A stretch of 46,733 bases of DNA from the NCBI RefSeq assembly GCF_001295845.1, contig NZ_LJIC01000053.1, positions 1-46,733 of the forward strand, in the 5' to 3' direction. A program made the translations under genes and the position numbers. This document shows positions 1 to 46,733 of the stretch, piece by piece (position 1 is the stretch's first letter; every line of letters starts with the position of its first letter). Under the pieces are notes generated by a model, which made no database searches, was not told the origin of the DNA, and worked only from the letters and a program-made list of their open reading frames with translations. The DNA comes from Rhodopseudomonas sp. AAP120 (GTDB lineage Bacteria > Pseudomonadota > Alphaproteobacteria > Rhizobiales > Xanthobacteraceae).

Positions 1-33
1 CTTCCACAAGGCAAAGAGTCAGCGACTCGCGTC

Positions 34-72
34 GCCCTCACCCCAGCCCTCTCCCGCAAGCGGGAGAGGGAG
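34..72. repeat. Palindromic intergenic repeat, family C (copy 1)
   Basis: An 11-bp inverted repeat (47-57 with 60-70, arm CCCTCTCCCGC) follows a CCTCACCCC box. The same arrangement recurs at 6810-6952 and 46600-46733, always between genes. It sits just downstream of the stop of the minus-strand gene at 118, so its transcript could fold behind that gene. I infer a dispersed REP/RPE-like element; no coding potential. Confidence 0.7.
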
Positions 73-117
73 CGCGCGGTGCTCGGGGTGGCGCCGAATT
101 TCGATACTAACGTGCTG

Positions 118-1089
118 CTACGCGCCGCCGATCAGAATCCCCACCGCCAGCACGATGACGCCGCCGAGCACGATCTGGAAGACGGCGTGCAGGAATGGCG
201 TGTCCATGTACTTGGCGCGGATGTAGGCGATGGCCCAGAGCTCGATGAACACCACGAATGCCGCGATGCCGGTGGCGATCCAGAAGGCGTTGGCCCAGTG
301 GTCGGGGACCAGATAGGGCAGCGTGTGCCCGAGGCCGCCGAGCGTCGTCATCAGGCCGCAGATGCCGCCGCGCAGCCAGGGCGAGCCGCGGCCGGTCATC
401 GAGCCATCGTCGGACAGCGCTTCGGCAAAGCCCATCGAGATGCCGGCGCCGATCGACGCCGCAAGCCCGACCAGAAACGTCGGCCAGTTCTGATGCGTGG
501 CGAACGCCGCGGCGAACAGCGGCGCCAGCGTCGATACCGAGCCGTCCATCAGCCCGGCGAGGCCGGGCTGGACGTATTGCAGCACGAACATGCGCCGCGC
601 GGTGTGATCCTCGGCGCTGCGAGCGTCGGCGGTGAGGATGCGGTCGGTCAGCTGGGTGGCGCGCTGTTCGTGGCGCTTCTCGAACTCGGCGAGATCGGTC
701 AGCAGCTTGCGGATATGGACATCGGTGGCGCGTTCGGCGGCGCGCTCGTAGAAGCGCTGCGCCTCGAACTCCATGGTCTCGGCTTCCTTGCGGATGCGGT
801 CGAGCGGCAGATTGCGGGTCAGCCAGATCGGGCGGCGGCGGATGAAGCCCTTGACGTCCTCGCGGCGGATCGGCGGCAGGTCCGGCCCGAACCGCTCCTC
901 GTACATCCGCAGCAGCATATGGCGGTGGCCCTTCTCCTGCTGGGCCATCTCGGTGAACACCCGGGCGGAATCGGGATAGCGCTCGGCGAGGTCCTCGGCG
1001 AAGGCGAGATAGATCCGGCTGTCCTCTTCCTCCCCGGAAATCGCCACGGCCAGGATTTCGCGCTCGCTCAGCTCGGAAAACGCCTTCAT
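118..1089 (-). CDS. mbfA: Membrane-bound ferritin / VIT1-type iron exporter MbfA
   Basis: A 323-residue two-part protein. Residues 1-150 form a ferritin-like (rubrerythrin) four-helix domain with the expected di-iron ligands: E20 in a GEEED stretch, an ExxH pair at E52/H55, acidic residues near 107-109 and a second ExxH at E137/H140. Residues 165-323 are hydrophobic and match the VIT1 (CCC1/vacuolar iron transporter) domain, opening with a [16 protein letters not shown] stretch. In Bradyrhizobium and Agrobacterium MbfA exports iron across the inner membrane and protects against iron and peroxide stress; that role is inferred here from domain order and the Irr-type operator 20 bp before the start codon. 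ATG at 1089 is the natural start because the ferritin helix begins at once. Transcribed alone, divergent from the esterase gene at 1273. Confidence 0.93.
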
Positions 1090-1108
1090 CTGCAGCCGTC
1101 CAGGGTAA

Positions 1109-1125
1109 ATTAGAACTGTTCTAAT
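1109..1125. promoter_or_regulatory. Iron control element (Irr-binding ICE motif) upstream of mbfA
   Basis: A 17-bp palindrome, ATTAGAACTGTTCTAAT, with 7-bp arms and a 3-bp centre. It matches the known ICE pattern (TTTAGAA-N3-TTCTAAA) except at the outermost bases. It lies 20 bp upstream of the mbfA start, where bound Irr would be expected to block the promoter when iron is scarce. It also lies about 150 bp from the divergent esterase start, so control of both genes is possible but unproven. Confidence 0.82.
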
Positions 1126-1272
1126 CTCTACGCTCGCCGCCCGGCCGAGTCAAAGCCGCCTGCCCGGCCGGCATTTCGCCGCAGGGACGGTCATCAGCCC
1201 TTCACCGAACCGTCAGCCGCGTGTGATCCGGCGCCGCCACAAGTCCGCCATCGAACAAACAGGAGGCTTCCC

Positions 1273-2628
1273 ATGCGAAAATTGCTGCTCGGTTCCGTCG
1301 CGGTGCTGGCGCTGGCGTCGTCCGGCGCGCTGGCGCAATCCGAAGGTGAATTCCCGGCGACGCTGGCCGGCCACGCCGTGCTGCCCGCCGCCAGCTTCGT
1401 CGACGCCCCGGCGGATGCGCCGGCCGACCTCAAGACCTCCGGCAAGTACACCACCGGCAAGCGCGTCACCGAGATCGGCAGCGTCGAGGGCAAGTCCAAC
1501 GGCCGTCCGACCGGCCTGTCGACCCCGTTCAAGGGCCAGCCGCTGCAGGGCCATTCCGGCATCAAGACGATGCCCGACGGCAGCTTCTGGGTGCTGACCG
1601 ACAACGGCTTCGGCTCGCGCTACAACTCGGCCGACTCGATGCTGTATCTCGACAACTACAAGATCGACTGGCAGAGCGGCGCGGTCGACCGCAAGCAGAC
1701 CGTGTTTCTGCACGACCCGGACAAGAAGGTGCCGTTCCGCATCGTTCACGAGGACACCGACAAGCGCTACCTGACCGGTGCCGACTTCGACACCGAAGGC
1801 TTCCAGATCATCGGCGACAATTTCTGGATCGGCGATGAATTCGGTCCCTACATCCTGAAGACCGACCTCGACGGCAAGGTGCTGGCGGTTTTCGAATCGC
1901 AGGCCGATGGCAAGCCGATCAAGTCGCCCGACCATTGGTCGGTGCAGTCGCCGGGTGCGCCGGGCGCGAGCTACACCGGCGTCAACCTCAAGCGGTCCAA
2001 GGGCTATGAGGGCTTCGCCGCCTCCAAGGATGGCAAATTCCTGTACGGCCTGCTCGAAGGCCCGCTGTGGGATGCCGACAAGAAGGACTGGGAGAAGGTC
2101 GACGGCAAGGAAGCCTCGCGCATCCTCGAATTCGACGTCAAGGCCGAGAAGTTCACCGGCCGCTCCTGGAAATACGTGTTCGAGCAGAACGGCAACGCGA
2201 TCGGCGACTTCAACATGATCGACGACCGCTTCGGCCTGGTGATCGAGCGCGACAACGGCGAAGGCACCAAGGACAAGGCCTGCCCCGAGGGCAAGACCGG
2301 CACCGATTGCTTCGGCGACCTCGCCAAGTTCAAGCGGGTGGTCAAGATCGAGCTCAGCGACGCCAATGTCGGCCAGCCGGTCCGCAAGGTCGGCTATATC
2401 GACCTGATGAAGATCCGCGATCCGAACAAGAAGGCCCGCAAGCCGCTGACCGACGGCGCGCTGGCGTTCCCGTTCTTCACCATCGAGAACGTCGACAAGG
2501 TCGACGATACGCACATCATCGTCGGCAACGACAACAACCTGCCGTTCTCGTCGAGCCGCGATCCGAACAAGGCCGACGACAACGAGTTCGTGCTGCTCGA
2601 AGTCGCGGACTTCCTGAAGGCGAAGTAA
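1273..2628 (+). CDS. Exported phytase-like esterase
   Basis: A 451-residue protein with a clear Sec signal peptide (MRKLLLGSVAVLALASSGALA, cleavage near AQS). The mature part matches the 'esterase-like activity of phytase' family, a beta-propeller fold: a GHSGIKTMPDGSFWVLTDNG segment at the start, GADFDTEGFQI and GDEFGPYILKTDLDGKV in the middle, and NDNNLPFSSSRDPNKADDNEF at the end. Family members are secreted or periplasmic and are linked to phosphoester or carboxyester hydrolysis; the substrate here is unknown. An AGGAGG box lies 7 nt before the ATG. Monocistronic, divergent from mbfA, followed by a palindromic repeat. Length is typical for the family. Confidence 0.88.
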   Translation: MRKLLLGSVAVLALASSGALAQSEGEFPATLAGHAVLPAASFVDAPADAPADLKTSGKYTTGKRVTEIGSVEGKSNGRPTGLSTPFKGQPLQGHSGIKTMPDGSFWVLTDNGFGSRYNSADSMLYLDNYKIDWQSGAVDRKQTVFLHDPDKKVPFRIVHEDTDKRYLTGADFDTEGFQIIGDNFWIGDEFGPYILKTDLDGKVLAVFESQADGKPIKSPDHWSVQSPGAPGASYTGVNLKRSKGYEGFAASKDGKFLYGLLEGPLWDADKKDWEKVDGKEASRILEFDVKAEKFTGRSWKYVFEQNGNAIGDFNMIDDRFGLVIERDNGEGTKDKACPEGKTGTDCFGDLAKFKRVVKIELSDANVGQPVRKVGYIDLMKIRDPNKKARKPLTDGALAFPFFTIENVDKVDDTHIIVGNDNNLPFSSSRDPNKADDNEFVLLEVADFLKAK

Positions 2629-2647
2629 GCGGCGACAAAATCAGCTC

Positions 2648-2766
2648 CGTCATTGCGAGCACCCGGATCGGCGCTTTGCGCCGTCCGGGCACAGGCTCCG
2701 CGAAGCAATCCAGAGGCTCAGTGCACCGAGCTGGATTGCTTCGTCGCTTCGCTCCTCGCAATGACG
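2648..2766. repeat. Palindromic repeat, family B (copy 1)
   Basis: Terminal inverted sequences CGTCATTGCGAGC and CTCGCAATGACG enclose an inner pair GAAGCAATCCAGAG / CTGGATTGCTTCG. A shorter copy with the same architecture lies at 19231-19313. Intergenic, between an esterase gene and a convergent small gene. I infer a dispersed repeat of the kind common in Bradyrhizobium relatives. Confidence 0.8.
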
Positions 2767-2773
2767 GGTTCGC

Positions 2774-3112
2774 TCAAACCGCCGGCGACATCCAGCGGGA
2801 CAGACGGGCGAACATGCCCGGCTGGACGAGGGGCGGCACATCGTCGGACGCGTCGCCGATGTGGCCGAGGAACTGTTCGAGGAAACGCTGGTCGCCGGTT
2901 TCGGTGACGGCGAAGTCGTCGCCACCGCTGAAAACGACGTAGTCGTAAGCCATCGGCCCGATGAACGGCAGCGTCGGCGCGCTGGCGATGTCCTTGCTGA
3001 TCACGAACTCATCGGGATCGAGCCCGCGCGCGATCATCGTGCGGGTCAGCATGTTCAGGTTGCCGACGAACTCCGGTTCGAACGCAACGGTCCCTTGCAG
3101 CGATATCGGCAT
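2774..3112 (-). CDS. Hypothetical protein, 112 residues
   Basis: Not recognised. The start at 3112 (MPISLQGT) is preferred over the longer in-frame ATG at 3148 because a GAGGGAG ribosome-binding box lies 4-5 nt upstream of it. The protein is soluble, mildly acidic and has no signal peptide, membrane segment or cysteine cluster. The central stretch GLDPDEFVISKD followed by GPMAYDYVVFSGGDDFAV suggests a compact alpha/beta domain. It is convergent with the esterase gene across a family-B repeat and about 150 bp from the chemoreceptor gene. Coding status rests on the ribosome-binding site, codon bias like its neighbours and the lack of a better overlapping frame. Confidence 0.6.
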   Translation of the reverse strand: MPISLQGTVAFEPEFVGNLNMLTRTMIARGLDPDEFVISKDIASAPTLPFIGPMAYDYVVFSGGDDFAVTETGDQRFLEQFLGHIGDASDDVPPLVQPGMFARLSRWMSPAV

Positions 3113-3219
3113 GCACTCCCTCTCGCTTGGCAGGCACGCCCCCAACATCGAATAGTCGCTCGGTTACCACCTCAGGTTCAAGTGTGCGCGCCTGCACGCA
3201 GGGTCACGTCTGCGCGAAG

Positions 3220-3248
3220 TCGGCAATGCTGCGTCGCAGCACTGCCGA
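3220..3248 (-). terminator. Hairpin downstream of the chemoreceptor gene (possible terminator)
   Basis: A nearly perfect 14-bp inverted repeat, TCGGCAATGCTGCG with CGCAGCACTGCCGA, begins 12 bp beyond the stop of the minus-strand chemoreceptor gene. One G-U wobble, no clear U-tract, so termination is only likely, not shown. Confidence 0.4.
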
Positions 3249-3259
3249 TCACACGCGGT

Positions 3260-4945
3260 TCAGGCCGCACGGACTTTCTGCAGAAACTCGTCGACCGCGG
3301 ATTGCAGCGCACCCGATTGGCTGTCCAGCGCGCCGGCATGCGCCAGCAGCTGCGAGGCGGCGTCCCCGGTCGCCGAGGCGGCGGCGCTGACGCCGCTGAT
3401 GTGGCCGCTGATCTCGCTCGACCCCGCCGCGACCGACTGGATGTTGCGGGCGATATCGCGCGTCGCCGCGCCCTGCTGTTCGACCGCCGACGAGATCGCC
3501 ATGGTGATCTCGCTCATCTGCCCGATGGTCGAGGTGATGCCGCTGATCGATTGCACCGCGTTGGAGGTCGACGACTGCATCGCCGAGACCTGCGCCGAGA
3601 TCTCCTCGGTTGCCTTGGCGGTCTGGCTGGCCAGCGCCTTCACTTCGCTCGCCACCACGGCGAAGCCGCGGCCCGACTCCCCTGCCCGCGCCGCCTCGAT
3701 GGTGGCGTTGAGCGCCAGCAGATTGGTCTGCGACGCGATCGAATGGATCAGCTGCACGACCTCGCCGATCTTCTCGGCGCTGACCGACAGCTGCCGCACG
3801 GTGTCGTTGGTATGCTCGGCATCGCTGACCGCCTTGCCGGCGATGGCGCGGGACTGTTCGACCTGGCGGGAAATCTCCTGCACCGAGGCTGATAGTTCTT
3901 CCGACGCCGACGCCACGGTGCCGACCATGCCGGCCGAGGCATCCGAGGCGGCGCCGACCGCCGACGCGCGCGAACTGGCGTCCGACGCGGTCGTGGTCAT
4001 CGACTGCGCGGTCGCCTGCAGCTGGTGCGTCGCGTCGGCGACGCTGTGCACCACGCCCTTGACGCTGCGCTCGAAATCGTCGGCGATGCTCTGCATCAGC
4101 GCCCGCCGCTCCGCCGCCGTGCGCTGCTGGAGCTCATGCTCCTGCTGCTCGAGGCCGCGGATGCGCAGTGCATTGTCCTTGAACACCTGGACGGTCTTGG
4201 CCATTTCGCCGACTTCGTCGCCGCGTTCGATGCCGGGAATCGGCTCGTCGAGCTGGCCGCCGGCGAGCGACTGCATCCGGGCGCCGAGCCGGCCGAGCGG
4301 ACGAGTGATGCTGCGCGAGATCAGCAGCGCGAACAGGCCGGCGATCAGTGCGATCGCCAGCACCGAGACGCCGAGCGTCCAGAAGATCGGCCGCAGCTTG
4401 GCGTCGATATCGTCGAGGTAAGCGCCGGTGCCGACGAACATGTTCCAGCCCGGGATCGCCACGCCGTAGGAGATCTTGCGGATGTTCTCGTCGGTGCCGG
4501 GTCGGCGGAAGTCGTAATGCAGCGTCACGTCGCCCTTGGCGGCGACGCCGTCGCGCAGCTCGCGCACCAGATAGCGGTCGCCGGTCGGCGTGTTCATGCG
4601 GTTGGTGCCGATCGCCTTCTTGTCCGGCGTCGCGATGGTCAGGCCGTCCATGGTATAGGCGAACAGATAGCCCTGGCCGTTGTCGTAGGTCAGCATGCTG
4701 GCGTCGCGCGCGAACTGGGCGAGCGCCGCCTCCCTGGTAAGCTCTCCCGCATCGACCTGCTTCTGCAGCCCGAGCGCCAGATTGCGGCCCATCTCGGCGA
4801 TCGCCTTGGTCTGCTCGAACCGCGCGGTCAGCATTTCGCGCTTCATCATGTAGCCGGCGAACAGGCCGGCGATGCATAGGCCGAGCAGCGTCCCGCCGAT
4901 CAGCAGGCCGAGCTTGGGGGTGATGCGGAGATTGGAGAATTTCAA
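3260..4945 (-). CDS. Methyl-accepting chemotaxis protein with periplasmic single Cache domain
   Basis: A 561-residue inner-membrane chemoreceptor. First membrane helix about residues 11-33; periplasmic sCache_2-type sensor about 35-185, with the typical [29 protein letters not shown] and [11 protein letters not shown] signatures; second helix about 190-210; HAMP linker ([10 protein letters not shown] onward); then the cytoplasmic signalling hairpin whose tip is [20 protein letters not shown]. The start is taken as TTG at 4945: GGGAGG lies 5 nt before it and the protein then begins exactly at the first helix. The in-frame ATG at 5083 would add a Cys- and Arg-rich stretch with no chemoreceptor counterpart. 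The sCache_2 class often binds small organic acids, but the ligand cannot be read from sequence. Monocistronic. Confidence 0.93.
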
Positions 4946-5080
4946 CGAAGCCTCCCGAAGGTACCAGCATGCGCCACAGACCGGGGCGCGAATTGAGCGC
5001 TCTGTACAACTACGGGGAAAATGTTCCCGGACCGTTACTGCAGCGCAGCGACCTGTCGGGACATGACCGGACAGACGGCA

Positions 5081-5111
5081 CAAAAAAATCCCTCCCCGGA
5101 TGGGGAGGGAT
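5081..5111 (-). terminator. Rho-independent terminator of serC-serA
   Basis: A perfect 10-bp stem, ATCCCTCCCC (5088-5097) with GGGGAGGGAT (5102-5111), loop GGAT. On the minus strand it is followed by seven U residues. It lies 50 bp past the serA stop. A textbook intrinsic terminator. Confidence 0.9.
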
Positions 5112-5160
5112 CTGGACGTTCGGTGGCACGGCTGCTGTGGAAGCAGGTCGCCGGCGCAGA

Positions 5161-6750
5161 TTAGAATACCAGCGCCTTGGCCTGCTTCACCTGCGGCAGC
5201 GCCTGGACCTTGGCGATGACGTCGTCCGGAGCCGGACCGTCGATCTCGACCAGCGCGATGGCGTCGCCGCCCTGGCTGTGACGACCGAGGTTGAAGGTCG
5301 CGATGTTGACCTTGGCGTCGCCGAGCAGGCTGGCGAACTTGCCGATGAAGCCCGGCTTGTCCTCGTTGGTGACGTAGATCATCGACTTGCCGAACTCGGC
5401 GTCGACGCGGATGCCCTTGATGTCGACCAGGCGCGGCTTGCCGTCGGCATAGACGGTGCCGGAGACCGAGCGTTCCTGCTTCTCGGTGGTCACCGTCAGG
5501 GTGATCAGGCTCTCGTAGTCGCTCTCGGCGGCGCGGACGACTTCGTCCACCACCATGCCGCGCTCCTTGGCGATCACCGGCGCCGACACGACGTTGATGT
5601 CGCCCAGCATCGGACGCAGCAGACCCGACAGCACCGCCGAGGTCAGCGCCTTGATCTTCATCTCGGCGACCTGGCCCTCGTAGGTAATCGTGACCTTGGT
5701 GATGCCGGTCTCGGTGAGCTGGCCGGCGAAGGAGCCGAGCTTCTCGGCGAGCTCGATGAACGGCTTCAGCTTCGGCGCTTCCTCGGCGGTGATCGACGGG
5801 AAGTTGACGGCGTTGGTGATGGCGCCGCTGAGTAGGTAGTCGCTCATCTGCTCGGCGACCTGCAGCGCGACATTCTCCTGCGCTTCGGTGGTCGAGGCGC
5901 CGAGATGCGGGGTGCAGATCACGTTGGGCAGGCCGAACAGCACGTTCGAGGTCGCCGGCTCCTCGGAGAACACGTCGAACGCCGCGCCGGCAACCTGGCC
6001 GGACTTCAGGGCCTCAGCGAGCGCATTCTCGTCGACCAGACCGCCGCGGGCGCAATTGATGATGCGCACGCCCTTCTTCATCTTGGCGATCGCGGCCGCG
6101 TCGATGATGTTCTTGGTCTTGTCGGTGAGCGGGGTGTGCAGCGTGATGAAGTCGGCGCGCTTGAAGATGTCCTCGAGCTCGACCTTCTCGACGCCGATGT
6201 CCTTGGCGCGCTCCGGCGACAGGAACGGATCGAACGCGATCACCTTCATCTTCAGGCCGAGGGCGCGGTCGGCGACGATCGAGCCGATGTTGCCGCAGCC
6301 GATCACGCCGAGCGTCTTGGCGGTGATCTCGACGCCCATGAAGCGGTTCTTCTCCCACTTGCCGGCCTGGGTCGAGGCGTCGGCGGCGGGGATCTCGCGG
6401 GCCAGCGACAGCATCATGGTGATGGCGTGCTCGGCGGTGGTGATCGAATTGCCGAACGGCGTGTTCATCACGATGATGCCCTTGGCGGTCGCCGCGGGAA
6501 TCTCGACGTTGTCGACGCCGATGCCGGCACGGCCGATCACCTTGAGCTTGGCGGCCTTCTCGAGAATCTTCGCGGTCGCCTTGGTGGCGGAGCGGATCGC
6601 GAGGCCGTCGTAATTGCCGATGATCTCGGCGAGCTTCTCTTTGTCTTTGCCCAGCGCCGGCTGGAAATCGACGTCGATGCCGCGATCCTTGAAGATCTGC
6701 ACGGCGGCTTCCGACAGCGCGTCGGAAATGAGGACTTTGGGAGCGGTCAT
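5161..6750 (-). CDS. serA: D-3-phosphoglycerate dehydrogenase
   Basis: Oxidises 3-phosphoglycerate with NAD+ to 3-phosphohydroxypyruvate, the first step of serine synthesis. At 529 residues it is the long type: substrate and NAD domains (1-315), an ASB intervening domain (about 320-450) and a C-terminal ACT regulatory domain (about 455-529). Visible motifs are the Rossmann loop GCGNIGS at 151-157, catalytic R235 in [10 protein letters not shown], the acidic residue near E264 and H282 in PHLGAST. The ACT domain suggests serine feedback, though this is family knowledge. It follows serC on the same strand with a 204-bp gap filled by a palindromic repeat, and is followed by a strong terminator, so serC-serA is a likely transcription unit. 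Confidence 0.97.
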
Positions 6751-6809
6751 GGGATGTGATCCTGATGATCTTGGAAAAGGGAAAGCGGTCCAACGAGTCG
6801 CGGCGCGCT

Positions 6810-6952
6810 CCCTCGCCGCGCTCTTGCGGGGAGAGGGTTGGGGTGAGGGGCTGCTGAGTCCGCGTTGTGCGGAAGCGCCCCCTCACCCGACCCAGCTACG
6901 CTGCGCTCCGCCGGGTCGACCTCTCCCCGCAAGCGGGGAGAGGTTGGGAGGC
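6810..6952. repeat. Palindromic repeat, family C (copy 2), between serC and serA
   Basis: A composite element with an outer pair of boxes (CTCTTGCGGGGAGAGGGTTG, then CCTCTCCCCGCAAGCGGGGA) and an inner CCCCTCACCCGACCCAGC segment. It nearly fills the 204-bp gap between the serC stop and the serA start. On the serC-serA transcript it would fold into a long hairpin between the two coding regions. Confidence 0.78.
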
Positions 6953-6954
6953 GA

Positions 6955-8127
6955 TCAAGCCGCCTGAGACAGCGAGGCCTTGGTGGTCTCGAACGCGTAG
7001 TCCAGCCACTGCGTCAGGGTGGCGACGTCGGCGGCTTCGACCGTGGCGCCGCACCAGATGCGCAGGCCAGCGGGGGCGTCGCGATAAGCGCCGAGGTCGT
7101 AGCCGGCGCCTTCCTTCTCGACCACCGCGACCAGCTTCTTGGCGAAGTCGGCCTGGGCTTCGGCGGAGAGCGACGTAATCGCCGGATCGACCACCTTGAG
7201 GCAGACCGAGGTGTTCGAGCGGATCGCCGGATCGGCGGCCAGGAAGTCGGCCCACTTGGCCTTCGCCTGCCAGTCGCTCAGCACCTTGGTGTTGGCGTCG
7301 GCACGGGCGATCAGGCCCTTGAGGCCGCCCACCGACTTCGCCCAGTTCAGCGCGTCGATGTAGTCCTCGACGCACAGCATCGACGGGGTGTTGATGGTCT
7401 CGCCTTGGAAAATGCCCTCGATCAGCTTGCCGCCCTTGGTGAGGCGGAAGATTTTTGGCATCGGCCAGGTCGGCGTGTAGCTCTCGAGGCGAGCAACGGC
7501 GCGCGGGCTGAGGATCAGCATGCCGTGTGCGGCTTCGCCGCCGAGCGCCTTCTGCCAGGAGAAGGTGACGACATCGAGCTTCGGCCAGTCGAGCGGCTGC
7601 GCGAAGGCGGCCGAGGTGGCGTCGCAGATGGTCAGACCTTCACGGTCGGCCGCGATCCAGTCGGCGTTCGGAACGCGCACGCCGGAGGTGGTGCCGTTCC
7701 AGGTGAACACGACGTCGGTGTTGCAATCGACCTTGGAGAGGTCGGGAATTTCGCCGTAACCAGCCTTGAGCTTGGTGACGTTGGGGAGCTTCAGCTCCTT
7801 GGTGACGTCGCCGACCCAGCCGTCGCCGAACGATTCCCAGGCGAGCGTGGTGACGGGACGCGGCCCGAGCAGCGACCACAGCGCCATCTCGACGGCGCCG
7901 GTATCTGAAGCGGGGACAATGCCGATCTTGTAGTCGGCGGGGACCTCAAGCACTTCGCGGGTCAGATCGATCGCGAGCTTGAGCTTGGCCTTGCCGACCT
8001 TCGCGCGATGCGAGCGGCCGAGCGGGGCGTCCTTGAGATTTTCGGGGGACCAGCCGGGGCGCTTCGCGCAGGGGCCGGAGGAGAATTGCGGCGCATTCGG
8101 CCGCGAAGCGGGCTTCGCTACAGTCAT
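6955..8127 (-). CDS. serC: Phosphoserine aminotransferase
   Basis: Transfers an amino group from glutamate to 3-phosphohydroxypyruvate, giving O-phosphoserine; PLP-dependent, cytosolic. The 390-residue protein is of the longer alphaproteobacterial SerC type, beginning with the conserved [17 protein letters not shown] segment. The PLP-binding lysine is K193 in [16 protein letters not shown]. Substrate-loop residues R40 (GRSHR) and the [16 protein letters not shown] stretch are also visible. The ATG at 8127 follows a GGAAGG ribosome-binding box by 7 nt; this box sits in a hairpin (see the leader feature). First gene of a serC-serA unit. Confidence 0.97.
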
Positions 8128-8130
8128 AGT

Positions 8131-8187
8131 CTATCCTTCCAGATAGCTGCCTCTCGGTGGGGAGAGGTTTCCCGCCGCTGGGGATAG
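8131..8187 (-). ncRNA. Candidate serC leader (cis-regulatory RNA)
   Basis: Immediately before serC the minus-strand RNA forms two adjacent hairpins: CCUCUC-CCCACC-GAGAGG (8167-8150) and CUAUC-UGGAAG-GAUAG (8146-8131). The second holds the ribosome-binding site in its loop and 3' arm. A second CUAUCC lies just upstream (8187-8182) and could pair with the same GGAUAG, giving two mutually exclusive folds. A serC leader motif upstream of this gene has been described in alphaproteobacteria; position and the hidden ribosome-binding site fit, but I could not align it to a model. What it senses is unknown. Confidence 0.6.
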
Positions 8188-8386
8188 TCCTTTGGGCTCG
8201 AAAGTCAAGGAGATCGAACTCCGGAAGATGCCGGACACGGGCATGCCTCGCCCTAGCCGATTGCTGGATCCGGATCGCCCTCTTCCGGGCTGAGAAGCGC
8301 GGGCGGACTGTGACAAATACGTGGCAGCCAATTGCTCAGCAGCACCACCCGCATGACCTCATCACTCAAGATCGCGACGCGTCATG

Positions 8387-8420
8387 CAAAACGGGCGGTG
8401 ATTTCTCACCGCCCGTTTTG
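8387..8420 (-). terminator. Rho-independent terminator
   Basis: A perfect 15-bp stem, CAAAACGGGCGGTGA with TCACCGCCCGTTTTG, loop TTTC. It is 16 bp past the stop of the small exported-protein gene at 8436. A UUUU run closes the minus-strand arm. With the serC leader it accounts for most of the 308-bp gap between serC and that gene. Confidence 0.88.
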
Positions 8421-8435
8421 CCGCGTTGTTAGTTG

Positions 8436-8714
8436 TTACCGGCTAGAGCCGGTTCCGCTCGGGGCGCCGGCGGCACCCGAGCCGGTGGTCGCGCCCGAGG
8501 CGGCGCCGCCGCTGGCAGACGATCCGGGGGGTGCCGTAACCGAGCCGGCGTTCGATGCGCCGCCGGGCGTCGCGCCTTGCGACGCGGACTCGCCGCCCGC
8601 CTTGCTGGGTGAATTCAACGTCGACGTGCCGTTGCTGTTTTGCGCCGATGCGACGGCGGTGGAAGCCAGTAGCGCGGCTGCGATGACGGCGGACATTCCG
8701 AGCTTGGATGACAT
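8436..8714 (-). CDS. Small exported Gly/Ser/Ala-rich protein
   Basis: A 92-residue protein: a Sec signal peptide (residues 1-25, MSSKLGMSAVIAAALLAS then TAVASAQ), followed by a low-complexity tail of Ser, Gly, Ala, Thr and Pro ending GAPSGTGSSR. No cysteines and no recognisable domain. Start at 8714 chosen for the GAAGGAG box 5-7 nt upstream. The longer in-frame start at 8786 would put extra residues ahead of the signal peptide. Probably periplasmic or secreted and largely disordered. The neighbour at 8882 has the same design, so the two may be distant paralogues. Followed by a strong terminator. Confidence 0.75.
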   Translation of the reverse strand: MSSKLGMSAVIAAALLASTAVASAQNSNGTSTLNSPSKAGGESASQGATPGGASNAGSVTAPPGSSASGGAASGATTGSGAAGAPSGTGSSR

Positions 8715-8836
8715 TCGATACTCCTTCGAGTTGCATGCGATACTAATCCGGCAGCAAGAGCACCGTTCCGTACGGGGAGGCGGCAATGCGTCACGCAGCG
8801 AGACTTGAATTATTGCGCCGCAACGCGCGCAGCAAA

Positions 8837-8856
8837 ACGGCCGCTCAGGCGGCCGT
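8837..8856 (-). terminator. Rho-independent terminator
   Basis: A perfect 8-bp stem, ACGGCCGC with GCGGCCGT, loop TCAG, followed on the minus strand by UUUUGCUGC. It lies 25 bp past the stop of the exported-protein gene at 8882. Confidence 0.85.
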
Positions 8857-8881
8857 CTGCTTATTAGTTCCGACGAGCTTG

Positions 8882-9235
8882 TTACTTGCCGACCGGCCCC
8901 GGAAAGCCGGGTGAAGCCGGATTATCTCCGGGCAGCCCGCTCGGCGACGCACCGGTGCCGATGCTGCCTGGCGATGTGGTGTTCGGAACGCCGGGCTGAT
9001 TGATGCCGGGGCTGTTGAGGTTAGAACCCGTGGTGGTTCCGGTGACGCCGGTTCCGGTCGCGGTGGTGCTGGAGCCGCCGGGCGCGGCGCTGATCCCGGC
9101 GCTGCCGGGGCTTTGCGCGCCGGTGGTCGGATCGACCGCGACTCCCGATGAGCCGGGGGTCGCCGTCTGTGCGTGAGCCGCGGACGCCGCGAGCAGCGTC
9201 GCGGCAATCAACGTCGTGCTGGATAGCAGGCGCAT
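8882..9235 (-). CDS. Small exported Gly/Pro/Ser/Thr-rich protein
   Basis: A 117-residue protein with a Sec signal peptide ending at AAHAQ near residue 23, then a repeat-poor but low-complexity tail rich in Gly, Pro, Ser, Thr and Asn (GVTGTTTGSN, SPGINQPGVPNTTSPGSIGT). No domain recognised. Start at 9235 is the ATG that opens the signal peptide; a GAGAGA box lies 8 nt upstream. The longer open frame to 9754 is a shadow of the chemoreceptor gene. Sister gene in design to 8436-8714, each with its own terminator. Function unknown; likely surface or periplasmic. Confidence 0.75.
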   Translation of the reverse strand: MRLLSSTTLIAATLLAASAAHAQTATPGSSGVAVDPTTGAQSPGSAGISAAPGGSSTTATGTGVTGTTTGSNLNSPGINQPGVPNTTSPGSIGTGASPSGLPGDNPASPGFPGPVGK

Positions 9236-9356
9236 GGTGCATCTCTCGTGTGTTGCACGGGACCAACCAAAGCCCGTCGCAGCCGTTCCGCTCGGCAGCG
9301 TCACGGAATGTCGCGGCGCGCAGCCAGCGCGGCGCGCCACGCCGGGGCCGGGCCGA

Positions 9357-10661
9357 TCACGCGACCTTGGCGATGAACTGCCGGACTTCGCTGCGGAGGG
9401 TCTCGACCTCGTGAGCGATCTTGCCCGACGCGTCGTTGACGCGCGAGGCGATGCGGCCGGTGTCGTCCGCGGCCTGGCTGATCCCGGAGATGTTGCTCGA
9501 CACCTCACTGGTTCCGCTCGACGCCTGCTGGACGTTGCGGGCGATCTCCCGCGTCGCAGCGCCCTGCTGTTCCATCGCCGCCGCGATCGTGTTCGAGACG
9601 TCGCTGATCTCGCTGATGCGGCGACTGATCGCCTCCACCGCCTGCACCGATTGCTCGGTGATCTGCTGAACGTCGGAAATCGCCGCGGCGATCTCGTCGG
9701 TCGCCTTGGCGGTCTGGCTCGCCAGCGTCTTGACCTCGGAGGCCACCACCGCAAATCCCTTGCCGGACTCGCCGGCGCGGGCCGCTTCGATCGTGGCGTT
9801 GAGCGCCAGCAGATTGGTCTGCGCCGCGACCGCGTTGATGAGTTTGATCACGTCGCCGATCCGCTGCGCGGCATCGGCGAGGTTGCGGATCTTCTCGTTG
9901 GTCTGCTGCGCCTCCTCGACCGCATGATGCGTCGCGGTCGACGACAGCGTCACCTGCCGGGTGATCTCGACGATGGAGGCGGTGAGCTCCTCGGTCGCGC
10001 TCGCGACGCTTTGCACGTTGGCGGAGGCTTCCGACGACCCTGCGGCGACGCCGCTCGATTGCCGGCTAGTTTCTTCGGCGGCCGCGGCCATCGCGGAGGA
10101 GTCCGACCTCAGCTCCACCGCGGCGTCGGCGAGCGCCCCGGCGACGCGATCCATGCTCGACGCGAAGCTTTGCGCCTGCGCGGCGGTTTCGCGCACGCGC
10201 CGATCCATCGAGTCGGTGCCGCCGTTGATGACGTCGGCAGCGATGCGGAACGAGCCCGGCAGGCCGCGCGTCAGCACCTTGCGGAAACACTTGCCGTGAG
10301 ACGCATATTCCATCGACGCGGAGGCTTCGCGGACGAAAGCGTCGACGATGTCGAGCGCATCGTTGATGCCGGCCTGCGCCCGCCCGATTTCACCACCGTC
10401 GCGGCGGCCCATGACGCGGGCTTCGAGCTCGCCGCGCTTCGCGCTCTCGCAGACCTCCGCGGTTTCGCGGATCGCGGCCGACGCCCGCGCCGTCAGCCAG
10501 ATCGCGACGCCGACCAACAGCACGGCCGGCAGCATCGCCAGCGCTTCCGAAACCAGCCCGATCGGCCCCAGCGCAAGCCGCAGCGCACCGACCGCGACGA
10601 TCGCCGCCAGTGCGCCGAACAGGGCGAACAGAGCCTTAGACAGCGAAGATGAATTCGTCAT
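9357..10661 (-). CDS. Chemoreceptor without ligand domain (CetA-like signal transducer)
   Basis: A 434-residue methyl-accepting protein. Two closely spaced membrane helices (about 9-30 and 38-57) leave almost no periplasmic loop, so it cannot sense an external ligand by itself. A HAMP-like linker follows (about 58-110), then the signalling hairpin ([20 protein letters not shown] at its tip). In Campylobacter, CetA has this layout and obtains its signal from the separate PAS protein CetB. Here the preceding gene encodes exactly such a PAS protein and overlaps this gene by 26 bp, which supports the same two-piece arrangement. Function in energy or redox taxis is inference from architecture and gene pairing. 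Confidence 0.85.
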
Positions 10662-11160
10662 AACCCTGGCCCTGCTGCTTCAGCATATCGGTCAACATCG
10701 CGTAGCCGCTCATCATGCCGTCCTTGGCATTGCGGTGGCGGTTCTCCTCCTCGCGGATCTGCGCGTAGAGCGGCTGGATCTTCGCGAGCTGAGCCCCCGT
10801 CGGCTTGCGGCGATTGGAATGGAAGCCGACGATGTTGCGCTGTGCATCCAGCGTCGGGGTGACGTGCGCGAACACCCAGTAATGATCGCCGTCGCGCGCC
10901 ATGTTCACCACATAGGCGAAGATTTCCTTCTTCTCCTGGATGGTGTCCCACAGCAGCTTGAAGATGGTGCGCGGCATGTCCGGGTGGCGGATCATGCTGT
11001 GCGGCGCACCGATCACCTCGTCGCGCGGATATTTCGAAAGCCTGATGAAAACGTCGTTGGCGTAAGTGATGTGCCCTTTGAGATTGGTCTTCGAAACGAT
11101 CAGTTCTTCCTCGCCGAACGGGCATTCGACCCCCGTCGGCCTGATCTGCGGCCTGGCCAT
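10636..11160 (-). CDS. PAS-domain redox sensor protein (CetB/Aer-type)
   Basis: A 174-residue soluble protein. Residues about 20-125 are a PAS domain of the Aer type: [20 protein letters not shown], then [16 protein letters not shown], then [16 protein letters not shown]. The RHPDMP and YWV elements are typical of the FAD-binding PAS of Aer. The rest (130-174) is helical, with no membrane segment or signalling hairpin, so it must act through a partner. That partner is very likely the chemoreceptor encoded by the next gene (26-bp overlap). Start at 11160 is preferred over the ATG at 11226 because GAGGAA lies 8 nt upstream and the extra N-terminus is Arg/Ser-rich. FAD binding is inferred from similarity. 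Confidence 0.83.
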
Positions 11161-11477
11161 ATAGAATTTCCTCAGGCAGGAGCGAGAGCGGGGAGCTCTC
11201 GACGTGGGTGATATTCTCCAGTCCATTCAATGCGACGAATATGAACGCTGTGAATTACTGCGGTCTTAAGGACGCGCTCCGTAACTCTACCAGTATTGAT
11301 CGAAATAATTCCTTCTGCAGCCTGCAGCCCCGCGGAGCATCGCAAGCCCGCACCCCACGCGTTGCGGCGGTGATGTTTCCCTTGCGGCGCAATCGCTCTG
11401 CACGACGCGACGCCTGATCAGCCGCGGGCCGCATGGAGCAAGACGTCGGCAGTCGAACCGCCCGCGCGAAATCGCGG
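11161..11477. other. Intergenic region upstream of the taxis pair
   Basis: 317 bp between the start of the PAS gene and the stop of the GNAT gene, both on the minus strand. It should hold the promoter of the PAS/chemoreceptor pair and the end of the GNAT transcript. I see a short hairpin (GAGAGC-GGG-GAGCTCTC region near 11183-11199) and a moderately AT-rich stretch around 11280-11320, but no convincing -35/-10 pair, RNA gene or reading frame. Confidence 0.5.
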
Positions 11478-11957
11478 TTATTCGAATCGAATCGTCATCC
11501 CAACATGACTCGGCGCAAAGCCGAGCCGCGCGTAGAAGCGCTGAGCGTCGACGCGGCTGTTGTGGGTGAACAACTCGACCAGCCGGCATCCCTGCTGCCG
11601 GGCCTCCGCCAGCGCCCAGCGCACCAGCAATTCGCCGATGCCGCGGCTGCGACAGTCGGCGGCGACGCGCACGTCTTCGATCACGCCGCGCGAAGCGCCC
11701 TGCGAACTCAGGCCCGGCAACACCGCGAGCTGCAGACAGCCGACCACGCGGCCGGATCTGGTCTCGGCCACCATTATCTGGATCGGGGACGCGGCGGCCA
11801 TCGCGTCGAACGCCACGTAGTAGGATTCCGGCAGCGGGTCCTCGACCCGCTCGCGGCCGCGGCCGAGATGATCGTCCGCCAGCATCGCGACGATGACCGG
11901 AACATCCTCACGCCGCGCCGGGCGGAGCGAGATCTCGCGCTCGCCGACCACGGTCAC
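11478..11957 (-). CDS. GNAT family N-acetyltransferase
   Basis: A 159-residue protein with a complete GNAT fold: N-terminal strand and acceptor region (EISLRPARREDVPVIVAML), the MVAETRSGRVVGCLQLAVLP strand pair, the acetyl-CoA-binding segment VAADCRSRGIGELLVRWALAEA and the C-terminal QRFYARLGFAPSHVGM. The start is GTG at 11957, which overlaps the GST stop as GTGA, so the two are translationally coupled; longer open reading in this frame lies inside the GST gene. The substrate is not predictable. The C-terminal form (FYxxLGF) is common among enzymes acting on small amines. Confidence 0.88.
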   Translation of the reverse strand: MTVVGEREISLRPARREDVPVIVAMLADDHLGRGRERVEDPLPESYYVAFDAMAAASPIQIMVAETRSGRVVGCLQLAVLPGLSSQGASRGVIEDVRVAADCRSRGIGELLVRWALAEARQQGCRLVELFTHNSRVDAQRFYARLGFAPSHVGMTIRFE

Positions 11958-12550
11958 GCGCCGCCGACCGGCGGCAGGCCGAGCGCGTGCTCTGCGCTTC
12001 CGATCCAGCGTCGCACCGCCGGATAGTCCTGAAGCGAGAAGCCACCTTCGGGAGCGAGCCGCGTATAGGCCAGCAATGCGACGTCCGCCAGCGTGCAGCG
12101 CTCGCCGACCAGAAACGTCGAGCCCGCCAGATGCCGCTGCATCAGCGCCAGCGCAGCGTGACCGCGCTTGACGCGGTCGGCGTCGAGCGCCGAGGCCGGC
12201 TTGCCGAGATACACCATCTGATAGCGACACACGGCGATATAGGGTTCGTGGCTGTACTGCTCCCAGAACAACCACTCGTCCATCTTGGCCGCCAGATAGG
12301 GATCAGCCGGGATCAGATCGCTGTCCCGCGCCAGGTAGCGGATGATCGCATTGGACTGCGCCAGCGCGCGGCCGTCGCTCAGCACCACGACCGGGACCTG
12401 CCCGGCCGGATTGAGGGCGAGAAATTGCGGCGTCCGGGTCTCGCCCTTGAGCGTGTCGACGGCGATCCACTCATAGGGCAGCGACAGCGCATCGCACACC
12501 CACTTCACCTTCAGGCAATTGCCCGAATTGAGATCACCGTAAATCCGCAT
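11954..12550 (-). CDS. Glutathione S-transferase family protein
   Basis: A 198-residue cytosolic GST. Residues 1-80 are the thioredoxin-like domain (MRIYGDLNSGNCLKVKWVC), with the cis-Pro loop in NPAGQVPVV and the glutathione-contacting QSNAIIRYLAR. Residues 90-198 form the helical domain ending FSLQDYPAVRRWI. The SGNCLK segment provides the Ser/Asn/Cys position usually occupied by the catalytic residue. It begins an operon with the GNAT gene (GTGA overlap). It is distantly related to the GST at 29369, with shared RTPxFLAxNPxGQVP spacing. Substrate unknown. Confidence 0.9.
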   Translation of the reverse strand: MRIYGDLNSGNCLKVKWVCDALSLPYEWIAVDTLKGETRTPQFLALNPAGQVPVVVLSDGRALAQSNAIIRYLARDSDLIPADPYLAAKMDEWLFWEQYSHEPYIAVCRYQMVYLGKPASALDADRVKRGHAALALMQRHLAGSTFLVGERCTLADVALLAYTRLAPEGGFSLQDYPAVRRWIGSAEHALGLPPVGGA

Positions 12551-12627
12551 TGCCCTGCCCCATCATCGATGCGGACAGTCGATCAGGCGGCGGTCGCGAC
12601 GTCAATCGACGCGGCGATCAGCGGCGC

Positions 12628-13449
12628 TCAGAATTTGTAGCCGACGCCGCCGCGCACCGTGGAGACCGCCGTGTTGATCGGCGCCGCGAACTTCTGGTAC
12701 TCCCACTCGGCGCGCAGGAACAGCCCGCGATACAGCATCATGTCCATGCCGAGGCCGGCCGAATAGCCGTAGATGAAGTGGCTGTTCATCTGCTCTGTCT
12801 TGTTGTAGGCGAAGTTGATGGTCTGGAAGCCGGGTGCAGCGTTGGCATTGACCGCGGTGCCGGAGATCGATGCCGACCTGATGATGTCCGCCTGCCCGAG
12901 CGCGATGCCGCCGAAGGCATAAGGCAGGAAGCTGCCGATCGCCCAGCCGGCGCGAGCGCGGACCGAGCCGACATCCTTCACCTGCATATTGGCGCTCGCC
13001 CTGTAGGTCACGCCGTTGGTGTAGCCGTCGGAGGTGGTGAAGCTGCGTCCCATCGAGCCGGAATCCGAGCCGCCGAAATTGCCGTGCATGTAATTGGCTT
13101 CGAGGCCGAGGATCACATCGTCCCATTGCCAGTTGTAGCCGACGAAGCCGCCGTAACCGCTGCCCTGCGCCGAGCGCTTGCCGAGCACCGGCCACTGCGA
13201 CACCTGGTATTCGTTCTCGATCGTGGTCAGCGCCATCATGCGCGAGGCGATATTGGACGTCGAATTGGTGAAATCCATGTCGGACGTGCCGTAGCCGCCC
13301 TGACCGCCGACGTAGAAGCCCTGCCAATTGACGACCCCGGGCGGCGTCTCGACCATCGCGCCGCGTAGCGCGCCGAATTCCGGCATGTCGGCCGCGTGCG
13401 CGCCGTGCGCCGCCACCACCATCACCGCTGCTACCAGAATTCCACGCAT
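12628..13449 (-). CDS. Outer-membrane beta-barrel protein, Omp25/Omp31 type
   Basis: A 273-residue porin-like protein with a Sec signal peptide (cleavage after AHGAHA, mature start ADMPEF). The mature part has the family hallmarks: NWQGFYVGGQGGYG near the start, VGYNWQWDDVILGLEANY in the middle and alternating hydrophobic strands ending in an aromatic C-terminus (GVGYKF), as needed for assembly by the BAM machinery. Length fits the small 8-strand barrel group of Rhizobiales. Monocistronic on the minus strand; a second, different barrel gene lies just upstream at 13592. Confidence 0.88.
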   Translation of the reverse strand: MRGILVAAVMVVAAHGAHAADMPEFGALRGAMVETPPGVVNWQGFYVGGQGGYGTSDMDFTNSTSNIASRMMALTTIENEYQVSQWPVLGKRSAQGSGYGGFVGYNWQWDDVILGLEANYMHGNFGGSDSGSMGRSFTTSDGYTNGVTYRASANMQVKDVGSVRARAGWAIGSFLPYAFGGIALGQADIIRSASISGTAVNANAAPGFQTINFAYNKTEQMNSHFIYGYSAGLGMDMMLYRGLFLRAEWEYQKFAAPINTAVSTVRGGVGYKF

Positions 13450-13538
13450 CGCAACGCTCCTCGACCAAACCGGTACGCCGCAATCATCGCGTGTTAACCT
13501 TAATCAATCCTTGTCGCCGCCCTCGCCGAGCAAAACAA

Positions 13539-13565
13539 AACGGCGCGGGAAGCTCCCGCGCCGTT
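13539..13565 (-). terminator. Rho-independent terminator
   Basis: A perfect 12-bp stem, AACGGCGCGGGA with TCCCGCGCCGTT, 3-nt loop, followed on the minus strand by UUGUUUUG. It sits 26 bp past the stop of the barrel gene at 13592 and separates the two outer-membrane protein genes into independent units. Confidence 0.88.
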
Positions 13566-13591
13566 AGGATAGGTAAACGTCGTGAGGGCGA

Positions 13592-14437
13592 TCAGCCCTT
13601 GCGCATCAGCGGCGGCGGCGCCGCGTAGACCGGGCCGGAGTCGATATTCCAACGCACGCCGAGCTTCACGTCGTGCGAGGTGATATCCTTGAACTTGAAG
13701 GTGTTGTTAGTCGTCGCGCCGGTGAAGTCGGAGAGCACGCCGGTGTAGCCGTCGCCGAGATTGAGGTAGCTGTAGGCCAGTTCCAGCGTCAGGTTCGGAT
13801 TGACCTTGTAGGCGAGACCTGTGTGCAGCGCCCAGGCCAGATTCCACTTCGAGGCCGTCGGCGCGCTGGCGAAGCTGGTGGTCGAGAACGGCAGGTTGTT
13901 GATGCCGGTGTCGGTGAAGTTCGCCATCGTCACCCGCGCGGCGCCGACGCCGGCGCCGATGAACGGCGTCACGCACCACCAGGTGCCGAGATCGACGTAG
14001 CCGTTGGCCATCACCAGCCATTCGGACTTGCTGGCCCCGTAATTGTCGATGCCGTTGTAGGGCGTGCCGAAGGACGTGCCGGTGAACCGGTCGGTGCCCT
14101 TGAAGTTGGAGTTGCCGCGATACTGGCCGACGAGGTCGGCGCGGAACCAGCTGTTGAACTGATAGCCGACGCCGAGACCGTAGATGCCGGCCGCATCGAA
14201 CGAGGTCTGCTGATCGAACGAGGTGAGCTGCGAATAGGCCGAGTCGCGACCGTAGCGCAGATCCTTGACCTTCTGGTTGCTGAACCCGATGTCGCCGCGC
14301 AGGTACCAGCCGCCGAAATCCTCAGCCGGGGGCGGCGCATAGGCGGGCGGCGGGGCAATCGGCATATCGGCCGCCATCGCGGTCGAGGCAATCAGCGAAG
14401 CCGCGCCGGCGGCCATCATCATCTTCACGCTACGCAT
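13592..14437 (-). CDS. Outer-membrane beta-barrel protein
   Basis: A 281-residue protein with a Sec signal peptide (MRSVKMMMAAGAASLIAS, cleavage after AMA) and a mature N-terminus rich in proline (ADMPIAPPPAYAPPPAEDFG). Strands then follow from GGWYLRGDIGFSNQKV. Segments such as GVGYQFNSWFRADLVGQYRG and KVNPNLTLELAYSYLNLGDG are typical of the Rhizobiales small-porin/OmpA-like barrel family. Start at 14437 (ATG) is preferred over the in-frame TTG at 14458; AAAGGA lies about 9 nt upstream. The protein ends PPLMRKG rather than in an aromatic residue, unlike most barrels, which may affect the BAM signal. Own terminator downstream. Confidence 0.87.
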   Translation of the reverse strand: MRSVKMMMAAGAASLIASTAMAADMPIAPPPAYAPPPAEDFGGWYLRGDIGFSNQKVKDLRYGRDSAYSQLTSFDQQTSFDAAGIYGLGVGYQFNSWFRADLVGQYRGNSNFKGTDRFTGTSFGTPYNGIDNYGASKSEWLVMANGYVDLGTWWCVTPFIGAGVGAARVTMANFTDTGINNLPFSTTSFASAPTASKWNLAWALHTGLAYKVNPNLTLELAYSYLNLGDGYTGVLSDFTGATTNNTFKFKDITSHDVKLGVRWNIDSGPVYAAPPPLMRKG

Positions 14438-14676
14438 TGGCTTCGTCCTTTGGTCCAATGATCAATTACGAAGGCCCCTTACCCGGAAACCTATGAGAAC
14501 GAACGATGCCAGCAATTCCTTAAGCCTGACTTAACCCTAATTTTTAAGGTTGATATTTGGTGAGGAGACAATCCGGGGCTGCTAACAACTGCGCGCGGAC
14601 GCGGCGCCGCAGGGGGTGTTTGCTAACAAATCGTTGACGGAGGATCGCTCGGCTTGCCGGAACAACGCCAAAGTAA

Positions 14677-14709
14677 ACGGCCCCGGTTCCATCACGGAAC
14701 CGGGGCCGT
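14677..14709 (-). terminator. Rho-independent terminator of the Fsr-type transporter gene
   Basis: A perfect 14-bp stem, ACGGCCCCGGTTCC with GGAACCGGGGCCGT, loop ATCAC, followed on the minus strand by UUUACUUUGG. It lies 38 bp past the transporter stop. The rest of the 310-bp gap 14438-14747 should hold the promoter of the barrel gene at 13592 (AT-rich stretch about 14530-14565); nothing else was seen there. Confidence 0.88.
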
Positions 14710-14747
14710 CTGGTGTTCCGCCGGGATCGCTCGTCCCCGCGCCTACC

Positions 14748-16010
14748 CTAATGCGCGTGGCGCGGCATCTTTGGCAGCAGCACGGCGAGCAGGCCCAAGA
14801 TCGGCAGGAACGAACAGACCTGGTACACGAAGTCGATGCCGTAATGATCCGCGACCTCGCCCAGCGCCGCGGCGCCGAGGCCACCGATACCGAACGCGAA
14901 GCCGAAGAACACGCCCGAGATCATGCCGAAGCGATGCGGCATCAGCTCCTGCGCGAACACGATGATCGCCGGCGTCGCCGAAGCGAGAATGAAGCCGATG
15001 AACACGGTCAGCACCGCGCTGGCGTACAGCCCCGCATAGGGCAGCGCCAGGGTGAACGGCAGGATGCCGAGGATCGAGAACCAGATCACGTAGCGGCGGC
15101 CGAAGCGGTCGCCGAGCGGGCCGCCGAAGAACACGCCGGCCGCGGTGGCGGCGAGGAAGATGAACAGGAAGATCTGCGCGGTCTGGGTCGAGACGTGGAA
15201 TTTCTCCATCAGGTAGAACGTGTAGTAGCTCGACAGGCTCGACAGATAGAGCTGCTTGGAGAACAGCAGCGCCACCAGCACCACCAGTGCGACCATCACC
15301 CGCCGCCGGCCCGGCGCATGCGGGTGCGGGCTCACCACCATCTTCTTCTTGCCGGCGACCTGCGGCTTGTACCAGACGCCGATCCGCCACAGCACGACGA
15401 TCGCGACGAAAGCGATCGACGAGAACCAGGCGATCGACGGCTGGCCGAACGGCACCACGATCAGCGCCGCCAGCACCGGGCCGAGCGCGGTGCCGGCGTT
15501 GCCGCCGACCTGAAACACCGACTGCGCCATGCCGTGGCGGCCGCCGGAGGCGAGCCGCGCGATCCGCGCCGACTCCGGATGAAACACCGCGGAGCCGAGG
15601 CCGATCATCGCCGCGGCCACCAGGATCACCGCGTAGGAATGCGCGACGCTGAGCAGCAGCAGGCCCAGGAAGGTCGAGCCCATGCCGATCGCCAGCGAGA
15701 ACGGCTGCGCCTTCTTGTCGGTCATGTGGCCGACCACCGGCTGCAGCAGCGAGGCGGTGAACTGGAACGCCAGGGTGATCATGCCGATCTGGCCGAAATC
15801 CAGCGCGTAGTTCGCCTTCAGGATCGGATACACCGACGGAATCAGCGACTGCATCGTGTCGTTGAGGAAATGCGAGAAGCTGATGCCGCCGAGCACGACG
15901 TAGGCCGGCCCCGCGGCCGACGGCGCTGCCGGCTTGGTGAGCTCGGGCAGCGGCGGCTCGGCGGGAGTGACCGGAGCGGCGATATCCGCGTCGACGACAG
16001 GCTTGTTCAC
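14748..16010 (-). CDS. fsr: MFS transporter, fosmidomycin-resistance (Fsr) type
   Basis: A 420-residue 12-helix inner-membrane exporter of the major facilitator superfamily. It has the Fsr-like features SFSHFLNDTMQSLIPSVYPI at helix 1, the MFS loop 2-3 motif in GHMTDKKAQP, and GGPLGDRFGRRYVIWFSI in the second half; a 35-residue Pro/Ala-rich cytoplasmic tail precedes helix 1. GTG at 16010 is the start, with AGGAAA 5 nt upstream; the ATG at 16079 would add a Cys/Arg-rich stretch. Drug export is family knowledge; the natural substrate is unknown. Monocistronic, with its own terminator. Confidence 0.87.
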   Translation of the reverse strand: MNKPVVDADIAAPVTPAEPPLPELTKPAAPSAAGPAYVVLGGISFSHFLNDTMQSLIPSVYPILKANYALDFGQIGMITLAFQFTASLLQPVVGHMTDKKAQPFSLAIGMGSTFLGLLLLSVAHSYAVILVAAAMIGLGSAVFHPESARIARLASGGRHGMAQSVFQVGGNAGTALGPVLAALIVVPFGQPSIAWFSSIAFVAIVVLWRIGVWYKPQVAGKKKMVVSPHPHAPGRRRVMVALVVLVALLFSKQLYLSSLSSYYTFYLMEKFHVSTQTAQIFLFIFLAATAAGVFFGGPLGDRFGRRYVIWFSILGILPFTLALPYAGLYASAVLTVFIGFILASATPAIIVFAQELMPHRFGMISGVFFGFAFGIGGLGAAALGEVADHYGIDFVYQVCSFLPILGLLAVLLPKMPRHAH

Positions 16011-16065
16011 GGCGTTTCCTGAAAGATTCTTGCCGCGCCGGTCGGTCCCGGGGCAGCCACAACGA

Positions 16066-16095
16066 AAGACGGCCGGCATCGGTGCCGGCCGTCTT
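16066..16095 (-). terminator. Rho-independent terminator of glmM
   Basis: A perfect 13-bp stem, AAGACGGCCGGCA with TGCCGGCCGTCTT, loop TCGG, followed on the minus strand by UCGUUGU. It is 85 bp past the glmM stop and 55 bp before the transporter start. Confidence 0.8.
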
Positions 16096-16179
16096 CAAAT
16101 TAGTCCGTATCGCCGTGGGTTGGTAGCGACAAATCGCGATGGCTGCGATGCGCGCTGCGGCGCAACTACGCGCCGCAGA

Positions 16180-17532
16180 CTACGCGGCTGCTGCGGCGGC
16201 GCTGCCGACCGCGTCGACGATGCTGTCGACGACGTCCTCGACCAGTTCGCGGTCGTCGCCCTCGCCCATCACCCGGATCACCGGCTCGGTGCCCGACGCC
16301 CGGATCAGCAGCCGACCATGGCCGTTGAGCCGCTTCTCGGCGTCGCTGATGGTCGCCTGGACGCGCGCGTCGTCGAGCGGCCGGCCGGCGTGATAGCGCA
16401 CGTTCTTGAGGATCTGCGGCAGCGGATCGAAGCGGTGGCAGACCTCCGACACCGGGCGGCGCAGCTTCTGCACCACCGCGAGCACCTGCAGCGCCGCGAC
16501 GAAGCCGTCGCCCGTGGTGTTGTAGTCGGACAGGATGATGTGGCCGGAGGCTTCGCCGCCGACGTTGTAACCGTCCTTCAGCATCGCCTCGAGCACGTAG
16601 CGGTCACCCACCGCGGTGCGCACCAGCTCGATGCCCTCGGCCGCCAGGAAGCGCTCGAGGCCGAGATTCGACATCACCGTGGCGGCGATGCCGGGCTTAG
16701 CGAGCCGGCCGTCTTCCTTCCAGCTGTGCGCGATCACCGCCAGCAGCTGATCGCCGTCGACGACGTGGCCGCGCTCGTCAACCATGATGACGCGGTCGGC
16801 GTCACCGTCGAGCGCGATGCCGATGTCGGCGCGCATCTCGCGGACCTTGCGGCACAGCGCCTCCGGCGAGGTCGAGCCGCATTCCTTGTTGATGTTGAAG
16901 CCGTCGGGCTCGACACCGATCGAGATCACGTCGGCGCCGAGTTCCCACAGCGCCTCCGGGACGACCTTGTAGGCGGCGCCGTTGGCGCAATCGACCACCA
17001 CGCGCAGCCCGTCGAGCGACAGGTCGCGCGGCAGCGTCCGCTTGGCGAATTCGATGTAGCGGTCGCGGACGCCGTCGATGCGGCGGGCGCGGCCGAGGCC
17101 GGCGCTCTCCGACAGCTTCTTGTCGAGCGACTCGTCGAGCAGCTGTTCGATCTGCTTTTCGACGTCGTCGCTGAGCTTGAAGCCGAGCGGGCCGAACAGC
17201 TTGATGCCGTTGTCCTCGAACATGTTGTGCGATGCGGAAATCATCACGCCGAGATCGGCGCGCATCGATTTGGTCAGCATCGCCACCGCCGGCGTCGGCA
17301 TCGGGCCGACCAGCATCACGTCCATGCCCACCGAGGTGAAGCCGGCCACCATGGCGTTCTCGATCATGTAGCCGGACAGCCGCGTGTCCTTGCCGATCAC
17401 CACACGGTGGCGATGGTCGCCGCGCTGAAACACCAGTCCGGCCGCCTGGCCGACCTTGAGCGCGAGCTCCGGCGTGATCAGGCCATTGGCGCGGCCACGT
17501 ATCCCGTCCGTCCCAAAATATCTGCGGCTCAT
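16180..17532 (-). CDS. glmM: Phosphoglucosamine mutase
   Basis: Interconverts glucosamine-6-phosphate and glucosamine-1-phosphate on the way to UDP-GlcNAc for peptidoglycan and LPS. At 450 residues it has the four-domain phosphohexomutase layout: FGTDGIRG at 6-13, the phosphoserine loop ISASHN with S101, the metal-binding DGDADR and the C-terminal phosphate-binding [15 protein letters not shown]. Start at 17532 ([13 protein letters not shown]) is preferred over 17553 because the family begins there and a G-rich ribosome-binding stretch lies upstream. The protein ends in a run of alanines. The ftsH/folP neighbours often found upstream in other bacteria are absent here. Confidence 0.96.
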
Positions 17533-17659
17533 CAAAATCCCCCGCCCGGCCACGCTCCGGCGTCCGAAGACCAGGTGTCCGGTCAGCGCCGCGTGGCGAA
17601 ACCCCGCTTATAGGACCAATTTAGCGCTCGGCCCTTCAAAAAATATAAAGAAAAATTAC

Positions 17660-17686
17660 GCGCCGCGGACCCGGGGACCGCGGCGC
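17660..17686 (-). terminator. Rho-independent terminator
   Basis: A perfect 9-bp stem, GCGCCGCGG with CCGCGGCGC, 9-nt loop, followed on the minus strand by UAAUUUUUCUUU. It lies about 55 bp past the stop of the 53-residue gene at 17741. Confidence 0.87.
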
Positions 17687-17740
17687 AAGCTGTTGAAAAC
17701 CATGGATTTCGTGCCTCGGCAAAGCACGAGGCCGGGCTCC

Positions 17741-18022
<282 letters not shown>

Positions 18023-18071
18023 CTACAGGACGCCACGCGCCGAAAAAACCGACCGGGGACGGGCAACGTTC

Positions 18072-19211
18072 ATGAAATACATCACCTGCATCGAGGACCT
18101 TCGCCAGATTCACAAGCGCAAGGTGCCGAAGATGTTCTTCGACTACGTCGATCACGGCTCCTATGCGGAGGAGACGCTCCGCGCCAATGTCGACGACCTC
18201 AAGCGCATCAAATTCCGCCAGCGCATCCTGGTCGACATCTCCAAGCGTGACCTGTCGACCACCATCCTGGGCGACAAATACGCGATGCCGCTGATCCTGG
18301 CGCCCGTCGGCTCGACCGGCATGCAGTACGGCGACGGCGAGATCCACGCCTGCCGCGCCGCGCACGCCGCCGGCATTCCCTACACGCTGTCGACGATGTC
18401 GATCTGCTCGATCGAGGACGTGGCTGCCAATGTCGAGAAGCCGTTCTGGTTTCAGCTCTACGTGATGCGCGACCGCGGCTTCGTCAAAGCGCTGATCGAG
18501 CGCGCGATCGCCGCCAAGTGCAGCGCGCTGGTGCTCACCGTCGATCTGCAGGTGATCGGACAGCGGCATCAGGACATCAAGAACGGCATGACCGTGCCAC
18601 CGGAGATCTTCCGGCCGAAGAACCTGATCGACATCGCCACCAAGCCCGGCTGGGTGAAGGGCATCCTCGGCGCCAAGCAGCGCAACTTCGGCAACATCGC
18701 CGGCCACCTGCCCGGGTCGAAGGATCTGGAATCGGTCTCCGCCTGGGTCGCCTCGCAGTTCGATGCCTCGCTGAACTGGAAGGACATCGACTGGATCCGC
18801 TCGATCTGGCCGGGCAAGCTGATCATCAAGGGCATCCTCGATGTCGAGGACGCGCGCGAGGCCGTGAAGGTCGGCGCCGAGGCGCTGGTGGTGTCGAACC
18901 ATGGCGGCCGCCAGCTCGACGGCGCGCCGTCGTCGATCGAGGTGCTGCCGGAGATCGTCCACACCGTCGGCTCGCACATCGAAGTGATGTTCGACGGCGG
19001 CATCCGCTCCGGCCAGGACGTGATGCGCGCGCTGGCGCTCGGCGCCAAGAGCTGCATGATCGGCCGCGCCTATATCTACGGCCTCGGCGCGTTCGGCGGC
19101 CCCGGCGTCGCCAAGGCGATCGACATCATCGGCCGCGAGCTGTCGACCACCATGGGCCTGTGCGGCGTCAACGCCATCAACCAGATCGACGAGAAGGTGC
19201 TGGCGGAGTAA
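18072..19211 (+). CDS. lldD: FMN-dependent alpha-hydroxyacid dehydrogenase (L-lactate dehydrogenase type)
   Basis: Oxidises a 2-hydroxyacid, probably L-lactate, to the 2-oxoacid. The 379-residue TIM barrel keeps all active-site residues of the glycolate oxidase/LldD family: Y25, Y130 in FQLYV, D158 and R165 in TVDLQVIGQR, K253, catalytic H277 and R280 in SNHGGRQLDG. The FMN phosphate site is DGGIRSGQD with the later GRAYIYGLGAFG. Start at 18072 is the ATG opening the family N-terminus; the ribosome-binding site is weak. Lactate is the most likely substrate given the length and segments, but glycolate or mandelate cannot be excluded. Probably alone or with the downstream crotonase gene, from which a family-B repeat separates it. 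Confidence 0.9.
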   Translation: MKYITCIEDLRQIHKRKVPKMFFDYVDHGSYAEETLRANVDDLKRIKFRQRILVDISKRDLSTTILGDKYAMPLILAPVGSTGMQYGDGEIHACRAAHAAGIPYTLSTMSICSIEDVAANVEKPFWFQLYVMRDRGFVKALIERAIAAKCSALVLTVDLQVIGQRHQDIKNGMTVPPEIFRPKNLIDIATKPGWVKGILGAKQRNFGNIAGHLPGSKDLESVSAWVASQFDASLNWKDIDWIRSIWPGKLIIKGILDVEDAREAVKVGAEALVVSNHGGRQLDGAPSSIEVLPEIVHTVGSHIEVMFDGGIRSGQDVMRALALGAKSCMIGRAYIYGLGAFGGPGVAKAIDIIGRELSTTMGLCGVNAINQIDEKVLAE

Positions 19212-19230
19212 TCGCACTAACGTCTCCCCG

Positions 19231-19313
19231 CGTCATTGCGAGCGCAGCGAAGCAATCCAGAAGCCGCGCAGTGTGGCATGGATTGCTTCGTCGCTTCGCT
19301 CCTCGCAATGACG
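19231..19313. repeat. Palindromic repeat, family B (copy 2)
   Basis: CGTCATTGCGAGCGCAGCGA followed by AGCAATCCAG, and its inverted counterpart GGATTGCTTCGTCGCTTCG with CTCCTCGCAATGACG. Same design as 2648-2766 with a shorter centre. It lies between lldD and the crotonase gene and could fold into a hairpin that partly separates their expression. Confidence 0.82.
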
Positions 19314-19365
19314 GGGTGAGGCCAACAACTAACAACAAAAACAACAACAATCAGGAGGGAAACCG

Positions 19366-20181
19366 ATGACCAATATGCAGACCAGCGCGCAGCCCGCCGC
19401 CAGCGAAGTGCTCTACGCCGTCGAGGACCACATCGCCACCATCACGCTGAACGCGCCGCAGCGGATGAATACGATCTCCGGGCCGATGCTCAACGAGCTG
19501 GCGGCGCTGCTGATCAAGGCCAATCAGGATCCGGACGTCCGCTGCGTCATCCTCACCGGCAATGGCCGGGCGTTCTGCGCCGGGCTCGACCTCACCAAGG
19601 AGCGCGGTGACGAGGGGCTCAGCGCAGCGTCGTCGCCGACCACGCTGGATTTGCGCAACACCCCGCCGACCGTGCTGCAGGGCATGGACAAGCCGACGAT
19701 CTGCGCCGTCAACGGCGGCGCGGCCGGCTACGGCATGGACACCGCGCTCGGCTGCGACATCCGCATCATGGCGGAGTCGGCCAAGCTGGCCGCCGCGTTC
19801 GTCAAGCGCGGCGTGGTGCCGGAGAGCGGCGGCACCTGGTTTCTGCCGCGGATGATCGGCTGGGCCAAGGCATCCGAGCTGATCTTCACCGGCCGCACGC
19901 TGTCCGCGCAGGAGAGTCTCGCATGGGGCCTCGCCAATGAGGTGGTGCCCGACGTCGAGCTGATGGGCCGCGCCCGCGCGGTGGCCAAGGAGATCGCCGG
20001 CAACGCGCCGCTCGCGGTGCAGGCCGCCAAGCGGATGATGCGGATCGGCCTCAACGAGACTTTCCCCGATCACGTTCACCACGTGTACTTGCAGCTATTG
20101 CCGCTGTTCAAGACGCACGACATGAAGGAAGGCATCGCGGCCTTCATGGAGAAGCGCGAGGCGAAGTTCGAAGGCCGTTAG
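19366..20181 (+). CDS. Enoyl-CoA hydratase/isomerase (crotonase) family protein
   Basis: A 271-residue crotonase-fold enzyme acting on an acyl-CoA. The oxyanion-hole segments are intact (GNGRAFCAGLDL at 65-76; NGGAAGYG at 116-123). The two catalytic glutamates of classic hydratases are not: the first position is D125, the second is F145, while a glutamate appears at E153 in VVPESGGTWFLPR. The FVKRGVVPE pattern points to the subgroup with altered chemistry (isomerase or ring-modifying activity) rather than a standard beta-oxidation hydratase. A GGAGG box lies 8 nt before the ATG. Followed after 22 bp by the TRIC-type gene, so possibly co-transcribed. Substrate unknown. Confidence 0.88.
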   Translation: MTNMQTSAQPAASEVLYAVEDHIATITLNAPQRMNTISGPMLNELAALLIKANQDPDVRCVILTGNGRAFCAGLDLTKERGDEGLSAASSPTTLDLRNTPPTVLQGMDKPTICAVNGGAAGYGMDTALGCDIRIMAESAKLAAAFVKRGVVPESGGTWFLPRMIGWAKASELIFTGRTLSAQESLAWGLANEVVPDVELMGRARAVAKEIAGNAPLAVQAAKRMMRIGLNETFPDHVHHVYLQLLPLFKTHDMKEGIAAFMEKREAKFEGR

Positions 20182-20203
20182 TTCGGCCCACGCGGAGAGC
20201 ACG

Positions 20204-20836
20204 ATGTTCGAGACCGTCACGACGTTGCTCGATTGGCTGGGCATCGTCGTGTTTGCCGTCACCGGCGCGCTGGTGGCGTCGCGCAAGGAGATGGACATCG
20301 TCGGCTTCGCCCTGCTCGGCACCGCCACCGGTATCGGCGGCGGCACGCTGCGCGACGTGCTGCTCGGGCTGCCGGTGTTCTGGGTGCACGAGCCGGCCTA
20401 TCTCGTCACCTGCGTGGTGGTCGCCGGTGTGGCGTTCTTCACCGCGCACATCCCGCATTCGCGCTACAAGGCGCTGCTCTGGCTGGACGCCGTCGGGATG
20501 GCGCTGTTCGCGGTGAGCGGCGCCGAGAAGGCTGCGCTCGCCGGCGCGAACGGCATCGTCGCGGTGGCGATGGGGATCGTCACCGCGACGTTCGGCGGCA
20601 TTATTCGCGATCTGCTCGGCGGCGAAATCCCGGTGATCCTGCGCCGCGAGATCTACGTCACGGCAGCCCTGCTCGGCGCCGCCACATTCGTCGCGCTGAT
20701 GAGCGTCGGAACGCCGCGCGAGCTCAGCCTCGTCGCCGGTTTCGCGCTCGCGCTGCTGATCCGCGCGGCGGCGCTGTGGCGCGGCTGGTCGCTGCCACGC
20801 TACCGGCCGCGGCCGGGCGTGCAGGACGAGCGTTAG
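20204..20836 (+). CDS. TRIC-type (UPF0126) cation-channel family membrane protein
   Basis: A 210-residue inner-membrane protein with about seven helices arranged as an internal duplication, each half carrying the glycine-rich signature: GTATGIGGGTLRDVLLG at about 45-61 and TFGGIIRDLLGGE at about 129-141. Prokaryotic TRIC homologues form trimeric potassium-permeable channels; this activity is inferred. The start at 20204 gives a short periplasmic end then helix 1 (LDWLGIVVFAVTGALVASR). It follows the crotonase gene by 22 bp on the same strand, with a family-D repeat downstream. Confidence 0.9.
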   Translation: MFETVTTLLDWLGIVVFAVTGALVASRKEMDIVGFALLGTATGIGGGTLRDVLLGLPVFWVHEPAYLVTCVVVAGVAFFTAHIPHSRYKALLWLDAVGMALFAVSGAEKAALAGANGIVAVAMGIVTATFGGIIRDLLGGEIPVILRREIYVTAALLGAATFVALMSVGTPRELSLVAGFALALLIRAAALWRGWSLPRYRPRPGVQDER

Positions 20837-20878
20837 AGCGCTTCGGATCGAGCGATCGGGACGCTCGCTACAAGCTGA

Positions 20879-20990
20879 GCCTCATGGTGAGGAGGCGCGT
20901 AGCGCCGTCTCGAACCATGCGCCACGGGTGCTGCGTGGCCCCATCCTTCGAAACGCCCGGCGTCGCCGGGCTCCTCAGGATGAGGACTCA
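20879..20990. repeat. Palindromic repeat, family D
   Basis: CCTCATGGTGAGGAGGCGCG with CGTCTCGAACCATG, then CATCCTTCGAAACGCCCG with GGGCTCCTCAGGATGAGG. Two nested inverted pairs fill most of the gap between the convergent TRIC-type and exported-protein genes. I recognise this as a repeat type frequent in Bradyrhizobium relatives; only one copy is present in the window. Confidence 0.7.
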
Positions 20991-21021
20991 GTGCCTTGTG
21001 GACAGGACCTTGCAGCTCCCG

Positions 21022-21645
21022 TCACATCGGCGGGGTGATGCCGCCCTGGCCGACCGCGATGCGGCTGGTCTGGAACGAGCCGTCGGGCAAGGTCTTGCCG
21101 AATGCGATGATCTTGGCGCCCGGCTTGAGGTCGGACTTCTCGGCCGGCACGTAGGTGACGATCTGCGTCTTCGGCGTGATGCTGATGACCTTCTCGCCGC
21201 CCTTGTACTTCACCTTGACGGTGTTGCCGTCGGTGCTGGTGACTGACTGATCCACGGTGGCGTTGGTCATCGTGCTGTTGGGGCCGAGGTCCCACGCGCG
21301 CGAGCCTTCACCGGTGCCGCGCATCGATTCCGGGAAAATGTGGATCTCGACCGCGTTGTGCGCACCATTTGGGCCGGGCACGGTGGTGGCGCCGACGAAC
21401 GCGCCGGGCTTCACCTCCGCCAAGGTGCTCGATGCGATGCCGGCGACGCGCAGATCCGGCTGCAATTGCAGTTTAACGTCCTGACCGCTGCGCGACTTCA
21501 CAGCCAGGCTGTCGCCATCGACGCGCTCGATCTCGCCGCGCACTTTGGTGGGCGTCGGCGATTGCTGAGCGGTGGCCACGGAAACGAACAGGCCGAGCAC
21601 GGCCACGGCGAGCAGCGGACGGGTGACGGAAAGACGAAACGACAT
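21022..21645 (-). CDS. Exported protein of unknown function (OB-fold-like)
   Basis: A 207-residue protein with a Sec signal peptide (MSFRLSVTRPLLAVAVLGLF, cleavage after ATA). The mature part starts KVRGEIERVDGDSLAVKSRS, a beta-strand pattern typical of small OB-fold-like periplasmic domains. A second beta-rich half (VDQSVTSTDGNTVKVKYKGG, then ITPKTQIVTYVPAEKSDLKP) looks like a repeat of the same unit, so it may carry two such domains. Start at 21645 with GGAGA upstream. The gene lies 58 bp downstream of aroE on the same strand. Function not known. Confidence 0.78.
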   Translation of the reverse strand: MSFRLSVTRPLLAVAVLGLFVSVATAQQSPTPTKVRGEIERVDGDSLAVKSRSGQDVKLQLQPDLRVAGIASSTLAEVKPGAFVGATTVPGPNGAHNAVEIHIFPESMRGTGEGSRAWDLGPNSTMTNATVDQSVTSTDGNTVKVKYKGGEKVISITPKTQIVTYVPAEKSDLKPGAKIIAFGKTLPDGSFQTSRIAVGQGGITPPM

Positions 21646-21703
21646 CGACGAGTTCTCCAGCAAGCCCCGTGATGGAAATGCTGTCGATCGCCGGTTATTC
21701 CAG

Positions 21704-22561
21704 TCACGTATGCGCGAGCAGATCGGCCTCGACCAATTCGCGCAGCTCGGCGGTGACGTGCGGCCTTGCGCCGAACCACAATTCGAAGCCGCGCACCGCC
21801 TGATGCAGCAGCATGCCGAGACCGTCGGCGGTGCGCAGGCCACGGCCGCGCGCCTCGGCCAGCAGCTCGGTTTGCAGCGGCACATAGACGAGATCGGCGA
21901 CGACCGCGCCGGCCGGCAGCGGTTCGAGGTCGAGATCGAGCGACGGCTGGCCCTTCATGCCGAGTGAGGTGGTGTTGACCAAGAGCCCGGCGCCCGGCAG
22001 CGCCGCCGGCGCTTCGGTCCAGGCGATCGGCACGACGCGGTCGCCGAACAGATCCGCCAGCGCCTGCGCACGCTCGAGCGACCGGTTGGCGAGCGCGATG
22101 CGCTGAATGCCGCGCTCCAGCAGGCCGAACAGCACAGCGCGCGACGAGCCGCCGGCGCCGAGCACCAGTGCCTGCTCGGCGCGGTCCCAGCCCGGCGCGC
22201 TGGCGTCGAGATTGGCAATGAAGCCCTCAACGTCGGTGTTGGTCGAGCGCAGTACGTCGCCGTCGTAATACAGCGTGTTGGCGGCGCCGACCGCGCGGGC
22301 GCGCTCATCCGGCTGCGTCAGCTGCAGCGCGCGCTCCTTGTGCGGGATGGTGACGTTGGCGCCGCTGTAGCCGTGGGCACGCAGATTGAGCACGAATTCG
22401 GCGAAGCCTTCCGGCGGCACCGCCTCGATCGAATAGCCGCCCGGAATGCCGAGCGTGCGCAGCCAGTAGTGATGGATCAGCGGCGAGCGGGAATGCGCAG
22501 CCGGCCAGCCGATCAGGCAGGCGGCGGTGTGGCCGTCGCCGGGATGCACCACCGCGCTCAC
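21704..22561 (-). CDS. aroE: Shikimate 5-dehydrogenase
   Basis: Reduces 3-dehydroshikimate to shikimate with NADPH in aromatic amino-acid synthesis. The 285-residue protein has SRSPLIHHYWL for shikimate binding (24-34), the catalytic pair K75 in NVTIPHKERAL and D110 in NTDVEGF, and the NADP loop GAGGSSRAVL. The start is GTG at 22561, which overlaps the stop of the upstream XRE gene as GTGA, so translation is coupled; the longer frame up to 22846 is a shadow of that regulator gene. Pairing of aroE with a small HTH regulator instead of coaE or dnaQ (the usual alphaproteobacterial neighbours) is noteworthy. Confidence 0.94.
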   Translation of the reverse strand: MSAVVHPGDGHTAACLIGWPAAHSRSPLIHHYWLRTLGIPGGYSIEAVPPEGFAEFVLNLRAHGYSGANVTIPHKERALQLTQPDERARAVGAANTLYYDGDVLRSTNTDVEGFIANLDASAPGWDRAEQALVLGAGGSSRAVLFGLLERGIQRIALANRSLERAQALADLFGDRVVPIAWTEAPAALPGAGLLVNTTSLGMKGQPSLDLDLEPLPAGAVVADLVYVPLQTELLAEARGRGLRTADGLGMLLHQAVRGFELWFGARPHVTAELRELVEADLLAHT

Positions 22562-22833
22562 GGCTCGTCCCTCCCCGGCTGCGGCGCCGCCTGACGCAGC
22601 CGCACGCCGCGGCCGCCGTCCTCGCTGCGAGCATGCTCGCCGATCAGCTCGACGCCGGCGCGGTTGAGGGCGTCGACCACCCGGGTCAGCGACTCGACGA
22701 TGCCGCGGACATTGCCGCCGCTGGCCTCCATCCGCTGGATGGTCGGCACCGACACGCCGGCGAGCTTGGCCAGCTCGCGCTGGTCGATCCCGAGCAGCGC
22801 CCGCGCCGCACGCATTTGAGCCGAAGTGATCAA
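22558..22833 (-). CDS. XRE-family helix-turn-helix regulator
   Basis: A 91-residue cytosolic protein. Residues 1-58 are a Cro/C1-type HTH: MITSAQMRAARALLGIDQRE for the first helices, then LAKLAGVSVPTIQRME as the turn and recognition helix. The C-terminal third (GVELIGEHARSEDGGRGVRL) is the short dimer/tail segment seen in single-domain 'GVELI' XRE proteins. It is translationally coupled to aroE (GTGA). An 18-bp perfect inverted repeat lies 45 bp upstream of its start and is a possible operator. Target genes unknown. Confidence 0.9.
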   Translation of the reverse strand: MITSAQMRAARALLGIDQRELAKLAGVSVPTIQRMEASGGNVRGIVESLTRVVDALNRAGVELIGEHARSEDGGRGVRLRQAAPQPGRDEP

Positions 22834-22877
22834 GCGAGCCTTCCAATGCCGGTCCGCCTATCGGCTACAGCAAATAT

Positions 22878-22920
22878 GAAACGGCTTCAATGATGCTTGG
22901 CACATCATTGAAGCCGTTTC
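22878..22920. terminator. 18-bp perfect inverted repeat: terminator and/or operator
   Basis: GAAACGGCTTCAATGATG (22878-22895) pairs with CATCATTGAAGCCGTTTC (22903-22920) around a 7-nt centre. It lies 18 bp past the stop of the EF-G-like gene, where it can act as its terminator (minus-strand tail AUAUUUG, few U). It also lies 45 bp upstream of the XRE gene, in a region that must hold that gene's promoter, so an operator role is possible. Unlike neighbouring terminators it is not GC-rich and the arms are unusually long. Confidence 0.7.
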
Positions 22921-22938
22921 GTCTCTAACGCGGGTCGA

Positions 22939-24990
22939 TCAGGCGGCGACCTGACGGTGCGCCGCGATGATCTGGTCGGCGGTGCGCCCGGAGACCTCGG
23001 CCATGTGGTCGAAGCTGCGGGTGAAGCTGCCGGCGCCGGCGGTGGCCGAACGCAGCTCGACGATCAGGTCGCCGATCTCGGCCTCCGGCATGGTGGCGCG
23101 CACCACGTCCCAGCCGGCCCAGCCGTCGCGGGTGTCGAAGCCGAGGATCTGGCCCCGCCGCCCGGACAGGATGGCGTTGACCTTGGCGGTGGCGTCGGTC
23201 GGGCAGACGATCTCGACGGTGTGAATCGGCTCCAGCAGCACCGGCTGGCACTGCGGCAGCGCCTCGGTGATGCCGATCCGCGCCGCGGTGCGGAACGCCT
23301 GATCGGAGGAGTCGACGCTGTGATACGAGCCGTCGGTCAGCGTCACGTGGACGTCGACCACCGGGAAGCCGAGCGGCCCCATCCGCAGGCCGTCAGCAGC
23401 GCCCTCCTCGACCGCGCCGATATAGTTGCGCGGCACCGCGCCGCCCACCACCGTCTCGGCGAACACGAAGCCTTCGCCGCGCGGCAGCGGCTTGATGTCG
23501 AGCACGACGTCGCCGAACTGGCCGTGGCCGCCGGACTGTTTCTTGTGCCGGCCGCGCTGGGTGGCGGCTTTGCGGATGGTCTCGCGATAGCCGATCGCTG
23601 GTGGATGCGATTTGACGCTGACGCCGTAACGCTCCTTGAGCCGCTCCAGCGCGACGCGCAGATGCATCTCGCCCTGGCCCCACAGCACGATGTCGTGGGT
23701 CTGCGGATCGTGGATCACGGTGAGCGACGGGTCCTCTTCCGCGAGCCGCTGCAGCGACTGGCCGAGCTTGACGTCGTCCTTGCGGTCGGCTGCGGCGAGC
23801 GCCATCGCCAGCACCGGCGGCGCCGCGGTGATCTCGACCAGTGCCGCCGGGGCGGCCTTGCCGTTGCCGAAGGTGTCGCCGGTCTTGATCGCATCGAGCT
23901 TGCCGAGCGCGACCACGTCGCCGGCGCCGGCAGACGAGCGCTTGCCGTCGTGCCCGCCACCCACCGCCTGTATGCCCGAGACCCGCGCCGACTCGCCGGC
24001 CGAGGACAGCACCGTGTCGCCGTCGTTGAGCGTGCCGGCAAACACGCGGGCGAGCGACAGCTTGCCGCCGTGCTGCAGGTGATTGGTCTTGAAGACGTAG
24101 CCGATCGCCTCCTTGGTCGAGGCGACGCCGAGCCGCGCCGCTGTTTCGGCGATATCGGGCGCTTCGTGGCGCAGCGCCTTGAGCAGCCGCATCACGCCGT
24201 TCTCGCGCAGTGCAGAACCGAGCAGCACCGGGCAGATCAGGCCTTCGCGCAACTCGCGTGCGAGATCGTCGAACACCGCGTCGCGCGGCGGCGGGATATC
24301 TTCGAGCAACTGCTCCATCAGCGAGTCGTCGTGATCGGCGAGCTTCTCCAGCATCGAGAAGCGGGCTTCCTTCTCGCGATCGAGATCGCCGCCTTCGAGC
24401 GCGATCACTTCGGACGGCTTGTGCTCGCGATAAACGAAGGCGCGCTCCAACGCGAGGTCGACATAGCCGGCGATCAGTTCGCCGTTCCAGATCGGGATCT
24501 GGCGCAGCACCAGCGGGATGCGCGAGGCCGGCTGCAGGCTGTCGAGCACTTCGCGAATACGCTTGTTGGCGCGATCGATCTTGTTGAGAAACAGGAAGCG
24601 CGGAATGCCGAGATCTTCGAGTTCGCGCAGGATCAACTGCAACTGCGGCAGCTTACGCTCGTCGGCCTCACACACCACGATCGCGGCGTCGACGGCGGGC
24701 AGCGCCGCGCGCATGTCGTGCGCGAATTCGACGGAGCCGGGACAATCGAGGAACGTGTAGGTCTCTCCCATGAACTGCGTCGTCACCGCAGTGAGACCGA
24801 GCCCCATCTTGTGATGTCGCGCCTCCGGGCTGGCATCGCCGACCGAAGTGCCGGCGTCGACCGAACCGGCACGCGGCACCGCGCCGGTGCGGGCCAGGAT
24901 CGCTTCGAGTAGTGTGGTTTTTCCGCTTTGGAATGGGCCCACCAGTGCGATGCACCGGGGACCACGGGGACTTCTGACGTCTTGTCCCAT
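22939..24990 (-). CDS. Elongation factor G-like GTPase (EF-G paralogue)
   Basis: A 683-residue translational GTPase with the five-domain EF-G layout. G1 is GPFQSGKT at 18-25 instead of GHIDAGKT; the switch I segment reads HHKMGLGLTAV instead of RGITI; G3 is DCPGSVEF; G4 is NKID. Domain IV includes AETVVGGAVPRNYIGAVEEG. These departures mark the EF-G-like paralogue group rather than the housekeeping fusA, whose usual str-operon neighbours (rpsL, rpsG, tuf) are absent. Start at 24990 is set by AAGGAGG 6 nt upstream; the ATG at 25053 lacks such a site. Its role (ribosome recycling, stress or maturation) is not deducible. Confidence 0.9.
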   Translation of the reverse strand: MGQDVRSPRGPRCIALVGPFQSGKTTLLEAILARTGAVPRAGSVDAGTSVGDASPEARHHKMGLGLTAVTTQFMGETYTFLDCPGSVEFAHDMRAALPAVDAAIVVCEADERKLPQLQLILRELEDLGIPRFLFLNKIDRANKRIREVLDSLQPASRIPLVLRQIPIWNGELIAGYVDLALERAFVYREHKPSEVIALEGGDLDREKEARFSMLEKLADHDDSLMEQLLEDIPPPRDAVFDDLARELREGLICPVLLGSALRENGVMRLLKALRHEAPDIAETAARLGVASTKEAIGYVFKTNHLQHGGKLSLARVFAGTLNDGDTVLSSAGESARVSGIQAVGGGHDGKRSSAGAGDVVALGKLDAIKTGDTFGNGKAAPAALVEITAAPPVLAMALAAADRKDDVKLGQSLQRLAEEDPSLTVIHDPQTHDIVLWGQGEMHLRVALERLKERYGVSVKSHPPAIGYRETIRKAATQRGRHKKQSGGHGQFGDVVLDIKPLPRGEGFVFAETVVGGAVPRNYIGAVEEGAADGLRMGPLGFPVVDVHVTLTDGSYHSVDSSDQAFRTAARIGITEALPQCQPVLLEPIHTVEIVCPTDATAKVNAILSGRRGQILGFDTRDGWAGWDVVRATMPEAEIGDLIVELRSATAGAGSFTRSFDHMAEVSGRTADQIIAAHRQVAA

Positions 24991-25130
24991 CGCCGCCTCC
25001 TTCTTCTGGAGCTCGGCCCATGATTGGGTCGGCAAGACGGGATGCTTCCGCAATGAACGACGCTTGGCAAGCGCGAAAAATTACGATGCGGTGACGTTCC
25101 CCTTGAGCAAAATCAAGGACAGCAAGCAAA

Positions 25131-25163
25131 TCGCTGCGGCGCACGCAGGGTGCGCCGCAGCGA
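25131..25163 (-). terminator. Rho-independent terminator
   Basis: A perfect 14-bp stem, TCGCTGCGGCGCAC with GTGCGCCGCAGCGA, loop GCAGG, followed on the minus strand by UUUGCUUGCUG. It lies 9 bp past the stop of the DUF992 gene at 25173. Confidence 0.87.
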
Positions 25164-25172
25164 CGAAACGAG

Positions 25173-25640
25173 TTAGCGGCCCGGACGCAGCTCGAGCTCC
25201 TGCAGGCCGACCGCGACGTTGACGCCGGTCTGGCCCTGCAGGCTGAGCGGCTGCAGGGCGATCGAATTCGACGAGCCGCCGACCAGCACGTTGGCGCCGG
25301 CGCCGACGCCGATCGCGGCCGAGCCCTGCGCGCCCGCGTAGTTGCCGGCGAGATCGCCGGGGCCGAAGCGCTCGACCGGCGCGAACACGCCCCAGGCCAG
25401 CGCGGTCTGCTCGGTGAGGCCGATATCGAGGCCGACCTTGCGGACAGTGGCGACATAAGGCGTATCGGGGCGGCCGTTGACGTGCAGCACGCAACCGAGA
25501 TTGGTGACAGAGCCGACGATGAAGCCCATGCTGGCGCCGCCGCGGCATTCGAGCACGCCGACCTGCACGCGGTTCTGGGCGTGAGCGGCGCTGGCGATCA
25601 GGGTGGCGGCGGCACCGAGCAGAAGCGATAAGCGGCGCAT
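25173..25640 (-). CDS. Exported DUF992 protein (copy 1)
   Basis: A 155-residue protein with a Sec signal peptide (MRRLSLLLGAAATLIASAAH, cleavage after AHAQ). The mature part is a DUF992 domain: VQVGVLECRGGASMGFIVGS, then LGCVLHVNG, then YVATVRKVGLDIGLTEQTALAW, then a Gly-rich VGAGANVLVGGSSNSIALQP and LSLQGQTGVNVAVGLQELEL. Two cysteines (in LECRGG and LGCVL) could form a disulfide in the periplasm. Start at 25640 with GGAGA upstream. It is a clear paralogue of the gene at 25887, with its own terminator. Function of DUF992 is unknown; the family is typical of Rhizobiales. Confidence 0.88.
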   Translation of the reverse strand: MRRLSLLLGAAATLIASAAHAQNRVQVGVLECRGGASMGFIVGSVTNLGCVLHVNGRPDTPYVATVRKVGLDIGLTEQTALAWGVFAPVERFGPGDLAGNYAGAQGSAAIGVGAGANVLVGGSSNSIALQPLSLQGQTGVNVAVGLQELELRPGR

Positions 25641-25834
25641 ATGGTTTTCTCCGGTTCGACGTGATGCTGATAGTTTGCGGATAGTTCGCAGATATTCGAG
25701 CTCCGACGGATGCCACAGATCGTCGCGATCCAGCCGGTGCGCCCGCCGCATGCGAAGCAGCTCGCATCTAGTCACAGCGACGGCGAATCTTCAATGACAG
25801 TTCCCGATCGTCCAAACGCGCAGCGCCAAAACAA

Positions 25835-25859
25835 AAGGGCCCGCGCGAGGCGGGCCCTT
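25835..25859 (-). terminator. Rho-independent terminator
   Basis: A perfect 10-bp stem, AAGGGCCCGC with GCGGGCCCTT, loop GCGAG, followed on the minus strand by UUGUUUUGG. It lies 28 bp past the stop of the second DUF992 gene. Confidence 0.88.
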
Positions 25860-25886
25860 CGTCACATCGCTGTCGTGCAGCGATGA

Positions 25887-26408
25887 TCAGCGGTGGTGGC
25901 GATGGTGCCGCTTGTGCTTGCGGTACTTGCGCGGCATCTCGACGGCGCGCAGCTGCACGTCGACGATACCGGCGGTCGCGTTGAGGCCGGTCTGGCCCTG
26001 CAGGCTGAGCGGCTGCAGCGCGTAGGCGTTGCCCGAGCCACCGATCAGCAGGTTGCCGCCGAAGCCGACGCCGAACGAGGCGTTGGCGCCGACGCCGCCG
26101 AAGCTGCCGGCGAGGTCACCGCGACCGACCTGGCGGGTCGGCGCGTAGACGGCCCAGGCGAGGCCGGTGTTCTGGGTGAAGCCGAGGTCGACGCCGATGC
26201 GCTGCACCGTGGCGACGTACGGCTCCGGACGACGGCCGTCGGTCTTGAACACGCATTCGAGCTGAGTGGTCGAGCCGACGACGTAGCCGACGTTCGGGCC
26301 ACCGGCGCATTCGATCACGCCGACCTGCAGCCGCTCCTGCGCGCTTGCGCTGGCGACGGTTGCGACGAGCGCGACTGCAGCAACACCGAACAGTCTTGAG
26401 ATGGACAT
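25887..26408 (-). CDS. Exported DUF992 protein (copy 2) with basic, His-rich tail
   Basis: A 173-residue paralogue of the preceding DUF992 protein. Signal peptide 1-23 (MSISRLFGVAAVALVATVAS, cleavage after ASA). Then the same order of segments: LQVGVIECAGGPNVGYVVGS, LECVFKTDG, YVATVQRIGVDLGFTQNTGL, the Gly-rich stretch and LSLQGQTGLNATAGIVDVQL. It differs by a C-terminal extension, PRKYRKHKRHHRHHR, made only of basic, His and Tyr residues; this could bind metal, LPS or anionic polymer. Start at 26408 with GGAG upstream. Tandem duplication is the simplest origin of the pair. Confidence 0.88.
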   Translation of the reverse strand: MSISRLFGVAAVALVATVASASAQERLQVGVIECAGGPNVGYVVGSTTQLECVFKTDGRRPEPYVATVQRIGVDLGFTQNTGLAWAVYAPTRQVGRGDLAGSFGGVGANASFGVGFGGNLLIGGSGNAYALQPLSLQGQTGLNATAGIVDVQLRAVEMPRKYRKHKRHHRHHR

Positions 26409-26549
26409 TGAACAGAACTCCGCATTTCGGGGATTGAATTGTACGGCGGCGACAAGAAGGAACTGTCTTGGCCAAAACAAGGCAGTTCCGCGACACCAGA
26501 ATAAATCTAGTGGATCTTGCCGCTTTTTAATGAACGCGCGGTTGAGCGA

Positions 26550-27872
<1,323 letters not shown>

Positions 27873-27949
27873 TCAAAGCCCGAGCGGTTCAGGAAGCCTT
27901 AAAAGGCCGCCGCTAAGGTGCCCTTCGCCCCCTCCCTGCGCGAGCGCAA

Positions 27950-29200
27950 ATGTCTCGATTCTGGCAACAATTTGCGACCGGCGGCTGGCTGACCCGGGAG
28001 CGGGTGCGGATCTACAGCCTGCTGATGGGTGGCATCTGCGCAGCCGCGATGATTGGCTGGGTTGCGCTGTCCGACGGGCTGATCGATCGCAACGGCAAGC
28101 CGATCGGCACCGACTTTTCCAGCTTCTACGCGGCCGGTTCGCTGGTGCTGGAAGGCAAAGCCGACGACGTCTACAGCCCCGCCGCCCACTACGCCCGCGA
28201 GCAGCAGCTGTTCGGCCCCGACACCCCCTACTACAGCTGGCTGTACCCGCCGTTCTTCCTGCTGGTCGCGACGCCGCTGGCGCTGCTGCCGTATTGGCTC
28301 GCCCTGGCTGTCTGGCAGGCCGCGGGCTTCGCGCTGTATCTCGCGGTGATCGGCGCGATCCTGCGACGCGCCCGCGCCACCGATGCGGTGGCGGCGCTAT
28401 GGCTGCCGGTGGCGGCGGCGTTTCCGGCGGTGTTCGTCAATCTCGGCCATGGCCAGAACGGATTTCTCACCGCCGGACTGCTCGGCGCGGCGCTGTGCCT
28501 GCTGCGGCCACAGCCTGTCCTCGCCGGCATCCTGTTCGCCCTGCTGGCCTACAAGCCGCAATTCGCCCTGGTGATCCCATTGGCGCTGGTGGCGGCGGGA
28601 CGATGGCGAAGCTTCGCGGCCGCCGCCGTCACCGTCGTGGCGCTGGTGGCGGCCGCGACCTTCGCTTTCGGCCTGGATATCTGGTCGGGCTTCGCGGCCT
28701 CGGCCGAGATGTCACGCAAGCTGTTGCTGGAGCAGGGCAACGTCGGCTTCGAGAAGCTGCAGAGCGCGTTCGCCTCGGTACGGATGTTGGGCGGCAGCAT
28801 CCCGCTCGCCTACGGCCTGCAGGCCGCCCTGTCCGTCGCCATCATCGGCGGCACGGTGTGGGCATGGCGCAAGCCTGGCGACGACGCGGTCAGGAACGCC
28901 CTCCTGGTGCTGGCGACATTGCTGGCTTCGCCGCATACGCTCGACTACGACCTGATGCTGCTCGGTCCGGCCATCGCCTTCATGGTGAGCGCCGGCGTCG
29001 CCGGCGGTTTTCGCCGCTATGAGATCTCGGCGCTGGCCGCAGCCTGGGTCATCCCATTGCTGACGCGCAGCATCGCGGGCATGACGGCCGTGTCGCTCGG
29101 CCTGCTGATCTCGCTCGCGTTGTACGGGCTGGTCTTCGCCAGGGCGCTTCACCATCGCGACGCTGCGAGCGCGGCGGACGGACGCATCGCGCAAGTGTGA
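27950..29200 (+). CDS. GT87/DUF2029 polyprenyl-phosphate-type membrane glycosyltransferase
   Basis: A 416-residue inner-membrane protein with about 10-11 helices. The periplasmic first loop carries GTDFSSFYAAGSLVLEGKAD, whose Asp is the expected catalytic residue of the GT-C fold, followed by a YSWLYPPFFLLVATPLALLP segment typical of DUF2029. Members such as mycobacterial PimE transfer a mannose from a lipid-linked donor. The donor and acceptor here are unknown, and no polysaccharide cluster surrounds the gene. ATG at 27950; a longer or shorter start is possible because the ribosome-binding site is weak. Alone on the plus strand. Confidence 0.85.
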   Translation: MSRFWQQFATGGWLTRERVRIYSLLMGGICAAAMIGWVALSDGLIDRNGKPIGTDFSSFYAAGSLVLEGKADDVYSPAAHYAREQQLFGPDTPYYSWLYPPFFLLVATPLALLPYWLALAVWQAAGFALYLAVIGAILRRARATDAVAALWLPVAAAFPAVFVNLGHGQNGFLTAGLLGAALCLLRPQPVLAGILFALLAYKPQFALVIPLALVAAGRWRSFAAAAVTVVALVAAATFAFGLDIWSGFAASAEMSRKLLLEQGNVGFEKLQSAFASVRMLGGSIPLAYGLQAALSVAIIGGTVWAWRKPGDDAVRNALLVLATLLASPHTLDYDLMLLGPAIAFMVSAGVAGGFRRYEISALAAAWVIPLLTRSIAGMTAVSLGLLISLALYGLVFARALHHRDAASAADGRIAQV

Positions 29201-29368
29201 CCAGGGACGATCCAAGGTGCTCCGGACGCGTGCGATGCAGCACGCATTCGACTTTTTCCAGGCCCGGGGCCTTGCGACCTGCCGCCATCGGCATCATTGT
29301 TTGACCGCTTTCCACAGCGACAAGCGCCGACGCTCCGGCGCGACGGCAAACGATCGACGGCGATGTAG

Positions 29369-30022
29369 ATGTACAAGCTCTATTCGATGCAGCGCTCCGG
29401 CAACAGCTACAAGGCCCGCTTGGCCCTGGCGTTCCTCGACGCGCCGTATCGTTGCATCGAGGTCGATATCCTGCGCGGCGAGAGCCGCACGCCGGATTTC
29501 CTCGCCAAGAATCCGAGCGGCCAGGTGCCGCTGCTGGAAGTCGCGCAGGGCCGCTACCTCGCCGAGTCCAACGCCATCCTCTGGTATCTGGCCGTCGGCA
29601 CCTCGCTGGCGCCGGATACACGGATGGACCGCGCCGAGGCGCTGCAGTGGATGTTCTTCGAACAGCACGCGCTCGAGCCGAATATCGGATCCGCGTATTT
29701 CTGGCTGTGCCTGGTCAAGGGTGGCCGCGACCTGCAGACGCACGCGCTGGAAGACTGGCTGGAGCGCGGCTACGCGGCGCTGCAGGTGATGGAAAATCAC
29801 CTCAAGACCCACGATTACTTCGCGGCCGGCCAGCTCACCATCGCCGACATCGCGCTGTACGGCTACACCCACGTCGCCGACCAATGCGACTTCGATCTGT
29901 CGACCTTCCCGTCGGTCAATGCCTGGCTGCGACGGGTCGAGCAGACGCCGGGATTCGTGACGATGGACTGGACCCCGCTCGCCGCACCGCACGACCATGC
30001 GGATTTCGCCGCTGAAGCCTGA
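29369..30022 (+). CDS. Glutathione S-transferase family protein
   Basis: A 217-residue GST. The thioredoxin-like domain is 1-80 (YKLYSMQRSGNSYKARLALA; the Ser in RSGNS is the likely catalytic position), with NPSGQVPLLEV as the cis-Pro loop and AESNAILWYLA for glutathione contact. The helical domain is 90-205 (AAGQLTIADIALYGYTHVAD is the N-capping box and hydrophobic core). It shares the ESRTPDFLAKNPSGQVP pattern with the GST at 11954 but is only distantly similar. ATG at 29369 lacks a strong ribosome-binding site. Monocistronic. Substrate unknown. Confidence 0.9.
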   Translation: MYKLYSMQRSGNSYKARLALAFLDAPYRCIEVDILRGESRTPDFLAKNPSGQVPLLEVAQGRYLAESNAILWYLAVGTSLAPDTRMDRAEALQWMFFEQHALEPNIGSAYFWLCLVKGGRDLQTHALEDWLERGYAALQVMENHLKTHDYFAAGQLTIADIALYGYTHVADQCDFDLSTFPSVNAWLRRVEQTPGFVTMDWTPLAAPHDHADFAAEA

Positions 30023-30154
30023 CCGAATTCGCCATTTCTCAGCGATTTTGCCGCGAATTCGACACGATTGCGCCTGTAGCGCCCTATAAATGCCTGGGAT
30101 CACAGGAAAATCTCGTTTGCGCGGTGATTCGCCGGCGCTTGCGAGGATTTGGTC

Positions 30155-30334
30155 ATGACTCGGTCGCCCGGCCCGGAGGCCGGATTCGTCCCGCGTTCGA
30201 AGCCTTTCGGCTCACTCCGGCTGATGCGCGCCGTCGCCGCATCGCTGGCGGTGGCCGTCGTCTTGCTCAGCGTGATCCTGCTGCTGGCCGTCGCCTCGAC
30301 ACAGTCGAGCATGGCGATGCCGTTTGCCAACTGA
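30155..30334 (+). CDS. Small single-span membrane protein
   Basis: A 59-residue protein: a 24-residue polar N-terminus (MTRSPGPEAGFVPRSKPFGS) and one hydrophobic helix (about 25-48, MRAVAASLAVAVVLLSVILL) with a short tail ending AMPFAN. Start at 30155 has GAGGA 8 nt upstream. No family recognised. It lies 84 bp ahead of the PQQ-type sugar dehydrogenase on the same strand and may be co-transcribed with it. Short, so the call is tentative; the ribosome-binding site and clean hydrophobic segment favour a real gene. Confidence 0.5.
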   Translation: MTRSPGPEAGFVPRSKPFGSLRLMRAVAASLAVAVVLLSVILLLAVASTQSSMAMPFAN

Positions 30335-30418
30335 ACTCCGCTCCCGATTGATTACGCCGCCGCCGCTGAGCGGCGAAGTCCGGCTGCGGCCGCTGTGATG
30401 TCGCGTGGAGGCCCTGCG

Positions 30419-31594
30419 ATGAAGGCACTGCTGGTCTGGGTCTCCGGTTCGCTCACCGCCGCCACGGTGATCATCGCCTCGTTCCTGATCGCCACCAAGA
30501 GCAGCGGCGAGCCGACGTCGTTCAGATCCTCCGCCGGAGCGCTGGCGGTGAAGACATTCGCCGACAACCTCGCCTATCCGTGGGGTTTGGCGTTTCTGCC
30601 GGAGGGCCGTGCGCTGGTCACCGAGCGGCCGGGCCGGCTGCGGGTGGTGTCGCCGCAGGGGGCGCTGTCGCCCCCTGTCACAGGCGTGCCCGATGTGTGG
30701 GCGGTCGGCCAAGGCGGCCTGCTCGACGTCGTCACCGACCGGGAGTTCAGCGCCAACCGCACGATCTATTTCTGCTATTCCGAGCGCGCCAATGACGGCG
30801 GACGGAGCGGCGGCCGCACCGCAGTGGCGCGCGCGGCACTGGAGGATGGCGATGATCCGTCGCTGAGTTCGGTCAGAATTATCTTCCGCCAGGATGGGCC
30901 GCTGTCGAGCGGCAACCACTATGGCTGCCGGATCGCGCAAGGCGCGGACGGCCATCTGCTCGTCACGCTGGGCGAACACTTCAGCAGCCGCGACGAGGCG
31001 CAGAACCTCGGCAATCATCTCGGCAAGATCGTTCGGATCGCGCCGGACGGCAGCGTTCCCAAGGACAATCCGTTCGTCGGCCGCGACGGCGCCAGGCCGG
31101 AGATCTGGAGCTGGGGTCACCGCAACGCGCAGGCGCTCGCTTTCAACCCGGCCGACGGCAGACTGTGGGAGATCGAGCACGGCCCGCGCGGCGGCGACGA
31201 GGTCAACATCATCGCGCCCGGCAAGAACTACGGCTGGCCCGTGATCGGCTACGGCGTCGATTACTCCGGCGCCAAGATCCACGAGGCCACGGCCAAGCCC
31301 GGCATGGAGCAGCCAGTCAAATACTGGGTGCCGTCGATCGCACCCTCCGGCATGGCGTTCTACACCGGCAAGCTGTTTCCGAAGTGGAACGGCAGCCTGT
31401 TCGTCGGCGCGCTGGCCGGCAAGATGCTGGTGCGACTGTCGCTGTCCGGCGACAAGGTGACGGCCGAGGAGCGGCTGCTGCAGCCGCTCAACGAGCGCAT
31501 CCGCGACGTCCGCCAGGGCCCCGACGGCGCGCTCTGGCTGCTCACCGACAACGCCGCCGGCCGCATCCTGCGCGTCACGCCGGCGAACGAATAG
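30419..31594 (+). CDS. PQQ-dependent aldose sugar dehydrogenase (soluble GDH/YliI family)
   Basis: A 391-residue six-bladed beta-propeller with an N-terminal signal/anchor segment (about 3-27, ALLVWVSGSLTAATVIIASF). Family motifs appear in order: NLAYPWGLAFLPEG, ERPGRLRVV, GQGGLLDVV, GNHYGCRIAQGADGHLLVTL with the catalytic histidine in GNHYG, GHRNAQALAF, EHGPRGGDEVN and NYGWPVIGYG. These enzymes oxidise aldoses in the periplasm with PQQ and pass electrons to the respiratory chain. Start at 30419 has GGAGG 8-9 nt upstream. No PQQ synthesis genes lie in the window. Convergent with dctM, 25 bp apart. Confidence 0.9.
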   Translation: MKALLVWVSGSLTAATVIIASFLIATKSSGEPTSFRSSAGALAVKTFADNLAYPWGLAFLPEGRALVTERPGRLRVVSPQGALSPPVTGVPDVWAVGQGGLLDVVTDREFSANRTIYFCYSERANDGGRSGGRTAVARAALEDGDDPSLSSVRIIFRQDGPLSSGNHYGCRIAQGADGHLLVTLGEHFSSRDEAQNLGNHLGKIVRIAPDGSVPKDNPFVGRDGARPEIWSWGHRNAQALAFNPADGRLWEIEHGPRGGDEVNIIAPGKNYGWPVIGYGVDYSGAKIHEATAKPGMEQPVKYWVPSIAPSGMAFYTGKLFPKWNGSLFVGALAGKMLVRLSLSGDKVTAEERLLQPLNERIRDVRQGPDGALWLLTDNAAGRILRVTPANE

Positions 31595-31619
31595 CTTTTC
31601 CGGGCGAACGCTCGGGCGA

Positions 31620-32942
31620 TCAGCGCGGCATCCCGAAGAACAGGTTCGGGAAGAACAGCGCGATCTGCGGCAGCATGATCACGATCAGCACGCCGAGGAA
31701 CGTCACCAGCGCATAGGGGATGACCGACCAGTAGATGTCGCCCATGCTGACGTCCGGCGGTGCCACGGCCTTCAGGTAGAACAGATTGAAGCCGAATGGC
31801 GGCGTCATGTAGCCGATCTCCATCATCATGATGAAGATCACGCCGAACCACACCGGATCCCAGCCATAGAGCTGCACCACCGGCATGAACACCGGCAGCG
31901 TGATCAGCATGATGCCGACCGGATCGAGCACCATGCCGAGCAGCAGCAGCACCGCCAGGATGAACACCAGCGCACCCCATTCGCCGCCGGGCACCTGCGA
32001 CACCAGATGGTTCATCAGCTCGTTGGCGCCGAGCGTGGTGTAGGCGGTCGAGAAGGCGTGCGCGGCGAACAGAATCCACATGATCAGCGCGGTCAGCCGC
32101 AGCGTCTGCATCGCCGAATCCGACAGCACCGCATACGACAGCTTGCGATGCACCGCGGAGGCAATCAGCGCGCCGAACACGCCGAGCGCCGCGGCCTCGG
32201 TCGGCGTCGCGAAGCCGCCGAAGATCGAGCCGAGCACCAGCAGCACGATCAGGATCGGCAATGCCACCGCCTTCAGCGTGCTCAGCTTCAGCCGCCAGTC
32301 GCCGCGTTCTTCCGGCGGCAGCGCCGGGGCCAGCGACGGCTGCAGCCAGGCGCGCACGATGATGTAGACCGTCACCAGCACGACGAGCAGGATGCCGGGG
32401 CCGATGCCCGAGGCGAACAGCCGGCCGACCGACACTTCGGTCAGCATCGCGTACAGCACCATCAGGATCGACGGCGGCACCAGTACGCCCCAACCGCCGC
32501 CGGCATTGATGGCGCCGATCGCCAGCCGCTTGTCGTAGCCGCGCTCCAGCATGCGTGGCAGCGCGATCGCCCCCATCGTCACCACCGCGGCGCCGCTGAT
32601 GCCGCTCATCGCCGCGAAGATCGCACAGATCATCACGGTGCCGATCGCCAGTCCGCCGCGCATCGCGCCGAACCAGACATGCATCATCCGGTAGAGATTC
32701 TGCGCGACGCCGGACTTTTCCAGCAGCATCGCCATGTAGACGTACATCGGGATGGCGATCAGCGTGAAGTTCGTCATCGAGTCCCAGAATTTGGACGCGA
32801 CGATGTAGAAGCCGACCGGCCCCATGGCGAAATACAGGAAGATCACCGAGATGCCGCCGAGCGTGAACACCAGCGGCGTGCCGATGAACAGGAACACCAG
32901 CAGCGAACCGAAGAACAGGAAGGTCAGAAGCTCGACAGACAC
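31620..32942 (-). CDS. dctM: TRAP transporter large permease, DctM type
   Basis: A 440-residue inner-membrane protein with about 12 helices, the ion-driven transport subunit of a tripartite periplasmic (TRAP) transporter. It has the DctM pattern: an N-terminal LFFGSLLVFLFIGTPLVFTL, then GISGAAVVTMGAIALPRMLE and GGWGVLVPPSILMVLYAML, and near the end GVIFIMMMEIGYMTPPFGFN. It follows dctQ by 9 bp and dctP by about 680 bp on the same strand. TRAP systems usually carry C4-dicarboxylates, sialic acid, taurine-like or aromatic acids; the substrate here is unknown. Last gene of the molybdoenzyme cluster. Confidence 0.95.
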   Translation of the reverse strand: MSVELLTFLFFGSLLVFLFIGTPLVFTLGGISVIFLYFAMGPVGFYIVASKFWDSMTNFTLIAIPMYVYMAMLLEKSGVAQNLYRMMHVWFGAMRGGLAIGTVMICAIFAAMSGISGAAVVTMGAIALPRMLERGYDKRLAIGAINAGGGWGVLVPPSILMVLYAMLTEVSVGRLFASGIGPGILLVVLVTVYIIVRAWLQPSLAPALPPEERGDWRLKLSTLKAVALPILIVLLVLGSIFGGFATPTEAAALGVFGALIASAVHRKLSYAVLSDSAMQTLRLTALIMWILFAAHAFSTAYTTLGANELMNHLVSQVPGGEWGALVFILAVLLLLGMVLDPVGIMLITLPVFMPVVQLYGWDPVWFGVIFIMMMEIGYMTPPFGFNLFYLKAVAPPDVSMGDIYWSVIPYALVTFLGVLIVIMLPQIALFFPNLFFGMPR

Positions 32943-32951
32943 CGGATCGTC

Positions 32952-33494
32952 CTAGTGAGAGGAAGCGTCGCCGGCCTGCTTGCCGAACGTAGCGGGGTCG
33001 TTGTCGAGACCGGCGAGCGTGCGAATATCGGACGCGATCCGCACCAGGCCCTGCAGCAGCAGCAGCACGCCGGCGACCGGGATCGCCAGCTTCACCGGCC
33101 AGATGTACGGATTCCAGATGCTCGACGAAGTCTCGAGCTTGGCGGCCGACTCCCACGCCATATCGGCGCTCTGCCAGATCAGCACACCGATAAACAGGAA
33201 GAACAGGAACGAGGTGGCGAGGTCCACCCTCGCCTTCTGCACGCGGCTGAACTTGCCGTAGAAAATATCGACGTTGACGTGCGCCCGCTCCGCCAGCAAA
33301 TAGCCGCCCGCCACCACGGCGTAGACGCCGAAGATCAACTGCGCGAACTCCGACGTCCAGATCGCCGCGCTGCCGACGACGTAGCGCATGATCACATCGG
33401 CCATCAGCAGTACGAAGATCGGCACGATCAGCCATGCGGCAACGCGCGCAACCCAGGAGTTGAGCTGGGTGATAGCGGCGGCGACCTTCAACAT
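32952..33494 (-). CDS. dctQ: TRAP transporter small permease, DctQ type
   Basis: A 180-residue membrane protein with four helices (about 17-40, 50-70, 90-110 and 135-155). The ADVIMRYVVGSAAIWTSEFA stretch between helices 1 and 2 is the usual DctQ signature. It pairs with DctM to form the membrane part of the transporter. It lies between dctP and dctM with 9 bp to dctM. A second, larger open frame on the same strand through this region is a shadow. Confidence 0.93.
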   Translation of the reverse strand: MLKVAAAITQLNSWVARVAAWLIVPIFVLLMADVIMRYVVGSAAIWTSEFAQLIFGVYAVVAGGYLLAERAHVNVDIFYGKFSRVQKARVDLATSFLFFLFIGVLIWQSADMAWESAAKLETSSSIWNPYIWPVKLAIPVAGVLLLLQGLVRIASDIRTLAGLDNDPATFGKQAGDASSH

Positions 33495-33625
33495 GCGGGG
33501 ACTTTCATGGCTCGGCAGATGCGAAGCGGGACGTCAACGGCGCCCCGGCTGGCATACGTCTGGACGGCTCGGATGGAGAGCTGCGCCGAGATGGGCGGCG
33601 GGCTCAAGAGGCGATCGTCGCGGCC

Positions 33626-34666
33626 TCAGCCGTAGCCGAGATCCGCCATCAGCTTCGACAGCGCGGCGCCGCCCTTGGCGGCGTGCTCGCCCTTCGCAGT
33701 TTCCTTCTGCAGGATCGTCTTCGACGCCTGGGCGAATTTCGCCAGCACCTCATCCGGAAACTGCACGACCTCGACATTCATCTTGGCGCGCCCGGTGGCG
33801 AGCGCCATCGCTTCCTGATGCTGATACTCGACCGAGCGCAGGAAATAGCGCTCCTCGATCAACGACAGGAACTGCAGCCGCAGATCGGGCGGCAGCTTGT
33901 CGAGCGCCGCGGTGTTGACGATCCAGGCGTCGTTGGTGATGCCGAGCGCCGGCTTCATGTGGAACGGCGCGACTTCCCAGAATTTCATCGACAGCGCACC
34001 GACCGCCGCGCCCCAATGCGCGCCATCGACCACGCCCGTCGAAATCGCCTGATAGATCTCGGGACCCGCGACCTGCTGCGGTGACGCGCCGGCGGCGGCG
34101 AAATACTCGAGCATCGCGCCCGCCGAGCGGATCTTGAGCGAGCCGAGTTCGGCGGCCGAGTTGATCTTGCGCTTGAGCACCACTTCGGTCGGGTACGCCT
34201 TCTCGGCCATGATCACCACGCCCTTCGGCCGCAGTTCGTCATTAACCAGCTTTTCAACGCCGAGATTCTTGGTGAAGTGCATCATCTCCCACGGCTCGCG
34301 CAGCGTGCCGGGAACGCCGTAGAGCAGCCCCATCGCCTGCGCTTCGCCGAGAATATAGGCCGGCGAGATCGTGCCCATCTGCACGACGCCGCGGCGCACG
34401 ACGTTGTAGATCTCGCGGTCCTTGGCGATTTCGCCGGCGCCGTACGTCTCCAGCGTAAAGCGGCCGTCGGTGCGCGCGGCAAGTTCCTTGGCGAGCGCGC
34501 CGAGGCTGTCGTTGAACGAGCCGGACGCCTTCGGCCAATGCGCCTGGACTTTCCAACTCACCTTCTGTTGCGCCAGAGCAGGACCGATCAGCGCCGGAGC
34601 CGCGGCGGCAGCGAGCGCGCCCTTGAGAATGCTGCGACGGTTCGTCTTGCTGATCGTTTCTGCCAC
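33626..34666 (-). CDS. dctP: TRAP transporter substrate-binding protein, DctP type (Tat-exported)
   Basis: A 346-residue periplasmic binding protein. Residues 9-33 are a twin-arginine signal (TNRRSILKGALAAAAAPALI, cleavage after ALA), so it is exported folded by Tat. The mature part begins KVSWKVQAHWPKASGSFNDS; LKIRSAGAMLEYFAAAG and the later ISTGVVDGAHWGAAVG, with an arginine for carboxylate binding in KIRS, match the DctP family. The start is GTG at 34666 with GGGAGA upstream; the 34726 ATG adds a non-signal extension. Tat export is unusual but known among binding proteins. It likely captures a carboxylate or related anion for the adjacent DctQM. Confidence 0.93.
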   Translation of the reverse strand: MAETISKTNRRSILKGALAAAAAPALIGPALAQQKVSWKVQAHWPKASGSFNDSLGALAKELAARTDGRFTLETYGAGEIAKDREIYNVVRRGVVQMGTISPAYILGEAQAMGLLYGVPGTLREPWEMMHFTKNLGVEKLVNDELRPKGVVIMAEKAYPTEVVLKRKINSAAELGSLKIRSAGAMLEYFAAAGASPQQVAGPEIYQAISTGVVDGAHWGAAVGALSMKFWEVAPFHMKPALGITNDAWIVNTAALDKLPPDLRLQFLSLIEERYFLRSVEYQHQEAMALATGRAKMNVEVVQFPDEVLAKFAQASKTILQKETAKGEHAAKGGAALSKLMADLGYG

Positions 34667-34871
34667 GCGCTTCTCCCTCGCCGGATTGTTTCGACGAATT
34701 GACCATGGCGTAAACGCGCCAGTCAACGCATCGACTTCGTTCGAGAGAAGCGATGATGTCGCAGCCCACGACCTGTTAGTTCGCCACCGAACACGCAGTC
34801 GCGAACACCACCGGGGTGAGAGCGGGACGGCGCGACAAATCAGCGCCCCCGCGCTAACGATAGGAACCGAC

Positions 34872-36182
34872 CTAAGCGTCCACCGACGAATCCAACGTAG
34901 CGATCATCTCGGAGACACGGACGAACTTGTCTCGCGGCCGTCCACCCACGGCCCCTCGCCGTTTCTCTTCGGCGTCGATCGTCCCCCAATCCTGATAGCT
35001 TATCAGACGCGGCACACGCGTCCGAAGCAGCCCCAGCAACGCGTCGGGACGATTGCCGAAGCGGGGCGCGCCGGTCGCGAGATCGGCCAGCACCGCGTCG
35101 GCGGTGGCCATTCCGCAGGCCCGATTAGTTCCGATCGTGCCGCTCGGGCCGCGCTTGCTCCAGCCGCAGACGTAGAGCCCCTGCACCACCTGATCGCCGC
35201 GCGTGATGCGGCCGTCGACATTGGCGTGCACGCCGCGCACGGCATCGTAAGGCACGCCGTCCAGCGGCGCCGTGCGGCGGCCGATGCTGCTGAAGACGGC
35301 GCCGCAGGCGATCTGCTCTGCCGTGCGATCCTGGCCCGCGAAACGGATGGCTTCGACACGTTGCTCGCCCTGGATCTCGACCGGCGCCAGGCCAAAGCGG
35401 AACAGGCAGCGCCGCGGCTTGGCCGGCGCTTGCTGCGCGAAGCTGCGCAGCAGCGACAGCTTCTCGTCCTGCTCCGGATCGCCGGCCGCGTCGGGCACGG
35501 TCGCGAGTTCGCGCGGATCGACCACGGCGTCGCATTGCGCGAGGCTGAGGAAGTCGCGCAGCTCCTTGGCGCCGAACTTGGCCTGCGTTGGCCCGCCGCG
35601 GCCGACGACATGGACTTCGCGCACCCGGCTCTCGGCCAGCACGTCGAGCGCATGGGTCGCGATGTCGGTATGTCGCAACTCGTCCACGGTCTTCGACAGA
35701 ATGCGCGCAACGTCGAGCGCGACGTTGCCGTGGCCGATGACGGTCGCGACCTCGTGGCTGAGATCGAAACTGCGGTCGCGATGATTGGGATGGCCGTTGT
35801 ACCAGGCGACGAACTCGCCGGCAGAGTAACATCCAGGCAGTGCCTCGCCGGGGATGCCGAGCGGCCGGCTGAGATCGGCGCCGGTCGCGAGCACGACGGC
35901 GTCATAGGCCGAGCGCATTTCGTCGATCGTCACGTCCTCGCCGACGGCGACCCCACCGATGAAGTTGAAGCCCGGCAGCGCCGCGATCTTGTCGAAGGTC
36001 AGACTGACCAGCTTGAGCTTGGGGTGATCGGGCGCAACGCCAAACCGCACCAGACCATAAGGCACCGGCAGTCGTTCGAACATATCCACCGCGATCGCCG
36101 CGCCGGATCGCAGCAACGCCTCGGCCGCATAGAAGCCGCTCGGGCCGCTGCCGACCACGGCGACGTGAAACGGCGAACTCAT
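34872..36182 (-). CDS. Ferredoxin-NADP+ reductase, adrenodoxin-reductase type (FprA-like)
   Basis: A 436-residue FAD enzyme moving electrons between NADPH and a ferredoxin. FAD loop GSGPSGFYAAEALLR at 11-25, LVRFGVAPDHPKLK, NADP segment ATVIGHGNVALDVAR and the C-terminal GWSKRGPSGTIGTNR are the hallmarks of the adrenodoxin-reductase family. The start overlaps the ferredoxin stop as ATGA, so the two are coupled and very likely partners. In the cluster the pair may feed or drain the molybdoenzyme encoded upstream; the direction is not deducible. The longer frame to 36437 is an extension through the ferredoxin gene. Confidence 0.95.
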   Translation of the reverse strand: MSSPFHVAVVGSGPSGFYAAEALLRSGAAIAVDMFERLPVPYGLVRFGVAPDHPKLKLVSLTFDKIAALPGFNFIGGVAVGEDVTIDEMRSAYDAVVLATGADLSRPLGIPGEALPGCYSAGEFVAWYNGHPNHRDRSFDLSHEVATVIGHGNVALDVARILSKTVDELRHTDIATHALDVLAESRVREVHVVGRGGPTQAKFGAKELRDFLSLAQCDAVVDPRELATVPDAAGDPEQDEKLSLLRSFAQQAPAKPRRCLFRFGLAPVEIQGEQRVEAIRFAGQDRTAEQIACGAVFSSIGRRTAPLDGVPYDAVRGVHANVDGRITRGDQVVQGLYVCGWSKRGPSGTIGTNRACGMATADAVLADLATGAPRFGNRPDALLGLLRTRVPRLISYQDWGTIDAEEKRRGAVGGRPRDKFVRVSEMIATLDSSVDA

Positions 36183-36484
36183 CGGCCGAGCGCCTGCCGG
36201 CGTTCGTCGGCGCCGGGCAGCGGCGGCAGCCGCGCGGTGATCACCGGCGTCTCGGCGACGCGCTTGCGGTTGACGCCGATCCAGAACTTCTTGTCGGCGG
36301 CGAGCCGATAGTCCGGCTCGATCGCGCCGACCGGGCACGCCGGCACGCAGCCGCCACAATCGATGCAGTTCTCGGGATCGATATAGGTCATCGTGCCGTC
36401 GAGGTGAAAGCACTCGACCGGGCACACCGTCACACATTCAGTGTAGCGGCAGCCCTTGCAATTATCAGTCACGACGTGAGTCAT
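36179..36484 (-). CDS. 7Fe ferredoxin (3Fe-4S plus 4Fe-4S)
   Basis: A 101-residue ferredoxin. The first cluster cysteines are C9, C12, C17 and C21 (NCKGCRYTECVTVCP), the second C40, C43, C46 and C50 (NCIDCGGCVPACP). The spacing CxxCxxxxCxxxCP is that of Azotobacter FdI and FdxA: C9, C17 and C50 would hold a 3Fe-4S cluster, C21, C40, C43 and C46 a 4Fe-4S cluster. A C-terminal extension (about 55-101, KFWIGVNRKRV) is of the kind seen in longer FdxA proteins. It lies between the molybdoenzyme gene (72 bp upstream) and the reductase gene (ATGA overlap). Role: electron carrier between the two. Confidence 0.96.
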   Translation of the reverse strand: MTHVVTDNCKGCRYTECVTVCPVECFHLDGTMTYIDPENCIDCGGCVPACPVGAIEPDYRLAADKKFWIGVNRKRVAETPVITARLPPLPGADERRQALGR

Positions 36485-36556
36485 CGTCGGAACTCCGATG
36501 TTGGTAAGAGGAAAGGGCCGACGCCGCGCGGCGCCGGCCTGACGATGTGCGCCCGT

Positions 36557-38683
36557 TTACAGCCGCCCGACCTGCACCAGCACGTCGGAGAAGGTCGGCG
36601 CGCGGCCGAGATCGGCGAAGGCCGGCGGCGTCAGCGCATGCACGGTCGCGCCCTTACGGTTCGAGCGCTGCCAATAGCCGGATGGCGCCACCACGACGCC
36701 GGCCATCACGTCGGCCGACACCGTCGCATAGGCCTCGAACGACCCGCGATCGTTGAACACGCGGATCGGCGCTCCCGCTTCGATGCCGCGCGTCGCCGCA
36801 TCGTCCGGATTGAGGATCACCGCCTGCTCTTCGCCGGCCTGCGCGGTCTGCGCCGGCAGGTTGCCGTAGTTCGAGTTGAGGAAGGCGTGGCTCTTCGGCG
36901 AGATCAGGCTGAGTGGATAGCGCTCGGCCAGTTGCGGCGCCGTACGTGCGCTCTCGTTCGGCGAGATGTAGTGCGGCAAGGGATCGATCGGGCTGCCATC
37001 CTGATCGCCATTGTAGCCCTGCCGGAACAGCGGCGCGACGAAGTTGCCGCCCTCCGCGATGGTCGACTTGAACTCGACCTTGCCGGTCGCGGTCGGGAAA
37101 TTGCCGTCGCGATGCGGCGCCCAGTCGGCCGGCGCCGGCATGTTGAGCCGCGAATAGCCCTTGGCCTTGACGTCGTCCAGGGTGATCCCTTGCAGCACCG
37201 GATTGGTCCAATCCAGCGCGGCCTCGATCATCTCGTCGTCCGTGCGGAAGAAGCTCGGGTCGGTGATGCCCATCGCTTTGGCGAGGCGGCGGAACAGCTC
37301 GGTGTTCGGCACCGCTTCGCCGAGCGGCTCGATCGCCTGATTGTTGTAGGACAGATAGAGATGCCCCCAGGAGAACATGATGTCCTTCTGTTCGAGCTGC
37401 GTGGTCGCGGGCAGCACGATGTCGGCGTACTTGGCCGTATCGGTGATGAAATGTTCGCTGACGACGGTGAACAGGTCCTCGCGCTCGAGCCCCTTCTCGA
37501 TCTTGTCCTGCTCGGTGACCATCGCCATCGGATTGGCGTTGTAGACGAACAACGCCTTGATCGGCGGATCGAAGCCGAGCTCGCCGGTCAGCGCTGCGCC
37601 GAGCCGCCAGGAGTTGAGTACGCGCATGTTCTCCGGCGCGAGCTCGGGCCGCATCAAGACTTCCCACTTCACCGGGAAGGCCCAGATCGGCAGCTGCAGC
37701 AGGCCGCCGCCGACGTGCTTCCAGGCGCCGATCAGCGCCGGCAGACAGGCGATCGCCCGCACCGTCTGACCGCCGCCGGCATGGCGCTCGACCGCGACGC
37801 CGATGCGCACCACCGCGGGCGGAGTCGTGGCGTATTCACGCGCCAGCTTCAGGATGTCCTCGACCGGAATGCCGGTCTCCTGCGCGGCAAATTCCGGCGT
37901 GTAGGTTGTGGCGCGCTCGACCAGCTCGTCGTAACCGACCGTGTATTTGTCGATGTAATCGCGATCGACCAAATTCTCCTTGATGATCACGTGGATCATC
38001 GCCAGCGCCAGCGCCGCATCGGTGCCGGGGCGGATCGGGATGTGCCAGTCGGCCAGCCGCGCGGTGCGTGTCTTCACCGGATCGATCACCACCAGCTTGG
38101 CGCCGTTCTTCTTGGCCTGCTCGATGAACGGCCAGTGGTGCGAATTGGTGCTGAGCGTGTTGCAGGCCCACAGGATGATGTACTTCGAGTGCACGAAGCT
38201 TTCCGGATCGACGCCCGGCGTATGGCCGATCGTCAGCAGATAGGCGGTGCACGAGCCGGAATCGCAGAACGTCCGCTCCAGCACGGTGGCGCCGAGCGAG
38301 TTGAACAGCGGATCTCCGACGTTCAGTCCGTTGATCACGCCCTGCGTGCCCAAATAGCTGTAGGGCAGGATCGCCTGCGCGCCGTGCTCGGCGATAATCG
38401 ATTTCCACTTGGACGCAATGGTGTCGATCGCTTCGTCCCAGGAAATGCGCTGAAACTGCTTGGTGCCCTTCGGCCCGACACGCTTCATCGGATACAGCAC
38501 GCGCTTATCGCTGTAGACGCGCTCCTCGTAGTTGTTGACCTTCACGCAAAGCCGCCCGCGCGTGAACGGGTGGTCGGGATTGCCGCGCACCGCGATCGCC
38601 TTGCCGTCCTCGACGGTGGTGATCATGGAACACGTATCGGGGCAATCGTGGGGGCAGGCGCCTACGACGGTGGTCCGGGCCAT
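36557..38683 (-). CDS. Molybdopterin oxidoreductase (DMSO-reductase superfamily, MopB_3-like)
   Basis: A 708-residue bis-MGD enzyme. The N-terminal 4Fe-4S site is C10, C14, C18 and C46 (ACPHDCPDTC, then RLCVKVNN). The Mo-contact region is RTFCDSGSC (138-145), where S142 or C140 could ligate Mo. The VIDPVKTRTARLADWHIPIR and PGTDAALALAMIH stretches are typical of the superfamily. The C-terminal MGD-binding domain includes PLSLISPKSHAFLNSNYGNL. There is no Tat signal, so it is cytosolic. It is not a periplasmic Nap/Dms-type enzyme, and no membrane anchor or molybdoenzyme chaperone is nearby; its electron partner is most likely the ferredoxin just downstream. Substrate unknown. Confidence 0.93.
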   Translation of the reverse strand: MARTTVVGACPHDCPDTCSMITTVEDGKAIAVRGNPDHPFTRGRLCVKVNNYEERVYSDKRVLYPMKRVGPKGTKQFQRISWDEAIDTIASKWKSIIAEHGAQAILPYSYLGTQGVINGLNVGDPLFNSLGATVLERTFCDSGSCTAYLLTIGHTPGVDPESFVHSKYIILWACNTLSTNSHHWPFIEQAKKNGAKLVVIDPVKTRTARLADWHIPIRPGTDAALALAMIHVIIKENLVDRDYIDKYTVGYDELVERATTYTPEFAAQETGIPVEDILKLAREYATTPPAVVRIGVAVERHAGGGQTVRAIACLPALIGAWKHVGGGLLQLPIWAFPVKWEVLMRPELAPENMRVLNSWRLGAALTGELGFDPPIKALFVYNANPMAMVTEQDKIEKGLEREDLFTVVSEHFITDTAKYADIVLPATTQLEQKDIMFSWGHLYLSYNNQAIEPLGEAVPNTELFRRLAKAMGITDPSFFRTDDEMIEAALDWTNPVLQGITLDDVKAKGYSRLNMPAPADWAPHRDGNFPTATGKVEFKSTIAEGGNFVAPLFRQGYNGDQDGSPIDPLPHYISPNESARTAPQLAERYPLSLISPKSHAFLNSNYGNLPAQTAQAGEEQAVILNPDDAATRGIEAGAPIRVFNDRGSFEAYATVSADVMAGVVVAPSGYWQRSNRKGATVHALTPPAFADLGRAPTFSDVLVQVGRL

Positions 38684-38867
38684 CAGCTTCCTCCATGGGC
38701 ACGTTCAAAAACCTGCGCAAGGATGAGGCACCCGGGGCCGCGTGGCTTTCCTAACCTGCTTGGTTGTTTTCCAAATCTGCCGTGGACGGAAGGCACCGTC
38801 CGTGGCATGGTAATTGCTTGCCTGGACTGCTCTTGCCTGCACTCGCGTCAATCTGTGGAGATTCACG

Positions 38868-39776
38868 ATGGGGATGCTCGGCAATTCTGTCGATAAATAT
38901 GTTACCGGCAGAATGCTCCAGACTTCGAACGACCGGCGCTGGTCCCACCTGCTCGCGGAGCGGTGGAGTCACGAGTCCGGCGACCTGCCGTCGCTGCTGC
39001 CGCGGGACACCGAGATCGCCGTGCTATTGCGCGGCAGTTCGGTGGTCGATCGGGAAGGCGCCGGGATGCGGCAGCGGACCTACGGCCGGCGCGGCACGGT
39101 CTGGCTGTGCCCCGCCGGAATCCGCGAGGATTTCATCCGGGTCGAGAGCCAGATCCACGAATGCCTGCACATCTTCCTGCCCGGGCGGCCGTTCGAGGAC
39201 ACGATGCTGCGGGACATGGATATCGACCCGGCCGGGATCGCGATCCGCTACGAGGCGATCGACCACGACATCTTCATCGAGCACGTCGCCGACCGGATCC
39301 TCGCGGAGCTTGCGGAGGAGACGTCGACCGGCCGCCTGCTGGTCGAGAGCCTCGGCCGCGCCCTGTCGGCGCATCTGGTGCACACGTATGCGGACACGGC
39401 GGTCCGGCTGAGGCAGACGCAGGCGGCGAACCGGCCGCTCGATGCGCGGCGGCTGGCGCGCGTCACGGACTTCATCAGCGCATCGTCGGAGCGCGACTTC
39501 ACCGTCAACGATCTTGCCTCGATCGCCTGCATGAGCCCGGCGCATTTTTCGCGCAGCTTCAAGGCGGCGACGGGCTGCGCGCCGCACGAGTATGTCAGCC
39601 GGCAGCGGCTCGATCTCGCCAAGCGGCTGCTGGCGACGGATCGCCAGTCGCTCGCGGAGATCGCCTATGCGACCGGATTCTCGTCACAGGCGAATTTCAA
39701 CCGGGCGTTCCGAAAAGCGGTCGGCACCACGCCGCGGCTGTATCGCGCGCAGCACCGCACGACCACGATCGCGTGA
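38868..39776 (+). CDS. AraC-family transcriptional regulator
   Basis: A 302-residue regulator. Residues 1-190 are a ligand/dimer domain of cupin-like character (GTVWLCPAGIREDFIRV, CLHIFLPGRPFEDTML). Residues 205-302 carry the two AraC HTH motifs: SERDFTVNDLASIACMSPAH with FSRSFKAATGCAPHEYVSRQ, then LAEIAYATGFSSQANFNRAF and GTTPRLYR. Start at 38868 has GGAG 7 nt upstream. The gene is divergent from the molybdoenzyme gene with 184 bp between starts, so it probably controls the Mo-ferredoxin-TRAP cluster in response to its substrate. The ligand is unknown. Confidence 0.9.
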   Translation: MGMLGNSVDKYVTGRMLQTSNDRRWSHLLAERWSHESGDLPSLLPRDTEIAVLLRGSSVVDREGAGMRQRTYGRRGTVWLCPAGIREDFIRVESQIHECLHIFLPGRPFEDTMLRDMDIDPAGIAIRYEAIDHDIFIEHVADRILAELAEETSTGRLLVESLGRALSAHLVHTYADTAVRLRQTQAANRPLDARRLARVTDFISASSERDFTVNDLASIACMSPAHFSRSFKAATGCAPHEYVSRQRLDLAKRLLATDRQSLAEIAYATGFSSQANFNRAFRKAVGTTPRLYRAQHRTTTIA

Positions 39777-39779
39777 TTA

Positions 39780-40139
39780 TCAACCCCATTTGTGGAAGAT
39801 GAAGTAAGCGCCGAGCGCGATGAAGGCGAAGCCGAGCGCGTGATTCCAGCCGAGCGGCTCCTTCAGGTACAACACCGAGAAGCCGGCGAACACGACCAGC
39901 GTGATCACTTCCTGCATGGTCTTGAGCTGCGCCGGCGAATACACCTCGCTGCCCCAGCGATTCGCCGGCACCGCCAGCCAGTATTCGAAGAAAGCGATGC
40001 CCCAGCTCACCATGATCACCAGGGGGAGCGACGCGGACTTGTGCTTGAGATGGCCGTACCAGGCGAAGGTCATGAAGATGTTGGAGCCGAGCAGCATCAG
40101 GATCGGCAGCAGATTCGGCGGGATGAAGCTGGGGGGCAT
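39780..40139 (-). CDS. DUF486 four-helix membrane protein
   Basis: A 119-residue inner-membrane protein with four helices: LLPILMLLGSNIFMTFAWYG, then PLVIMVSWGIAFFEYWLAVP, then MQEVITLVVFAGFSVLYLKE and ALGFAFIALGAYFIFHKWG. These match DUF486, a small-multidrug-resistance-like (DMT) family. Start at 40139 has AAAGG upstream; the ATG at 40322 would add about 60 non-conserved residues. It is convergent with araC, with only 3 bp between the stops. Function unknown; possibly a small-molecule exporter. Confidence 0.88.
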   Translation of the reverse strand: MPPSFIPPNLLPILMLLGSNIFMTFAWYGHLKHKSASLPLVIMVSWGIAFFEYWLAVPANRWGSEVYSPAQLKTMQEVITLVVFAGFSVLYLKEPLGWNHALGFAFIALGAYFIFHKWG

Positions 40140-40444
40140 TGCGAGCCTTTCAGAAAACCGAGTGGTAACACCGTTCGCGCAAGGCGGTTCCCGCACGGAA
40201 CGGCAGGTGGGAGTATCCCGATGCCGAAGCGGCGGGACGAGTGATGCAATTGCACGGCGAGGCCGCGGGAGTGGGCCGGCGCCGGCGCGCCGCCGCCTTG
40301 ATACGTCACCTCCATGTAACAATGTACCGCTAAGTTATGCACGCGTTTGATCGTGACCCCCGTCGCCGATCAGCGTCCCCCAGCGGTCCCCGTCAGTCGC
40401 CGCGTCTGACCGGGGCCGCACCTTTTTGAGCTGGCGATATTGCA
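40140..40444. other. Divergent promoter region
   Basis: 305 bp between the DUF486 gene and the acyltransferase gene, which point away from each other. It includes an AT-richer stretch near 40305-40350 (CTCCATGTAACAATGTACCG, then TAAGTTATGC) likely to hold one or both promoters. No reading frame, RNA gene or clear operator was recognised. GC-rich hairpins near 40270-40295 (GGCGCCGGCGCGCCGCC) are noted without a role. Confidence 0.45.
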
Positions 40445-41290
40445 ATGATCCGTTTTGTCCTGGTGATTGCCTGCGTGGTGCCGCTGACGCTGGCGCTGCT
40501 TCCCGTTCATCTGCTGGCGCTGCGTTACGGGTGGCGCATTCAACGTACCATCCCTCAGTTGTATCACCGCATCGTGTGCCGGCTGATCGGCGTGCGGATC
40601 CGCCAGGTCGGCCGCCGCCACGGCAGCGGCCCAGTGCTGATCCTCGCCAATCACGTCTCCTGGCTCGACATCTGTGTGATTTCGGCGATGGCGCCGGTGT
40701 CGTTCGTCGCCAAGAGCGAGGTCGCCGGCTGGCCGGTGTTCGGCGCGCTGGCGAAGTGGCAGCGCACCGTGTTCATCGACCGGCAGGCCCGGCAGCGCAC
40801 CCGCGAGGCCACCGCCGAAATCGGCGCGCGGCTGGCCGATGGCGAAGCCATCGTGCTGTTCGCCGAGGGCACCTCCAGCGACGGCAGCCGCGTGCTGCCG
40901 TTCCGCTCGGCGCTGATCGGCGCCGTGCATCACGCGCTCGGCGACGAGACGACCAGCGCGATCGGCGTGCAGCCGATGGCCGTCACCTACACCGGCTTCG
41001 GCGGCCTGCCGATCGGCCGCGAGCTGCGCGAGCGCGTGGCTTGGTACGGCGACGCCGACCTGATCCCGCACTTCATCGGCCTGTTGTCGGCCGGCGCGAT
41101 CGACGTCACCGTGAGCTGGGGCGAGCCGATTGCGCACAGCGCCGACCGCAAGGCGATCGCGCGCGACGCCGAACTGTCGGTGCGGCGGATGTGCGAGGCG
41201 GCGCGCCGCGCCGGCGTGCAGGGCGAGATCGCCACCCGTCCGGCCGCCGCCGCTGCGCCGCAGGGCGAGGCACAGCTCGAACCGGCCTGA
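40445..41290 (+). CDS. Lyso-lipid acyltransferase, PlsC/OlsA type
   Basis: A 281-residue membrane-associated acyltransferase. One N-terminal helix (1-26) is followed by the four acyltransferase blocks: NHVSWLD with H70 and D75 (the HX4D site), FIDRQARQRTREA, LFAEGTSSDGSRVLPFRSAL and PMAVTYTGFGG. The family transfers an acyl chain to lysophosphatidate (PlsC) or lyso-ornithine lipid (OlsA); the VFIDRQ and EGTSSDG forms resemble OlsA of Rhizobiales, but no olsB lies in the window. Start at 40445 is the first ATG with the helix immediately following. An Ala/Pro-rich tail ends the protein. Confidence 0.88.
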   Translation: MIRFVLVIACVVPLTLALLPVHLLALRYGWRIQRTIPQLYHRIVCRLIGVRIRQVGRRHGSGPVLILANHVSWLDICVISAMAPVSFVAKSEVAGWPVFGALAKWQRTVFIDRQARQRTREATAEIGARLADGEAIVLFAEGTSSDGSRVLPFRSALIGAVHHALGDETTSAIGVQPMAVTYTGFGGLPIGRELRERVAWYGDADLIPHFIGLLSAGAIDVTVSWGEPIAHSADRKAIARDAELSVRRMCEAARRAGVQGEIATRPAAAAAPQGEAQLEPA

Positions 41291-41380
41291 GCCGCGCAGA
41301 GCTGCGGCGCGTTCGGCGCCTTGCTCCGCCGCGACGCGCGGGCCACAATCGAGGCTCCCGCGTTCCGTACAGGACTCATC

Positions 41381-42322
41381 ATGCAACTTCGTAATCTCGG
41401 CGGCAGCGGCCTGCGCGTGTCGCTGGTCGGCCTCGGCTGCAACAATTTCGGCCAGCGCACCGATCCCGACACCTCGCGCAAGGTGATCTACAAGGCGATC
41501 GATCTCGGCGTCACGCTGTTCGACACCGCCGACATCTATGCGGGCCAGGGCGGCTCCGAGACCGTGCTGGGCAACGTGCTCGGCGACCGCCGCAAGGACA
41601 TCGTGCTGGCGACCAAGTTTTCGAAGCCGATGGCCGCCGACGGCACCAAGCAGGGCGCGTCGCGGCGCTACATCGTGGCCGCCGTCGAGGCCAGCCTGAC
41701 GCGGCTGAAGACCGATTACATCGACCTGTATCAGCAGCACGATTACGATCCGCTGACGCCGATCGACGAGACCCTGCGCGCGCTCGACGACCTGATCCGC
41801 GCCGGCAAGGTGCGCTACATCGGCAATTCCAACTTCCCGGCCTGGCGCATCGCCGAAGCCGAATACGTCGCCCGCGCGCTCGGCACTCATCGCTACGTGT
41901 CGTGCCAGGACGAATACAGCCTCGTGGTCCGCGACATCGAGAAAGACCTGCTGCCGGCCGCGCAGGAGTACAAGCTCGGCCTGCTGCCGTTCTTCCCGCT
42001 GGCCAGCGGCCTCCTGACCGGCAAGTATCAGCGCGGCGCCGAGATCGCCGCCAACACCCGCTTCGCCAAGATGCCGGCGATCCGCGATCGTTACTTCACC
42101 GAGGCCAACCTCGACATCGTCGACAAGCTCAAGGCCTTTGCCGAGGCGCGCGGCCATTCGCTGCTCGACCTCGCCTTCTCCTGGCTCGCCTGCCGCCCGC
42201 AAGTCTCCAGCGTGATCGCCGGCGCCACCACGCCCGAACAGATCGAGCAGAACGTCAAGGCCGCGAGCTGGCAACTCAGCGCCGAGGAGATGGCGGAGAT
42301 CGATACGATCACCAAGGGGTAG
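41381..42322 (+). CDS. Aldo/keto reductase
   Basis: A 313-residue NADPH-dependent TIM-barrel oxidoreductase. The catalytic tetrad is visible: D48 and Y53 in LFDTADIYAGQGGSE, K79 in VLATKFS and H120 in IDLYQQHDYD. The cofactor site near the C-terminus is SSVIAGATTPEQIEQNVKAA. The form (LGxGGSETVLGNVL) is that of the AKR11/13-like bacterial reductases acting on aldehydes or ketones; the substrate is unknown. Start at 41381 has AGGA upstream, preferred over 41321. Follows the acyltransferase gene by 90 bp on the same strand, with a family-A repeat downstream. Confidence 0.92.
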   Translation: MQLRNLGGSGLRVSLVGLGCNNFGQRTDPDTSRKVIYKAIDLGVTLFDTADIYAGQGGSETVLGNVLGDRRKDIVLATKFSKPMAADGTKQGASRRYIVAAVEASLTRLKTDYIDLYQQHDYDPLTPIDETLRALDDLIRAGKVRYIGNSNFPAWRIAEAEYVARALGTHRYVSCQDEYSLVVRDIEKDLLPAAQEYKLGLLPFFPLASGLLTGKYQRGAEIAANTRFAKMPAIRDRYFTEANLDIVDKLKAFAEARGHSLLDLAFSWLACRPQVSSVIAGATTPEQIEQNVKAASWQLSAEEMAEIDTITKG

Positions 42323-42337
42323 CATCGCCGCAAGCAC

Positions 42338-42380
42338 CGTCATTCCGGGGCGCTCGCGCAAGCGAGCGAACCCGGAATCC
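42338..42380. repeat. Palindromic repeat, family A (short copy)
   Basis: CGTCATTCCGGGGCGCTCGC followed by GCAAGCGAGCGAACCCGGAATCC: an inverted pair GGGGCGCTCGC / GCGAGCG with CATTCCGGG / CCCGGAAT. It is the short form of the elements at 43268-43397 and 44312-44442. It lies between the convergent AKR and Cys-rich genes and may act as a transcriptional stop. Confidence 0.75.
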
Positions 42381-42408
42381 CGGTCAGGAACGTCGTTGGC
42401 CTCGCGGA

Positions 42409-42741
42409 TCATCGCAACGTGTCGACGCCGCGTTCGGCATCACGACGGGCCTCCTGCAGTTCGCGATAGATCTCGTCGCACAGAGTCCGCTCGACGTCCG
42501 CCGGGATGCCGATCCGGAGCTGCGCACAACACGCCGGCCCGTCGCCGACGCAGCGCCGCGCGCGTCGACATTTTGCGCTCGGGCAGGTGACGAAGCCGGC
42601 GAACGTATCGGACAATTCCTGAAACAGCTGCCGCCTCGCCTGCCGCCAGTCGGCATCGCTCAGCGCATCCAGCGCTTCGTTGCGGTCGCTCTCCTCGCAT
42701 TGCTTGAGAAACGCGTCGTCCCATGCGGCCGTCTTCGCCAT
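42409..42741 (-). CDS. Small Cys-rich protein of unknown function
   Basis: A 110-residue cytosolic protein. An acidic, helical N-terminal half (KTAAWDDAFLKQCEESDRNE) precedes a cluster of cysteines in FVTCPSAKCRRARRCVGDGP then ACC, an arrangement suited to a zinc ribbon. A helical C-terminus ends RRDAERGVDTLR. No family recognised with certainty. Start at 42741 has AAGGAG about 9 nt upstream; the longer frame to 43053 is in non-coding DNA. The gene is preceded by about 480 bp of hairpin-rich DNA with a promoter at its far end (see below), so it may have a very long 5' leader. Confidence 0.72.
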   Translation of the reverse strand: MAKTAAWDDAFLKQCEESDRNEALDALSDADWRQARRQLFQELSDTFAGFVTCPSAKCRRARRCVGDGPACCAQLRIGIPADVERTLCDEIYRELQEARRDAERGVDTLR

Positions 42742-42755
42742 GATGCGATCTCCTT

Positions 42756-43220
42756 CGATGTGTCGTTCTGAGATGAAATTGCAGCGGGCATGCGCGATCG
42801 GCGCCCGCGATGTGGATCGCGAGAGCGGCCGGCCCGGAGGACCTCCGCGCCGGCCGCCAGGCCGAGGGAGGCGGAGCGCCGAAAGGCGCGACCTTGTGTA
42901 GTGCCGCAGCATGCTCGCCGGATCGCCGGCGATCAGAGGCCGCGGAAACGCCTTTCGACGCTCCACCGTGGCGATTTTTAACCCCGGGGCCGTTCTTCCG
43001 GGCGCAGCATCGGACCCGAAGGTCCGCCTCCGGCGGGATTTCCCCGCCTTCACCTGCGCCGCGTCCAGCCGGCATCAGCGGCAGAGCCCCGTAGTGGGCC
43101 CGGACGGCGACCCGGGGCTCCCGAGTGCGCAGGGCAACGTCTGCCCCGCGCCCGCAGGCGCCACCGCCTCACCCCACATCTCCAAGCGTCCCAGGAAACG
43201 CCCCTCGATGGGATGAGGTA
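42756..43220 (-). ncRNA. Candidate structured RNA or long 5' leader
   Basis: About 465 bp with no credible gene, between a minus-strand promoter and the Cys-rich gene. Read on the minus strand it holds many strong hairpins: an 8-bp stem GAGCCCCG / CGGGGCUC (43120-43084), GGCGGG / CCCGCC (43048-43032), CGGACC-UUCG-GGUCCG (43026-43011), GCGCC-UUUC-GGCGC (42889-42876) and GCGGCCGGC / GCCGGCCGC (42857-42825) closing an inner CGGAGG / CCUCCG. High GC makes chance stems likely, but perfect stems capped by UUCG-type tetraloops right behind a near-consensus promoter suggest a real transcript. Whether it is a free RNA or the leader of the Cys-rich gene is open. Confidence 0.35.
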
Positions 43221-43225
43221 ATGGG

Positions 43226-43253
43226 AATATAATCCAAAATCGAAGTTTGTCAA
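43226..43253 (-). promoter_or_regulatory. Near-consensus sigma70 promoter
   Basis: On the minus strand TTGACA (43253-43248) and TATATT (43231-43226) are 16 bp apart, six of six and five of six matches to consensus. It is set in an AT-rich island in otherwise very GC-rich DNA. It points toward 43220 and lower, that is, into the hairpin-rich stretch and the Cys-rich gene, not toward the ATPase gene. Confidence 0.65.
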
Positions 43254-43267
43254 GAGCCAGCAGTTGC

Positions 43268-43397
43268 CGTCATTCCGGGGCGCGCGCTCTTCGCGCGCGA
43301 ACCCGGAATCTCGCAGTGTTCTGCGGCACCAGCCCTCATCCCAACACCGTCATTCCGGGTTCGCGCTGCGCGCGCACCGGAATGACGGTGTGTGTGG
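43268..43397. repeat. Composite repeat, family A (long copy 1)
   Basis: Two inverted pairs: CGTCATTCCGGGGCGC / GCGCGAACCCGGAATC and CGTCATTCCGGGTTCGCGCT / CGCGCACCGGAATGACG, with a spacer containing GTTCTGCGGCACC and a GTGTGTGTGG tail. The copy at 44312-44442 keeps the same order, spacer words and tail. The two lie either side of the ATPase gene at 43439. Confidence 0.82.
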
Positions 43398-43438
43398 CGG
43401 GGCAAACTCGACTCTGCTGCTAGAAGTAATCGCGTCGC

Positions 43439-44149
43439 TTAGTTCACCTCAGCGAATTTGATTTCTCCGGCATGGAGGAAGCACGTCTTCGAGAATAGCT
43501 TCAGATCGAGGTCGTTGATCAAGCGCACGTCGGCGAGATCCGGGCAGCTCTTCGCCTTCGGATCAAACGAGCGGTGGATCTGCGAGATGACGACGAACAC
43601 GATCCCCCGGGCGCGGGCAAAGGCGTGCAATGCGCGAACCTGCGTGGCGAGGTCCGGTGTATCGCGGCGCCGGTCGAGCAGCTGCAGATAATCGATCACC
43701 GCCAGCGTGCCGCGCGGCGCCGTCGCTAGACGTGCCACGATGTGATCGGCGCAGATCGCTTCCGACGTATCGAGATCGAGCAGGCCGGTGAATACCCACG
43801 GATCGATGCCAACCGCCCTGAAACGGTCGAGCGTCTCGGCCTCGGTGTATTCGAGCGTGAAGAACGCGGCGCGCTGCCCCGCTTTCATCGCCTCAACAGC
43901 AAGTTCGACGCTGAGCACCGTCTTGCCCTGCCCCGGCCGCGCGCCGACCAGCACCATGTCGCCGGGCTTCAATTGCGCAAGCAGCCGCGCGGCGCGACCG
44001 TGCGCGTGGCTGCTCGCCAGCAGACTCCAGCGAGCGAAGCCCTGCTGCGCGGCGACGCGGTCGAGCGCGGCGTGCAGCGGAATGTTCTGATCGCGCGACA
44101 GCAATTTGGCGTCGCGCTTCAGACGATAAAGAGGAGCAGACAGTCGCAT
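43439..44149 (-). CDS. Stand-alone DnaB/RecA-like ATPase
   Basis: A 236-residue protein. The N-terminal part, LKRDAKLLSRDQNIPLHAAL then DRVAAQQGFARWSLLASS, is a short helical module found in front of KaiC/DnaB-like ATPases in Rhizobiales. Then comes a RecA-type core: Walker A GARPGQGKT at 69-77, a glutamate after strand 2 in FFTLEYTE, Walker B LAVIDYLQLLD at about 148-158 and SQIHRSFDPK as a motif resembling DnaB H4 loops. It lacks the DnaB N-terminal domain and primase-binding part, so it is not a replicative helicase. Start at 44149 has AGGAGG 8 nt upstream. It is flanked on both sides by long family-A repeats. Function unknown. Confidence 0.83.
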   Translation of the reverse strand: MRLSAPLYRLKRDAKLLSRDQNIPLHAALDRVAAQQGFARWSLLASSHAHGRAARLLAQLKPGDMVLVGARPGQGKTVLSVELAVEAMKAGQRAAFFTLEYTEAETLDRFRAVGIDPWVFTGLLDLDTSEAICADHIVARLATAPRGTLAVIDYLQLLDRRRDTPDLATQVRALHAFARARGIVFVVISQIHRSFDPKAKSCPDLADVRLINDLDLKLFSKTCFLHAGEIKFAEVN

Positions 44150-44311
44150 ATCGAGAACCTCCTGGTGCGGGCCATGTCTGCAATCCCTCCTTATGCTCGC
44201 GCCCGACAGTCGGTTCGATGATCATCCGGCCCGGTATGACAGATACTTTCCCGTTGGAGGGGGGAGGCGTGGGCCGCGCCACAGGCGATGATAACGTGAG
44301 TCGGCCTCCGC

Positions 44312-44442
44312 CGTCATTCCGAGGCGCTCGCGCCAGCGAGCGAACCCGGAATCCCGCGGCGTTCTGCTGCACCGGCCTTTACCCAAATATCGGGATTCCG
44401 GGTTCGCGCTGCACGCGCCCCGGAATGACGGTGTGTGTGTGG
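44312..44442. repeat. Composite repeat, family A (long copy 2)
   Basis: Same order as 43268-43397: CGTCATTCCGAGGCGCTCGC / GAGCGAACCCGGAATCCC, the words GTTCTGCTGCACC, then ATTCCGGGTTCGCGCTGC / GCGCCCCGGAATGACG and a GTGTGTGTGTGG tail. It fills much of the 367-bp gap 44150-44516; the rest of that gap holds nothing I could assign beyond the promoter region of the ATPase gene. Confidence 0.82.
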
Positions 44443-44516
44443 CTGGGCGAGGCGGCTCTTTCGTGAGTCGATTGCGCGAGACCCTTACACATCCCGGTGC
44501 CCGGCGCTAAACTGCC

Positions 44517-44729
44517 ATGATGACCGCGCTGTCCTCCTCCCTTCCCCAGCCCCGCCGCCTGATCTGCGCCGGATGCGGGGCGGAGTTCGGCTGTACGATG
44601 GATGCGCAGTGCTGGTGCGCGGCGGAGGCGGTGACGCTGCCGATGCCGGCGGATGCGGCGGATTGTTTGTGCCCGGACTGCATGCGCGAGCTGGCGACGG
44701 CGAGCCGGCGTTCGGGAGACGAGGTGTGA
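44517..44729 (+). CDS. Small cysteine-rich CWC-family protein
   Basis: A 70-residue protein. Cysteines are arranged as ICAGCGAEFGC then CWC and CLCPDC (about residues 17-58), the pattern of the cysteine-rich CWC family, probably a metal-binding ribbon. ATG at 44517 or 44520 (adjacent codons). The stop is 4 bp before the GTG of the HAD gene, so the two are probably co-translated. Role unknown; similar genes are common next to housekeeping enzymes. Confidence 0.8.
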   Translation: MMTALSSSLPQPRRLICAGCGAEFGCTMDAQCWCAAEAVTLPMPADAADCLCPDCMRELATASRRSGDEV

Positions 44730-44733
44730 GCGC

Positions 44734-45423
44734 GTGACGGATTGGATCATCGAGGCGGTGCTGCTCGACATGGACGGCACGCTGGTCGACACCGAGCGCG
44801 TCTATCTCGACAGCCTCAGCGAAACGCTGGACGAATTCGGCCTGCCCGACGCGATCGCCACCTGCCACAGCATGATCGGCCTGCCCGGCCCGGAATGCCA
44901 GGCGCTGCTGGTCGCGCGCTACGGCGACGCCCTGCCGCTCGCCGACATCAATCGCGCCTTCGTGCGCAAGCGCGACGCGCGGTTCGCCACCGGCCTGCCG
45001 GTGAAGCCCGGCACGCTGGAACTGCTCGACACGCTGCAGGGCGCGCGCTGCCGGATGGCGGTGGTGACGTCGTCGTCGCGCAAGACCGCCGACCAGCATC
45101 TGACGCTGGCGGGCATCCGCGCGCGGTTCGACATGGTGCTGACGCGCGACGACGTCGCGCACGGCAAGCCGGCGCCGGACCTGTATCTGCTGGCGGCACA
45201 GCGCATCGGCAGCGCGCCGCGGAACTGCGTCGCGGTGGAGGATTCCAGCGTCGGCGTCGCCGCGGCCGCCAGCGCCGGCGCCATCACCCTGATGGTGCCC
45301 GACATGCTGCAGCCCGACGCCGCCACCCGCGGCAAATGCGCCGCGGTGCTGCCCGACCTGCACGCCGTGCTGACGACGATGCAGCAGCGCGGCCGCTTCG
45401 TCGCCGCGCCCGCGCTCATCTGA
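44734..45423 (+). CDS. HAD-superfamily phosphatase/phosphoglucomutase-like hydrolase
   Basis: A 229-residue HAD hydrolase of the beta-phosphoglucomutase-like subfamily. D12 and D14 in LLDMDGTLVDT are the nucleophile and acid/base; VTSSSRKTA is motif II, KPAPDLYLLAA motif III and CVAVEDSSVGVAAA motif IV. A four-helix cap lies at about residues 18-85. The start is GTG at 44734, 4 bp after the CWC stop, with GAGG upstream. It hydrolyses a small phosphate ester; the substrate is unknown. Follows the CWC gene closely, so probably co-expressed. Confidence 0.92.
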   Translation: MTDWIIEAVLLDMDGTLVDTERVYLDSLSETLDEFGLPDAIATCHSMIGLPGPECQALLVARYGDALPLADINRAFVRKRDARFATGLPVKPGTLELLDTLQGARCRMAVVTSSSRKTADQHLTLAGIRARFDMVLTRDDVAHGKPAPDLYLLAAQRIGSAPRNCVAVEDSSVGVAAAASAGAITLMVPDMLQPDAATRGKCAAVLPDLHAVLTTMQQRGRFVAAPALI

Positions 45424-45508
45424 CACACCGCTCCGGCGCCGCGATACGCAGGCTGGAAACTGCGGCGCGTCTTTGGTATGACAAACGTCATTCAAAGGGA
45501 GAGACGTC

Positions 45509-46015
45509 ATGGACGCGAGTAATACGGCGAAAAACTACGGCGTGACTCCGGTGGAGGTGATGGCGTCGATGTCGGGGCTCGACTTCATCCGCCGCATGTT
45601 CGCCGGCGAATTGCCGGCGCCGCCGATCATGCAGACCATCGAGCCGTTCGACCAGACCGCCGAGCCGGGACTGATCGTTCTGCATTCGGTGCCGGGCCTG
45701 CGCCACTACAATCCGATCGGCTCGGTGCACGGCGGCTACGCGGCGACGCTGCTCGACTCGGCGATGGGGCTCGCCGTGCAGAGCATGCTGAAGCCGGGCC
45801 AGGGCTACACCACGCTGGAGTTCAAGATCAGCTTCATTCGCGGCATGAGCGAGACCAGCGGAGCGGTGCGCACCGAGGGACGTACGCTGAATGTCGGCCG
45901 ACGCGCCGCCACCGCCGAAGCGCGTATCACCGACCGCAACGGACGGTTGCTGGCGCACGCGACCACGACCTGCTTGGTGTTCGACCTGCCGACCGGAACC
46001 GCCGCGGCGTCGTGA
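45509..46015 (+). CDS. PaaI-type hotdog thioesterase
   Basis: A 168-residue single hotdog-domain protein. PIGSVHGGYAATLLDSAMG carries the HGG and following Asp of the active site in the PaaI/4-hydroxybenzoyl-CoA thioesterase family, then YTTLEFKISFIRGM and AEARITDRNGRLLAHATTTC. It probably hydrolyses an aromatic or medium-chain acyl-CoA. GGGAGAG lies before the ATG at 45509. The cupin gene follows 39 bp later on the same strand, possibly in the same unit. Confidence 0.92.
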   Translation: MDASNTAKNYGVTPVEVMASMSGLDFIRRMFAGELPAPPIMQTIEPFDQTAEPGLIVLHSVPGLRHYNPIGSVHGGYAATLLDSAMGLAVQSMLKPGQGYTTLEFKISFIRGMSETSGAVRTEGRTLNVGRRAATAEARITDRNGRLLAHATTTCLVFDLPTGTAAAS

Positions 46016-46054
46016 CGTTGTCTCCGGCATATCACAACAATCGCCGGAGTGATC

Positions 46055-46579
46055 ATGTCGCTCGTCCGCGACCAGACGATGCCGCACGCCTATCGGTTCG
46101 ACGACGACGGGCTGGTGCCGAACAATCCGCTGCCGCTGCTGATCTACAAGCAGGCGGTGGATGTCTCACGGCCGGACCCGGCCGCGGCGATCGAGCAGCT
46201 GTTCGAGCGCAACGGCTGGGGCCAGCAGATGTGGCGCAACGGCATCTTCGACTACACGCATTACCACGCCACGGTGCACGAGGCGCTCGGCGTCGCGCGT
46301 GGCCATGCGCTGGTGCTGTTCGGCGGCGAACAGGGCGAGGCGATCGAGCTGAAGCCCGGCGACGTTGCGGTGCTGCCGGCCGGCACCGGCCACAAGCGGC
46401 TGTTCGCAACGCATGACTTTCAGGTCGTCGGCGGCTATCCACCCGGCGCGGAGATGCAGGTGACAAGGCCGACGCCGGGCAATTATCAGCGGGCGCTGAA
46501 GAGCATTCCGCAGGTCGCGCTACCGGACAGCGATCCGGTCGGCGGCAGGGATGGGGCGCTGATCAGGTTGTGGACGTAA
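46055..46579 (+). CDS. Cupin-domain protein, YjlB type
   Basis: A 174-residue protein. Residues about 50-125 form one cupin barrel: FDYTHYHATVHEALGVARGH holds the first metal-ligand histidines, then GDVAVLPAGTGHKRLF the second. The N-terminus (AYRFDDDGLVPNNPLPLLIY) and C-terminal PGAEMQVTRPTPGNYQRALK are typical of the YjlB family, whose function is not known. Start at 46055 has GGAG 5 nt upstream; the GTG at 46049 is less likely. Last gene in the window. Confidence 0.9.
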   Translation: MSLVRDQTMPHAYRFDDDGLVPNNPLPLLIYKQAVDVSRPDPAAAIEQLFERNGWGQQMWRNGIFDYTHYHATVHEALGVARGHALVLFGGEQGEAIELKPGDVAVLPAGTGHKRLFATHDFQVVGGYPPGAEMQVTRPTPGNYQRALKSIPQVALPDSDPVGGRDGALIRLWT

Positions 46580-46599
46580 GCGGGCGCCGTGCTCGGCGC

Positions 46600-46733
46600 G
46601 CCCTCACCCCGCCCTCTCCCGCAGGCGGGAGAGGGCGCGCGCAGCGGTCGGGGATGGGCGGCGTTGCCACAAGCGCTGCCTAACCTCTCCCCGCGCGCGG
46701 GGAGAGGTCGGATTGCGTAGCAATCCGGGTGAG
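46600..46733. repeat. Palindromic repeat, family C (copy 3, cut by window end)
   Basis: CCCTCACCCCGCCCTCTCCC with GCAGGCGGGAGAGGGCGCGC, then ACCTCTCCCCGCGCGCGGGG AGAGG. Same architecture as 34-72 and 6810-6952. It runs to the window edge. Confidence 0.75.

Follow-up and report, generated by a model that had tools for sequence, protein, structure and literature searches.

Cytosolic Mo enzymes of the DMSO-reductase superfamily mostly draw on general electron donors. BisC and the assimilatory nitrate reductase NarB are soluble, cytosolic and driven by NADPH or ferredoxin, and BisC, which is Ser-ligated, takes NADPH directly. Type III S/N-oxide reductases bind their metal through Ser and lack an FeS cluster, formate dehydrogenases carry a His directly after the Cys/SeCys ligand, and in acetylene hydratase the catalytic residues are Asp13 and Ile142, beside Cys141. 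Reductases of the FprA/adrenodoxin reductase kin carry electrons from NADPH to ferredoxin; they are known to serve P450s and general ferredoxin metabolism, not a dedicated molybdoenzyme. To our knowledge, acetylene hydratase is not encoded in an operon with a ferredoxin and a ferredoxin-NADP reductase (FNR), and neither BisC nor NarB is known with an FdxA-FprA-MoaA cassette.

In this study we analysed a 46,733-nucleotide stretch of DNA from Rhodopseudomonas sp. AAP120 (the window), where a first-pass annotation had seen six genes forming a single module, a molybdoenzyme with its ferredoxin and FNR fed by a TRAP transporter, with an AraC-family regulator divergent from its head. All seven genes lie where that annotation placed them, as do the gaps at 36485-36556, 34667-34871 and 33495-33625. 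The window nevertheless probably comprises two functionally separate units joined in part of one genus: a self-contained, mobile, NADPH-driven cassette and a stand-alone DctPQM transporter.

The Mo protein (36557-38683, minus strand, 708 aa) belongs to the DMSO-reductase superfamily (MopB), with a PF00384 score of 150.8 bits and PF01568 and PF04879 above their cut-offs. It falls below the cut-off of every NCBIfam model among the 25 matches listed. The cysteines of its [4Fe-4S] motif (Cys10/14/18/46) are invariant in the alignment; Cys140, the predicted metal ligand, is found in 78/78 rows, leaving aside a single row with a gap at that position, and is followed by Asp141 in 47/47 core rows with a residue. 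No RR occurs within the first 30 residues, in agreement with the absence of a Tat signal noted at first. The protein is most likely a cytosolic Mo(W) bis-MGD oxidoreductase of the DMSO-reductase superfamily with Cys140 as predicted ligand and, judged by its sequence, is a subfamily-level variant outside every characterised NCBIfam family compared.

Several assignments could be discarded on these grounds. An S/N-oxide reductase (DMSO/TMAO/BisC, type III) is contradicted by the invariant Cys140 and FeS cysteines and by a TIGR00509 score of 230.6 bits out of the 1017.6 of the cut-off. A DmsA/YnfE respiratory reductase would carry a twin-arginine motif and be joined by a B subunit and an anchor; its model reached only 318 of 778 bits (TIGR02166), and the DmsB model gave the cassette ferredoxin 27 of 214 bits, below cut-off. 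Assimilatory nitrate reductase models scored 201 of 1100 (NasC) and 131 of 1000 bits (NasA_Halo), and a formate dehydrogenase alpha subunit was rejected with 266 of 666 bits (TIGR01591) and Asp141 where His is expected. Fdh4A (formate dehydrogenase 4), likened to FdhF/YdeP-family proteins in an excerpt of PMC10308882, was also dismissed as a relative, the FdhF/YdeP-family model giving the Mo protein 71 of 582 bits. According to an excerpt of PMC3160333, the SAR11 fdhF adjoins fdsB, of the NAD-dependent type, so that, judged by this description, it is probably not the cassette's Mo gene. The excerpts of PMC12753301 and PMC9751292 hold nothing on the Mo protein family, and an exact-word search of open-licence full text returned no recognisable paper on the AraC/Mo/ferredoxin/FNR set.

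Acetylene hydratase from Pelobacter acetylenicus (2e7z) shares with the Mo protein its fold, its length, a Cys-ligated bis-MGD metal and one N-terminal [4Fe-4S] cluster. A single-sequence search of the PDB ranks it first, and it gives the AF2 model (pLDDT 89) its top TM score (0.82) among the best 50 listed. A non-redox hydratase of this type, in which ferredoxin and FNR only keep the metal reduced, is still very unlikely: identity is only 25%, other superfamily members have fold scores nearly as high (query TM 0.73-0.82 among the best 50 listed), and the catalytic Asp13 and Ile142 are not retained, aligning with Pro15 and Asp141 under a presumed numbering offset of 3.

The ferredoxin gene (36179-36484, minus strand, 101 aa) and the FNR gene (34872-36182, minus strand, 436 aa) overlap, which bears out the ATGA coupling described earlier. 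The ferredoxin, probably a 7Fe protein of FdxA type, scored 109.2 bits against NF045490 (FdxA), below its cut-off of 135. Its cysteines 9, 17 and 50 and 21, 40, 43 and 46 make the 3Fe and 4Fe positions complete, in a register that we take to match the 7Fe pattern of Azotobacter ferredoxin I, and in the PDB it matches ferredoxin I chains best. The FNR was correctly recognised as being of adrenodoxin-reductase type: it is similar over its full length to FprA (1lqt, residues 4-427 of 436, E 4e-94) and to adrenodoxin reductase (1cjc, E 8e-90), a kinship that suggests NADPH as the electron donor, as had been proposed. The gap between the Mo and ferredoxin genes contains a 10-bp GC-rich hairpin with a T/C-rich tail behind it (36516-36539, minus strand). 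The gap as a whole folds with -29 kcal/mol (z -1.7), and the terminator-like scan that reported the hairpin gave 5 sites vs 4.8 in shuffles, unremarkable by count; the hairpin is a possible processing or attenuation site.

In the scheme that we propose, NADPH would deliver electrons in the cytosol to the FAD of FprA, from which they would pass to the ferredoxin, to the [4Fe-4S] cluster of the Mo enzyme and finally to a bis-MGD molybdenum (or tungsten) with Cys140 as its ligand, where the substrate would be reduced. This substrate would already be in the cytosol or would enter without a dedicated carrier. Reduction of a cytosolic substrate by the NADPH, FprA, ferredoxin and Mo chain is the most likely function, a direction of electron flow and a substrate class that we infer.

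The chain could also run in reverse, the enzyme oxidising formate or a similar compound and its electrons passing via ferredoxin and FNR to NADP+, which we regard as unlikely. Formate dehydrogenase alpha subunits (E. coli FdhF, HDCR FdhF, 7bkb_D) share the superfamily, the Cys/SeCys position and the [4Fe-4S] cluster. A profile search ranked the formate dehydrogenase chains 7bkb_D and 7qv7_S first, with acetylene hydratase third at a nearly equal score, and genera known for methylotrophy are among the carriers. Yet the similarity measured by TIGR01591 is distant, as given above, Asp replaces His after Cys140 throughout the core rows, phmmer's first aligned stretch with HDCR FdhF stops at residue 330, and FprA/adrenodoxin reductase kin run from NADPH to ferredoxin. 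A 55% relative of the Mo protein lies among tupABC-like genes, moaA, fdhD and mobA in genome G433, but this genome also encodes a 929-aa molybdopterin protein. Since two other genomes (G702 and G420) have fdhD some 3 kb away from a gene for a 920-930-aa molybdopterin protein, the fdhD link is not specific to the Mo relative, and the G433 cluster is weakened as a sign of formate chemistry.

Conservation of the set was assessed in a core of 45 loci whose Mo protein is 80-97% identical. The AraC gene is divergent beside the Mo gene in 45/45 of them, and the ferredoxin and FNR genes are both present in 43/45, the two exceptions being contig ends; the grouping of Mo protein, ferredoxin and FNR under a divergent AraC thus stands. 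Furthermore, moaA accompanies 20/45 core loci and also occurs in plasmid-borne sets; it is absent from the window. In the many relatives where moaA (once a glp/moeA-like gene) has been added, it would supply the cofactor. Outside the core, genome G304 (Mo 78%) keeps AraC-Mo with no nearby ferredoxin or FNR and no FNR relative at E<=1e-30, so the NADPH wiring is not universal. With some contigs short, ferredoxin/FNR genes were found near Mo in 0/5 loci at about 70%, 0/3 at 65% (all three with AraC retained), 0/12 at 54-56% and 0/18 at 39-47%. Other neighbours include cysE in 17 loci, all Bradyrhizobium, taken as flanking synteny, and an acyl-CoA dehydrogenase + FeaR-like pair, considered as a pointer to the substrate but seen in four loci only. 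By sequence comparison, AraC/Mo/ferredoxin/FNR is a conserved cassette shared by many bacteria of soils and plants and also carried by plasmids.

The AraC-family regulator (38814-39776, plus strand; HTH domain PF12833 above its cut-off, E 3e-25) is accompanied by a proposed operator at 38746-38780 (minus strand), a pair of direct repeats set 21 bp apart, which lies 63-97 bp upstream of the Mo start codon. The pattern, GCAN5GGANAA-N7-GCAN5GGANAR, was read by eye, a match being defined by <=2 mismatches. It is present in 48/55 loci and 0 times elsewhere in the 1.1 Mb of those loci; the seven loci without it include the Thioclava and Methylophaga plasmids. The source genome has one exact site and one with a mismatch, the latter equal to the control. 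A match in the window has a chance of 0.03, and the window scan revealed no second copy. An AraC activator would bind the tandem sites before the Mo gene and switch on the Mo enzyme, the 7Fe ferredoxin and the FprA-type reductase; that it activates, and does not repress, and that the operator-like site binds the cassette's own AraC are points we infer.

The cassette is found across Alpha-, Beta- and Gammaproteobacteria. Related Mo-ferredoxin-FNR sets are carried on three Agrobacterium/Allorhizobium plasmids, on a Thioclava plasmid, flanked there by two IS6 transposase genes, and on a Methylophaga plasmid with conjugative-element genes nearby. Moreover, Comamonadaceae (Betaproteobacteria) fall within an 11-row clade of otherwise Alphaproteobacteria with 98/96 support (midpoint root). 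Base composition displays no anomaly as a sign of transfer. As read from these sequences and their contexts, the cassette probably moves horizontally. That Rhodopseudomonas acquired it separately at each of its two locations is not supported: all eight Mo proteins of the genus form one clade in the midpoint-rooted tree, so that relocation inside the genus fits. In the window, the AraC and DMT6 genes end with their stop codons 3 bp apart, and homology to two cassette-free loci (L077, L078) ends at 39780, which places the junction at the DMT6 stop. The search for DMT6 in the L045, L046 and L001 stretches found none, and this junction is therefore the window's own.

The transporter is complete, as first annotated, with dctP (33626-34666; PF03480, E 1e-34; twin-arginine-like signal), dctQ (32952-33494; PF04290, E 3e-25) and dctM (31620-32942; PF06808, E 2e-85; TIGR00786 above cut-off) all on the minus strand and above the Pfam cut-offs. 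That the Mo enzyme receives its substrate through DctPQM, as in the original proposal, is suggested by the shared strand, by adjacency in the window, L045 and L046, and by an FNR-dctP gap without a minus-strand terminator-like site. We nonetheless find it highly implausible, and the six genes do not hold together as a single module: DctPQM is present in just 2/45 core loci, both Rhodopseudomonas, and among 16 Rhodopseudomonas genomes, a small sample, co-occurrence of the Mo gene and dctP is not significant (p=0.62, odds ratio 2.8). The TRAP and Mo/ferredoxin/FNR genes separate freely in relatives, some of which have the Mo gene but no TRAP genes and others the reverse; this is the outcome that the first-pass annotation itself had named as refuting its proposal. 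DMT6-TRAP-GSDH occupies the same locus with the cassette absent there in L077 and L078, TRAP lies at another locus in G005, G007 and G012, and the Mo and TRAP genes are 2.4 Mb apart in G008.

The FNR-dctP gap itself (34667-34871, minus strand) contains a promoter-like block made of CTGCGACATCATC (34752-34764), TTGACT (34721-34726), 17 nt and GTCAAT (34698-34703), which precedes dctP with or without the cassette, including in L077 and L078, with TTGAC invariant in 7/7 rows. The sigma-70 scan returned no site in this gap, and the promoter and terminator scans gave counts at or below chance. From its conservation, the block may be regarded as the TRAP unit's own promoter-like region; dctP has a GTG start behind GGGAGAAGC. 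The Mo gene and dctP are adjacent in three of the 16 genomes (G000, G002, G009), where TRAP follows FNR in like orientation, and with no minus-strand terminator-like site found in the window's gap, read-through into TRAP is possible. A recent coupling of this kind, with TRAP under partial AraC control and no common substrate, seems to us quite improbable: the three genomes are close relatives and perhaps reflect a single inherited event, an unrelated, epimerase-like gene (named by inspection) intervenes between FNR and dctP in L045, and the promoter-like block is conserved. The same intervening gene and block, as well as the lack of a second operator in the window, argue against a TRAP-fed enzyme. 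A TGA was reported for dctP in G008, but by its coordinates it belongs to the two opening codons of the match, ahead of the start, so the gene is not broken.

The top PDB matches of DctP are 2hzk (best), 4yzz and 4yic (E 7e-24 to 1.5e-21). We take 2hzk, annotated SmoM, to be TakP, whose ligand is a 2-oxo acid and whose binding protein has a metal-binding Glu. A TakP-type 2-oxo acid transporter was discarded: the alignment sets H-W of DctP against the E-W pair of 2hzk, with His in all seven covering rows, window included, so that the 2-oxo acid ligand is not transferable. On the sequence comparisons above, the TRAP transporter is an unrelated neighbour of the cassette, a wrong clue that should not guide guesses at the substrate.

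Thus an uncharacterised Mo enzyme moves together with an NADPH chain and a regulator of its own, often joined by a gene for cofactor synthesis. With its four or five genes behind a single promoter, the metabolic trait lends itself to expression and screening in one piece, so that the reaction can be tested directly. We tentatively suggest that AraC, Mo enzyme, ferredoxin, FNR and often MoaA form a portable, self-wired molybdo- or tungstoenzyme cassette, which may provide soil, plant and marine bacteria with a cytosolic NADPH-powered reduction new to the characterised families, under selection strong enough that it is carried on plasmids, once between two IS6 transposase genes.

The gene coordinates of the first-pass annotation were borne out, with six genes on the minus strand and the AraC regulator (plus strand, 38814-39776) divergent from them. 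This regulator, a DMSO-reductase-superfamily molybdenum enzyme (Mo, 36557-38683), a probable FdxA-like 7Fe ferredoxin (Fdx, 36179-36484) and an FprA-type ferredoxin-NADP reductase (FNR, 34872-36182) form the cassette; the TRAP unit comprises dctP (33626-34666), dctQ (32952-33494) and dctM (31620-32942). The Mo protein matches all three superfamily domains (Pfam), has an FeS motif formed by cysteines 10, 14, 18 and 46 and, as first described, lacks a Tat signal, RR being absent from its first 30 residues. The ferredoxin contains nine cysteines, in the register of the Azotobacter 7Fe ferredoxin I; its closest PDB matches are ferredoxin I chains, and its score of 109 bits is below the FdxA cut-off of 135. 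The FNR is FprA-like along almost its full length.

One genome per species was scanned with patterns reaching close relatives, which yielded 51 loci: 45 core loci with a Mo protein 80-97% identical, five at about 70% (L038, L040, L041, L042 and L044) and a fragment (L051). AraC is present in 45/45 core loci, and ferredoxin and FNR each in 43/45; in the other two (L002, L003) the stretch stops 95 and 31 bases past Mo. MoaA is found in 20 and CysE in 17 of the 45, and DctPQM in two, both Rhodopseudomonas; where at least 6 kb is available right of Mo (41 loci), dctP occurs in 2 and MoaA in 19. The earlier view of a single TRAP-fed module is thus not supported, since the TRAP genes separate from Mo/Fdx/FNR in the core loci and occur independently of them in 16 Rhodopseudomonas genomes (Mo gene in 8, window-type dctP in 8; both 5, Mo only 3, dctP only 3, neither 5; Fisher p 0.62).

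The cassette adjoins dctP in G002, in G009 and in the genome of the window. For G014 and G015 the contig stops after Mo, and window-type dctP was not found in either genome at E≤1e-60; in the single contig of G008, Mo and dctP lie 2.4 Mb apart, and in G005, G007 and G012 the TRAP genes occupy another locus, whose neighbours resemble rsmJ, degP and hflK/C by inspection. Moreover, G011 and G008 show the order DMT6-dctP-dctQ-dctM-GSDH, with the outer neighbours of the window and no cassette there: homology to the window breaks off at the DMT6 stop codon (39780), 3 bp away from that of AraC, and picks up again close to dctP. No DMT6 was detected in the stretches of L045, L046 and L001; the cassette of L001 directly adjoins GSDH, with TRAP absent, and that of R. 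palustris 2.1.18 is followed by an NAD-dependent epimerase-like gene (named by inspection; L045:7239-8588) between FNR and dctP. A block reading CTGCGACAT...TTGAC...TGGTC precedes dctP both where the cassette is present (window, L046, L045) and where the locus has none (L077, L078; the last part differs by one base in L077). Its TTGAC is invariant in 7/7 aligned rows, and a generic promoter scan detected no site. The dctP start is most likely the GTG at 34666, 3' of GGGAGAAGC; L075 and L076 have ATG at the matching position. On this comparative genomic evidence, the TRAP unit is separate from the cassette.

Mo-linked Fdx/FNR wiring is mostly absent from more distant relatives. Within 7 kb of Mo, it was found in 0/5 loci at about 70% identity, 0/3 at 65% (AraC retained in all three), 0/12 at 54-56% and 0/18 at 39-47%, with short contigs among these loci; plasmid copies at 62% and 57% do have it. 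G304 (Mo 78% identical) has AraC-Mo only, without Fdx/FNR within 7 kb, and no FNR relative in its genome at E≤1e-30. On a 40-row Mo tree the Fdx/FNR label changes 3 times, vs 10.6 in shuffles. Mo relatives occur in 27/398 sampled genomes of the phylum (E≤1e-130) and 13/385 of the class (E≤1e-240), own genome included in both.

Several neighbourhoods deserve separate mention. The G304 AraC-Mo pair (L110:6887-13786) faces another member of the superfamily, at 32% identity, together with a gene that by inspection resembles old yellow enzyme. Four loci, from three genera, have an acyl-CoA dehydrogenase and an AraC gene close to the cassette (L022:6458-8807, L027:14909-17260, L036:6037-8406, L050:6099-8405); the dehydrogenases are 81-99% identical to the L036 copy, whose accompanying AraC gene is FeaR-like, under cut-off. 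Stretches holding 42-47% Mo relatives (L118-L132) often include a gene of protein family 1, an M20 amidohydrolase by the one member identified (13/26 loci of that comparison), which may reflect either a different function or plain synteny. The own genome also encodes a Mo paralogue, 34% identical along almost the entire length, in L053 (G000:C34:45719-47707).

By eye, an alignment of 15 AraC-Mo gaps shows a pair of direct repeats with a 21-bp spacing. The proposed operator pattern is GCAN5GGANAA-N7-GCAN5GGANAA; with ≤2 mismatches it precedes Mo in 48/55 loci, 14 of the 55 being among the 15 rows that gave the pattern, and has no other site in their 1.1 Mb. The 55 include at least two second copies of one contig, L110 without Fdx/FNR and L135 without AraC; the pattern is absent from L022, L023, L049, L134, L135, L136 and L138. 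A slightly looser pattern gave, in the own genome, one exact site (38747-38780) and one further site with a mismatch, equal to control. AraC thus probably acts on the Mo promoter alone, and not on a distant transporter. In the Mo-ferredoxin gap, a hairpin of 10 bp, rich in GC and followed by a T/C-rich tail (36516-36539), may set the ratio of Mo and ferredoxin products.

Mo relatives at E≤1e-150 were found in 17 of 72,556 plasmid records, nine at 80-90% identity, and gene context was examined for five of the 17. The set AraC-Mo-Fdx-FNR-moaA occurs on three plasmids of Agrobacterium/Allorhizobium that are typed as conjugative. On a Thioclava plasmid (L134:3301-15973), AraC-Mo-Fdx-FNR-glp, with a glp/moeA-like gene where others have moaA, is flanked by IS6 transposase genes about 12 kb apart that also enclose a replication-initiation gene, an arrangement resembling a composite transposon. 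A Methylophaga (Gammaproteobacteria) plasmid, typed non-mobilizable, has Mo-Fdx-FNR-moaA without AraC, and conjugative-element genes 5-10 kb from the cassette. Furthermore, the midpoint-rooted Mo tree places Comamonadaceae (Betaproteobacteria) inside an 11-row, otherwise alphaproteobacterial clade (support 98/96).

Cys140 of the Mo protein is present in 78/79 aligned rows, the remaining row being a gap, and aligns with the cysteine of acetylene hydratase and formate dehydrogenase, which binds the metal in those enzymes. Asp follows it directly in 47/47 core rows with a residue and in 6/31 more distant rows. Every one of the 25 NCBIfam models listed (26 matched) scores far under cut-off. The predicted structure (pLDDT 89, pTM 0.91, 30 sequences) matches the superfamily branches listed about equally, acetylene hydratase having the top TM (0.82), and a profile search ranks formate dehydrogenases together with acetylene hydratase at the top. 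Thus, as far as these tools show, the Mo protein represents an uncharacterised branch of the superfamily. In G433 (alphaproteobacterial, 25% GC, 0.8 Mb, 71% complete), the stretch L155:3583-10542 has a 55% relative of the Mo protein among tupABC-like genes, under Tup model cut-offs, and moaA, fdhD and mobA, over theirs, which hints that this branch uses tungsten.

Full-text searches within an open-licence library turned up no paper that could be recognised as an account of this gene set; each component is of a known kind, and both their combination and the Mo subfamily seem to be uncharacterised. In the proposed working, AraC would induce the cassette, and electrons would probably pass from NADPH to FprA, FdxA, the [4Fe-4S] cluster, Mo-Cys140 and the substrate. 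This direction rests on the FNR family, whose members pass electrons from NADPH to ferredoxin; in the chief rival, the reverse reading, the enzyme would oxidise formate or a similar donor. As candidate substrates, S- or N-oxides and oxyanions are guesses drawn from the superfamily. No constant transporter accompanies the cassette as it moves, so the substrate is probably either formed within the cell or taken up by general routes.
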